From assembly GCF_024580145.1 (NCBI RefSeq), contig NZ_JANINI010000018.1, positions 2,676 through 57,081 on the forward strand: a DNA stretch of 54,406 nucleotides, in the 5' to 3' direction. The notes below the pieces were generated by a model. That model saw only the letters and a list, made by a program, of their open reading frames with translations. It did no database searches and had not been told where the DNA came from. The position numbers and the translations under genes were made by a program. Positions 1 to 54,406 of the stretch are shown in pieces. Position 1 is the stretch's first letter. Every line of letters starts with the position of its first letter. The stretch comes from Methyloversatilis sp. XJ19-49. GTDB lineage: Bacteria > Pseudomonadota > Gammaproteobacteria > Burkholderiales > Rhodocyclaceae.

Positions 1-518
1 TGCGTGGCACGCCAGGCGAATGCCTGCGGCGCGAAGGGCAGGGCGGACAGCAGACGTGCTGCCGGCGGGAACAGCAGCCCGGCCAGCCCGGGCAATGGCA
101 GCATCGCGCCATTCAGGCTGATCAGCGCGCGTGCCGGCAGCAGCCCGTCGATATTCATGCGCAGCATGATGGCCGCACCGGCCGAATGCCCGGCGACCAC
201 TTGTGGCTCCGCTTGCAACGCCGCCAGCAGTCCGCCGAGCGCGCGCGCGATGCCCTGCAACGTCAGCCGGTGCGACGCAGGTGTGCCGCTGAATCCGTGT
301 CCGGGCAGATCGGGCGCGACTACTGTGTAGCGTGTCGCCAGCTCGGGCAGCAACGCACGCCACGAATGCGTTGCCGCGCCGGTGCCATGCAGCAGCAACA
401 GGACCGGTCCGTCGCCGGCCACCTGCACATGCCAGCGCAGCCCGCCCGCCTCGACGAAGCGGCTGGCCGTGCGGTTGGGCCAGTCGCCGCCGTCGCGTGT
501 CCAGTCGAGCGCCCTCAT
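1..518 (-). CDS. bchO: Magnesium chelatase accessory protein BchO (alpha/beta hydrolase), 3' end outside window
   Basis: The minus-strand frame beginning at the ATG at 518 reads MRALDWTRDGGDWPNR and stays open to the left edge, so about 172 N-terminal residues are visible. An HGTGAATHSW segment (oxyanion-hole region) and a GHSAGA nucleophile elbow mark an alpha/beta hydrolase fold. BchO proteins accompany the magnesium chelatase genes in photosynthesis clusters; their exact role in Mg insertion is not settled. The neighbour crtC and the cluster context support BchO over a generic hydrolase. The gene may be cotranscribed with crtC, although a small plus-strand gene lies between them. bchI and bchD are not in this window and could lie further left. 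Confidence 0.85.
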   Translation of the reverse strand, partial: MRALDWTRDGGDWPNRTASRFVEAGGLRWHVQVAGDGPVLLLLHGTGAATHSWRALLPELATRYTVVAPDLPGHGFSGTPASHRLTLQGIARALGGLLAALQAEPQVVAGHSAGAAIMLRMNIDGLLPARALISLNGAMLPLPGLAGLLFPPAARLLSALPFAPQAFAWRAT

Positions 519-607
519 GACGTCGCGGCGGCAGAACCTGTGCCGAGGGGCGGGGTCAGCATCACCGGAAGAGGCACCGCAAGTGAGTGGCCGAAGGAGG
601 GCAGGAC

Positions 608-763
608 ATGAGTTCCACGATGCTGAAACTGATCGAAGCGTTGCTGGTGATCGGTGGCGTGCTCGGATTCGCCGTGTATCAACTGGTATCGGTGCGTCGC
701 CAGATCAAGGCGGACCGCGCTCAGGCCGATGCGACCGACGAGGACAACGGCGCCGCGCACTGA
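608..763 (+). CDS. Small single-pass membrane protein, 51 aa, unknown function
   Basis: The ATG at 608 follows a strong ribosome binding site (GAAGGAGG, about 10 bases upstream). The product starts MSSTMLKLIEALLVIGGVLG, has one hydrophobic helix at roughly residues 5-27 (ending FAVYQLVSV), then a basic RRQIK stretch and an acidic tail ending DEDNGAAH. Topology would be helix followed by a cytoplasmic tail. It is encoded opposite to crtC and bchO, in the 248-bp space between them, and its stop lies two bases from the crtC stop. I do not recognise a family. The good ribosome site and helix-plus-tail layout make it more likely real than chance. Confidence 0.6.
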   Translation: MSSTMLKLIEALLVIGGVLGFAVYQLVSVRRQIKADRAQADATDEDNGAAH

Positions 764-765
764 GC

Positions 766-1764
766 TTACAGCGCCGCGCACACCCGCGTACCGCTGCGGC
801 GCGGCATGCGGAAGGGCAGCAGGGTCTGCACCCAGCGGCTGCGGAAGCGGTCGAGGTCCAGGCTTTCGTGCATGCTGCCGACCGATTCGCCGAGCAGCTG
901 TGTGCGCACCATCGACCGGGCGTAGAACGGTGTGTCTTCCAGCGTTTGCGCCTGCGGCGACGCATGCTCGCTGCGCGTCGCCCGGTCGACGCGCCACATC
1001 GTGGTCGGCAGCGTCTGCTCGGGCGGCGGGTCGAAGGTGCTGAAGCCGCCGTCGGCATCGAAGCGCAGCGCGAGCGACGCGCTCGACGCATCGCGTCGCA
1101 TCACGTCATAGAGCACGGCCGTGTCGCCGCCGTGCAGGCTGGCGCGCGACCAGTGCCAGCGAACGAAAGCTTCCTCGAGTGATGTTTCGCCGGCGTTGCT
1201 GTCGAGATAGCCATCACCCTGCCAGTTCAGCGAGGGCTGATCGAGCTGCACGCTGACCCGTGCGCAGGGCGCGATCGGCGACCACAGGTGCCGCCCTTCG
1301 GCATCGAGCGCAAAGGCGTTGCGCGACAGCACCGGTGACTGCACGCGAACCTGTCCACGCAGGCGTTGCGGCAGTGGCGTGGACACTTCATCGAGATCGA
1401 TCACCAGCGCGTCACCCTCCCAGTGCAGGCGGCTCGGGCCGATCGCCAGTTCGTGGGCCGAACGGCGCAGCGCGCCGACGCCCCGTTCGGTCATCGCCCA
1501 GCGCCGGCAGTCGCCGTACAGCGCGACATTGACCGAACAGAAATCCTGCGGATCGGCCCGGCCCGGCGCGCGCCGCCGCGCCGCGGCGTAGTACGGCGAA
1601 AACACGCTGCCGACGAAGGCAATGATGGTCAGGCCGTAGCGGCCGTCGTCACTCATCGCATCGACATACCACCATTGATAGCCGCCCGGCGGCACGCGGG
1701 CCGAGAAGTCGCGCGCGTTCATCGCCTGGCTGTCGTGGTGCAGGCCCACGGGCCTGTTGCACAT
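766..1764 (-). CDS. crtC: Carotenoid 1,2-hydratase (hydroxyneurosporene synthase) CrtC
   Basis: 332 residues. Adds water across the C-1,2 double bond of acyclic carotenoids (neurosporene, lycopene) in the spheroidene/spirilloxanthin pathway. The family N-terminal pattern VPPGGYQWWYVDAMSDDGRY and the following IAFVGSVFSPYY are clear, and the length is normal for CrtC. The ATG at 1764 has GGAG about 9 bases upstream; a second in-frame ATG at 1722 has none. It is divergent from crtE, and the 162-bp space between them carries PpsR/CrtJ-type palindromes. The usual partner genes crtD, crtI and crtB are not in the window. Confidence 0.93.
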   Translation of the reverse strand: MCNRPVGLHHDSQAMNARDFSARVPPGGYQWWYVDAMSDDGRYGLTIIAFVGSVFSPYYAAARRRAPGRADPQDFCSVNVALYGDCRRWAMTERGVGALRRSAHELAIGPSRLHWEGDALVIDLDEVSTPLPQRLRGQVRVQSPVLSRNAFALDAEGRHLWSPIAPCARVSVQLDQPSLNWQGDGYLDSNAGETSLEEAFVRWHWSRASLHGGDTAVLYDVMRRDASSASLALRFDADGGFSTFDPPPEQTLPTTMWRVDRATRSEHASPQAQTLEDTPFYARSMVRTQLLGESVGSMHESLDLDRFRSRWVQTLLPFRMPRRSGTRVCAAL

Positions 1765-1823
1765 CGGCAGCGCTCCGCATCCTGCCCGTTCCGAACCTTG
1801 TCATGCGCGTTCACGGAAGCTCC

Positions 1824-1841
1824 TGTAAATCGTGATTGACG
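1824..1841. promoter_or_regulatory. PpsR/CrtJ-type operator 1 (crtE -35)
   Basis: TGTAAATCGTGATTGACG fits TGT-N12-ACA with one mismatch (final A to G). Its right half TTGACG is the crtE -35 element. It ends exactly 8 bp before the next palindrome. Confidence 0.6.
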
Positions 1842-1849
1842 TTGTTGTG

Positions 1850-1867
1850 TGTAATGTCTACATTACA
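1850..1867. promoter_or_regulatory. PpsR/CrtJ-type operator 2 (crtE -10), perfect palindrome
   Basis: TGTAATGTCTACATTACA: exact TGT-N12-ACA with perfect 8-bp arms TGTAATGT/ACATTACA around CT. It covers the crtE -10 (TACATT). Confidence 0.75.
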
Positions 1868-1880
1868 TGACGCTACTACG

Positions 1881-1898
1881 CGACAAGCAAGCTTGACA
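1881..1898. promoter_or_regulatory. PpsR/CrtJ-like site 3, degenerate
   Basis: CGACAAGCAAGCTTGACA: right half TTGACA is consensus, left half has CGA instead of TGT. It closely resembles the palindrome before aerR (28607-28624). Confidence 0.35.
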
Positions 1899-1926
1899 GT
1901 CGCGACGACAACAACAGGAGACGGAC

Positions 1927-2820
1927 ATGGACGGCATGAAGCGTATCGAGCAGGCCCTGAGTGCTGCAGTCGAACAGTCGCTGGAAGCCGCACTGTCGCA
2001 TGCCGACGGTCCGACCTGCCCGCCGCTGCTGGCATCGGCGATCCGTTATGCCGTGTTTCCGGGGGGTGCGCGCATCCGCCCGCGCCTGTGTCTGGCCGCC
2101 GCCTGCGCCTGCGGCGAAGACGACACCTCGGTGGCAGACCACGCCGCCGCCGCCATCGAACTGCTGCACTGTGCTTCGCTGGTGCATGACGATCTGCCCT
2201 GCTTCGATGATGCACCGATGCGCCGCGGCAAACCTTCGGTGCACAGTGCCTACGGCGAACGCATCGCAGTGCTGGCCGGCGATGCGCTGATCGTGCTCGC
2301 CTTCCAGACCCTGGCGCGTGGGGGGGCGAATGCGCCCTACCGCCTGGTGCCGCTGCTGTCCATCATCGGTCGCGGGGTCGGCGTGCCGTCGGGCATCGTG
2401 GCCGGTCAGGCCTGGGAATGCGAGTCGGACGTCAATCTGCGCGAGTACCAGCAGGCCAAGACCGGTTCGCTGTTTGCGTCGGCCACGATGGCGGGTGCCG
2501 CGGCTGCCGGCGCGGATCCCGGCCCCTGGCGTGCGCTCGGCGACTGCATGGGTGAAGCGTTCCAGGTCGCCGACGACATCCTCGATGCGGCGTCCGATGC
2601 GTCCAAGATCGGCAAGCCGGTCGGTCGCGACGTGGCGCTCGGCCGTCCGAGCGCTGTGCGCGAACTGGGCCTGCACGGTGCGATCCGTCGCCTCAACCTG
2701 CTGGTGGCCGAAGCCATCGATTCGGTGCCTGTGTGTTCGGGTGCAGACGGTCTGCGCGCGGTCATCGCGATGGAAGCATCGCGGCTGATTCCGCGCGAAC
2801 TTGCCGACAGCGTTCTCTGA
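1927..2820 (+). CDS. crtE: Geranylgeranyl diphosphate synthase CrtE
   Basis: 297 residues. Condenses C5 units into C20 geranylgeranyl diphosphate, used for carotenoids and for the bacteriochlorophyll tail. Both Asp-rich metal-binding motifs of trans-prenyltransferases are present: DDLPCFDD at residues 88-95 and DDILD at 216-220, plus FPGGARIRPRL near residue 44. The ATG at 1927 follows ACAGGAGACGGAC. crtF follows after 38 bp and is probably cotranscribed. Control is likely by PpsR through the paired operators over its promoter. Confidence 0.93.
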   Translation: MDGMKRIEQALSAAVEQSLEAALSHADGPTCPPLLASAIRYAVFPGGARIRPRLCLAAACACGEDDTSVADHAAAAIELLHCASLVHDDLPCFDDAPMRRGKPSVHSAYGERIAVLAGDALIVLAFQTLARGGANAPYRLVPLLSIIGRGVGVPSGIVAGQAWECESDVNLREYQQAKTGSLFASATMAGAAAAGADPGPWRALGDCMGEAFQVADDILDAASDASKIGKPVGRDVALGRPSAVRELGLHGAIRRLNLLVAEAIDSVPVCSGADGLRAVIAMEASRLIPRELADSVL

Positions 2821-2858
2821 AGCCGGCCCTGCCCGCTTCCTGACCGCGCACAGACGGA

Positions 2859-4034
2859 ATGAGTACCCCGTTCAGCATGGATTCGTCGGCCTTCGACGGC
2901 GAGCGCAAGCCCGGTCTCGCCGATCGCCTGCGCAACGCCGCCGATCGCCTGCTCAGCAGCCCGCGCTTTCATCACTGGGCGTCCGCGTTTCCGCTGACGC
3001 GCTGGAAAGCCCGGCGCGAGGCGCGTGCGCTGTTCGATCTGTGTGGCGGCTTCGTCTATTCGCAGATCCTGCTGGCCTGCGTGCGGGTCGACCTGTTCCG
3101 GCTGCTGGCCGGCGGACCGTTGGCGGCACATCGGATTGCAACGCGCATCGGCATGTCGGACGAAGCGGCCACCCGTCTGCTCGACGCCGCAGTCGCGCTG
3201 CGCCTGGTGGCCCGTCGTTCAGGTGGCCGGTACGGTCTGGGCATGCTGGGCACGGCGATGGTCGCCAACCCGGGCATCGCGGCGATGGTGGAACACCATG
3301 GCCGCATCTATCGTGATTTCGAAGATCCGCTGGCGCTGCTGCGCGGCCTGTCGCAGCGCACGGCGCTGTCGCAATACTGGCCGTATGCCGGCAACGAGCA
3401 GGCGTCGGCGCTGGAAGGCGAACGCATCCGCGACTACACCGCGCTGATGGCGGCATCGCAGCCGATGGTGGCGTCCGAGGTGCTCGACGCCTATCCGGTC
3501 GCCATGCATCGCTGCCTGCTCGACATCGGTGGTGGTGACGGCAGCTTCCTCGCCGCGGCGGCGCAGCGCGCGCCCGATCTGAAACTTCAATTGTTTGATC
3601 TGCCGGCGGTCGCCGAGCGCGCACGCATGCGTTTCGATGCGGCCGGTCTTGCCGCGCGTGCCACGGCCTTCGGCGGTTCCTTCCAGTCTGGCGAACTGCC
3701 GACCGGTGCCGATCTGATGTCGCTGGTGCGCGTGCTGCACGACCACGACGACGAAGATGTCATGGCGCTGCTGCGGGCTATCCATCGTGCGCTGCCGGAC
3801 GACGGCGTTCTGCTGATTGCCGAACAGATGTCCGGGGTGCGCGGCGCCGAACCTGTGGGCGATGCCTACTTCGGCTTCTACCTGATGGCGATGGGCCGCG
3901 GCCGTCCGCGCTCCGAAGGCCGCCTGACCGAAATGCTGCGTGCCGCCGGTTTCTGCCAGATCGGCCTGATTCCGACCCGTATTCCTTTGCAGACGTGCGT
4001 GCTGGTTGCGCGTCCGAAACATTTACAGACATAA
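2859..4034 (+). CDS. crtF: Demethylspheroidene O-methyltransferase CrtF
   Basis: 391 residues. SAM-dependent methylation of the 1-hydroxyl of acyclic carotenoids (spheroidene/spirilloxanthin branch). It has the plant-type O-methyltransferase layout: a helical dimerisation/winged-helix N-terminal half, then the SAM-binding motif LLDIGGGDGSF near residue 218, and LVRVLHDHDDEDV around residue 288, a typical catalytic-region signature. It follows crtE in the same direction. The start has only a weak ribosome site (GACGG), so it may rely on coupling. The bchC promoter lies just past its stop. Confidence 0.9.
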   Translation: MSTPFSMDSSAFDGERKPGLADRLRNAADRLLSSPRFHHWASAFPLTRWKARREARALFDLCGGFVYSQILLACVRVDLFRLLAGGPLAAHRIATRIGMSDEAATRLLDAAVALRLVARRSGGRYGLGMLGTAMVANPGIAAMVEHHGRIYRDFEDPLALLRGLSQRTALSQYWPYAGNEQASALEGERIRDYTALMAASQPMVASEVLDAYPVAMHRCLLDIGGGDGSFLAAAAQRAPDLKLQLFDLPAVAERARMRFDAAGLAARATAFGGSFQSGELPTGADLMSLVRVLHDHDDEDVMALLRAIHRALPDDGVLLIAEQMSGVRGAEPVGDAYFGFYLMAMGRGRPRSEGRLTEMLRAAGFCQIGLIPTRIPLQTCVLVARPKHLQT

Positions 4035-4035
4035 A

Positions 4036-4053
4036 TGTAATGATTAGTTGACA
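4036..4053. promoter_or_regulatory. PpsR/CrtJ-type operator 1 (bchC -35)
   Basis: TGTAATGATTAGTTGACA: exact TGT-N12-ACA. Its right half TTGACA (4048-4053) is the -35 of the bchC promoter. Confidence 0.75.
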
Positions 4054-4075
4054 CTAATCAGAGTAAGCCTAGAAT
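4048..4075 (+). promoter_or_regulatory. bchC promoter (sigma70-like)
   Basis: TTGACA at 4048-4053, 16-bp spacer, TAGAAT at 4070-4075. It lies in the 102-bp crtF-bchC gap and would drive bchCXYZ and readthrough into puf. Both elements sit inside PpsR/CrtJ-type sites. Confidence 0.7.
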
Positions 4076-4079
4076 GACA
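4062..4079. promoter_or_regulatory. PpsR/CrtJ-type operator 2 (bchC -10)
   Basis: AGTAAGCCTAGAATGACA: one mismatch to TGT-N12-ACA (first T to A). It starts exactly 8 bp after operator 1 and covers the -10. Confidence 0.5.
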
Positions 4080-4136
4080 CTCAAGGTGACAAGCCGTCGC
4101 GACACATGAACGACGGGTCCTCAACGCGGAGGCGCG

Positions 4137-5072
4137 ATGAACAGTATTGCCGTAGTACTGAAGCAGCCGGAGCAGTTGGAGCTGAGCCAGCTCGAACTGA
4201 CGCCGGCAGGCGATGCCGACGTCGTGGTCGACGTCGAGTGGAGCGGCATCAGTACCGGCACCGAGCGCCTGTTGTGGTCCGGCCGCATGCCGCCGTTCCC
4301 CGGCATGGGTTATCCGCTGGTGCCGGGCTACGAATCGGTGGGGCGCGTCAGCGCCGCCGGTGCCATGTCCGGTCTGAATGTCGGTGATCACGTATTCGTG
4401 CCGGGTGCACGCTGCTTCGGCGAAGTGCGCGGCCTGTTCGGCGGTGCGGCCTCCCGCCTGGTGGTGCCGGCTGCCCGCACTGTCACGCTGGACGACAGCT
4501 TCGGCGAACGCGGCATCCTGCTGGCGCTTGCGGCGACCGGGCAGCATGCGATCGCCGACGGCGATCACCTGCCCGACCTGATCATCGGCCACGGCGTTCT
4601 GGGTCGCATGATCGCCCGCCTGACCGTTGCCGCAGGTGGCGACCCGATCGTGTGGGAACGCAATCCGGCACGCGCCGACGGCGCAGAGGGCTATCGCGTC
4701 ATCGACCCCGCCACCGACGAGCGCCGCAATTACCGCTGCATCTGCGATGTCAGTGGCGACGGCAGCCTGCTCGACGCACTCATTGCCCGGCTGGCCCCGC
4801 ACGGAGAGATTGTGCTGGCCGGTTTTTACGAAGACGCACTGTCCTTCAACTTCCCGCCGGCCTTCATGCGTGAAGCCCGCCTGCGCATTGCCGCGCAGTG
4901 GCAGGAAAGCGATCTGGTGACGGTGCGGGACATGGCAGCCGACGGACGGCTGTCGCTCGAAGGTCTGATTACCCACCGGCAGATTGCGACCGATGCGGAT
5001 GCGGCTTACCGCACGGCGTTCTCCGATCCGGCCTGCCTGAAAATGATTCTCGACTGGAGATCCATGTCATGA
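4137..5072 (+). CDS. bchC: Bacteriochlorophyllide a dehydrogenase BchC
   Basis: 311 residues. Oxidises the 3-hydroxyethyl group of bacteriochlorophyllide to the 3-acetyl group. It looks like a zinc-less medium-chain dehydrogenase: SGISTGTERLLWSGRMPPFPG near residue 38, GYPLVPGYESVG, and a nucleotide-binding region LIIGHGVLGRMIARL around residue 150. The ATG at 4137 follows GGAGGCGCG. Its stop overlaps the bchX start (ATGA), as expected for translational coupling. Its own promoter and paired operators lie just upstream. Confidence 0.95.
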   Translation: MNSIAVVLKQPEQLELSQLELTPAGDADVVVDVEWSGISTGTERLLWSGRMPPFPGMGYPLVPGYESVGRVSAAGAMSGLNVGDHVFVPGARCFGEVRGLFGGAASRLVVPAARTVTLDDSFGERGILLALAATGQHAIADGDHLPDLIIGHGVLGRMIARLTVAAGGDPIVWERNPARADGAEGYRVIDPATDERRNYRCICDVSGDGSLLDALIARLAPHGEIVLAGFYEDALSFNFPPAFMREARLRIAAQWQESDLVTVRDMAADGRLSLEGLITHRQIATDADAAYRTAFSDPACLKMILDWRSMS

Positions 5073-6091
5073 GCGACGCCTGCGGAACATCGTCCGGCAC
5101 TTCGCCGATCAAGTTCGACCTGAACAAGGTGCTGCGTGCCGAAGCCGCCATCGATCCGGATCCGGTCCCGACCGGTGAAGCGACGAAGACGACGCAGATC
5201 ATCGCGATCTACGGCAAGGGCGGCATCGGCAAGAGCTTCACGCTCGCCAACCTCAGCTACATGATGGCGCAGCAGGGCAAGAAGGTGTTGCTGATCGGCT
5301 GCGACCCGAAGAGCGACACCACCAGCCTGCTGTTCGGTGGCAAGGCCTGCCCGACCATCATCGAAACGAGCAGCAAGAAGAAGCTCGCCGGTGAGGAAGT
5401 CAAGATCGGCGATGTCTGCTTCATCCGCGATGGCGTGTTCGCCATGGAACTGGGCGGACCGGAAGTCGGTCGCGGCTGCGGCGGTCGCGGCATCATCCAC
5501 GGCTTCGAAACGCTCGAAAAGCTGGGCTTCCACGACTGGGGCTTCGACTACGTGCTGCTCGACTTCCTGGGCGACGTGGTGTGCGGCGGCTTCGGACTGC
5601 CGATCGCCCGCGACATGTGCCAGAAGGTCATCGTCGTCGCCAGCAACGACCTGCAGAGTCTGTACGTCGCCAACAACGTGTGCAGTGCGGTTGAATACTT
5701 CCGCAAGCTCGGTGGCAACGTTGGCGTGGCCGGCGTGGTGATCAACCGCGACGACGGCACCGGCGAGGCGGCGCAATTTGCCGAAGCCGCCGGCATACCG
5801 GTACTGGCGACGATTCCGGCCAACGACGACATCCGTCGCAAGAGCGCCAGCTACGAAATCATCGGCCGGCCCGGCTCGCAGTGGGCGCCGCTGTTCGAGG
5901 AACTGGCGATGAATGTGGCCGAAGCGCCGCCGGTACGGCCGAAACCGATGACGCAGGACGGCCTGCTGGGACTGTTCGCCGCCGATGTCACGGGGCGTGA
6001 CTATGTGATGACGCCTGCCACCGTGGCCGACATGCTGGGCAAGGATGAAGTGATCAAGCCCACGCTCGAAGTGGTGTACGACACCGTTTGA
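5069..6091 (+). CDS. bchX: Chlorophyllide a reductase iron protein BchX
   Basis: 340 residues. NifH-like ATP-dependent electron donor of chlorophyllide a reductase (BchXYZ), which reduces ring B. The P-loop GKGGIGKS is at residues 49-56; the cysteines that should hold the intersubunit 4Fe-4S cluster are in RGCGGRG (C137) and VVCGGFG (C172). The ATG at 5069 overlaps the bchC stop. Length and sequence separate it from BchL, which is encoded on the other strand at 20146-21075. Confidence 0.96.
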   Translation: MSDACGTSSGTSPIKFDLNKVLRAEAAIDPDPVPTGEATKTTQIIAIYGKGGIGKSFTLANLSYMMAQQGKKVLLIGCDPKSDTTSLLFGGKACPTIIETSSKKKLAGEEVKIGDVCFIRDGVFAMELGGPEVGRGCGGRGIIHGFETLEKLGFHDWGFDYVLLDFLGDVVCGGFGLPIARDMCQKVIVVASNDLQSLYVANNVCSAVEYFRKLGGNVGVAGVVINRDDGTGEAAQFAEAAGIPVLATIPANDDIRRKSASYEIIGRPGSQWAPLFEELAMNVAEAPPVRPKPMTQDGLLGLFAADVTGRDYVMTPATVADMLGKDEVIKPTLEVVYDTV

Positions 6092-6101
6092 GGTGGCCAC
6101 C

Positions 6102-7628
6102 ATGTCCAACATTTCCGACATCAAGGTCATCAACGCCGATGCGCTGAAAGGCGACGGTCTGGGCTGCCATGCCGGTCGCGACCAGCTGGAGGGCGCGGCC
6201 CGCGCTGCCGGCAAGAGCGATGTGCTGGATCAGTATGCAGCGGATTATCCGAAGGGGCCGCATGACCAGCCGCAGTCGATGTGTCCGGCCTTCGGCTCGC
6301 TGCGTGTCGGCCTGCGCATGCGCCGCACCGCGACCGTGCTGTCGGGTTCGGCCTGCTGCGTATATGGACTGACGTTCACCTCGCACTTCTACGGTGCGCG
6401 TCGCAGTGTGGGTTACGTGCCGTTCAACAGCGAATCGCTGGTGACCGGCAAGCTGTTCGAAGACATCCGCGAAGCGGTGTTCAAGCTGGCGGATCCGGCG
6501 CAGTACGACGCGGTGGTGATCATCAACCTGTGCGTGCCGACCGCCAGTGGTGTGCCGTTGCAGCTGCTGCCCAAGGACATCAACGGCGTGCGCATCATCG
6601 GCATCGACGTGCCGGGTTTCGGCGTGCCGACCCATGCCGAGGCGAAGGACGTACTGGCCGGCGCGATGCTGCGCTACGCACGCACCGAAGCCGAGCAGGG
6701 CCCGGTGCAGGCGCCGCGCAACGGCATCAGCGACAAACCCACGGTCGCCCTGGTGGGCGAAATGTTTCCGGTGGATCCGGTCGGCATCGGTGCAATGCTG
6801 GAACCCCTTGGCCTGGCGGCTGGTCCGGTGGTCCCGACGCGAGAGTGGCGCGAGCTGTATGCAGCCCTCGATTGCGCCGTGGTGGCGGGGATCCATCCTT
6901 TCTACACCGCGAGTTTCCGTGAATTCGAAACCGCAGGGCGCGCCATCGTCGGTTCGGCGCCGGTCGGACACGACGGCACCGATGCCTGGCTGCAGGCCAT
7001 CGGCAACGCATGCAATGTCGGACAGGCTCAGATCGATGCGGCCAGAAACCGCTTCCTGCCTGCCATCCGTGGCGCGCTGTCGGCCAATCCGATCAAGGGT
7101 CGCATCACGCTCAGCGGCTATGAAGGGTCCGAACTGCTGGTCGCCCGCCTGCTGGTCGAAAGCGGCGCCGACCTGCGCTACGTCGGCACGGCCTGCCCGC
7201 AGACGGTGCATAGCGCGGCTGACCTCGACTGGCTGAACGCGCACGGCGTCCATGTGCAGTACCGCGCATCGCTGGAGCAGGATCTGGCGGCAATGCACGA
7301 ATTCAAGCCCGACCTCGCGATCGGCACGACGCCCATCGTGCAGGCGGCGAAGGAAGCCCGCATTCCGGGTCTTTACTTCACGAACCTGATTTCCGCGCGC
7401 CCGCTGATGGGACCGGCCGGTGCCGGCTCGCTGGCGACGGTGGTCAACACCGCCATCGCCAACAAGGCGCGCTTCGACACCATGAGTGACTTCTTCGAAG
7501 GCGTCGGCACCGGGCACACCGCCGGTGTCTGGCAGGAATCTCCGAAGGACCATCCCGAGTTCCGCACCGCCTACAGGGCGAAAATGGCCAAGCTGGCCAA
7601 GGCGCGCAGCGTGGAGGAGGCCATATGA
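6102..7628 (+). CDS. bchY: Chlorophyllide a reductase subunit Y BchY
   Basis: 508 residues from the ATG at 6102, which has GAGGTGG about 6 bases upstream; an in-frame GTG at 6093 would add three residues. NifD/BchN-like catalytic subunit of chlorophyllide a reductase. Family segments include [15 protein letters not shown] near residue 54 and [20 protein letters not shown] near residue 84, whose cysteines are candidate Fe-S ligands. It begins 10 bp after bchX. A 31-codon reading frame starts inside its stop codon and leads to bchZ. Confidence 0.95.
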
Positions 7629-7720
7629 GGCCGAATCGGAGCCCCTGCGCCAACCATCGGCTGCCCGCCGATTGGGCGATCGCCCTCCTTCGGACGGCCG
7701 GGCGGAGGACGACATGCTAG
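7625..7720 (+). other. 31-codon reading frame bridging bchY stop and bchZ start
   Basis: An ATG at 7625 overlaps the bchY stop (ATGA) and its TAG at 7718-7720 overlaps the beginning of bchZ (ATGCTAG). It would read [20 protein letters not shown] and then 11 more residues. It resembles no family. The most plausible role, if translated at all, is to carry ribosomes across the 85-bp bchY-bchZ gap and couple translation. It may be fortuitous. Confidence 0.25.
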
Positions 7721-9162
7721 TCCTCGATCACGATCGCGCAGGCGGCTACTGGGGTGCGGTGTATGTGTTCACCGCCGTCAAGGGTCTGCAGGTGGTCATC
7801 GATGGTCCGGTCGGTTGCGAAAACCTGCCGGTCACCTCGGTGCTGCACTACACCGACGGCCTGCCGCCGCATGAACTGCCCATCGTGGTGACCGGACTGG
7901 CCGAAGAGCAACTCGGGCGCGAAGGCACCGAAGGGGCGATGAAGCGCGCGCACGCGGTGCTCGATCCCGACATGCCGGCCGTGGTGGTCACCGGCTCCAT
8001 CGCCGAAATGATCGGTGGCGGCGTGACGCCCGAAGGCACGAACATTCAGCGCTTCCTGCCGCGCACCATCGACGAGGACCAGTGGCAGTGCGCGAATCGC
8101 GCCATCAACTGGCTCTGGACACAGTACGGCACGAAGAAGATACCGGAGCGCAAGCCGCGCGCCGAGGGCGCAAAGCCGCGGGTGAATATCATCGGGCCGA
8201 TATACGGCACCTTCAACACGCCGAGTGATCTGGCCGAAATCCGCCGCCTGGTCGAAGGCATCGGCTGCGAAATCAATATGGTGTTCCCGCTCGGGAGTCA
8301 CCTGGCCGACGTACCGAAGCTGGTCAATGCCGACGTCAATGTCTGCATGTACCGGGAATTCGGTCGCCTGCTGTGCGAAACGCTGGAACGTCCCTACCTG
8401 CAGGCGCCGATCGGCCTGCACAGCACAACACTTTTCCTGCGCAAGCTGGGCGAGCTGACCGGTGTCGATCCGGAGCCCTTCATCGAGCGCGAGAAGCACA
8501 CGACGATCAAGCCGATCTGGGACCTGTGGCGCTCGGTCACCCAGGACTTCTTCGGTACCGCCAGCTTCGCCGTCGTCGCCAACGAAACCTACGCGCGCGG
8601 CCTGCGCCACTTCCTAGAGGAAGACATGGGCCTGCCGTGCAACTTCGCGGTGTCGCGCTGCCCCGGGCAGAAGACCGATAACGCGGACGTGCGCCGTCTG
8701 GTGCGCGAGAAGACGCCGCTGGTGATGTTCGGCAGTTACAACGAACGCATGTATATGGCCGAATGCGGCGCCCGTGCCAGCTATATCCCGTCGTCCTTCC
8801 CGGGTGCCATCATCCGCCGCCACACGGGTACGCCCTTCATGGGCTACGCCGGTGCGACGTATGTCGTGCAGGAAGTGTGCAACGCGCTGTTCGACGCGCT
8901 GTTCCACATCCTGCCGCTGGCCACCGACATGGACCGGGTGGATCCGACACCTGCGCGCATCTCGCGCGCCGATACGCGTCCTTGGGACGACGAGGCGCAG
9001 CGCCTGCTCGACCAGTACGTGAATGAAAAGCCCTTCCTGGTCCGCATTTCGGCAGCCAAGCGCCTGCGTGACCGGGCGGAAGAAGATGCCCGCCGCGCCG
9101 ATGAAGCGCGCATCACGGCGGAACGCGTAATGAATGCGCGCCTTGCGCTCGAGCCGACATGA
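7714..9162 (+). CDS. bchZ: Chlorophyllide a reductase subunit Z BchZ
   Basis: 482 residues. NifK/BchB-like subunit of chlorophyllide a reductase. The N-terminal [19 protein letters not shown] and [20 protein letters not shown] are highly typical of BchZ; the ATG at 7714 has GGCGGAGG upstream. The frame is open further upstream, but the family begins here. It ends 157 bp before pufB. The C-terminal part is charged and helical ([18 protein letters not shown]). Confidence 0.95.
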
Positions 9163-9319
9163 ATCCGGCCGGCCGCGAAGGCACAGAGACAGAAAACGAA
9201 AATGCGTCCGGTCTGACCGGAACACGATCTTCCGGGGTGCGGCCTGCCCCGAAAGTCCCTGCCGCGCGGGGTTTGCGCGGTGGTAACACGGCCGAAAGGC
9301 CCATCAGGAGGTAAATGTT
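9163..9319 (+). promoter_or_regulatory. puf leader region with two small hairpins
   Basis: 157-bp space between bchZ and pufB. It can fold TCCGGT/ACCGGA (9207-9212/9216-9221) and CCGCGC/GCGCGG (9262-9267/9275-9280). I see no clear -35/-10 pair and no PpsR palindrome, so puf may be driven from the bchC promoter or from a promoter inside bchZ. The pufB ribosome site AGGAGGT is just upstream of the ATG at 9320. Confidence 0.4.
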
Positions 9320-9550
9320 ATGGCTGATGCCAACAGCGGATCCCTGTCAGGACTGACAGCTTCCGAGGCGCGGGAATTCCACGCCATTTTCATGACCAGC
9401 TTCATCGTCTTCACAGTCATCGCAATCATCGCGCACATCCTCGTGTGGAACTGGCGTCCCTGGTTCCCCGGTTCCGAGGGTTATGCGTCGCTGTTCGAAG
9501 GCATCAAGGCGGCGACGTACTCGGTCATTCCCTACATCTACCAGGCATAG
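9320..9550 (+). CDS. pufB: Light-harvesting 1 beta polypeptide PufB, with long C-terminal extension
   Basis: 76 residues. Binds bacteriochlorophyll in the LH1 ring. The core is standard: [15 protein letters not shown], a single membrane helix, the conserved His in IAHILVW that ligates bacteriochlorophyll, then [10 protein letters not shown]1 beta chains usually end soon after RPW; here about 26 more residues follow ([19 protein letters not shown]...), ending IYQA. A strong AGGAGGT ribosome site precedes the ATG. pufA follows after 10 bp. Confidence 0.95.
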
Positions 9551-9560
9551 GAGCAAGAAT

Positions 9561-9761
9561 ATGTGGCGTATATGGATGTTGTTCGATCCGCGCAGATCAC
9601 TGGTGGCTCTGGCCGTCTTTCTGTTTGTGCTCGCGATCGTGATTCATTTCATTCTTCTCAGTACCGATCGCTTCAACTGGATCGAAGGACCGAGCAAGAA
9701 GCCGATGGCTGCGGCAAGTGTCGCAATGCCGGCACCGGTTGCACTGAATCAGGTGCAGTAA
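9561..9761 (+). CDS. pufA: Light-harvesting 1 alpha polypeptide PufA
   Basis: 66 residues. Partner of PufB in the LH1 ring. N-terminal [17 protein letters not shown], membrane helix with the conserved bacteriochlorophyll-ligating His in VIHFILLST, then FNWIEG and a polar/Ala-Pro tail. The ribosome site is AGGAGC upstream of the ATG at 9561. A very stable hairpin follows its stop. Confidence 0.96.
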
Positions 9762-9780
9762 AGAGGAAGGCGCAAGTCTG

Positions 9781-9807
9781 GCGAGGACCGGGCCTGCCCG
9801 GCCTCGC
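9781..9807 (+). promoter_or_regulatory. pufA-pufL intercistronic hairpin (mRNA stabiliser type)
   Basis: Arms GCGAGG(A)CCGGGC and GCCCGGCCTCGC pair over 12 bp with one bulged A and a two-base loop. It sits 20 bp past the pufA stop and 60 bp before pufL. In Rhodobacter a hairpin at this place protects pufBA mRNA from 3' decay and gives excess LH1 over reaction centre; the same job is inferred here. Confidence 0.65.
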
Positions 9808-9866
9808 TTGTTGCGAAGCCAAGTTTGAAAAGTGGAGGCCCGAAGGCTTCCCAAAAGGGGGTTGGC

Positions 9867-10691
9867 ATGTCCATGCTCAGTTTTGAAAGAAAGTACCGCG
9901 TCCGCGGTGGCACGCTGATAGGCGGAGACCTGTTCGATTTCTGGGTAGGCCCCTTCTATGTAGGATTCTTCGGCGTCACCACGATGTTCTTTTCCCTCGT
10001 GGGAACGCTGCTCATCGTCTGGAGTGCCTCGCAGGGGCCGACCTGGAATCTGTGGCAGATCAACGTTGCGCCGCCCGACCTGAGTTACGGGCTTGGCATG
10101 GCACCGCTGATGGAAGGCGGGCTCTGGCAGTTGATCACGGTGTGCGCAATCGGGGCCTTCGTGTCATGGGCACTCCGGGAAGTCGAGATATGTCGCAAGC
10201 TCGGCATCGGTTATCACGTTCCCGTGGCATTCGGTTTCGCGATTCTGGCTTACGTGACCCTGGTCGTCTTCCGGCCCATCCTGATGGGTGCATGGGGGCA
10301 CGGGTTCCCGTACGGCATCATGAGTCACCTGGACTGGGTTTCGAATACCGGTTACCAGTATCTGCATTTCCATTACAACCCGGCGCACATGCTGGCGGTG
10401 AGCTTCTTCTTTGCCACCACCCTCGCACTGTCGCTGCACGGCGCGCTCATCCTGTCCTCGACCAACCCCGCGAAGGGCGAAGTGGTCAAGACGCCGGATC
10501 ATGAAAACACCTTCTTCCGCGATGCGATCGGCTACTCGATCGGTACGCTCGGTGTGCACCGTCTCGGGCTGTTCCTTGCGCTGTCGGCGGTCTTCTGGAG
10601 TGCCGTGTGCATCATCATCAGCGGCCCGTTCTGGACGCGCGGCTGGCCCGAATGGTGGAGCTGGTGGCTCAACCTCCCCGTGTGGCGCTAA
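9867..10691 (+). CDS. pufL: Photosynthetic reaction centre L subunit PufL
   Basis: 274 residues with five membrane helices. Binds the special pair, accessory pigments and quinones with PufM. The N-terminus [20 protein letters not shown] and the special-pair/iron region [20 protein letters not shown] are characteristic. The ATG at 9867 has AAAAGGGGG about 6 bases upstream; a second ATG at 9873 is possible. pufM follows after 23 bp. Confidence 0.97.
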
Positions 10692-10714
10692 CAGAAGAAA
10701 GAGAGGGTAGAGTC

Positions 10715-11692
10715 ATGGCGGAATACCAGAATATTTTCACCCAGGTCCAGGTGCATGGACCCGCCTTCCCGGGCGTCTCGATCGGTCGCGAAGACCGTGA
10801 GCGGATGGGCAAACCCACGGATGTGCATCTGTTCGGCAGGCTCGGCGATGCACAGATCGGCCCGATCTATCTGGGCTGGCTGGGCATCGCATCGATCGTC
10901 TGTTTCCTGGTCGCGTTCGAAATCATCGGCCTCAACATGCTGGCGTCGGTGAACTGGAGTCCGATCGAGTTCGTGCGCCAGCTGTTCTGGCTGGGCCTCG
11001 AGCCGCCGCCGCCGGAATATGGATTGAAGTTGCCACCGCTCAATCAGGGGGGCTGGTGGCTGATGGCCGGTTTCTTCCTGACGCTGTCGATCATGCTGTG
11101 GTGGCTGCGCATGTACCGCCGCGCCAAGGCACTCGGCATGGGTACCCACGTGGCCTGGGCCTTCGCCGCCGCGATCTGGCTTTACCTCGTGCTGGGCTTC
11201 ATTCGTCCGCTGCTGATGGGTTCCTGGTCGGAGGCGGTGCCGTTCGGCATCTTCCCGCACCTGGACTGGACTGCTGCGTTCTCGATCCGCTACGGCAATC
11301 TGTTCTACAACCCGTTCCACATGCTGTCGATCGCCTTCCTCTACGGTTCGGCGCTGCTGTTCGCCATGCACGGTGCAACCATCCTTGCGGTCAGCCGCTT
11401 CGGTGGCGAACGCGAAATCGAACAGATCGTCGATCGCGGTACGGCATCGGAACGTGCGGCATTGTTCTGGCGCTGGACGATGGGTTTCAACGCGTCGATG
11501 GAATCCATCCACCGCTGGGCCTGGTGGTTCGCAGTGCTGTGTCCGCTGACCGGCGGCATCGGCATCCTGCTCACCGGCACCGTGGTCGACAACTGGTATC
11601 TGTGGGCGGTCAAGCACCACGTCGCACCGATGTACCCGGCGGTTTTCGGCACGGTCGTCGATCCCGCAACGCTGCAAGGAGCGCAACAATGA
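10715..11692 (+). CDS. pufM: Photosynthetic reaction centre M subunit PufM
   Basis: 325 residues. Second core subunit of the type II reaction centre. The N-terminus [16 protein letters not shown] and the pigment/iron-binding segment [20 protein letters not shown] are diagnostic. The ATG at 10715 follows AAGAGAGGG. The stop overlaps the pufC start (AATGATG), so the two are coupled. Confidence 0.97.
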
Positions 11693-12798
11693 TGAAGTCC
11701 TATACAGTCATCCGCGTCGCACTGTTGCTGGCGGCCGGCGTGCTGGTGTCGGCGTGCGAAAAGCCGCCGATCACCACCGAGCAGCATGGCTTCCGCGGCA
11801 CGGCGATGGTCAAGGTCTCCAACCCGCGCATCGTCGCCGAGCAGGCCGGCATCCATGCCGTACCCGCGGCACTGCCCGCAGCACCGCAGGAAGGGCAGAA
11901 GGCGTCCGAGGTGTATCAGAACGTCAAGGTGCTGGGCGACGTCAGCGTGGCCGAATTCACCCGCATCATGGTTGCCATGACGCAGTGGGTGGCGCCGGAA
12001 CAGGGTTGCGGCTACTGCCACAACCTGCAGAATCTGGCCGATGACTCGCTCTACACCAAGGTCGTTGCGCGGCGCATGATCCAGATGACACAGACCATCA
12101 ACAGCGACTACAAGACGCACGTCGCGGACACCGGCGTCACCTGCTACACCTGCCACCGCGGCATGCCGGTTCCGGCCAATGTGTGGTTCGCACCCGAGCC
12201 GCAGAAGCATGCGACACGCATGGTCGGCAGCAAGGGCGGGCAGAACACCCCGGCCGAGTCGGTAGCCTATGCATCGCTGCCCTATGATCCTTTCACTCCG
12301 TATCTGAGCAAGGCCAACACGATCGCCGTGAATGCGAAGACCGCGTTGCCGAACGTACGTGTGGGATCGATCCAGGCGACCGAAGACACCTACGCGTTGA
12401 TGATGCACATGTCGGATGGTCTCGGCGTGAATTGCACCTACTGCCACAACACACGCGCCTTCTCGTCGTGGGAAACCAGCACGCCTCAGCGCGTGACGGC
12501 CTGGCACGGCATCCGGATGTCGCGTGAGCTGAACAACGCCTATATGGATCCGCTGACGCAGACCTTCCCGGTCCATCGTCTCGGCGCGCTGGGTGATGTG
12601 GCCAAGGTGAATTGCGCGACCTGCCATCAGGGTGCCTACAAGCCGCTGTATGGTGCTTCGATGCTGAAGGACTACATGGCGTTGAGCGCAGCCGGTGCCA
12701 TGGCGGCAATCCCGGCTGCGGCTGCACCGGAGGCGCCTGCCTCAGAGGCGCCGGTCGAGCCGGCTGCCGAGATGCCGGCAGAGGCGGCGAAGCCGTAA
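11689..12798 (+). CDS. pufC: Tetrahaem cytochrome c subunit of the reaction centre, PufC
   Basis: 369 residues. Periplasmic electron donor that re-reduces the special pair. Four CxxCH haem sites are visible: CGYCH, CYTCH, CTYCH and CATCH. The N-terminus has a lipoprotein signal with VSAC (Cys23), so the protein should be lipid-anchored to the inner membrane. The last 45 or so residues are Ala/Glu/Pro-rich ([18 protein letters not shown]). It ends the puf operon; a strong hairpin lies about 110 bp downstream. Confidence 0.96.
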
Positions 12799-13177
12799 GT
12801 TCGGTCGCCGGCCGCGTGCCGGTGGTCGGCAAAGATCGTCCGGCCGCTCCTGCATCACCCCCGCCGTGCCAGACGGCGTTTGCGGGGGCGGATCCGGACC
12901 CTCGTTGCACCCTTCGGGCCCTTCGGGGCCCGAAGGCGTTCACGCAGCGCTGTTGCGCGTTTGCTTCGCAAGAGGTGTTGCGCTGCAGCAGGGGTTGTAT
13001 TGCCTCTGCATGATGACTGCAGGGGTTCGCGGCCGACCACGAACCTGAGAGAATCTGTGGCCGGGGAGCGCGGCCGGGCTGCAACCTTTCCGTTCATTGC
13101 TCCCACTAACACGTGGCCTCGCCAGTGCCCGCAGCGCTGCGGCCAGAGCCCATTCCTGAAAACAGAAGGATCCACCG
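12799..13177 (+). other. 379-bp gene-free stretch after pufC
   Basis: No convincing gene. It contains the hairpin at 12911-12936 and presumably a promoter for the parvulin gene, but I see no clear -35/-10 pair and no PpsR-type palindrome. Confidence 0.5.
12911..12936 (+). terminator. Strong hairpin downstream of pufC
   Basis: Perfect 10-bp stem CCTTCGGGCC/GGCCCGAAGG with loop CTTCGG. No T-tract follows, so it may be a processing or mRNA-protecting structure, or part of a Rho-dependent end, instead of an intrinsic terminator. Confidence 0.5.
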
Positions 13178-13990
13178 ATGAACCACACTTTGAGCTGTCT
13201 GGCCGCCGCAATCGCGATCGCGACAGCACTGCCCGCTTCGGCGCAGGAAGCGCCCGCAACTGCCCCTGCGTTCACCGACAAGGTCGCCAGGGTCAACGGC
13301 GTGCAGATACCGTCGGAACTCGGTAACGTATTCATCAAGGAACAGGTGGCCCAGGGTGCGCTGGACAGCCCGGATCTGCGCACGCGCGTGCGTGATCATC
13401 TGGTTCGCCGCGAGGTGCTGCTGCAGGCGGCGCGTGAAGGCAAGGTCGACAAGGACCCCGCACTTCTGCAGCGCATCGAGTACGCACGCGACGAGATGGT
13501 GATCAATGCCTACCTCGACGGATGGTCGAAGGATCATCCGGTCACCGACGCGCAGATCACGGCAGAATATGACCGCGCCGCGGCCAAGATGGGCACCGGC
13601 ACGGAATACAAGGCGCGGCACATCCTGGTCGATCAGGAAGGCGCGGCAAAATCCATCATCGACAACCTGAACAGCGGCATCGATTTCGGTGCTCTGGTTG
13701 TGTATTCGAAGGACACCGGCAGCCAGGAACGTGGCGGCGATCTCGGCTGGGCCGATCCGGCGACCTACGTCAAGGAATTCAGCGACGCGATGACCAAGCT
13801 GGAAAAGGGCAAGTACACGACCGAGCCGGTGAAGACGCAGTACGGCTATCACGTCATCCTGCTCGAGGACGTGCGCAAGAAGGGCCCGCCACCGCTCGAA
13901 CAGGTGAAGGAGCGCATGATCCAGCACCTGCAGCAGCAGGCCGTGCAGGAGCATGTCACCACATTGCTGGGAAAGGCAAAGGTCGAGTAA
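13178..13990 (+). CDS. Periplasmic parvulin-type peptidyl-prolyl isomerase
   Basis: 270 residues. N-terminal signal peptide (MNHTLSCLAAAIAIATALPA, cleavage near SAQ), a SurA/PrsA-like helical region, then a parvulin domain at roughly residues 145-235: YKARHILVDQEGAAK, GGDLGWADPATYVKEF and TQYGYHVILLEDV. Predicted to isomerise Xaa-Pro bonds or chaperone exported proteins. It lies between the puf and puh operons, convergent with puhE. Whether it serves the exported photosynthetic proteins such as PufC is only inferred from position. Confidence 0.88.
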   Translation: MNHTLSCLAAAIAIATALPASAQEAPATAPAFTDKVARVNGVQIPSELGNVFIKEQVAQGALDSPDLRTRVRDHLVRREVLLQAAREGKVDKDPALLQRIEYARDEMVINAYLDGWSKDHPVTDAQITAEYDRAAAKMGTGTEYKARHILVDQEGAAKSIIDNLNSGIDFGALVVYSKDTGSQERGGDLGWADPATYVKEFSDAMTKLEKGKYTTEPVKTQYGYHVILLEDVRKKGPPPLEQVKERMIQHLQQQAVQEHVTTLLGKAKVE

Positions 13991-13995
13991 CCAAC

Positions 13996-14021
13996 CGGGC
14001 ACACCGGACGGGCCGTGCCCG
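13996..14021. terminator. Possible bidirectional terminator between parvulin gene and puhE
   Basis: Inverted repeat CGGGCAC (13996-14002) and GTGCCCG (14015-14021) in the 51-bp convergent gap. There is no T-tract on either side. Confidence 0.35.
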
Positions 14022-14041
14022 ACTGGCTGCCTGCAGGCGGA

Positions 14042-14893
14042 TCAGGGTTTGGCGGCTTCGGCGGTGACGATGCGGTGCGTGTGCACCGCCTTCGAACAAT
14101 CATGAACCCGCATCACGGCCGGAGCGGATTTGATTTCACGTGACTTCAGGCCCCATTTCCACAGCGCATTGAACGGCAGCGGCAGCACCATGAACCAGTG
14201 CTCGATCACCGCCAGTCCGGACATCGTGGCCAGCAGCGTGAAGCACACGGTTGTCGCCTCGCTGTTGCCGGCCGCACCGATCTGCTGGATCAGCAGAACG
14301 GTCACGATGGTGCCTGCCGTCACCGAGAACGGAAACAGCAGGTTCATGCGCCGGCGCCGGAAGAAGCTCTTCAGATAGGTCAGGTGCGGCGGCAGGAATT
14401 CCTCGCTGAAATTCCGCACGCCGAAATGCAGGTTCAGCTTGGCGCTCAGCCGCATGCCCCACAACAGCATGAAGGTCCAGGTGCCGGTCTGGTTCGGGTC
14501 GCCCCAGGTGATCGCGGCGATGGCGATGGCAGCAACCAGTATCGACAGCTCGTGATGGATGATGGCTTCCGTGGCGTGCCAGAAATGAGCCGCCCCGCCG
14601 CAGCCTTCCGGGCATCCCTGCTTGCGCGGGCCGGTGATGAACCCCATCAGGAAGGTCATTTCCAGCCAGCCCCATACGATGAGCGCACTGGTGAAGCTGC
14701 AGTAGGCCATCGCGACCGATGTTTCGGCCGCGCTGTGGTTCAGCGCGAACAGTGCCGCCACCATCAGCAGGCTGGCTGCCAGCAGGCTGTGGCGGAAGGT
14801 GCGCCGCGGCAGACCGTCCAGATAGAGGATGGCGCCGGTGGCGAACCACCACAGGCCGAGTGCAAACAGCGCCGGCGTCATCCAGTCGCTCAT
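14042..14893 (-). CDS. puhE: Photosynthetic complex assembly protein PuhE
   Basis: 283 residues from the ATG at 14893 (MSDWMTPALFALGLWWFATG); a GTG at 14902 that overlaps the acsF stop would add three residues. Multi-pass membrane protein of the PuhE family, needed for efficient reaction centre/LH1 assembly in Rhodobacter; its biochemical function is unknown. Features include MEMTF-like LEMTFLMGFITGPRK, FWHATEAIIHHELSIL and NLHFGVRNFSEEFLPPHL. It is the last gene of the long minus-strand operon. Confidence 0.9.
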   Translation of the reverse strand: MSDWMTPALFALGLWWFATGAILYLDGLPRRTFRHSLLAASLLMVAALFALNHSAAETSVAMAYCSFTSALIVWGWLEMTFLMGFITGPRKQGCPEGCGGAAHFWHATEAIIHHELSILVAAIAIAAITWGDPNQTGTWTFMLLWGMRLSAKLNLHFGVRNFSEEFLPPHLTYLKSFFRRRRMNLLFPFSVTAGTIVTVLLIQQIGAAGNSEATTVCFTLLATMSGLAVIEHWFMVLPLPFNALWKWGLKSREIKSAPAVMRVHDCSKAVHTHRIVTAEAAKP

Positions 14894-14898
14894 CGGTA

Positions 14899-15975
14899 TC
14901 ACCAGGCTGGTTGCATGCGCACGGACTGGGGAATGTCATTGCGCTTCACCGGGTGCAGGTAGAGCCGGGCAAAGGTACCGAAAGCGGCCACCGCGCACGC
15001 GCCGCGCTTGACCAGTCCGATGACGCCGCCCTGTGCCTTGGCGCGCTCGTTGGCCCGGGCCAGCGCGAACAGGCGCTCGAAGCCGGCGCGGAACACGGCG
15101 CTGTCGGTGTCCAGCGTCAGCGGAAAGACCTGCTTGGAAATTTCCGACGTGATGCGGAAAACTTCGTAATCGTAGTTGTCCGCATCCAGACCCATGGCCT
15201 GATGCAGTTGCGGACGCATGTGATCGCGTACGTACATCGTGGCATACACGGCGAGCAGGAAGAATCTGACCCACAGCAGATTGCCGCCGCGCAGCAGGTG
15301 CGGATTGGCGCGCATGATCAGCGCAAACGATTCGCCGTGGCGGAATTCGTCGTTGCACCAGCGCTCGAACCACCGGAAGATCGGGTGGAAGCGCAACTCC
15401 GGGTGACGTTCCAGCTGGCGGTAGATCGTGATGTAACGGGCATAGCCGATCTTCTCCGACAGATAGGTCGCGTAGAAGATGTATTTCGGCTTGAAGTAGG
15501 TGTACTTCTTCGTGCGCTTCAGGCCGCCCAGATCGACGCCCAGACCGTAATCCTTCAGCGACATGTTCAGGAAGTTGGCATGCCGGGCCTCATCACGCGC
15601 CATGTACGACATCAATTCCTTGATGTCCGGATTTTCGATGTTCTTCTTGATTTCGTTGTACAGCACGCAGCCGGAGAACTCAGACGTGATCGAGCTGATC
15701 AGGAAATCCATGAACTCCTGGTGCAACTCCGGCGGCAGCTGCCTGATCTGCTCTCCGAAGTCTTCCGTTCGCTGGAAGTGATCGTGATTGTTGTCGCCTT
15801 CGTACTCGGCCATCATCACGTCCCATTCCGCGCGAACCGGGCTGACGTCGATGCGTTCCATCGCCGAGAAGTCCGTCGTGTAGAAGCGCGGGCTGAGCAT
15901 CGTGCTCACGCGCGCCTTGGCGGTGGATTCCTCGGATACGGCAGCTGCGGCTGCGGTGTGGGTGGCGGTAGTCAT
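14899..15975 (-). CDS. acsF: Aerobic Mg-protoporphyrin IX monomethyl ester cyclase AcsF
   Basis: 358 residues. Oxygen-dependent di-iron enzyme that forms the isocyclic ring E to give protochlorophyllide. Di-iron ligand motifs are visible: RDEARH (E129, H132) and NDEFRH (E210, H213), with another carboxylate in TSEFSG near residue 99. The start overlaps the puhC stop (ATGA) and the stop is next to puhE, so it is embedded in the puh series. No anaerobic cyclase (bchE) is in the window, which suggests pigment synthesis in the presence of oxygen. Confidence 0.96.
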
Positions 15976-16451
15976 TGCGGTGCTCCTGAGGCGTGCATTT
16001 CGGGCGACCGGGCAACGTCGAGCAGCTTGACGAAGGCGCCGGCATTGGTCGGGCCGAACGAATCGAGGTCGACGCGGCGGCTGGTAGCGGGATCGATCAG
16101 GGTCAGTCGGCCATCGGCCCGCCCGATAAGCTGGAAGGCCACATCTGCACCGATGCCCTGACGCTTGCGCTCGCGTGCGAGCCCGCGCAGCGTGCCGCGG
16201 ATGAAGCCCTGCTCACCGACGATCGACTCGAGCTCAACGCCGCTTCGGGCATCGATGACGGCGATGCTGCCGTCGGGCCTGTCCTCGAAGCGCAGGTCGC
16301 GTGTCGCCACGGCGGCGGCATCGGGCACGCTGATGTTCATGCCCGACAGCCTGACCGTGGTGACTGCCAGCAGCACGACCAGCAGCATGGCGCCGATGGC
16401 AATGAGCGGGCCGCGTGACAGCGGGTGATTCGAGACAACGTGGGCTTCCAT
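15972..16451 (-). CDS. puhC: Photosynthetic complex assembly protein PuhC
   Basis: 159 residues. One N-terminal membrane helix ([18 protein letters not shown], about residues 16-33) and a periplasmic domain typical of Puh[36 protein letters not shown] and [16 protein letters not shown]. PuhC helps organise LH1 and the reaction centre. It starts 10 bp after puhB and overlaps acsF by four bases. Confidence 0.92.
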
Positions 16452-16461
16452 GATCCTGACC

Positions 16462-17184
16462 TCAGTCGATCGCGAGTTGCGGGGTGTTGCCGCTCAGGCT
16501 GCGAGCAGGCTGCGTCGCTTCGCTGCTCGCGGCTTGTACTGGCGACGCGGCCAATACCGCTGAGGCAGAAACTTCGCCGGCAGCGGCCGTCCATGCCGTT
16601 TGCAGAACCTGCGCCACATGGGCGGCGTCCGGTACGCAGCACAGCATGGGTTCCGGTTTCGTCACGCGCCACGGGCGGGCATGCGGCCACAGGTGCAGCA
16701 CCGCGATGCGTTCGCTGCCGGCCAGCGTCAGCGGGATGTTGCCGTGACCGTCCTTGTGCAGCTTGAGGCCGGCCGATTCGATGCGTCGCAGCGGCAGGTT
16801 GAACGTGAGGCTGAGAACGATGCCCACGCGCATCACGACGCGCTTGTCGGTGATCGTATAGACCGTGGTGCGCGCCGACAGCCAGGCCAGCAGGGCCAGC
16901 GAGCCGAGCGCGAACACCACCAGCGGCAGCAGCATGACGACGGCCATGGCTGCATCGCCGATGCTGCCTTCGCCGGACAGGATGAAACCCGCACGCAGGA
17001 TCAGGATGGCGGTGAAGTAGCCGGTGAGCGCCGGCAGATGGAAGCGTTCGCGCGCCATGCGCTTCCAGTCCGGTGCGCCCTGCCACAGCACGCGTTCATC
17101 CTGCGGCAGCCGTTCCGGCAGCCCGAGCTGAGGTTCGAACTCGTGTTCGTGCCCGGTGTTGGGCACGGCCTTGAGCGTGCTCAC
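16462..17184 (-). CDS. puhB: Photosynthetic complex assembly protein PuhB (PH-like domain)
   Basis: 240 residues. GTG start at 17184 that overlaps the puhA stop (GTGA). The protein has two or three membrane helices near residues 50-105 followed by a bacterial PH-like domain (TTVYTITDKRVVMRVGIVLS, LPLRRIESAGLKLHKDGHGN). PuhB acts in reaction-centre assembly in Rhodobacter. Tightly coupled to puhA and puhC. Confidence 0.93.
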   Translation of the reverse strand: MSTLKAVPNTGHEHEFEPQLGLPERLPQDERVLWQGAPDWKRMARERFHLPALTGYFTAILILRAGFILSGEGSIGDAAMAVVMLLPLVVFALGSLALLAWLSARTTVYTITDKRVVMRVGIVLSLTFNLPLRRIESAGLKLHKDGHGNIPLTLAGSERIAVLHLWPHARPWRVTKPEPMLCCVPDAAHVAQVLQTAWTAAAGEVSASAVLAASPVQAASSEATQPARSLSGNTPQLAID

Positions 17185-17951
17185 AGCCAGGGCTCCTTGC
17201 GGCTGGCTTCGGCGTAAAGCGTGCCGCCGCCGTAGTACGCCATGACCTTTTCTTCCTCGAGGAAGGTGATCTGATCCGCCGATGCAAGACTGGGCACGCT
17301 GGAGAACTGGTGACCCAGGATGGACGCCACCTTGACCTGGCGGGCGCCGATGCGGCTGAAGTTCATCGGCAGCATCACGCGACGCGTGCCTCCTCCGACC
17401 GGTACGTCAAGTTCGAGGTAGCGGAACATCGCTTCCGAGCGGTCGACCCACAGGTCGCGCACCACGCCGCCCACCTTGCCGTCGGCACCGACCACCGGGA
17501 GCCCGCGCGGATCGGTGTCCTGATGCGCGACGCCGTAGGCCGTGTCGGCACGCAGCGGTACGATGCGCAGGCGACCGTCATAGGTCACGTCCGGAATGTC
17601 GGCCCGGTCTGCATAGGCACCCGGCCCGACGCCATCGAGCATCGGATTGCCGGTCGGATTCAGCGGCGCACCCGGGAACCTGGCACTCGGCACTGCCTTC
17701 AGCGTCTGCGGTGACACAGCGAAGTTCGGGGCGGTGACGGTACGGCCATCCTGCAGCTTGTAGGTCTTCGGATCCGGAATCGCCGGGAAGCCCTGGACCT
17801 TGATGCTGCCCGAACGATCGGATTCCAGCGGGTAGCCTTCCCGCTTGCTCTCCTGGTGCAGGTAGTAGATCAGGCCGGCGAAAAAGGCCCAGAACACGTA
17901 GAGCGTGATCTGCGCGACGTCGATGTATGCAGTGATGGCACCAGTACCCAT
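17181..17951 (-). CDS. puhA: Photosynthetic reaction centre H subunit PuhA
   Basis: 256 residues. One N-terminal membrane helix (ITLYVFWAFFAGLIYYLHQE, about residues 15-34) and a cytoplasmic PRC-barrel-type domain that covers the quinone side of PufL/PufM. Typical segments: SKREGYPLESD, GFPAIPDPKTY, VVGADGKVGGVVRDLWVDRS. It follows lhaA by 25 bp and overlaps puhB by four bases. Normal length for PuhA. Confidence 0.96.
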   Translation of the reverse strand: MGTGAITAYIDVAQITLYVFWAFFAGLIYYLHQESKREGYPLESDRSGSIKVQGFPAIPDPKTYKLQDGRTVTAPNFAVSPQTLKAVPSARFPGAPLNPTGNPMLDGVGPGAYADRADIPDVTYDGRLRIVPLRADTAYGVAHQDTDPRGLPVVGADGKVGGVVRDLWVDRSEAMFRYLELDVPVGGGTRRVMLPMNFSRIGARQVKVASILGHQFSSVPSLASADQITFLEEEKVMAYYGGGTLYAEASRKEPWL

Positions 17952-17976
17952 TTTGATCTCCCTCTTGGAATGACGA

Positions 17977-19425
17977 TTAGCCGGGAAACTCGGCCAGTCC
18001 GAACTTCGTGCTGCGTGGTGTGGATGAATGATGCGCAGAGCGGACCAGAGGGCCGATCGCGATCAGGCTTGCGAACAACATGTAAATCTCGCAGTGGTAA
18101 ACGAAGCTGTAGCCGGTCGCCGGACTGCTCAGCGCTGAACCGAGCGCGCCCGACGTGGCCAGTCCCGACACGACGTCGCGCAGTGCGCCGCCCAGTGCAA
18201 TCGCCAGACCGGTGCTGGTGGCATGTACCGCACCCCAGGCGCCAAGTGCGAGGCCATTGAGGCCGCCGCTTTCCAGTCCCATCGCGGCCGTCAGCGTACC
18301 GACCGAGAACAGCCCGCCGCCGAAGCCGATCAGGGCGACGCCGACGCGGAACAGCGGCACCGAATGCAGCGGTTCGGCGAACACGACGGCCGAAAACGCG
18401 ATGATGCCGGTCAGTGCGCCAAGCGCCGCCAGCCGGTAGGGATCGAAGCCGCGCGCCAGCACCCGTGCGGCCAGTGCGAAGGCGGCGATCGCGCCGAGCG
18501 CCATCATGGCGGTCAGCGACGTGGTGGCGCCGACGCCCATGCCGAGGATTTCGCCGCCGTAGGGTTCGAGAATGATGTCCTGCATGCTGAAGGCCGCGCT
18601 GCCCAGACCGACCGCACACAGGTAACGGGTGGCGCGGGCGTGCTGCGAAAAGCTGCGCCAGACGTCGCGGAACGGCAGCCGCGGCGCCTGCTGCGCCTGC
18701 GTGCGCATGCCGCGCGGTTCCTGCTTCCACAGCGCGATGACGTTCAGCACCATCGTGAGCATGGCCGAGCCCTGAACTACCTGGATCAGTTTCAGCTGCG
18801 TGAAGTCGGCCAGCAACAGGCCGAACACGATGCCGCTGACCACCATTCCGACCAGCAGCATCAGGTACATCATCGCGACCACGCGCGGCCGGTTCGCCGG
18901 CGCAGCGAGGTCGGTGGCCAGCGCGAGGCCAGCGGTCTGCGCGGTCTGCATGCCGGCACCGACCATCAGGAAGGCCAGTGCGGCGCCCGCCTGCCCGACC
19001 CACGCCGGACCCTGGGTGTCGCCGGACAGCAGGATGAGCGAGAACGGCATGATGGCCAGGCCGCCGAACTGGATCAGCGATCCCATCCAGATATAGGGCA
19101 CGCGCTTCCAGCCGAGCACCGAACGGTGCGTGTCGGAGCGGTAGCCGATCAAGGCGCGGAAGGGCGCGAACAGCAGCGGCAGCGCCACCATCAGCGCGAC
19201 CAGCCAGGCCGCCATGCCCATTTCGACGATCATCACGCGGTTCAGCGTGCCGATCAGCAGCACCGTCGCCATGCCGACCGACACCTGGAACAGCGACAGA
19301 CGCAGCAGGCGCCCGAGCGGCAACTCCGCCGTCGCGACATCGGCGAACGGCAGAAAGCGCGTGCCCACGCCCGTCCACAGCTTTGCAGCGCGGTCGTTGA
19401 GCGAGCGGGCGGACAGCGTTTTCAT
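17977..19425 (-). CDS. lhaA: LH1 assembly protein LhaA (PucC/BCD family transporter)
   Basis: 482 residues, about 12 membrane helices, major facilitator fold. LhaA is the PucC-family factor needed for LH1 assembly, thought to deliver bacteriochlorophyll. Landmarks: RFLPFADVATAELPLGRLLR, SLFQVSVGMATVLLIGTLNR, GYRSDTHRSVLGWKRVPYIW. I chose the ATG at 19425 because it overlaps the bchM stop (ATGA); a GTG at 19434 is an alternative. A second family member is encoded at 32315-33718. Confidence 0.9.
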   Translation of the reverse strand: MKTLSARSLNDRAAKLWTGVGTRFLPFADVATAELPLGRLLRLSLFQVSVGMATVLLIGTLNRVMIVEMGMAAWLVALMVALPLLFAPFRALIGYRSDTHRSVLGWKRVPYIWMGSLIQFGGLAIMPFSLILLSGDTQGPAWVGQAGAALAFLMVGAGMQTAQTAGLALATDLAAPANRPRVVAMMYLMLLVGMVVSGIVFGLLLADFTQLKLIQVVQGSAMLTMVLNVIALWKQEPRGMRTQAQQAPRLPFRDVWRSFSQHARATRYLCAVGLGSAAFSMQDIILEPYGGEILGMGVGATTSLTAMMALGAIAAFALAARVLARGFDPYRLAALGALTGIIAFSAVVFAEPLHSVPLFRVGVALIGFGGGLFSVGTLTAAMGLESGGLNGLALGAWGAVHATSTGLAIALGGALRDVVSGLATSGALGSALSSPATGYSFVYHCEIYMLFASLIAIGPLVRSAHHSSTPRSTKFGLAEFPG

Positions 19426-20120
19426 CTGCGGCACAGCTCCAGTGCCTTCGACTTGTAGAAGCCGCTCGATACATGCTGGGAACGGCCGATGGCCATGCAG
19501 TCGAGTGCCGGCTCTTCATCGATCAGCCGGTGCAGCAGGGTTTCGCGTACCGGTTCGATCGACGGCGCGCGATCTCCGCGCGGGAAGAACTTGCCGATGA
19601 AGCGCATCGCTTCGAGCGCATGCGTGCTCGGCGGGAAGGTGAACTGGATCGAATGTTCGGTACGCGCGGCAAGCCCCGACAGCACGCGCACGGCGTCGCG
19701 GGCCTGGTAGTGGATCAGCGAATCCATGGCGACCACGTGGTCGAACCAGCCCAGCGCGGGATCCAGCATGTCGCCCGAACGGAAGTCGATCTCGCCGCCG
19801 TTCAGGTCATCCGGCATGCGTTCGCGCGCCAGTTGCACCAGCGTGGGCGACAGGTCGATGGCCACCACGTGTGCGCCGCGCCGTGCCGCCTCGACCGCCA
19901 GCGCACCGGTGCCGCAGCCGGCGTCCAGCACCTTGCGGCCACGCAGGTCCTGCGGCAGCCAGTCGAGCAGTGTTGCGCGCATGCGGTCGCGCCCGGCGCG
20001 TACCGTTGCCCGCACGCGGCCCACCGGTGCGTCGGAGGTAAGACGCTTCCAGGCGTCGACCGCGGTGCGGTCGAAGTAGGTCTGGATCTGGCCGCGGCGA
20101 TCTATGTAAGAGCTGTTCAT
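19422..20120 (-). CDS. bchM: Mg-protoporphyrin IX methyltransferase BchM
   Basis: 232 residues from the ATG at 20120. SAM-dependent methylation of the ring-C propionate of Mg-protoporphyrin IX, the substrate step for AcsF. Class I methyltransferase motif VLDAGCGTGALAVEAARRGA near residue 64, preceded by the family N-terminus QTYFDRTAVDAWKRL. A TTG at 20153 overlapping the bchL stop would add 11 residues, with less family support. It overlaps lhaA by four bases. Confidence 0.95.
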   Translation of the reverse strand: MNSSYIDRRGQIQTYFDRTAVDAWKRLTSDAPVGRVRATVRAGRDRMRATLLDWLPQDLRGRKVLDAGCGTGALAVEAARRGAHVVAIDLSPTLVQLARERMPDDLNGGEIDFRSGDMLDPALGWFDHVVAMDSLIHYQARDAVRVLSGLAARTEHSIQFTFPPSTHALEAMRFIGKFFPRGDRAPSIEPVRETLLHRLIDEEPALDCMAIGRSQHVSSGFYKSKALELCRR

Positions 20121-20145
20121 GGTGTCATCGGTCCCGTTCGAGAAC

Positions 20146-24940
<4,795 letters not shown>

Positions 24941-24994
24941 GCTTCGATCACCCTGTCGTGACGTGCGGCGCGCACGGATTCGGCGGACACGGAT

Positions 24995-26632
24995 TCAGCG
25001 TCCATAGTGAGCTTTGGCATCGTAGAGCGTCTCCACCGTGATCGTTGCCAGCCCGTGTTCGCGTGCAAAGGCTTCGGTATTGCGTTTGGCCTTGCCTCGC
25101 ACGAAGAACGGAATCTTCTTTAGTTCGCGCTCGCCGTCTTCGCTCCAGATCGGCTCGCCTGCGGCAATGACGGGTTCGGGTGTCGCGACGGCAGTCGCCA
25201 CCGGTTCAGCGGCGGCGACGGCATCGGGTGCTGCAGCGGGCCGTGCATCGCGCGCGACAGCCGGCAGATGGGACGCCGCTGCGTCATCGTGGAATTCGAA
25301 GTCATCGCGGAACATCTGCAGCAGATGTTCTTCAAGACCCATCACCAACGGATGGACCCATGTATCGAAAATGACGTTGGCGCCTTCGAAACCGTACACC
25401 GGGCTGTAACGCGCCGGGACGTCCTGCACATGGATCGGGATCGAAATCACCGCGCACGCCACGCCGAGTCGCTTTGCGATGTGGCGCTCCATCTGGGTGC
25501 CGAGCACCAGCTCAGGCGCGGCGGCGCCGATGGCCTGTTCCACTTCCAGGTAGTCATCGCTGATCAGTGCTTCGACATCGTAGAGTTTCGCGGCATCGCG
25601 CACGTCGCGCGCAAATTCGCGGCTGTAGGTGCCCAGGCCGACGACGGTGAAGCCCATTTCTTCCTTGGCGATGCGTGCGGCGGCGATGGCGTGTGTCGCG
25701 TCACCGAAGATGAACACGCGCTTGCCGGTGAGGTAGGTCGAATCGACCGAGCGTGCATACCAGGGCATGCGCGACAGCGAGGACGAAAAGCCCGCGACGC
25801 CCGGCTGTTCGGACGCCAGCAAGGCCGACGCATCGATGCCCGCCAGTTGTGCGACTTCGGCGATGAAGTCGCGCGTGGCGCCGACCCCCATCGGAATGAC
25901 GCGGGTGGCCGGCATGCCGAAATTGCGCTGCAGCCACGAAGCCGTGGTGCGCGACACTTCGGGGTAGAGGTCGATGTTGAAATCGGCGTCGGGCAGGCGA
26001 CGGATATCGTCCGGCGATGCACCGAGCGGTGCGATCACATTGACGTCTATGCCCAGCAGGTCGAGCAGCCGGCGGATTTCCTGCACGTCGTCGCGGCAGC
26101 GGAAGCCGAGCACCGTAGGGCCGAGCAGGTTGGCGCGCGGGCGGCGGCCCTCGGCACGCGCCGGACGCGGCGTGCCCGGCGGCGGCACCTGATCAGCGAG
26201 CAGCGCGCGGACCACGTGATAGAAGGTTTCGGCTGCGCCCCAGTTCTCTTTCTTCGAGTAGGACGGCAGTTCGAGCGGGATGACCGGGATCGGCAGGTTC
26301 ATGCCGCAGGCCAGCGAGCCGGACTGATCCTGGATCAGTTCGGCGGTGCAGGACTCGCCGACCAGCAGCGCCTTCGGCTTGAAGCGTTCATACGCTTCGG
26401 CCACGGCGGTCTTGACCAGATCGGCGGTACTGCCGCCCAGGTCACGTGCCTGGAAGGTGGTGTAGGTCACCGGCGGGCGGCGGTCCTGACGCTCGATCAT
26501 CGTGAACAGCAGGTCGGCGTAGGTGTCGCCCTGCGGGGCGTGCAGCACGTAATGCACGTCGCGCATCGAGGTGGCAATCCGCATGGCGCCCACGTGAGGC
26601 GGTCCTTCGTAGGTCCACAAGGTCAGTTGCAT
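24995..26632 (-). CDS. bchB: Dark-operative protochlorophyllide reductase subunit BchB
   Basis: 545 residues from the ATG at 26632 ([20 protein letters not shown]); the open frame continues upstream into bchN, but the family begins here. NifK-like subunit that forms the catalytic site with BchN. Segments: [33 protein letters not shown]. An Ala/Pro/Val-rich linker near residues 430-475 leads to the C-terminal PCP-reductase domain ([17 protein letters not shown]). The gap to bchN is 9-10 bp. Confidence 0.96.
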
Positions 26633-26642
26633 CGGTTGCTCC

Positions 26643-28438
<1,796 letters not shown>

Positions 28439-28474
28439 CGGTGACGTCTCCTTGATCTTTCTTCTTTGACTGAA

Positions 28475-28503
28475 AATCTAGACGTCTGGAGACATAGTGT
28501 CAA
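28475..28503 (-). promoter_or_regulatory. bchF promoter (sigma70-like)
   Basis: On the minus strand: TTGACA (28503-28498), 17-bp spacer, TAGATT (28480-28475). The -35 is the right half of the overlapping PpsR/CrtJ-type site. Confidence 0.65.
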
Positions 28504-28515
28504 TATAAATTGACG
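28498..28515. promoter_or_regulatory. PpsR/CrtJ-type operator at bchF
   Basis: TGTCAATATAAATTGACG: TGT-N12-ACA with one mismatch at the last position. No good second site occurs 8 bp away on either side. Confidence 0.6.
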
Positions 28516-28606
28516 TACATCATGGTTGACATGCGGAGAGCGCTGCAGCTAAGTTGTCATAACGCGAGATGGATGGTCGCCGCAAAGCGTTGATGGCGCT
28601 CAATAC

Positions 28607-28624
28607 TGACAAGTAAACTTGACA
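28607..28624. promoter_or_regulatory. PpsR/CrtJ-like palindrome upstream of aerR
   Basis: TGACAAGTAAACTTGACA: left half TGACA, right half TTGACA, one mismatch to TGT-N12-ACA. Its right half could be the -35 of a plus-strand promoter with TATCTC at 28643-28648 (18-bp spacer). Confidence 0.5.
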
Positions 28625-28805
28625 GTTGCCCTTGCTGCGAACTATCTCTATAAGCTGGTTGCTCTTGTGATTGGTGCCTTTATGGGCTGCGCGCTGGGGT
28701 AAGCGCTGTATGTAGTCATAAAAAGCACGGCCGTTCCTTGCTTCCCAGCAGTGCCGCGGGAAGCCTGAGTCGGAGCCGGCACACACAAACACCAAAGGAC
28801 GAGAG

Positions 28806-29720
28806 ATGGCCGGAAGAGCGCAGGAAGACGCCGGCAAGGCGCGCACGACAGGAGAGTACTGGTCCGACACGGATGCGCTTCAGCGAAGCCATCCGCAATC
28901 AGGCAATCACAACGGCGGGGAGCTGGTGTTCCCGGCCGACGACTGGATGGGTGATCTTGCCCGTACCATCGAAGCCGAGATCATTCCGCGCCTCATGCTC
29001 GCGCACGGCGGCGCCGACCCGTCGACACCGCAGGTCACCTGTGAAATGCGGGCGCCGTCGTCACCGGAAGTGGTCGAGTTCGCGAATCTGGTTCTCGCGC
29101 AGGACGCGCGCGTCGCGCGCACGTGGGTAGAGGCGGTACGCGCGCGAGGCGCGTCACCCGAAACGATTTTCCTTGAGTTGCTCGCGCCGGCCGCACGGCG
29201 ACTCGGGGAATTGTGGGAAGCGGATCTGTGTGATTTCACGCAGGTCACCCTCGGTCTGTGGCGGATCCAGCAGGTGGTGCACGAGCTGGGCCCGAGCTTT
29301 CGCTCGGACGCTCCGTTCGCGCCGAATGGCCGCCGGGTGTTACTGTCGGCCGCACCGGGTGACCAGCACACGCTGGGCCTGTTGATGGTCGGCGAATTTT
29401 TCCGCAACAGCGGCTGGGAAGTCTGTGCCGAAGCATCCGGCCGCAGCCTTGATCTGGTGCTGGCGGCGCAGAACGAGTGGTTTGATGTGCTGGGGTTCTC
29501 GGTCGGCAGCGAAGCGCGCATCGAACCGTTGAAGCGGCTGATCGAGGCAGTGCGTCAGGCGTCCCGCAATCGCGACCTCATCGTGATGGTGGGTGGCCCC
29601 ATCTTTGTCGAACATCCGGAGTGGGTGGAGCTTGTGGGTGCGGACGCGACCGCAAGTGACGCAAAAGACGCTGTGCGGCGCGCTGACGCCATGGTGCCGC
29701 TGCGATGTACGCAGGGCTGA
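28806..29720 (+). CDS. B12-binding photosynthesis regulator, AerR/PpaA family
   Basis: 304 residues. Helical B12-cap region (residues about 80-165, with ARRLGELWEADLCDFTQVTL) and a cobalamin-binding Rossmann-like domain with the ligand motif DQHTLG (D186-H188-G191), then VLGFSVGSE and VMVGGPIF. AerR/PpaA proteins are antirepressors that bind cobalamin and modulate CrtJ/PpsR. It lies directly before ppsR, as in other purple bacteria, and an upstream palindrome suggests feedback by PpsR. The first 45 residues or so are low-complexity and variable. Confidence 0.88.
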   Translation: MAGRAQEDAGKARTTGEYWSDTDALQRSHPQSGNHNGGELVFPADDWMGDLARTIEAEIIPRLMLAHGGADPSTPQVTCEMRAPSSPEVVEFANLVLAQDARVARTWVEAVRARGASPETIFLELLAPAARRLGELWEADLCDFTQVTLGLWRIQQVVHELGPSFRSDAPFAPNGRRVLLSAAPGDQHTLGLLMVGEFFRNSGWEVCAEASGRSLDLVLAAQNEWFDVLGFSVGSEARIEPLKRLIEAVRQASRNRDLIVMVGGPIFVEHPEWVELVGADATASDAKDAVRRADAMVPLRCTQG

Positions 29721-29805
29721 ACTGGTTTGACGAGGTGAACGATTGGGATCGGAGCAGGAGCGCAGTGAGTTTTCCAGAATCGACGGGAAGTGGGGGGCTG
29801 CCAAC

Positions 29806-31230
29806 GTGAAGCCGTTCGAATCGCCCCTACTTTCTTTCGGAGGCGTCGATGCCAACTCCACAGCAAGACTCATCGCCGCCGCGTCGGATCTGGCGCTGGT
29901 GGTGGACAAGCAGGGCATCATCCGCGATGTAGCCTTCGGCAACGATGAACTGGTACCCGATGGGTACGAGGGTTGGGTCGGCCGACGCTGGACCGACATC
30001 GTGACCGTCGAAAGTCGCGCCAAGGTCGAGGCGCTGCTGATCGATGCTTCGGCCGAGGCCGCCCAGAAGTGGCGCCATGTGAATCACCCGGTGTCCGGCG
30101 GCATCGACATGCCGGTGCTGTATTCGGCCATCAAGGTCGGTCATGAAGGCCGGGTTGTCGCTTTCGGCCGCGATCTGCGTTCCCTGTCATCGCTGCAGCA
30201 ACGGCTGGTCGATGCGCAGCAGTCGATCGAGCGCGACTACGCCAAGCTGCGGCAACTGGAAACCCGCTATCGCCTGCTGTTCCAGATGACATCGGAAGCG
30301 GTACTCATTGTCGAGGCCGGCAGTCAGCGCGTCATGGAAGCCAATCCGGCAGCGCTCAGGCTGCTCGGTCCGTCTCCGAAGGGGCTTGTCGGTCGCACCT
30401 TTCCGGAAGGTTTCGACGAAGCGGGCATGCAGTCCGTTCAGGACCTTCTGGCCAGTGTCCGGGCGGCCGGTCGCGCTGACGATGTGCGCGTGCGACTCGC
30501 GGACGACGGGCGCGAACTGCAGGTTGCCGCATCGCTGGTCAGGCAGGACAACGCCGCGCTTTTCCTCGTGCGCCTGTCGCATCGTGCCGTCGAACACACG
30601 ACCTCGGGCCTTCATCAGGCGCTGCTGGACGTGATGGAGCACGTGCCGGACGGCTTTGTACTGACGGATGAATCGGGCCGCATCCTGACCGCCAACCACG
30701 CCTTTCTCGATCTGTCCCAGCTGGCGTCGGTCGAGCAGGCGCGTGGCGAGCTGCTCGAACGCTGGCTGGGTCGCCCCGGCGTTGACTTCAAGGTGTTGAT
30801 GGTCAACCTGCGTCAGCACGGCTCGGTCAGGCTTTTTTCCACCCTGGTTCGAGGTGAGCACGGTTCGGATGTGGAAGTCGAAATTTCTGCGGTGTCGGTC
30901 CCGCACGGCGAAACGCCTTGTCTCGGCTTCACGGTGCGTGGCATCAGCCGGCGGATTGAGGCCGATCCGCGACTGGGTCGCGAACTGCCCCGGTCGGTCG
31001 AACAGCTGACCGGGCTGGTCGGCCGCGTGTCGCTGAAGGAGCTGGTGCGCGAATCGACAGACCTGATCGAGAAACTGTGCATCGAGGCGGCGCTCGAACT
31101 GACGCACGACAACCGTGCTTCGGCGGCCGAAATGCTCGGCCTGAGTCGGCAAAGCCTGTACGTGAAACTGCGCCGCTACAGCATCGGCGACCTCAACGCC
31201 GAGCACGAAGACACCGAAACGGAAGACTAG
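29806..31230 (+). CDS. ppsR: Photosynthesis transcriptional repressor PpsR/CrtJ (complete)
   Basis: 474 residues. Redox-responsive repressor of bch, crt and puc-type promoters that binds TGT-N12-ACA. I chose the GTG at 29806 (MKPFESPLLSFGGVDANSTA) because family proteins start here; a TTG at 29743 would add 21 residues. Domains in order: N-terminal PAS (about 15-135), Q-linker helix (QQRLVDAQQSIERDY), PAS1 (about 165-270), PAS2 (about 285-395), C-terminal Fis-type helix-turn-helix (ASAAEMLGLSRQSLYVKLRR, near 438-457). The Cys in IEKLCIEAALEL (about C425) matches the redox-active Cys of CrtJ/PpsR. A truncated paralogue is encoded at 35714-36904. Confidence 0.95.
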   Translation: MKPFESPLLSFGGVDANSTARLIAAASDLALVVDKQGIIRDVAFGNDELVPDGYEGWVGRRWTDIVTVESRAKVEALLIDASAEAAQKWRHVNHPVSGGIDMPVLYSAIKVGHEGRVVAFGRDLRSLSSLQQRLVDAQQSIERDYAKLRQLETRYRLLFQMTSEAVLIVEAGSQRVMEANPAALRLLGPSPKGLVGRTFPEGFDEAGMQSVQDLLASVRAAGRADDVRVRLADDGRELQVAASLVRQDNAALFLVRLSHRAVEHTTSGLHQALLDVMEHVPDGFVLTDESGRILTANHAFLDLSQLASVEQARGELLERWLGRPGVDFKVLMVNLRQHGSVRLFSTLVRGEHGSDVEVEISAVSVPHGETPCLGFTVRGISRRIEADPRLGRELPRSVEQLTGLVGRVSLKELVRESTDLIEKLCIEAALELTHDNRASAAEMLGLSRQSLYVKLRRYSIGDLNAEHEDTETED

Positions 31231-31242
31231 GGCCTGCGGATT

Positions 31243-31259
31243 GCGGGTCGCGGACCCGC
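31243..31259 (+). terminator. Hairpin downstream of ppsR
   Basis: GCGGGTC-GCG-GACCCGC, perfect 7-bp stem with 3-base loop, 12 bp past the ppsR stop; no T-tract. Confidence 0.4.
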
Positions 31260-31360
31260 GCAGCACGCCCGATCGACACAGACACTCCGGACTTCGTCGC
31301 GCCATGAACGTGGCGCGCGCGCGAAAGATGTGGTTCGCGAATGGATGCCGGAAGATCTTG

Positions 31361-31402
31361 AGTCAATCTTGGCTGACACTGTAGTGTAAGTTTGTCTTGA
31401 CG
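31361..31402. promoter_or_regulatory. Two PpsR/CrtJ-like sites upstream of bchG
   Basis: AGTCAATCTTGGCTGACA (31361-31378, one mismatch) and TGTAAGTTTGTCTTGACG (31385-31402, one mismatch), 6 bp apart. A possible promoter is TTGACG (31397-31402), 17 bp, TACTGT (31420-31425), which would start transcription at about the bchG ATG; another is TTGAGT (31358-31363), 18 bp, TAGTGT (31382-31387). Confidence 0.45.
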
Positions 31403-31431
31403 CCTTGGAGCGCCGGGCCTACTGTTACTGC

Positions 31432-32313
31432 ATGAGTCGCCCATCCCTTTCCGTAGTCGCCGAATTCCTCAAGCCCATCACCTGGTTTCCGCCGATGTGG
31501 GCTTTCGGTTGCGGTGTCGTTGCCTCCGGATTGCCCGCTTCCGAGCGCTGGCAGGTGGTCGTGATCGGCATCCTGCTGGCCGGGCCGCTCGTCTGCGCCA
31601 CCAGCCAGGCGGTCAACGACTGGTTCGACCGCCACGTCGACGCCATCAACGAACCCAACCGCCCGATACCGTCCGGGCGCATGCCTGGCTACTGGGGGCT
31701 CTACATCGCCATCGGCTGGACCGTGCTGTCGTTGATCGTCGCGGCAACACTGGGTGTCTGGGGCTTCGGTGCTGCCGTGATCGGCCTGCTGCTGGCCTGG
31801 GCGTACAGCGCGCCGCCGTTCCGCCTCAAACAGAATGGCTGGTGGGGCAATACCGCGTGCGCCATCTGCTACGAGGGGCTGGCCTGGGTCACCGGTGCTG
31901 CCGTGATGGCCGGCGGCGCCATGCCGGACATGCGCAGCCTGCTGCTGGCCGGTCTGTACAGCGCGGGTGCCCACGGCATCATGACGCTGAACGATTTCAA
32001 GTCGGTCGAGGGCGATACCCGCATGGGCATCGGTTCCCTGCCGGTTAAGCTCGGTGTGGTGAACGCCGGACGCGTCGCCTGTGTGGTCATGGTGGTGCCA
32101 CAAATGTTCGTCGTTGCCCTGCTTTCCCACTGGGGTGCCATGGGCCACGCGATGGTGGTCGGTCTGCTGCTTGCGATACAGGTGATGCTGATGGTGCGCC
32201 TGCTCGACAGCCCGCGCGAACTCGCCCCCTGGTACAACGGAACCGGCATCACGCTGTACGTTGCCGGCATGCTGGTCAGCGCGTTCGCGCTGCGTGCGGT
32301 GGCGGAGGTCTGA
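31432..32313 (+). CDS. bchG: Bacteriochlorophyll a synthase BchG
   Basis: 293 residues. UbiA-type membrane prenyltransferase that attaches geranylgeranyl or phytyl diphosphate to bacteriochlorophyllide. The Asp-rich motif NDWFDRHVDAINEPNRPIPS is at residues 62-81, with a second acidic motif NDFKSVEGD near residue 184. The ATG at 31432 lacks a clear ribosome site. The stop is followed one base later by the next gene's ATG. Confidence 0.95.
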   Translation: MSRPSLSVVAEFLKPITWFPPMWAFGCGVVASGLPASERWQVVVIGILLAGPLVCATSQAVNDWFDRHVDAINEPNRPIPSGRMPGYWGLYIAIGWTVLSLIVAATLGVWGFGAAVIGLLLAWAYSAPPFRLKQNGWWGNTACAICYEGLAWVTGAAVMAGGAMPDMRSLLLAGLYSAGAHGIMTLNDFKSVEGDTRMGIGSLPVKLGVVNAGRVACVVMVVPQMFVVALLSHWGAMGHAMVVGLLLAIQVMLMVRLLDSPRELAPWYNGTGITLYVAGMLVSAFALRAVAEV

Positions 32314-32314
32314 C

Positions 32315-33718
32315 ATGACCCAACTCGGCTGGCTCGGCATCTTTCGTCTCGGTCTGGTCCAGACCGCACTCGGCGCCATTGTGGTGCTGACCACATCGAC
32401 GCTGAACCGCGTCATGGTGGTCGAACTGGCCCTGCCGGCGATGCTGCCGGGTGTGCTGGTCGCGCTGCATTACATGGTGCAGATGCTGCGTCCGCGCATG
32501 GGACACGGCTCCGACGTCGGCGGGCGGCGCACACCCTGGATCATCGGCGGCATGGCGGTGCTCGCTGCGGGCGGCACGCTGGCCGCCGTGGCGACTGCCT
32601 GGATGGCGACCGATCAGGTGGCCGGCGTCGTGCTGGCGGTCTTTGCCTTCCTGCTGATCGGTGCCGGCGTCGGCTCGGCCGGAACGTCGCTGCTGGTGCT
32701 GCTCGCAAAGAGAGTCGATCCGACCCGTCGTGCCGCCGCGGCAACCGTGGTGTGGATGATGATGATTCTCGGTTTCGCACTGACGGCCGGCATCACCGGA
32801 AAACTGCTCGACCCCTTCACAACGCTGCGACTGGTGCAGGTCGTCGCAGCCACTTCGCTGATCGCCTTCTTCGTTGCGCTGCTGGCCGTACGCGGCGTCG
32901 AAGGCCGCCCGGATGCATCCTTCGATGCTGCTTCACCCGACCAGACCGCAGCATCTTCCCGAAACCCCGAACTGTCCGGTACCCCCGGAAGCTCCACCCA
33001 AAGAACCCCATTTCGCGCTGCGCTCGCCCAGGTCTGGGGTGAGTCGCAAGCGCGTCTTTTTACAATATTCGTATTCGTATCGATGCTCGCCTACAGCGCG
33101 CAGGATCTGATACTCGAGCCGTTCGCCGGCACGGTGTTCGGCTACACGCCGGGTGAGTCCACCCAATTGGCCGGGTTGCAGCACGGAGGCGTGTTCGCCG
33201 GCATGCTGCTGGTCGCCCTGATGGGCAGCGTGTTCGGCGGTCGGCAGATCGGCTCGCTGAAGGTATGGACGGTGGGCGGCTGCATCGCGTCGGCGCTTGC
33301 GCTGTTCGGTCTGGCTGCCGGCGGCTTCATGAGCGGCGACTGGCCGCTGCGCGAAACGGTTTTTGCGCTCGGTGTGGCCAATGGCGCCTTCGCCGTCGCC
33401 GCCATCGCTTCGATGATGAGTCTGGCCGGCGCCGGTGGTGCCGGTCGCGAAGGCGTGCGCATGGGTCTGTGGGGGGCTGCGCAGGCGATCGCATTCGGCC
33501 TCGGCGGCTTTGCCGGCACGGTGGCGATCGACATCACGCGCGCCTTCATCGACTCTCCGGGTTTTGCCTACGCACTGGTGTTTGCCTGCGAAGGCGTGCT
33601 GTTCGTCGTGTCTGCCGTCATGGCGCTGCGTATCGCCGGTGCGCCGGTGCCGCGTGCGGCGCGTGATCCGCTGGTGGCAGATCCGCCATTCATGTCCGGT
33701 ATCGAAGGGAAGGCTTAG
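32315..33718 (+). CDS. PucC/BCD-family major facilitator (between bchG and bchP)
   Basis: 467 residues, about 12 membrane helices. Landmarks: GLVQTALGAIVVLTTSTLNR, MGHGSDVGGRRTPWIIGG, AYSAQDLILEPFAGTVFGY. Paralogue of LhaA (17977-19425); this position, bchG-transporter-bchP, is conserved in purple bacteria. Likely moves or holds bacteriochlorophyll for antenna assembly, which is inferred from the family. A polar segment near residues 205-245 (ASFDAASPDQTAASSRNPEL) is probably the central cytoplasmic loop. The ATG at 32315 has GGAGG upstream. Confidence 0.87.
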   Translation: MTQLGWLGIFRLGLVQTALGAIVVLTTSTLNRVMVVELALPAMLPGVLVALHYMVQMLRPRMGHGSDVGGRRTPWIIGGMAVLAAGGTLAAVATAWMATDQVAGVVLAVFAFLLIGAGVGSAGTSLLVLLAKRVDPTRRAAAATVVWMMMILGFALTAGITGKLLDPFTTLRLVQVVAATSLIAFFVALLAVRGVEGRPDASFDAASPDQTAASSRNPELSGTPGSSTQRTPFRAALAQVWGESQARLFTIFVFVSMLAYSAQDLILEPFAGTVFGYTPGESTQLAGLQHGGVFAGMLLVALMGSVFGGRQIGSLKVWTVGGCIASALALFGLAAGGFMSGDWPLRETVFALGVANGAFAVAAIASMMSLAGAGGAGREGVRMGLWGAAQAIAFGLGGFAGTVAIDITRAFIDSPGFAYALVFACEGVLFVVSAVMALRIAGAPVPRAARDPLVADPPFMSGIEGKA

Positions 33719-33720
33719 TC

Positions 33721-34905
33721 ATGGCAAGCATGGAAAGTTTTGACGTGGTGGTGGTGGGCGGTGGACCCGCAGGTTCGACCGCAGCGACCGATCTCGCGCG
33801 ACTGGGTCACACGGTGCTGCTGCTCGATCGCGCCGGGCGCATCAAGCCCTGCGGCGGGGCGATTCCGCCGCGTCTGATCGAGGAGTTTGCAATTCCCGAC
33901 GAGCAACTCGTCGCCAAGGCGCGATCGGCAAGGATGATTTCGCCGTCAGGGCGCAAAGCCGACATGCCGATCGAGGGTGGGTTTGTCGGCATGGTCGATC
34001 GCGAGCAGTTCGACGAATACCTGCGTTGCCGCGCCAGTCTGGCCGGTGCGCATCGCCGCACAGGCACCTTCGACCGGGTCGAGCGCGATGACGACGGCCG
34101 GGCTGTCGTTCATTTCCGCAGCGATGAGGCAGAAGGCGGAACGGTGGGGGTGCGTGCCCGCGCCATCATCGGTGCCGACGGCGCATTGTCGGCCGTCGGG
34201 CGCCAGTGCGTGCCGGGTGCCGACGAGGTGCCGTGCGTGTACGCGTATCACGAAATCGTCCGTTCGCCGAAGCAGGACTTCGACGGCAGTCGATGCGACG
34301 TGTATTACCAGGGCCAGTTGTCACCCGATTTCTACGGCTGGGTCTTTCCGCATGGCGATACGACCAGTATCGGCACCGGCACGGCGACGAAGGGTTTTTC
34401 GATCCGTCAGGGCACCACTGCGCTGCGCGAGGCGGCCGGTCTCACCGGAGCGGAAACGATCCGCCGCGAAGGCGCTCCGATTCCGATGAAGCCGCTGCGC
34501 AAGTGGGACAACGGCCGCGATGTCGTGCTCGCCGGCGATGCCGCGGGTGTTGTCGCGCCAGCGTCCGGCGAGGGACTGTATTACGCGATGACCGGTGGCC
34601 GACTGGCGGCCGAAGCGGTCGACAGCTTTCTCGAAACAGGTGACGCGCGCGCGCTGGCAACGGCTCGCAAGCGATTCATGAAGGCACACGGCCGGGTGTT
34701 CATGATTCTCGGCATCATGCAGCGCTTCTGGTACGCCAGCGACAAGCGGCGCGAACGTTTCGTGAGCATCTGTCGCGATCCGGACGTGCAGCACCTGACG
34801 TGGCAGGCCTACATGCACAAGAAGCTGGTCAAGGCGAAGCCGATGGCGCATGCGCGCATCTTCTTCAAGGATCTGGCTCACCTGTGCGGCATCGTATCGC
34901 CGTGA
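33721..34905 (+). CDS. bchP: Geranylgeranyl reductase BchP
   Basis: 394 residues. NAD(P)H-dependent flavoprotein that reduces the geranylgeranyl tail of bacteriochlorophyll to phytyl. FAD-binding GGGPAGSTAA near residue 13, the family CGGAIPPRL segment near residue 44, and VLAGDAAGVVAPASGEGLYY near residue 270. Follows the transporter by 2 bp and overlaps tspO by four bases (GTGA). Confidence 0.95.
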   Translation: MASMESFDVVVVGGGPAGSTAATDLARLGHTVLLLDRAGRIKPCGGAIPPRLIEEFAIPDEQLVAKARSARMISPSGRKADMPIEGGFVGMVDREQFDEYLRCRASLAGAHRRTGTFDRVERDDDGRAVVHFRSDEAEGGTVGVRARAIIGADGALSAVGRQCVPGADEVPCVYAYHEIVRSPKQDFDGSRCDVYYQGQLSPDFYGWVFPHGDTTSIGTGTATKGFSIRQGTTALREAAGLTGAETIRREGAPIPMKPLRKWDNGRDVVLAGDAAGVVAPASGEGLYYAMTGGRLAAEAVDSFLETGDARALATARKRFMKAHGRVFMILGIMQRFWYASDKRRERFVSICRDPDVQHLTWQAYMHKKLVKAKPMAHARIFFKDLAHLCGIVSP

Positions 34906-35399
34906 ACACGATTGCCGCCCCGCGCTGGCCGCCGGTGGTTGCGGCCGCTGTGGCGGCATTGCTGGTGGCCGGTCTGGGCGCGGCTGCAACCGATCTGAGC
35001 CCGTGGTACGAAGCCTTGCGCAAGCCGGCCTGGCAGCCGCCTGCCTGGCTGTTCGGCCCAGCCTGGACGCTGATTTTCGGTCTTGCCGCGATAGCCGGTG
35101 TACTGGGATGGGTGCATGCACCCCATGCCAGCGCGCGGCAGCGGATGCTTTACCTGTTTGCGCTCAATGGCGGGCTCAACGTGTTGTGGAGCGCACTGTT
35201 CTTCCATTTCAAGCGGCCGGACTGGGCGCTGTATGAAGTCGGCCTGCTCTGGCTATCCGTGGCATCGCTGGCGCTGCATCTTCGAGCGTCATCACGCATG
35301 GCGGCCCGCCTCTTGTTGCCTTACCTCGCGTGGGTGGCATTCGCGGCAGCACTCAACTTTGCAGTGGTCGATCTGAATGCTCCATTCGTGGCAAATTGA
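34902..35399 (+). CDS. tspO: TspO/MBR family tryptophan-rich sensory protein
   Basis: 165 residues from the GTG at 34902 that overlaps the bchP stop. Five membrane helices; the family signature WYEALRKPAWQPPAWLFGPA is near residues 27-47, with NVLWSALFFHFKRPDWAL later. TspO binds porphyrins and in Rhodobacter sphaeroides dampens photosynthesis gene expression under oxygen. Coupling to bchP suggests it tracks pigment synthesis. Confidence 0.9.
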   Translation: MNTIAAPRWPPVVAAAVAALLVAGLGAAATDLSPWYEALRKPAWQPPAWLFGPAWTLIFGLAAIAGVLGWVHAPHASARQRMLYLFALNGGLNVLWSALFFHFKRPDWALYEVGLLWLSVASLALHLRASSRMAARLLLPYLAWVAFAAALNFAVVDLNAPFVAN

Positions 35400-35713
35400 C
35401 CGGTTCAATATCGATGTTTTCGATCGTTCATACACGCTGACATGTATTTTTTGATGAGTTACCGTAGCATGCGAGGATGTGGTGTGAAGAAGTAAGGGGC
35501 ACCGTCTTGTCGGACATGGCATCAGGCCGCCGGGCAGGCTGCGCAATGGCGCGCGCCGATGCGGAGTACGCTGATGCAGTGTGCGGGTGTTTCTGTGCAG
35601 ACTTCTGCAACCCGTCGATGTGACATGCAGTGCCCCCCGGTAGGCGCCGGGTTTTGCAATTCAAGCAGGTTCGCACGCTGTGCTTTGCGACTGCGTTCAT
35701 CCGGTTCTGTACT
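35400..35713 (+). other. 314-bp gene-free stretch before the second ppsR
   Basis: Contains the small repeat ATCGA/TCGAT at 35410-35424 and the terminator-like hairpin at 35636-35655. No TGT-N12-ACA site and no convincing -35/-10 pair were seen, so expression of the downstream light-sensing genes may not be under the PpsR of this cluster. Confidence 0.45.
35636..35655 (+). terminator. Short terminator-like hairpin
   Basis: CCCGG-TAGGCG-CCGGG followed by TTTT. It lies 236 bp past tspO and 59 bp before the second ppsR start, so it could end tspO transcripts or act as an attenuator. Confidence 0.35.
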
Positions 35714-36904
35714 ATGAACAAGCTACCGAACGACCCGGGCGATCTGAGCGCATTCTCGGAGGTCGCCCCCGAACTGGCCGACATGCTGGTGTCGGTCACC
35801 AGTGACATCGCACTCGTGCTCGACGACAAGGGTTTCATCCGCAGCGTGGCGCTGGGCGGTGCGGAACCCGTGAGCGCGACCGCCAGCGAGTGGCTGGGCC
35901 GCCAGCTGGTGGATACGGTGACGCGCGACACCCGTCGCAAGGTCGAAGAATTGCTGCGCGAAGCCAATGTGGCCGGCGTGTCGCGCACACGTCACATCAA
36001 TCATCCCTCCGCTGCGGGTGCCGACATTCCGGTTGCCTACACGGCTGTGCGGCTCGGCCAGTCCGGCCCGCTGCTGGTTGCCGGACGCGATCTGCGCGCG
36101 GTATCAGTCATGCAGCAACGTCTGGTCGACGCGCAGCAGTCGATGGAACGCGACTACTGGCGCATGCGCCAGGCGGAAACCCGCTATCGACTGCTGTTCC
36201 AGATCGCCACCGACGCGGTGCTGATCATCGACGCCGACACCTTGCACGTGATCGACGCCAACCGTGCCGCGGCGCGCATGTTCGGTTGCTCGGTGCAGGA
36301 CATGCCGGGCCGTCAGGCCACCGACGGCGTCGCGCCGGCGTCGCTCGGCGCGCTGGAAGAACTGCTCGGCACGGTACGCGTGTCGGGTCGCCCGGGCGAA
36401 GCCCATGTCACCCTTTCGGGACTCGGCGGCGCCATCCATGTATGGGTATCGCCGTTGCGCGGCGAAGGACAGAGCCTGCTGCTGCTGCGTGCCACGCCCG
36501 ATGGCAGTTCACCGCTGACCGCACCCGACGACCCGTTGCTGCCGGAGCTGATGCGCCTCACCCCGGACGCCATCGTATTCACCAACGAACAGGGCATGTT
36601 GCTGAGCATGAACGCTGCGTTCGCCGAACTGGTGAAGATTTCGGCTGAAAAGGGCATCCAGGGCCGGTCCCTCGGCGATTGGCTGGAACGCGACGGCGGT
36701 GGGTTCGCGAATCTTCTCGCCAGCGTATGCCGCTCAGGCGTAAAACGCATGGGTGCGCGCCTGTGGGACGAGAAGGGCATGTCCACGGATATTGAACTGT
36801 CGGCCGTCTTGATCCATAACGGAGATTCGAACAGTATCGGTTTCATCATTCGCGCGGTGCAGCCGCGCGGTCCGGGCGCACCGCACCCGGGCAGCGTGCA
36901 CTGA
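35714..36904 (+). CDS. PpsR paralogue lacking the DNA-binding domain (PpsR2-like, truncated)
   Basis: 396 residues from the ATG at 35714. Domains match PpsR in order: N-terminal PAS (SVTSDIALVLDDKGFIRSVA), Q-linker helix (MQQRLVDAQQSMERDYWRMR), PAS1 (YRLLFQIATDAVLIIDADTL), PAS2 (LMRLTPDAIVFTNEQGMLLS). The complete PpsR shares the segment QQRLVDAQQS and the RYRLLFQ that follows. The chain ends directly after PAS2 (FIIRAVQPRG...), with no helix-turn-helix and no redox Cys. Only 31 bp separate it from the phytochrome gene, so no DNA-binding remnant is left. It probably acts by protein contacts with the phytochrome or complete PpsR (inferred). The ribosome site is poor; a GTG at 35630 would add 28 residues. 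Confidence 0.88.
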   Translation: MNKLPNDPGDLSAFSEVAPELADMLVSVTSDIALVLDDKGFIRSVALGGAEPVSATASEWLGRQLVDTVTRDTRRKVEELLREANVAGVSRTRHINHPSAAGADIPVAYTAVRLGQSGPLLVAGRDLRAVSVMQQRLVDAQQSMERDYWRMRQAETRYRLLFQIATDAVLIIDADTLHVIDANRAAARMFGCSVQDMPGRQATDGVAPASLGALEELLGTVRVSGRPGEAHVTLSGLGGAIHVWVSPLRGEGQSLLLLRATPDGSSPLTAPDDPLLPELMRLTPDAIVFTNEQGMLLSMNAAFAELVKISAEKGIQGRSLGDWLERDGGGFANLLASVCRSGVKRMGARLWDEKGMSTDIELSAVLIHNGDSNSIGFIIRAVQPRGPGAPHPGSVH

Positions 36905-36935
36905 ACACCGCTCAGCCCGCGGTGGCGGGAGATCA

Positions 36936-39125
36936 GTGTTGAACGATCCGACATTCAGCCCGGCTTTCGGCCAGGCTGACCTGACTAATTGCGAACGCGA
37001 GCTCATCCACCTGGCCGGATCGATCCAGCCGCACGGTGTGCTGCTGGTCGTCCGCCGGACGGATGGCATCATCGTCCAGGCAAGCGACAACGTTGCTCAC
37101 TGGCTGGGCGTGGCCCACGATCAGCTGCTCGGCCGCACGCTCAATGCGCTGGGCGGCTCGCTTGCCAGGCGTGTCGCCGAACTGGCGGGCACGCTTGTTG
37201 CGGATGAACTGACCGCCTTTCACTGCGATATCGGTGGCACGGATTCGACTGCCGGCACGGTGTTCGAGGGCATGGCGCATCTCGGTCAGTCGGACACGGT
37301 GATCGTCGAACTGGAATCGGCCGAGTCGGATACCGAATCGATCGATGAGGAAGCGCAGGCGTTGCTCGCGTCGTCGGTGCGGCGCTTCAGCGAAGCGCTC
37401 AGCATCGCCGCGCTGTCGGATGCCGTGGTTCAGTCGGTGCGCGCCCTGACCGGCTACGACCGCGTAATGGTGTATCGCTTCGACGACGAGGGCCACGGCG
37501 AAATTGTCGCCGAGGCACGCGAGGCAAAGCTAGATTCCCTGCTCGGCCATCGCTATCCGGCGACCGACATCCCGCAGCGCGCGCGCGAGCTTTATGTGCG
37601 CAACCGGGTACGTGTGCTCGTCGATGCCGGCTACCAGCCGGCAGCCGTGCTTCCGCGCCGCGTGCCGCACACCGGCGAAGAGCTCGACATGTCGAACTGC
37701 CATCTGCGCAGCATGTCACCGTTGCACATCCAGTATCTGCAGAACATGGGCGTGTCCGCCACCCTCGTGGTGTCACTCGTGCGCGAGGGCAAGCTGTGGG
37801 GATTGATTGCCTGTCATCACTATTCGCCCAGGCATATCCGCTACGCACAGCGTGCGGCGGTCGATCTGCTGGCGGAAGTGGTATCGACCCGGATCGCAGC
37901 GATCGAAAACTATGTGCGCACCCAGGTCGACGTACTGGTGCGCAGCCTTGAACTGCGGCTGATCGAAGCCACCTCGACCGAAGGCGACTGGCGCCTCGCC
38001 CTGGTGCGCAACCCGCGCACCTTGCTGCAACCGCTTGATGCGAGCGGCGCCGCACTGTTCCACGAAGGTGAGTTGCTGACCGTGGGCGAGGTGCCGTCGA
38101 CCTTCGAACTGCGTGCGCTGTCGCGCTGGGTCGCGAGCGAAATGCGGCAGTCGCTGTTCAGTTGTGCGTCGGTTGCACGCGCGCATCCGCCGCTGGCCTC
38201 GCTGACACCGGTCGTTTGCGGCGTGCTGGCGATCGAACTGTCCTCTTCGGGGCAGGACTTCCTGATGTGGTTCCGGCGCGAACAATCCGCCACCATCATC
38301 TGGGCGGGCGATCCGGCCAAACCCGTGGTCGACAACGACCCGCTCACGCTTTCGCCACGCCGCTCGTTTGCTGCCTGGTCGGAAATCGTGCGCGGTACGG
38401 GCGCGTCCTGGAGCCGCGCCGATCTCGCGCTCGCGCGCGCCATCGGTACCACACTGCGCGACGTCATCCTGCAGACGCAGGCCGTGAGCCTGCTGATCGC
38501 GCAGCATCAGCTCGATCGCTTCCGCGGTGCCGTCGAAACGTCGGACGAGCCGGTGCTGGTGGCGAATGCGCAGGGGCGCGTGTTGTTCCAGAGCGTCGCG
38601 TTCGCGGCGCTGTTCAACACCTCACCGCCTCGCGTACGCGCACTCGACGACATGTGCGACCTGTTCGTCGTACCGGCGCAGGTGCGCGAAGTGATCGGCA
38701 ATCTCATCCGCGAGCGCGATTCCTGGCGTGGCGAGTGGCAACTGCGGGCCGGCGCCGGGCAGACCGTGGCGCTGGGGGTCAGGGCAGATACGATTCCAGG
38801 TGCCGGTGGCTCGGTACTGGGCTACATCATCATCTTCACCGACCTGACCGATACCAAGCGCACGGAAGCCGCGCGGCGCCATCTCGAACAGTCGCTCAGC
38901 GAAGCAGGACGTGCCGGCATCGGTCTGGATCCGGCGATGCCGCTGCGACGCGAACCTGACGAAGTGGTGGGCGCCATACTTGCCAACGCCAGTGTGGCTG
39001 CAATGGAGCTGACCGACACCGCCGCTTCGATTCCCGTGGCGACGCTCATCGAGGAACTGGAAGCTTCCGCGACCCGCGCCGCCGCGCTGTACGGCAAGTT
39101 GCGCGCCTTCACACGGGAGCACTGA
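36936..39125 (+). CDS. bphP: Bacteriophytochrome without histidine kinase (BphP)
   Basis: 729 residues with a GTG start at 36936 (TTG at 36939 also possible). Red/far-red photoreceptor that binds biliverdin. The biliverdin-attaching Cys is C19 in LTNCERELIH; SIQPHGVLLV follows. The GAF domain has HRYPATDIPQRARELY and LRSMSPLHIQYLQNMGVSAT; the PHY tongue motif PRRSF is at LSPRRSFAAWSEIV. A further PAS domain (LDRFRGAVETSDEPVLVANA onward) leads to a helical tail ending GKLRAFTREH. There is no H-box or ATPase domain. Length and layout match BphP1 of Rhodopseudomonas and BrBphP of Bradyrhizobium, which bind PpsR2. Confidence 0.93.
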   Translation: MLNDPTFSPAFGQADLTNCERELIHLAGSIQPHGVLLVVRRTDGIIVQASDNVAHWLGVAHDQLLGRTLNALGGSLARRVAELAGTLVADELTAFHCDIGGTDSTAGTVFEGMAHLGQSDTVIVELESAESDTESIDEEAQALLASSVRRFSEALSIAALSDAVVQSVRALTGYDRVMVYRFDDEGHGEIVAEAREAKLDSLLGHRYPATDIPQRARELYVRNRVRVLVDAGYQPAAVLPRRVPHTGEELDMSNCHLRSMSPLHIQYLQNMGVSATLVVSLVREGKLWGLIACHHYSPRHIRYAQRAAVDLLAEVVSTRIAAIENYVRTQVDVLVRSLELRLIEATSTEGDWRLALVRNPRTLLQPLDASGAALFHEGELLTVGEVPSTFELRALSRWVASEMRQSLFSCASVARAHPPLASLTPVVCGVLAIELSSSGQDFLMWFRREQSATIIWAGDPAKPVVDNDPLTLSPRRSFAAWSEIVRGTGASWSRADLALARAIGTTLRDVILQTQAVSLLIAQHQLDRFRGAVETSDEPVLVANAQGRVLFQSVAFAALFNTSPPRVRALDDMCDLFVVPAQVREVIGNLIRERDSWRGEWQLRAGAGQTVALGVRADTIPGAGGSVLGYIIIFTDLTDTKRTEAARRHLEQSLSEAGRAGIGLDPAMPLRREPDEVVGAILANASVAAMELTDTAASIPVATLIEELEASATRAAALYGKLRAFTREH

Positions 39126-39148
39126 CAGCGGTTGTCGTACGGTGCGAG

Positions 39149-39799
39149 TCAGCCGGGCAGCGTTGCAGCCAGTTCGTCGAACATCGCGATGTGCCGCCGA
39201 AACCCGGCTTGCGCCTCGGCCACCAGTGCATCGACCCGTGCCGCATCCTGCGGCAGCGCGTCGAGTCCGTCGCGGTAGCGACGGATCAGACTGCCCACTT
39301 CGCCGTCGAACGCGTAGAAGCGCGTACCCCGGCCATCCTGCAACTGCAGTGCTCCGGACACTACACGCCCGAGCACCTGACCGCCGTGCAGATCACCCAG
39401 ATGACGAACGTAGGAGTGTGCGGCGAGCAGTGCCGGCTGTTCCACCGACAACGCTTTCAGGCGGGCGGCGTATTCGACCGCCGCAGCGGTGGGCATGATG
39501 TCGTCTGACCAGCAGCTGCCATGCAGCGCGCACAGGTCGTCGTGCAGTGCCTTGGTGCGCGGCAGTTCCGGCAGGCACAGCGGCGCGATGTCCGGTCGTC
39601 GGGCATGCAGCGCCAGCCCGCTTTCGAGTGCGTCGTACAGCAGGTGAAGGCTGCGCAACAGGCTGCAATAGGCGTGTGTCTCGATGCGGCCCTGCAGCAG
39701 CCGGGCCATCAGGCCGCTGCGTTCGGCGTGCCGATGCAGCGGTGCGGTATCGGTACGCAATCGAACTGCGAGACCGGCGGTGACAGAGGCTCCATGCAT
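39149..39799 (-). CDS. bphO: Haem oxygenase, biliverdin-producing (BphO)
   Basis: 216 residues from the ATG at 39799. Opens haem to biliverdin, the bacteriophytochrome chromophore. The proximal His is H22 in TAPLHRHAERSGLM; the distal-helix segment YVRHLGDLHGGQVLGRVVSG supplies the conserved glycines. It is convergent with bphP, with only 23 bp between their stops. An open frame extends further upstream (to about 40105) without family similarity, so the internal ATG is preferred. Confidence 0.9.
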   Translation of the reverse strand: MHGASVTAGLAVRLRTDTAPLHRHAERSGLMARLLQGRIETHAYCSLLRSLHLLYDALESGLALHARRPDIAPLCLPELPRTKALHDDLCALHGSCWSDDIMPTAAAVEYAARLKALSVEQPALLAAHSYVRHLGDLHGGQVLGRVVSGALQLQDGRGTRFYAFDGEVGSLIRRYRDGLDALPQDAARVDALVAEAQAGFRRHIAMFDELAATLPG

Positions 39800-39843
39800 C
39801 CGGAAATGATAACGTGCGCGGCCGGCACAGTTGCGGAGGAAAA

Positions 39844-40119
39844 ATGGCGGAGTGGATGTCCGATGGACGATTGATCGATCTGATCGTGGTGCTCGTGCTG
39901 ATCGAGTGGCTGGCGTTCGCCGCCTGGCATCGTCGCAGCGGGAAGGGCTTGTCGGGCGGAAAGCTGCTGCCCAATCTCGCAGCCGGGCTGTGCCTGATGC
40001 TGGCGCTGCGCGCGGCATTGACCGACGCATCGTGGATGTGGGTTGCGCTGTTCGTCGCGCTGTCGGGCGTCGCGCATGTCGCCGATCTGTGGTGCCGCTG
40101 GCCACGCCGGCCGGTCTGA
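39844..40119 (+). CDS. Small three-helix membrane protein, unknown
   Basis: 91 residues. The ATG at 39844 has GGAGGA just upstream. Hydrophobic stretches: LIDLIVVLVLIEWLAFAAW (about 10-28), LLPNLAAGLCLMLALRAAL (about 41-59), WMWVALFVALSGVAHVADLW (about 64-83). Divergent from bphO with 44 bp between starts, so the two may share a control region. I do not recognise the family. Confidence 0.6.
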   Translation: MAEWMSDGRLIDLIVVLVLIEWLAFAAWHRRSGKGLSGGKLLPNLAAGLCLMLALRAALTDASWMWVALFVALSGVAHVADLWCRWPRRPV

Positions 40120-40141
40120 CCCGCGGGGAGCGCTGGCGGGT

Positions 40142-40170
40142 GCGACGGCCGGCGGGCGCCGGGCCGTCGC
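40142..40170. terminator. Convergent hairpin
   Basis: GCGACGGCC (40142-40150) and GGCCGTCGC (40162-40170), a perfect 9-bp stem in the 58-bp gap between two convergent genes. No T-tract. Confidence 0.5.
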
Positions 40171-40177
40171 GGTCGGC

Positions 40178-40687
40178 TTACTCCTTGCCGACCTGCCAGG
40201 CTTCGACCGCCTGCGACACGATGGCGCCGCTCTCGCTATCGACTTCCAGCTTCACTTCCTTGCCGTCGGCGGTCTTGATGTCGAATTCGTAGGACGCCTT
40301 GCCGTCCGGTTCGATTTCGTACTCGACTTCGACGACCTCGCCCGGCACCTTCTTCAGCGCGGTTTCGCGCGCTTGCGCTTCGGTCACCTTGGCGCCCGAA
40401 AACTTCGCATGGTCCTTGGTCACTTCCTCTTCGATTTCAACGACCTTGCCGGTCTTGCCACTGCATTCGACATCCCACGCCTTGCCATCGGCGGTTTCGA
40501 TATCGAACTCGTAGACGTGGCCTTCGCCTTCTTCCTTCTTCAACTCGACCTTGACGATATTGCCTTCCTTGGCCTTCAGGGCTGCCTTCATGCATTTTTC
40601 AAAGCCGGCAGCGGTTTTCGGCGTGTCGGCGGCCTGGGTGATGCCGGCAAAAGCCAGCAGGGCGACGGCGAGTGCAGTCAGTTTCAT
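40178..40687 (-). CDS. Periplasmic protein with two PepSY-like domains
   Basis: 169 residues. Signal peptide [20 protein letters not shown], then two similar units: one at about residues 25-90 ([20 protein letters not shown]) and one at about 98-165 ([20 protein letters not shown]). The mature protein is acidic and Lys/Glu-rich. PepSY proteins are often protease inhibitors or sensors in the envelope; function here is unknown. Two cysteines in the first unit ([14 protein letters not shown]) could form a disulfide. Three 13-bp palindromes lie upstream. Confidence 0.8.
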
Positions 40688-40758
40688 GAAATTCTCCTGA
40701 AGGATGGGAAAAGCCGGTCAGCATGTTGCGCTGCGACAACCGAAGTTTACCCAAGGCC

Positions 40759-40823
40759 GGGAGGAATTCCCGGAGTGGTTGTGAAAACGGGAGTTTCTCC
40801 CGGCCTAATCGGGAGAAATTCCC
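40759..40823. promoter_or_regulatory. Three 13-bp palindromes upstream of the PepSY gene
   Basis: GGGAGGAATTCCC (40759-40771), GGGAGTTTCTCCC (40789-40801) and GGGAGAAATTCCC (40811-40823). All begin GGGAG and end TYCCC. They lie 72-136 bp before the PepSY start and could be operators for one regulator; the flanking CCGG also lets the first two form RNA hairpins. Confidence 0.5.
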
Positions 40824-40873
40824 TGTATCAATGCGGCTGATGTGGTGCATCAGGCGCTGTTGCAAAGCAGCAA

Positions 40874-41335
40874 TCAGTCCCGATCTCGACCGTTGCCCTT
40901 GCCGTGCGGCCCCTTGTCGGGCTTGCCGCCACGGCGATCGTCATCGTGGTCATGACGATCGCCATGCCGGTCGTCGTGGTGCGACGGGCCACCGCGACTG
41001 CGTTCCCGTTCCTGGTAGCGCGGCACATAGACCGTGTTGTACCAGCTGTCCTGCACGAAATAGACCGGCCGGCCGCAGGCATCGTAGCGACCGCAGTGCT
41101 TGCGCCAGTTCTTTGCATGACCCGGCGGGACATGCAGGTAGACGGGCGGTGCAGCCACCGGTCCGCGCACTATGAGCCGGGGTTCCGCATAGATCAGGCG
41201 CGGTCTCGGAAAATCGCCGATATCGATATGGCCGTAGAAGCCCGGCTGTCCGATCGTGACGGAAACGCCAACATCGGTCGCCAGGGCGGATGAGGCCGAC
41301 GCGGCGAGCGCGGCAGCAAGCAATAGAGTCTTCAT
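40874..41335 (-). CDS. Secreted protein with His/Asp/Gly-rich tail
   Basis: 153 residues from the ATG at 41335. Signal peptide MKTLLLAAALAASASSALA, a Pro-rich middle (VAAPPVYLHVPPGHAKNW), a pair of Cys in KHCGRYDACGRP, then a very polar tail with HHDDRHGDRHDHDDDRR and repeated Gly-Lys. The tail might bind metal ions. No family recognised with confidence. The frame is open upstream to 41605, but the signal peptide fixes the start. Confidence 0.65.
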   Translation of the reverse strand: MKTLLLAAALAASASSALATDVGVSVTIGQPGFYGHIDIGDFPRPRLIYAEPRLIVRGPVAAPPVYLHVPPGHAKNWRKHCGRYDACGRPVYFVQDSWYNTVYVPRYQERERSRGGPSHHDDRHGDRHDHDDDRRGGKPDKGPHGKGNGRDRD

Positions 41336-41663
41336 GGTGTATGGGTCCTGTAGTGATCGTGCTCTGTTAACGATCGTGCGGGCGCAACGGCCGTCCGGCT
41401 TTTGTTGTTCACCTGCTTCAATTCGTAACCGGAGCGCGGCATGCGGTCTTCGCACTGCGGTGCACAGTGTGTTGCGGGCGCTCGCCGCAGGATGTAGGAC
41501 AGGAAGAGGACCCCGCGAGGCGCGCACTGACGCTGCAATCCGCAACACTTGGACACCTTTGCGCCAATATGTGTATCCAGGGCAAGTGTTGAATTTGTCG
41601 CTCATTGCTTCATGCGCGAAGTCCTTACTCTCGGTCCATGCAGATTACGGATCAGAGGCCTTC
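41336..41663. other. 328-bp divergent intergenic region
   Basis: No gene seen. A direct repeat GATCGTGC occurs at 41355-41362 and 41372-41379. No confident promoter could be read. Confidence 0.4.
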
Positions 41664-42374
41664 ATGAAACAACCGCTCATCAACACCCTTCGCACCTCGC
41701 TGGCCGTCGCGCTGATGGCTGCACTGCCGGCACAGGCGGCACCCATTCTGGTCACCGGCTGGGCGTCACCCGGGCCGACGGCTGTGGTCCGGATTTCCAA
41801 CACCGAGCCGGTCATCGATGCGCGGGTGTATGCCGGCGCGTTCGCGACGACCGAAAGCGGCAGCAACACGTTCGCGTCGTGGTGCATCGACATCTTCCAG
41901 CGCACACAGATCGGTACCACGGTGACCAATTTTTCACAGGTCACCGGTGAAGCGTACTTCGGCACCCAGACCGCGCGTTTCGACCAGCTCGGTCAGCTGG
42001 CGACGCTGGCCTACGCCGATGCGCTGAGCAGCGCCACCCACGCAGCAGCCTTCCAGCTCGCGATATGGGAAATCACCAACGAATCCAGCGGTACGCTCAA
42101 TGTTGGCGGCGGCAGCTTCAGGGCCTCCAATGCCAATGGCGCCATGGTGCTCGCACAAAGCTGGCTCGATGCATTGCCCGACGAGTCGCTCTACGGCTTC
42201 AACGTGTGGGCGAGTAGCACCCACCAGGATCTGGTGGTTTTCGCAGCGCTTCCACCGCGACTGCCGCAGCCCGCGCAGGGCGTTCCCGAACCGGGCAGTC
42301 TGGCGCTGGCCGCGCTGGGCTTCGGTGCGCTGTTCGCCGCGCGCCGTCGCAAGACTTTCAGCGCTGCCGTCTGA
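41664..42374 (+). CDS. PEP-CTERM-sorted exported protein
   Basis: 236 residues. Signal peptide (about residues 10-26, [12 protein letters not shown]), a Gly/Ser/Thr-rich exported domain, and a classical C-terminal sorting tail: [20 protein letters not shown] followed by RRRK. Such tails are recognised by exosortase in Gram-negative bacteria that make exopolysaccharide; the exosortase is not in this window. The mature part has a SWCIDIF...AFQLAIWEI pattern seen in other PEP-CTERM proteins. Its 3' end overlaps the convergent uvrA by 17 bp. Confidence 0.85.
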
Positions 42375-45300
42375 GGCTGAACTGCGCCAGTGCGCGGGCG
42401 GTGTGTGAGTGTTCCAGGTGCGCTGCCTGCGCGACTAGCGCTTCCGGTGAGCCGGCGGTCACCACCTGACCGCCGCCGCCGCCGCCTTCCGGACCGAGGT
42501 CGATGATCCAGTCGGCTTCGGCCATCAGGTCGAGATCGTGTTCGATCACCACCACGCTGTGGCCGGCATCGACCAGCCGGTGCAGCACCCTGATCAGCTT
42601 TGCGATGTCGGCCATGTGCAGGCCGGTCGTCGGTTCGTCCAGCACATAGAGCGTGTGCGGATTGCCGCGCCCGCGACGCGCGTTCGTCGGGTCTGTCGCG
42701 TCGGCGGGTGATTTGGCCAGCTCGGTGACCAGTTTCATGCGCTGCGCCTCGCCGCCGGACAGCGCCGGACTGTGCTGACCCAGCGTCAGATAGCCCAGCC
42801 CCACTTCCTGCATCAGCCTGAGCGTCGCCGACAACGTGCGGTGCGCGGCAAAGAATTCCACCGCTTCGTCGACACTCATCGCCAGCACATCGGATATCGA
42901 CTTGCCGCGCCAGATGACGGCGCGCGTTTCGTTGTTGAAGCGCGCGCCGCCGCAGGCTTCGCACGGCACCCGCACGTCGGGCAGGAAGGACATTTCGATC
43001 TGTCTCAGGCCCTGGCCTTCGCACAGCGTGCACCGGCCGGGGCCGGTGTTGAATGAAAAGCGCGCGGCGGTGAAGCCGCGTTCTCGCGCATCCTGCGTTT
43101 CGGCGTAGATCTTGCGGATGCCATCCCAGAAGCCGATGTAGGTGGCCGGGCAGGAGCGCGGCGTCTTGCCGATCGGCGTCTGGTCGACCTCGAGCACGCG
43201 TCCGAGCGCCCCCCAGCCTTCGATGTCCGCGCAGCCAATGCATTCGCCGTCGTGGCCGGCCAGCTTCGCCGCGACGTTGTCGCGCAGCACGTCGCGCGCC
43301 AGCGACGACTTGCCGGAACCCGATACGCCGGTCATCACGACCAGCCGGCCGAGCGGAATACGTACATCCATGCCTTTGAGGTTGTGCAGCCTTGCCGCGC
43401 GCACCACGAGTGAGGGGGTGTCATCAGTCACCGGGCGCCGCGGCACGAAACTGTGCGGCAGCGGGCGCGCGAGGTACTGGCCGGTGATCGACTTCGGCTG
43501 CCGCGCCAGCACCGACGCGTGGCCCTGCGCGATCACTTCGCCACCCAGCCGGCCGGCGCCGGGGCCGAGATCGATCACGTGGTCGGCACGCAGGATGGTG
43601 TCTTCGTCGTGTTCGACCACCAGCAGGGTATTGCCCTTGTCGCGCAGCTTCACCAGCGTGTCGAGCAGCACCTGGTTGTCGCGCGGATGCAGGCCGATGG
43701 TCGGCTCATCCAGCACGTAACACACGCCGCGCAGGTTCGAGCCCAATTGCGCGGCGAGCCGGATGCGCTGCGCCTCGCCGCCGGACAGCGTCGGTGCCGC
43801 TCGGTCCAGCGACAGATAGCCCAGGCCGACTTCACTCAGGAAATGCAGCCGGCTGTTCAGTTCGCTGACCACGTCACGCGCAATGTCGGCGTCTCGTCCC
43901 GCCAGCGTCCACGTGCCGATCGCAGTCGACAGCGTGCTGACGGGCTGCGCCGTGAGCTGCGCGATCGACTGGCCGAACAGCTTCACATGGCGCGCCACCG
44001 GATTCAGCCGTTCGCCGTCGCAGGCCGGACAGACTTCCGGCTCGTCCTGCTGCCACTCGTTCCAGGTCGCTTCTTCGCCAGTTTGATCGGCATCGAAACC
44101 GGTCAGTTTCAGACCGGTTCCCATGCACTTCGCACACCAGCCGTGCTTCGAATTGAACGAGAACAGCCGTGGGTCGAGCTCCGCGAAACCGGTGCCGCAG
44201 CTCGGGCAGGCGCGCTGGGTCGAATATACCTCGACCGTCGGCGCCGGCGCGTCCGGCTGGCCGAGCCGGTCGAGCGGCGCGATCAGGTGCAGCACGCCCT
44301 TGCCGTGTTCGAGCGACTGGCGCACGGCATCGCGCAAGGTCTTTTCGTCGCGCTCGCTGACCACGAAATCGCGGATCGGCAACTCGATCGTGTGTTCCTT
44401 GAAGCGGTCCAGCCGCGGCCAGGGTGAGGTCGGCAGGAATTCGCCGTCCACCCGCAGATGCGTGTGGCCGTGCGACTTCGCCCAGCGCGCCAGTTCGGTG
44501 TAATAACCCTTGCGGCTGATCACCAGCGGCGCCAGCAGGCCGATGTGCTGGCCGCGCCGCTCGCGCAGGATGCGCGCCACCATGGCGTCCTCGGTCTGCG
44601 GCGCGATCGCACAGCCGCAGTCCGGGCAGTGCTGCACGCCGAGCTTCACGTACATGAGGCGCAGGAAGTGGTAGATCTCGGTCTGCGTCGCCACCGTGCT
44701 CTTGCGCCCGCCGCGGCTGGTGCGCTGGGCGATCGCAACGGCCGGCGGAATGCCGAACACGCCGTCGACGTCCGGCTTGCTTTCCGGCTGCACGAACTGA
44801 CGCGCGTAGGCATTCAGCGATTCGAGGTAGCGACGCTGGCCTTCGCCGAAAACGATGTCGAAGGCCAGCGTGGACTTGCCCGAGCCGGACACGCCGGTCA
44901 CCACGGTGAAGCGGTCGCGCGGGATGTCGACCTCGATGTTCTTCAGGTTGTGCTCGCGCGCGCGGTGCACCACGATGCTGTGTGCGGCACGGGCGCGCAG
45001 CGCGCTGTGTGCGGCATCGGTGGGCTCGATGGCCGGCATCTCGCGCAGGCCCGGGCCGAAGGTGTCGGTGATGCGGTAGTCGGCGAGCGCCCGCCCGGTG
45101 TGCGAGGCGGCGCAGGCGACGATCTGCGCTGGCGTGCCTTCGAATACGAGCTGACCGCCGTCCTCGCCGGCTTCCGGGCCGAGGTCGATCAGCCAGTCGG
45201 CGGCGGCGATTACGTCCAGATTGTGTTCGATCACCAGCACCGTATGACCGGCGTCCAGCAGTTTCGAGAAGGCGCCGAGCAGTCGCGCGATGTCATCGAA

Positions 45301-47961
45301 GTGCAGGCCGGTGGTCGGCTCGTCGAGCAGGAAGATCTTGCTGCCGGCGGCCCTGTTCTTCTTCGTCGTGGCGGCCTCGGCGAGGAAGCCGGCCAGCTTG
45401 AGCCGCTGCGCCTCACCGCCGGACAGCGTCGGCACCGGCTGGCCCAGCGTCACGTAGTCGAGGCCGACATCGACCAGCGCCTGCAGGCCGGCCATCGCGC
45501 TGTCCGCGTATCGACGCAGTTTGGGTTCAAGGTCGGCGAGGTCGCGCAACCAGTCCAGCGCATCGCGCACCGTCATCGCCAGCAGGTCGGAAATGCTGCG
45601 GCCATCGAGCGTGACTTCGCGCACTTCGGCGCGGTAGCGCGTGCCGTTGCAGTCGGCGCAGCGCAGATAGACGTCCGACAGGAACTGCATTTCGACGTGT
45701 TCGAAACCGGTGCCGCCACAGGTCGCGCAGCGCCCCTTGCCGGCGTTGAACGAAAAGGTGCCGGCGGTGTAGCCGCGTTGCTTTGCCTCGGCCTGCAGTG
45801 CGAACAGTTCGCGCATCGGGTCGAACGCACCGACGTGCGTGACCGGATTCGAGCGCGCGCTCTTGCCGATGGCGGACTGGTCCACCATCACCACGTCGAC
45901 AATCTGCCCGACCCCTTCCAGCGCGTCGTGCTCGCCCGCGCTTTCGGTCGGGCGACCGAAATGCTTCAGCAGCGCCGGATACAGCACGTCCTGGATCAGC
46001 GTCGACTTGCCCGAACCGGATACGCCGGTCACGGCGACCAGATGGCCGAGCGGAATCGCGATGTCTATCCGTTTCAGGTTGTGCGCGCGAGCGCCCACCA
46101 GCTTCAGTTCCGGACCGCCTGTCTTCACCGCCCGCCGGGTGGCGAGCGCGGCATCGACCGTGCGGCGGCCGGCAAGGTAGTCGGCGGTCAGCGTGTCGGC
46201 GGTCGCGATGCCGGCCGGCGGGCCGTCGAACACGACTTGGCCGCCGCGCGAACCCGCGCCCGGGCCGATGTCCAGCAGGCGGTCGGCGTGGCGCATGATC
46301 TGCGGATCGTGCTCGACCACCACCAGCGTGTTGCCGGCGTCCTTCAGTCGCCGCATCACGCCGATCACGCGTTCCATGTCGCGCGGGTGCAGGCCGATCG
46401 ACGGCTCGTCGAGCACGAACAGCGTATTCACCAGCGAAGTGCCGAGTGCCGTCGTGAGGTTGATGCGCTGCACCTCGCCGCCGGACAGCGTGCGCGACTG
46501 GCGATCGAGATTCAGGTAGCCGAGGCCCACAGTGCAAAGATAGCCCAGTCGGGTGCGGATTTCCGCCAGCAGCTCGGCCGTTGCGGTGTCGAGCGGCGGC
46601 GGCAGCTGCAGCGCATCCATCATCGCGCGCAGCCGGGAGGCCGGCCATTGCATCACGTCGTGGATGCCGTGCCCTTCGATCTTCCACAGCGCGGCATCGG
46701 GCTTGAGCCGGCTGCCGTCGCAGGCGGTGCACGGGGTGTAGGCGCGGTAGCGCGACAGCAGCACCCGGATGTGCATCTTGTAGGCCTTGGTTTCCAGCCA
46801 CTCGAAGAAGTGGCGCACGCCGTACCAGGTGCCCGGCCAGGACTTCTGCCAGGTCTTCCATTTCGCATCGCCTTCGAGCACCCAGTGGCGGTGTTCAGCG
46901 CTCAGTTCGGCAAATGGCACGTCCATCGGAACGCCATGCTTCGCCGCCATCTTCTCCAGGTCGGTCTGGCATTCGCTGTACGACTCGGTCTGCCACGGCT
47001 TGATCGCGCCACCGGCGAGCGTCTTGCGCTCGTCCGGAACGACCAGTCCGAAGTCGATGCCGATGACGCGCCCGAAACCGCGGCAGGTTTCGCAGGCGCC
47101 GAGCGGCGAGTTGAACGAGAAGTGCGCCGGCAGCGCCGGGCTGTAGGCGATGTCGCAGTCGGCGCAGTGCAGGCGGTTGGAAAACGCCCAGCGCGCGGCG
47201 GTGGCGCCTTCGGCATCGAGCACCTGGACGTGCATGACGCCCTGACCGAGTCGCAGCGCGGCTTCGACTGCCTCGGCCACGCGCGCACCTTCGGCGCTGG
47301 CCGCGCGAAAGCGGTCCTGCACCACCTGCAGCGTGCTGCCGTCGCGCGCGTGGATGCGCGTGTAGCCCTGACGTTCCAGCCAGCCCTGGATTTCGGCATC
47401 GCTGAAATTGTCCGGTACGGTGACCGGCGCCGTGACGACCAGGCGCGGGTCGCCCGCGTCGGCGGCGCGGGCATTGATCTGCCGCGCGATGTCGTCGGCC
47501 GACTGTTCATGCACCGGCTGGCCGCAGCCGCGGCAGTGCAATGTGGCGGTACGCGCGAACAGCAGCTTCAGGTGATCGTTCAGTTCGGTCATCGTGCCGA
47601 CCGTCGAACGCGATGTGCGCACCTGGTTGCTCTGGTCGATGGCGATGGCCGGTGGCACGCCGGAGATCGAATCGACCTGCGGCGCGTCCATGCGATCGAG
47701 GAATTGCCGCGCGTACGGGGAAAAGGTTTCGACATAGCGCCGCTGGCCTTCGGCATACAGCGTGTCGAACACCAGCGAGGACTTGCCGGAACCGGACACG
47801 CCGGTCACGACGGTCAGCAGGCCGAGCGGGAAATCGACATCGATGTTCTTCAGGTTGTTCTGCCGCACGCCACGCAGGCGGATGGCGTCGTTCGGCGCGA
47901 GGCCGGCAGGTCGATAGCTTGGGTGCGTCACGGGCGGGCGGTCTGGCGGAAGAGATTTCAA
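42358..47961 (-). CDS. uvrA: Excinuclease ABC subunit A, double-length (two UvrA units fused)
   Basis: 1867 residues, about twice the usual 940. Damage-recognition ATPase of nucleotide excision repair. Four Walker A motifs GVSGSGKS are present (near residues 54, 640, 1070 and 1535), four [16 protein letters not shown] signatures and repeated CxxC zinc motifs ([33 protein letters not shown]). So two whole UvrA units are joined head to tail. The beginning is uncertain: TTG at 47961 ([10 protein letters not shown]) or GTG at 47931; neither has a clear ribosome site. Each unit could form an intramolecular equivalent of the UvrA dimer. Confidence 0.93.
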
Positions 47962-48018
47962 GGTTGAAGGGTATCAGCGCTCGCGGCAGGGCAGCCGCCG
48001 CGCGTTTGCGTCAGGCGT

Positions 48019-48672
48019 TCACGGACGAAGGAAAGCCGGCAGTTCTGCCGCGTTGCCCTTCCAGAATGGCGTGTTCCGGGTCGCTTCAATGTCGGCGTCC
48101 AGCCATTCGACCGGAATGGCGTAGCGCTTTTCGCCCGGCGTGCCGGAGATGAAGGCGAGCAGGCCGATCAGTTCGCCTTCGTTGTTGAACAGTCCGCCGC
48201 CGCTGTCGCCGACCACGAAGGGCACGCTGGTTTCGATCACCGCGCCGCCGTCCATCGGGTGCACTTCGTTCACCTCGCCGATCATCAGCCGGACATCGTT
48301 GCCGTAGGCGCCGCTGAACGCAAGCAGGCGGTCACCGGCCTTCAGGTCGGTACTGCGTGCGAGTTTCGCCGCCGGGGCAGCAAGGCCGGGCGCGCCCAGT
48401 ACGCACAGGTCGCGTGCGCGGTCCTGCCGGGCGAGGGTGGCCGGCGAGGCGACGTACTTGTAGCTCACCTTGATTTCGGTTGCACCCTCGACAACGTGAC
48501 AGGCGGTCGCCACGCGTTCACCCGGCAGCACGACGCCGCTGCCGACCGACACGGATCCGTCGGGCTGAGTGGCCAATATGCGCATCGTGGTCTGGATGGC
48601 CGTGGCGATGCCCTGGGCGAAAACTCCCGTGCTGCATGTCAGGCAGACGACAAGGGTGATCAGAATCTTCAT
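48019..48672 (-). CDS. Secreted trypsin-like serine protease
   Basis: 217 residues. Signal peptide MKILITLVVCLTCSTGVFAQ. The S1-family catalytic triad is readable: H59 in ATACHVV, D88 in RARDLCVL and S157 in GDSGGGLFN. Likely a periplasmic or secreted peptidase; no PDZ domain is present. The ATG at 48672 has GGAG upstream. It is divergent from the symporter gene, with a palindrome between them. Confidence 0.85.
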   Translation of the reverse strand: MKILITLVVCLTCSTGVFAQGIATAIQTTMRILATQPDGSVSVGSGVVLPGERVATACHVVEGATEIKVSYKYVASPATLARQDRARDLCVLGAPGLAAPAAKLARSTDLKAGDRLLAFSGAYGNDVRLMIGEVNEVHPMDGGAVIETSVPFVVGDSGGGLFNNEGELIGLLAFISGTPGEKRYAIPVEWLDADIEATRNTPFWKGNAAELPAFLRP

Positions 48673-48736
48673 GGCAACTCCACAGGGTTCGGTGTGTCTC
48701 GGACTTGAGGCGCTGCGCTTGGTTGCACCGGGGTGG

Positions 48737-48757
48737 CATTCTGTACGGTACAGAATG
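48737..48757. promoter_or_regulatory. 21-bp perfect palindrome between protease and symporter genes
   Basis: Arms CATTCTGTAC and GTACAGAATG around a single G, 38 bp before the symporter ATG and 65 bp from the protease start. Symmetry and position suggest the operator of an unidentified dimeric repressor. Confidence 0.55.
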
Positions 48758-48794
48758 GTATGGTCAGAGCGGATTTCAGTTCGGGAGAGCAGGC

Positions 48795-50075
48795 ATGCGG
48801 GTGTCGATAAATGTCCAGATTCTGGTTGGCGCGGCGGCCGGCGTGGCGCTCGGTGTGCTGCTGGGCGCGCTGCCGGTGGATGCGGCGCTGCGGGTTCAGG
48901 GGCTGTATGTCGCGTCGCTCGTCGGCGGACTGTTCATCGCATTGCTCAAGATGGTGCTGGTGCCGCTGGTGTTCTCGTCCATCGTGGTCGGCATTGCCGG
49001 CCTGCGCAGGCAGCAGAACATGCAGCGCGTGTGGGTGACCACCTTGCTGTTCTATGTGTCCACACTCGCCATTGCAGTGTTGCTCGGGTTGCTGGCGGCC
49101 AATATCTTCCGGCCCGGCGCCGATATGCAGGTCGAGATGTTCGCCGATGCGATGGCGGCCTTCGAAGCCAAACGCCTTCCGTTTCCGGAATTCCTGACGC
49201 AATTCGTCACCGGAATGTTCCAGAATCCGTTCGCTTCGCTGGCCCAGGGCGCGATCGTACCGCTGGTCGTGTTTGCATTGATCCTCGGCGTGGTGCTGGT
49301 GCAGGGCGGCGAGCGCTACGCGACGATCAACCGGCTGATGGAAGAACTGCTCGACCTGTCACTGAAGCTCGTCGGCTGGGTGATGGTGCTGGCTCCGTAC
49401 GGAGTCGCTGCGCTGCTCGCACGCCTGATCGCCACACAGGATGTCGCCCTGCTCGGCACCATGCTCACGTTCGTGCTGGTCGTGCTCGGCACCACGCTGT
49501 TCCACGGCGTTGTCGTGCTACCCGGCCTGCTGTGGCTGATCGCCCGCGTCAGCCCGCTGGCGTTGTGGCGCGGCGGTCGCGAATCGCTGATCACCGCCTT
49601 TGCGACCAGCTCCAGCGCGGCGACCATGCCGATCACGCTGCGGGTGGTGGAGAAGAATTTCGGGGTGCGACCTGCCACGGCGGGGTTTGTGGTGCCGGTG
49701 GGCACCACGATGAATATGGATGGTACGGCGCTCTATGAAGCTGCGGCGGCGCTGTTCATCGCGAATCTGGTCGGCATCGAACTGAGTCTGGGCCAGCAGA
49801 TCGTCGTGTGCTTCATGTCTATGCTGGCCGCCGTCGGTGCGCCCGGCATTCCGAGCGCCGGCATGGTGACGATGGCAATGGTGCTGCAGTCGGTCGGACT
49901 GCCGGTCGAGGCGATCGCCATCCTGCTTCCGATCGACCGCCTGCTCGATGCGGTGCGCACGACAGTGAATGTCGAAGGCGACATCGTCGGCAGCATTGTC
50001 GTCGAGGCCCTCAACCCGCCGACGGCCGATGCAACGGCCATGGCGCAGCAGCAAACCCTGCCGACCCGGACCTGA
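48795..50075 (+). CDS. Dicarboxylate/amino acid:cation symporter (DAACS family)
   Basis: 426 residues from the ATG at 48795 (RBS CGGGAGAG). Inner-membrane Na+ or H+ coupled symporter of the GltP/DctA/SstT superfamily. Signature regions: FATSSSAATMPITLRV near residue 272, VPVGTTMNMDGTALYEAAAA near residue 300, GAPGIPSAG near residue 353, and LPIDRLLDAVRTTVNVEGD near the end. Substrate cannot be told from sequence. The ZIP gene follows after 10 bp, so they may share a transcript. Confidence 0.92.
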   Translation: MRVSINVQILVGAAAGVALGVLLGALPVDAALRVQGLYVASLVGGLFIALLKMVLVPLVFSSIVVGIAGLRRQQNMQRVWVTTLLFYVSTLAIAVLLGLLAANIFRPGADMQVEMFADAMAAFEAKRLPFPEFLTQFVTGMFQNPFASLAQGAIVPLVVFALILGVVLVQGGERYATINRLMEELLDLSLKLVGWVMVLAPYGVAALLARLIATQDVALLGTMLTFVLVVLGTTLFHGVVVLPGLLWLIARVSPLALWRGGRESLITAFATSSSAATMPITLRVVEKNFGVRPATAGFVVPVGTTMNMDGTALYEAAAALFIANLVGIELSLGQQIVVCFMSMLAAVGAPGIPSAGMVTMAMVLQSVGLPVEAIAILLPIDRLLDAVRTTVNVEGDIVGSIVVEALNPPTADATAMAQQQTLPTRT

Positions 50076-50085
50076 GCGCATTTCG

Positions 50086-51000
50086 ATGGACACGCCCCCC
50101 GCCCCCGAAGCCCGGGTCGATGCCCCGACATCGCGCCTGCGCATCGACCCGACGCTGCAGTTCATGCTGATGATCGGTGTCGCGGTGCTTGCCGCTGCAC
50201 TTGCCTACGCGCTGAGCAGTCCGCGCAATCCGCTCGCCTGGCAGTGGGGCGTGCTGGCCGGCCTCGCCGGCTTCGGCGCGACCGCGATCGGTGCAGCGCC
50301 TGCGCTTGGCCTTCGTTCGCTCGGTCAGCGGGGAGAGGACATCCTGCTCGGCTTTGGCGCCGGCATGATGCTGGCGGCTTCGTCGTTTTCGCTCATCCTG
50401 CCCGGGCTGGACGCGGGCGAGTCGCTGACCGGCTCGCGCGCCCTGGGCGCAGCAGTCGTCGTGACCGGCATGGCGATCGGCGTCTGGCTGATGATGGTGC
50501 TTGACGCGCTGACGCCGCATGAGCATGCGCATTGCGGCACGTGCGGGCCGGAAACCCGCATGGGACGCGTGTGGCTGTTCGTCAATGCGATCGCACTGCA
50601 CAACCTGCCGGAAGGCATGGCGATGGGCGTGTCTTTTGCCCAGGCCGACATGTCGGTCGGGCTCCCGCTGTCGACCGCCATCGCGATTCAGGATATTCCG
50701 GAGGGGTTGGCCGTCGCGGTCGCGCTGCGCGGCGTGGGCATGTCGCCTTGGAAGGCGGTCGGCATTGCGGCATTGAGCGGCTTCATGGAACCGCTCGGAG
50801 CGCTGATCGGACTGGGTCTGTCGAGCAGCTTCGAGTTGTTCTATCCGGGCGGCCTCGGGCTGGCGGCCGGCGCGATGATTTTCGTCGTGTCACACGAGGT
50901 GATACCGGAAACCCATCGCAACGGCCATCAACGGGCCGCCACGCTGGGGCTGATGGCGGGCTTCATGGTCATGATGGTGCTTGACACGACGCTGGGCTGA
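50086..51000 (+). CDS. ZIP-family divalent metal transporter
   Basis: 304 residues. Eight or so membrane helices. The metal-binding helix motifs HNLPEGMAMGVSF (near residue 172) and IQDIPEGLAVAVAL (near 199) are characteristic of ZIP zinc/iron transporters; an HEHAHCGTCG loop near residue 147 could bind metal. Probably imports Zn2+ or similar. Second gene of the symporter operon; convergent with the FecR-domain gene, 12 bp between stops. Confidence 0.9.
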   Translation: MDTPPAPEARVDAPTSRLRIDPTLQFMLMIGVAVLAAALAYALSSPRNPLAWQWGVLAGLAGFGATAIGAAPALGLRSLGQRGEDILLGFGAGMMLAASSFSLILPGLDAGESLTGSRALGAAVVVTGMAIGVWLMMVLDALTPHEHAHCGTCGPETRMGRVWLFVNAIALHNLPEGMAMGVSFAQADMSVGLPLSTAIAIQDIPEGLAVAVALRGVGMSPWKAVGIAALSGFMEPLGALIGLGLSSSFELFYPGGLGLAAGAMIFVVSHEVIPETHRNGHQRAATLGLMAGFMVMMVLDTTLG

Positions 51001-51012
51001 CCCCCTGCCGGC

Positions 51013-51795
51013 TCACTGCACCGTGCACGAGGCGTCGGCGTCGCTGCCCAGACCGGTGCTGCCGCCCAGCCCGCCCGGCCCGGGACGCGCCGCGGTGGAC
51101 GACGGCAAGGCCTTGTCCAGCCCGGGGTTTTCCGACAGCGTTGACGGCGCGCTGTCCTTGCTCGACACGACACCGGCCTGACCGACGTCGAAGGTTTTGG
51201 ATCCGGCATCGTTCTTCACTTCGATGCTGCCTTCCTCGACGTCGAACACCAGCGCCGGTTCGCCCGGCTTGCGGTCCTTGGCTTCTTCCAGCGCCTTGAT
51301 GCAGGCCGGATCTTCCTTTTCGGCCTCGTCGCACAGCAGCATGCCGAAGCGCGTGCCGCGGATGCCGATGGTCGCGGTGACCGTGCTGGCGCGGTAGCCC
51401 TCGCGGTTGCGCTTGCCGATCAATCCGGTCACGGCACGCAGGCCGCCCTTGAGCAGGCTGTAAAGCAGGCTGTCCTTTTCCGGTTTGGCTTCGTCGAAGG
51501 CGAAACCATCGATCTTCACCTTGCTGCGCGGGCGCAGTGCCAGTGAGGAACCGTCACCGAATTCGATGCGCGCCACGGTGCTCTTTTCGGTCGTGATCAC
51601 GTCACCGTTGTAGATCGACGAATCGCGTCCGAGAATGCGCGTCTTGTTGTCGGGCGTCTGCACGTACATCGTGCCCGACACGTAGCTGACGCGACCTGCG
51701 GTGGGCACCGGTGTGGCCAGTGGGTCTTCGGCCTGGGCCAGCGGCATCACGATGAGTGCCGCGGCGAGCGTGCTGAGGTGACGTGCGTAATACAT
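51013..51795 (-). CDS. FecR-domain periplasmic protein
   Basis: 260 residues from the ATG at 51795. Signal peptide MYYARHLSTLAAALIVMPLA (cleavage near AQAED). FecR domain at about residues 33-180: GRVSYVSGTMYVQTPDNKTR, YNGDVITTEKSTVARIEFGD, GSSLALRPRSKVKIDGF, TVTATIGIRGTRFG. The C-terminal 50 residues are Ser/Pro/Gly-rich and end in CTVQ. FecR-domain proteins of this kind accompany large surface proteins. It follows the beta-repeat gene by 11 bp and is probably cotranscribed. Confidence 0.82.
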   Translation of the reverse strand: MYYARHLSTLAAALIVMPLAQAEDPLATPVPTAGRVSYVSGTMYVQTPDNKTRILGRDSSIYNGDVITTEKSTVARIEFGDGSSLALRPRSKVKIDGFAFDEAKPEKDSLLYSLLKGGLRAVTGLIGKRNREGYRASTVTATIGIRGTRFGMLLCDEAEKEDPACIKALEEAKDRKPGEPALVFDVEEGSIEVKNDAGSKTFDVGQAGVVSSKDSAPSTLSENPGLDKALPSSTAARPGPGGLGGSTGLGSDADASCTVQ

Positions 51796-51806
51796 GACAG
51801 GACTCC

Positions 51807-54406
51807 TTATCTGCACTGCAGACGGCTGGCGCTGAATTCGCGCAGCGGCTGTTCGAATGACGGACCCGAGGCGGTGACGATTTCGCTCAGTGCGTCGATA
51901 CCTGCGATGTTCACGATCGGCGCCGGCGTGAAGCTCGGGGTGGAAGGCAGTGCGATGCGCGGCGGCTGGAAAATTTCCGGCAGCAGCGTGGTGGTGATCA
52001 CCTGCACTTCGGGTTGCGTGACGGCCGGCGCTGATGCCACCGCGAATATCACGTTGATCTGCGCCGTTCCACTGCCCAGACTGAGCGTGAAGCGCGCCGA
52101 GTCGTTGCCATTGAAGCCGGCGTTCGCCGTGTATTGCCACGCCGACTGCTGGCCGTCCAGCACACCATTGTTCGGACCGCTGGACAGCACCGCACCGCTG
52201 CGCAGACTGAACAGCAGCGGCGTGCCCCCGGTGGCGGCAAAAGTCTGGTTGATGACCGGCGCCGACGTGGGCGAGAAGCTCAGTGTGCCGTTGCCGCCGA
52301 TGCGGTTGAAGATGTCGGGGGGCAGGTCGCCGCCCAGTTCCATCGTCGCGTTGTCGCCGATGACGAACAGACCGCCGCCGCCGATGCCGCCGGTCAGGCC
52401 TAGATTGCCCGCACTGGCCTGCACGTTGCCGTCATTGACAAGGCGTACAGCGACGTTCGAAGTGCCGCCGCCCAGTGTGCCTTCCAGCGTGCCGCGGTTG
52501 ACCAGGCTGCCGGTGCCGCCGACGCTGGTGTTGCTGCCCAGTCCGAGCGAAGCCCCGTCACTGACGATGAGTTGCGAACCGCCGTTCAGCGCCAGCTGGG
52601 TACCGGTATCGAGCAGGCCGGAACCGCCTACGTTCAGCACGGCGCCGTTCAGTGCCAGGCTGCTGCCATCGAGCACCGTGTCGCCACGCACCACGATGAC
52701 GCGTCCATTGCCGCCGATCGAACCGGCCGTCCAGGTCAGGTCGTCGGTCACCGTCAGCGTGCCGTTGCCGCCGATGTTGCCGGCGACACGCAGGTCGCCG
52801 AAGGTGGCGTTGCTGTTGAAATTGACCAGTGTGTTGCCACTGACGCGTGTCTCGCCGCTGACGTTGTAGCCGCCGTTGATGTTGAACACGCCGCCCGAGA
52901 AGGCGGTGAACTCGACGTCACCCGGACCGGTGATCGACGAGCCGGGCCCGAAGTCGCGGAAGGCGTCTCGGAAGCGCAGCGTGGCGCCTGAATCGATCGA
53001 ATACGCGCCGCTGTCGGCACCCGGTCCGGCCGCGTCGGTATCGTGCGCCAATACTGACAGTGTGCCGCTCTCGACAGCGACCGAACCATTGTTGGCGAAG
53101 ATCATGCCGCCGCCGCTGCCGAACTCGAATGTCGCACCGCTATCGACGATGACGCTGCCGTTGTTGTTCAGCGAGCTGGTGGTCAGATTGCCGGCACTGC
53201 CGGACAGCACGTTCAGCGTGCCGTTGTTGGTGAACACGTTGCCGCTCATCGTGCCGCCGGCGTAGTTCAGGACGCCGTTGTTGAGCAGCGCGTTACCGAA
53301 GTTGAGGTTGCCGCCATTGAGGTTGAGCGTGCCGCCCGGCTGCACGGTGGTCGGTGCATTGAGTACGCCACCGGTCAGCGTCAGCGCGTTCGCGTTGCCG
53401 ATGGTCAGGCCGGCCACCGTGACGGTCGGTATCGCGTTCAGTACGACGTTCGAGCCACCCGCGAGAGTGATGAACACGAGGTCATTCACACCGGGCAGAA
53501 CATCGCCGGTCCAGTTTGCTGCATCGGTCCACAACTGGCTGCCTGCACCGCCGTCCCAGCAGATGCCGGTGGTGCAGGCGGTGTAGCCCAGGCTCAGCGA
53601 GCTGCCGAGCGTGCGTGTCGTGAAACCGGTCGGTGCCAGCAGCTGGAGTGCGCCCGCGTCGAGCGCGCCACTTGCGGTCACCACGGGCAGCTGCATGCCT
53701 TCGACCGGTACCGCTGCGCCGAGCGACTGCACCTCGAGTACGCCATCCAGGAGCGTATCCCCGCGCACATCGAGCACGTCGAACTGGTTGGTCGAGGTGC
53801 CCGCAAATTCCGCTTCGATGCGCCCCGCGGCGGTCTGCGTGACGTTGCCGAGTACGGTCAGACGGCCGATCTGGTCGTCGCCACCCGGGCGCACGACGCC
53901 GGTGTTGGTCAGCGTGCCGCCATCGACATCCAGCGTCCCGCTGCCTTCGATCACGCCGGTGTTGGTCAGTGCCGAGGCGGTGGTGATGGTGGCGCCTGCG
54001 GCTATGTGCATGACGCCGCTTACGGTACCGAGCGACGCAAGCTGCAGCGTGCCGGTTTCGCCGCGGTAGCTGCCGCCCTGATCCGAGAGCCGCGCCTGAT
54101 TGGCGAAGCCGCTGCTGCCGGCGCCGCCGGTCTTGGCCAGCGTGCCGGAATTGTTGAATATGCCGCCATTGCCGGAGTTTTCGGAAATGACGTTGTCGCC
54201 GGTGAAGTTGAAGCGGCCGGTGTTGTTGAACACGGTGCCGTCGTTGATCAGTAGTTCGCGGCTGTTGCCGCCGGCGACTGCGTAATTGACGATGCCGGCG
54301 TTGTTCAGAGTGATGCCGCTCAGTGTGTGGAACCCGCCGCCTGCGCTGTCGTTGATGTTGAGCGTACTGGTGGCGAGCACGTTGAGTGCGCCGGTGTCAC
54401 CGGCAT
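51807..54406 (-). CDS. Large beta-repeat surface/filamentous protein, 5' end outside window
   Basis: At least 866 residues visible, open to the right edge. Rich in Gly, Asn, Thr and Val with many short strand-like repeats (NTGVIEGSGTLDVDGGTLTN, NNGTLNVLSGSAGNLTTSSL), typical of right-handed beta-helix adhesins or two-partner-secreted exoproteins. Near the C-terminus it changes to a beta-sandwich-like stretch (FNGNDSARFTLSLGSG) and ends FSASRLQCR. No autotransporter barrel is seen at the C-terminus, so secretion by a separate partner is plausible. The true start cannot be seen. Confidence 0.78.
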   Translation of the reverse strand, partial: AGDTGALNVLATSTLNINDSAGGGFHTLSGITLNNAGIVNYAVAGGNSRELLINDGTVFNNTGRFNFTGDNVISENSGNGGIFNNSGTLAKTGGAGSSGFANQARLSDQGGSYRGETGTLQLASLGTVSGVMHIAAGATITTASALTNTGVIEGSGTLDVDGGTLTNTGVVRPGGDDQIGRLTVLGNVTQTAAGRIEAEFAGTSTNQFDVLDVRGDTLLDGVLEVQSLGAAVPVEGMQLPVVTASGALDAGALQLLAPTGFTTRTLGSSLSLGYTACTTGICWDGGAGSQLWTDAANWTGDVLPGVNDLVFITLAGGSNVVLNAIPTVTVAGLTIGNANALTLTGGVLNAPTTVQPGGTLNLNGGNLNFGNALLNNGVLNYAGGTMSGNVFTNNGTLNVLSGSAGNLTTSSLNNNGSVIVDSGATFEFGSGGGMIFANNGSVAVESGTLSVLAHDTDAAGPGADSGAYSIDSGATLRFRDAFRDFGPGSSITGPGDVEFTAFSGGVFNINGGYNVSGETRVSGNTLVNFNSNATFGDLRVAGNIGGNGTLTVTDDLTWTAGSIGGNGRVIVVRGDTVLDGSSLALNGAVLNVGGSGLLDTGTQLALNGGSQLIVSDGASLGLGSNTSVGGTGSLVNRGTLEGTLGGGTSNVAVRLVNDGNVQASAGNLGLTGGIGGGGLFVIGDNATMELGGDLPPDIFNRIGGNGTLSFSPTSAPVINQTFAATGGTPLLFSLRSGAVLSSGPNNGVLDGQQSAWQYTANAGFNGNDSARFTLSLGSGTAQINVIFAVASAPAVTQPEVQVITTTLLPEIFQPPRIALPSTPSFTPAPIVNIAGIDALSEIVTASGPSFEQPLREFSASRLQCR

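Follow-up and report, generated by a model that had tools for sequence, protein, structure and literature searches.

A conserved PpsR paralogue without a DNA-binding domain adjoins a PAS9-HOS bacteriophytochrome gene in Methyloversatilis

PpsR/CrtJ proteins (TIGR02040) are repressors of photosynthesis genes in which an N-PAS domain, a Q-linker, PAS1 and PAS2 are followed by a helix-turn-helix (HTH) with a redox Cys region. According to one report (PMC3949515), the Q-linker of R. sphaeroides PpsR (Gln134 and Glu138) is the docking site both of PAS2 (Arg339 and Leu340) and of AppA, and PpsR-ΔHTH still forms dimers and tetramers. The role proposed for AppA (BLUF), PpaA/AerR (B12) and LdaP (LOV) is to lift PpsR repression through protein contacts in response to light; they are different proteins with chromophores of their own, and none of them is known to be a PpsR paralogue (PMC10890935 for LdaP).

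In Rhodopseudomonas and Bradyrhizobium, a second PpsR (PpsR2) is encoded beside a type-3 PAS9-HOS phytochrome, BphP1, and a near-infrared optogenetic pair descends from this couple. A SAXS model places the BphP HOS on the PpsR2 HTH, with caution expressed by its authors (PMC6899989). QPAS1, an engineered R. palustris PpsR2 fragment that is HTH-free, binds BphP1 (PMC9120076 and PMC13058837). Because the SAXS model uses the HTH yet QPAS1 binds without it, the site at which HOS grips PpsR2 is unsettled. None of the literature matches listed (titles and abstract openings, with few subscription papers) dealt with a natural HTH-less PpsR.

Here we describe such a protein from Methyloversatilis. Its gene is part of a photosynthesis gene cluster; it is flanked by a TspO-family gene and bphP, and the complete ppsR lies 4.5 kb upstream. 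These genes fall within a window of 54,406 nucleotides, which is the whole stretch of DNA that was analysed. The relevant features of the window are as follows.

28806..29720, + strand: B12-binding protein (Pfam B12-binding), which from its position we take to be AerR/PpaA-like, a known kind of PpsR antirepressor
29806..31230, + strand: complete, HTH-bearing PpsR of 474 aa, presumed to be the target (Pfam, TIGR02040, BLASTP)
34800-35399, + strand: TspO/MBR-family gene (PF03073, 137 bits), the immediate upstream neighbour of the paralogue
35714..36904, + strand: HTH-less PpsR paralogue of 396 aa (ORF from ATG to TGA; TIGR02040 and BLASTP)
35762..36097, + strand: N-PAS of the paralogue, residues 17-128 (invariant-column comparison)
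36098..36193, + strand: Q-linker helix of the paralogue, residues 129-160 (AF2 model, helix 127-164)
36194..36499, + strand: PAS1 of the paralogue, residues 161-262 (Pfam and AF2 model)
36539..36868, + strand: PAS2 of the paralogue, residues 276-385, more relaxed than in the complete PpsR
36936..39125, + strand: bphP, type-3 bacteriophytochrome PAS-GAF-PHY-PAS9-HOS, 729 aa (Pfam, alignment)
38964..39110, + strand: BphP residues 677-725, the two-helix output (HOS) segment (placed by alignment with the BphP tails of R. palustris at L104 and L108)
39149..39904, - strand: heme oxygenase (Pfam), convergent with bphP, start codon tentative

The paralogue aligned with the 474-aa PpsR over 370 aa with one gap (BLASTP, 38% identity, 61% positives, E 1e-85). 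It scored 286.5 bits against TIGR02040 (PpsR-CrtJ; curated cut-off, 275.4), covering positions 1-366 of 442, versus 520.9 bits and positions 1-442 for the complete protein. N-PAS, Q-linker, PAS1 and PAS2 follow one another in this order, with nothing beyond PAS2, an architecture and a descent that it shares with PpsR/CrtJ. The C-terminal Fis-type HTH, found in the complete PpsR as HTH_8 (PF02954, 43 bits), had no Pfam match in the paralogue, and the redox Cys is likewise missing because it sits in the lost HTH part; Cys residues do occur elsewhere in the protein. No HTH remnant was seen 3' of the gene in the three forward frames (ten genus loci by eye, nine by HMM), and bphP begins with a GTG at 36936, 31 bp past the paralogue stop. 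The preliminary description had reported a PpsR paralogue that stops right after PAS2, without HTH, redox Cys or decayed remnant, and was accurate in these respects.

Pfam assigned the paralogue four PAS families and one diguanylate-cyclase-like sensor family, and it detected neither a BLUF nor a B12-binding domain; LOV domains share the PAS fold, and Pfam did not tell them apart here. Since the protein exceeds the TIGR02040 cut-off, automatic annotation would name it a transcriptional regulator. Given the lost HTH, it cannot be presumed to bind DNA and is probably not a transcriptional regulator in the usual sense. A likeness to artificially truncated PpsR2 variants had also been proposed, and laboratory counterparts do exist; the closest is RsPpsR-ΔHTH (PDB 4hh2) and not QPAS1, which also lacks the N-PAS and PAS2 that the paralogue retains.

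The neighbouring phytochrome, rightly recognized in the preliminary description, is a PAS9-HOS BphP with no histidine kinase domain in Pfam; among solved structures, R. palustris BphP1 (4gw9) is the closest to it. The convergent heme oxygenase likely supplies its biliverdin chromophore. Within the genus, HOS is the best-kept part of BphP (80% mean identity versus 45% for PAS9 and 68% for PAS-GAF and PHY); across the wider paralogue clade described below (clade 1) it stands at 56%, slightly below the core at 60-64%.

The paralogue was present in 10/13 Methyloversatilis genomes (own included), all ten of which also encode BphP; the other three (G005, G006 and G008) lack the paralogue, BphP and canonical PpsR alike. 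Every one of the ten copies has the same C-terminal end, Val/Met-His-stop, directly 5' of bphP, at 59-99% identity. Because the ten loci end alike, a sequencing error is excluded for the paralogue, and with it a frameshift near the gene end that would restore an HTH, the objection foreseen in the preliminary description. In six pairs from four species, pN/pS was 0.19-0.52 for the paralogue, similar to the complete ppsR (0.16-0.44) and bphP (0.23-0.55). The paralogue is thus under purifying selection in Methyloversatilis, and the claim that its form is natural holds. One copy, in the one-contig genome G012, is 98% identical and carries a TAG at codon 195 (L005:2083-2085), with bphP and ppsR open; the gene is therefore dispensable at least in G012. 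This genome can be regarded as a natural knock-out of the paralogue.

We collected loci from other genera by a contig search with two peptide patterns (MERDYWR and VAPELADM), keeping 80/157 confirmed stretches, many of them metagenome-assembled genomes (MAGs); the set is biased because it was drawn by the search peptides. Within it, the closest relatives of the paralogue in other genera were second PpsRs, most of them adjoining a BphP. On most of these stretches we also found a normal PpsR with an intact HTH motif; within the stretches read, none was found at L043, L050 and L052. The preliminary description had suggested looking for PpsRs that end after PAS2 beside bphP, and second copies truncated in the same way were found in the Nevskia group (L059, L085, L093, L100 and L107), with Ser-Ile/Val-His likewise at the C-terminus, and in three Burkholderiales MAGs (L057, L060 and L065).

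Other second copies have a divergent HTH, among them those of Rubrivivax albus, Hydrogenophaga, Ramlibacter, Polaromonas, Piscinibacter and others. With our own HTH model, intact copies scored at least 79 bits and the other loci copies at most 56 bits, a gap that is partly built in because the training sequences were chosen for the motif [LI]S[RK]Q[ST]L[YF]. The divergent class is mixed. When nine second copies from outside Methyloversatilis were run through Pfam, HTH_8 still passed the cut-off in three (L050, L052 and L087), fell below it in four (L061, L069, L088 and L097) and had no match in two (L091 and the fully HTH-less Nevskia copy L107). A divergent HTH does not imply loss of DNA binding. 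A frame-by-frame search found no HTH remnant in 17/18 rows first classed as HTH-less. The remaining one, the Rhodoferax MAG L042, has a divergent HTH of 25.5 bits that lies in a different frame, and was reclassed as divergent, as which it is counted in the 64-row tree below; the 135-row tree still counts it as HTH-less. In this MAG the second ppsR and bphP are each frameshifted (L042:6633-10345), which may reflect assembly errors.

PpsR trees were built on the PAS region only. The 135-row tree omitted L003, L005 (nonsense), L064 and L078 (both cut off by the contig end), as well as identical sequences and any hits below 250 bits; the 64-row tree additionally omitted 7 near-copies of second PpsRs and 64/102 intact rows. 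In the latter, the Methyloversatilis paralogue grouped with Nevskia and the divergent forms in clade 1 (23 rows, support 100/100), outside the R. palustris PpsR2 clade. Clade 2 (5 rows, 100/100) joined two of the three Burkholderiales MAGs and L069 to R. palustris PpsR2; the third MAG, a near-copy, also fell with R. palustris PpsR2 in the 135-row tree. As had been noted earlier, Rhodopseudomonas PpsR2 itself has an HTH, which is intact at both loci (L104 and L108). In the beta/gammaproteobacterial second-PpsR clade, which is mostly phytochrome-linked, the HTH was absent or divergent in 28/28 tree rows. A tree of 21 BphP rows split in the same way as the paralogue tree.

A single clade for all HTH-less copies was rejected (AU p 1e-77), and one clade of all second copies plus PpsR2 was weakly rejected (AU p 0.017), the tested groups having been named after the tree was seen. 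Rejection of a single HTH-less clade means that the HTH was lost at least twice, and the trees show independent loss in two lineages, one of them beside Rhodopseudomonas PpsR2. Absence of the HTH is thus a natural and conserved state with more than one origin among relatives. The preliminary description had called the paralogue natural; natural and conserved it is, and it is no isolated case, belonging to one of two second-PpsR lineages with an HTH that is missing or divergent. Because the loss is conserved and occurred more than once, the paralogue probably works by binding other proteins. Gemmatimonadota PpsRs with an intact HTH (L039-L041, L044-L063 and others) were the nearest outgroup of clade 1. 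This position hints at a possible transfer of a PpsR lineage between phyla, with a weak joining branch to L039/L041 (86/72).

In a sample of 399 genomes from the order (own included, drawn evenly, with some overlap with the contig-search loci), 49 had a PpsR; 10 of the 49 had two, and in each case a BphP adjoined the second. The second copy lacked the HTH in five (G000, G177, G216, G398 and G311) and had a divergent one in the other five (G088, G340, G321, G379 and G443). G088 and G340 were judged via loci L073 and L069, taken as the same genomes from identical scores of the neighbouring PpsR; the G443 copy reaches the model end with an HTH of 59 bits, versus at least 79 for copies called intact. 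Of the genomes that hold a second PpsR, our own among them, 10/10 had a PAS9-HOS BphP, versus 1/39 of those with one (Fisher 1e-9, counting genomes as independent despite kinship), and second PpsRs are therefore tightly associated with PAS9-HOS phytochromes. The sole pairing exception, G239 (L179), has a single PpsR, which lies about 23 kb from its type-3-like BphP; the 7 kb around that BphP contain none. A phylum sample (398 genomes, drawn evenly, own added, again with some overlap with the contig-search loci) yielded PpsR in 31; the 27 outside the order had one copy each, all reaching the model end. A class-wide alignment search of 369 genomes gave matches in 5, with an HTH-less copy in our own genome only.

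In six second-PpsR genomes of the loci set (L053, L085, L088, L092, L097 and L098), all MAGs and possibly incomplete, no BphP was found at E<=1e-40. The second ppsR stands tail to tail with the canonical ppsR in all but L085, which holds the only HTH-less copy of the six; the other five keep part of a divergent HTH. Four of these genomes (L088, L092, L097 and L098, Comamonadaceae-type) showed second-copy dN/dS of 0.04-0.10, like canonical PpsR (0.05-0.11). HTH_8 scored about 20 bits (cut-off, 22) in the two BphP-less copies run through Pfam, and PAS2 was not relaxed in the low-dN/dS copies (98/110 v 105/110 invariant columns). As part of a divergent HTH is kept, these four copies are not clean proof for the HTH-less forms. 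The phytochrome-less second copies point to a role on PpsR itself, one that would be read with the partly kept HTH and unrelaxed PAS2 in mind.

Comparing invariant columns domain by domain, we found PAS2 relaxed in all three HTH-less groups relative to canonical PpsR: 36/110 v 64/110 in Methyloversatilis (four species), 39/109 v 81/110 in the Nevskia group and 60/108 v 105/110 in clade 2. The Q-linker was not relaxed, with no significant difference in Methyloversatilis (29/32 v 27/32), Nevskia (27/32 v 31/32) or clade 2 (30/32 v 32/32), and the equivalents of RsPpsR Gln134 and Glu138 are kept in 32/33 and 33/33 second copies. N-PAS was better kept than in canonical PpsR only in Methyloversatilis (80/112 v 48/112, four species); it was similar in clade 2 (95/103 v 108/112) and more relaxed in the Nevskia group (69/112 v 87/112), as was PAS1 there (55/102 v 70/102). 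HTH-less copies had higher dN/dS than canonical ones in the Nevskia group (0.28-0.48 v 0.12-0.24) and in clade 2 (0.15-0.24 v 0.04-0.06), and values stayed well below 1 in every HTH-less group. At the positions of RsArg339/Leu340 in PAS2, canonical PpsRs have R in 94/102 and L or M in 101/102. The pair is kept in the Methyloversatilis paralogue (R 9/9, L or M 8/9); the divergent clade-1 copies have R in 4/14 and L in 3/14, Nevskia R in 1/5 and L/M in 0/5, and clade 2 R in 5/5 and L/M in 0/5. Ordinary mixed tetramers may therefore not form in most second copies outside Methyloversatilis.

The reading that we prefer, and to which we give an even chance, is that the paralogue is a selected, BphP-linked PpsR partner without DNA binding that would act on canonical PpsR through N-PAS, Q-linker and PAS1. 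The paralogue would dimerise through this region and pair with, or dock on, canonical PpsR, yielding mixed oligomers that bind DNA poorly. BphP HOS would bind its Q-linker/PAS1 in one light state and so set the free share of paralogue able to act on PpsR. No sign is predicted for the far-red effect, as release and capture of the paralogue both fit. Such a role would resemble that of AppA, PpaA/AerR and LdaP. Eukaryotic Id proteins, HLH proteins without the basic region, are likewise partners without a DNA-binding part; they are unrelated to the paralogue, and the shared logic of a subunit that spoils DNA binding is an analogy only. We count in favour of this reading the shared truncation and purifying selection in the genus, the independent HTH losses, the association of second PpsRs with PAS9-HOS phytochromes, the relaxed PAS2, the unrelaxed Q-linker with its kept Gln134/Glu138, the oligomers still formed by R. 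sphaeroides PpsR-ΔHTH and the Q-linker docking of AppA, the binding of BphP1 by HTH-free QPAS1, and the low dN/dS of second copies in four genomes with no BphP found. Against it we count the faster evolution of HTH-less copies in the Nevskia group and clade 2, an N-PAS that is better kept only in Methyloversatilis, the PAS2 contact pair lost from most other second copies, the partly kept HTH of the four low-dN/dS copies, the nonsense codon of G012 and, as detailed below, the lack of an operator-like site upstream of the gene.

In a first rival reading the paralogue would be a dedicated adaptor or chaperone that binds BphP alone, stabilising it or relaying its signal to another target, and never PpsR; the preliminary description had named both an anti-repressor and a phytochrome adaptor as candidate roles. 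The 31-bp gap to bphP, the BphP that accompanies every one of the ten second copies in the order sample (own genome included) and the matching splits of the two trees all suit an adaptor; second PpsRs that persist where no BphP was detected, four of them at low dN/dS, do not, at least in those genomes, even if L085 is the only HTH-less one among them. We consider an adaptor unlikely, though a serious contender. Alternatively, mixed oligomers might aid DNA binding, the paralogue acting as a co-repressor or structural subunit that, for example, completes octamers. The octamer is reported to matter in PpsR target binding, with crystal contacts through the N-domain, Q-linker and PAS1 (PMC3949515), and Methyloversatilis retains the PAS2 contact residues. 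The relaxation of PAS2 in all three HTH-less groups and the loss of those residues in the Nevskia group and most divergent copies nevertheless make a co-repressor quite unlikely.

That the gene is instead a former PpsR2 decaying toward loss could explain the absent HTH, the relaxed PAS2, the G012 nonsense copy and the faster evolution in the Nevskia group and clade 2. A common end in 10/10 loci down to 59% identity, pN/pS like that of the neighbouring genes, a nearly invariant Q-linker, dN/dS well below 1 in every HTH-less group and the recurrence of the HTH-less state in distant groups together render decay improbable. An HTH concealed by a sequencing or assembly error has a precedent at one other locus, L042, with its divergent HTH behind a frameshift; at the paralogue it has no support, and the agreement of ten genomes and the empty forward frames refute it as good as completely.

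A broader proposal, tentative and somewhat more apt to fail than to hold, is that phytochrome signalling in beta- and gammaproteobacterial phototrophs was repeatedly rewired, so that a decoy PpsR under light control and without a DNA-binding part took the place of the light-controlled repressor PpsR2; the decoy would be gated by HOS at the Q-linker/PAS1 and would spoil canonical PpsR by mixed assembly. If the decoy proposal is true, HOS would bind the Q-linker/PAS1 region and not the HTH, contrary to the published SAXS model. Natural HTH-less partners beside HOS-bearing phytochromes make the question of the HOS site testable, and HTH-less PpsRs may offer new compact light-controlled pairs. With divergent-HTH forms alongside, they also suggest a route from a repressor paralogue to a regulator that does not bind DNA.

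The operator-like motif TGT-N12-ACA occurred 12 times in the window versus about 13 expected by chance (six fixed bases, our own estimate) and was absent from the 315 nt upstream of the paralogue. Two occurrences lie inside its coding part, at 35790 and 35979, and we give them no weight. PpsR-type sites were seen at 1850-1867 and 4036-4053, the one at 1850 (TGTAATGTCTACATTACA) being near-palindromic, with the window total at chance level. About 240-255 nt upstream of the paralogue, the 14-mer TTRCCGTAGCATGC (35459-35472, + strand) occurs once in the window at <=2 mismatches, a result equalled in 39/100 shuffles. The 14-mer is kept in six Methyloversatilis sequences (the window, L033, L034, L036, L037 and L038), in intergenic DNA that is otherwise diverged.
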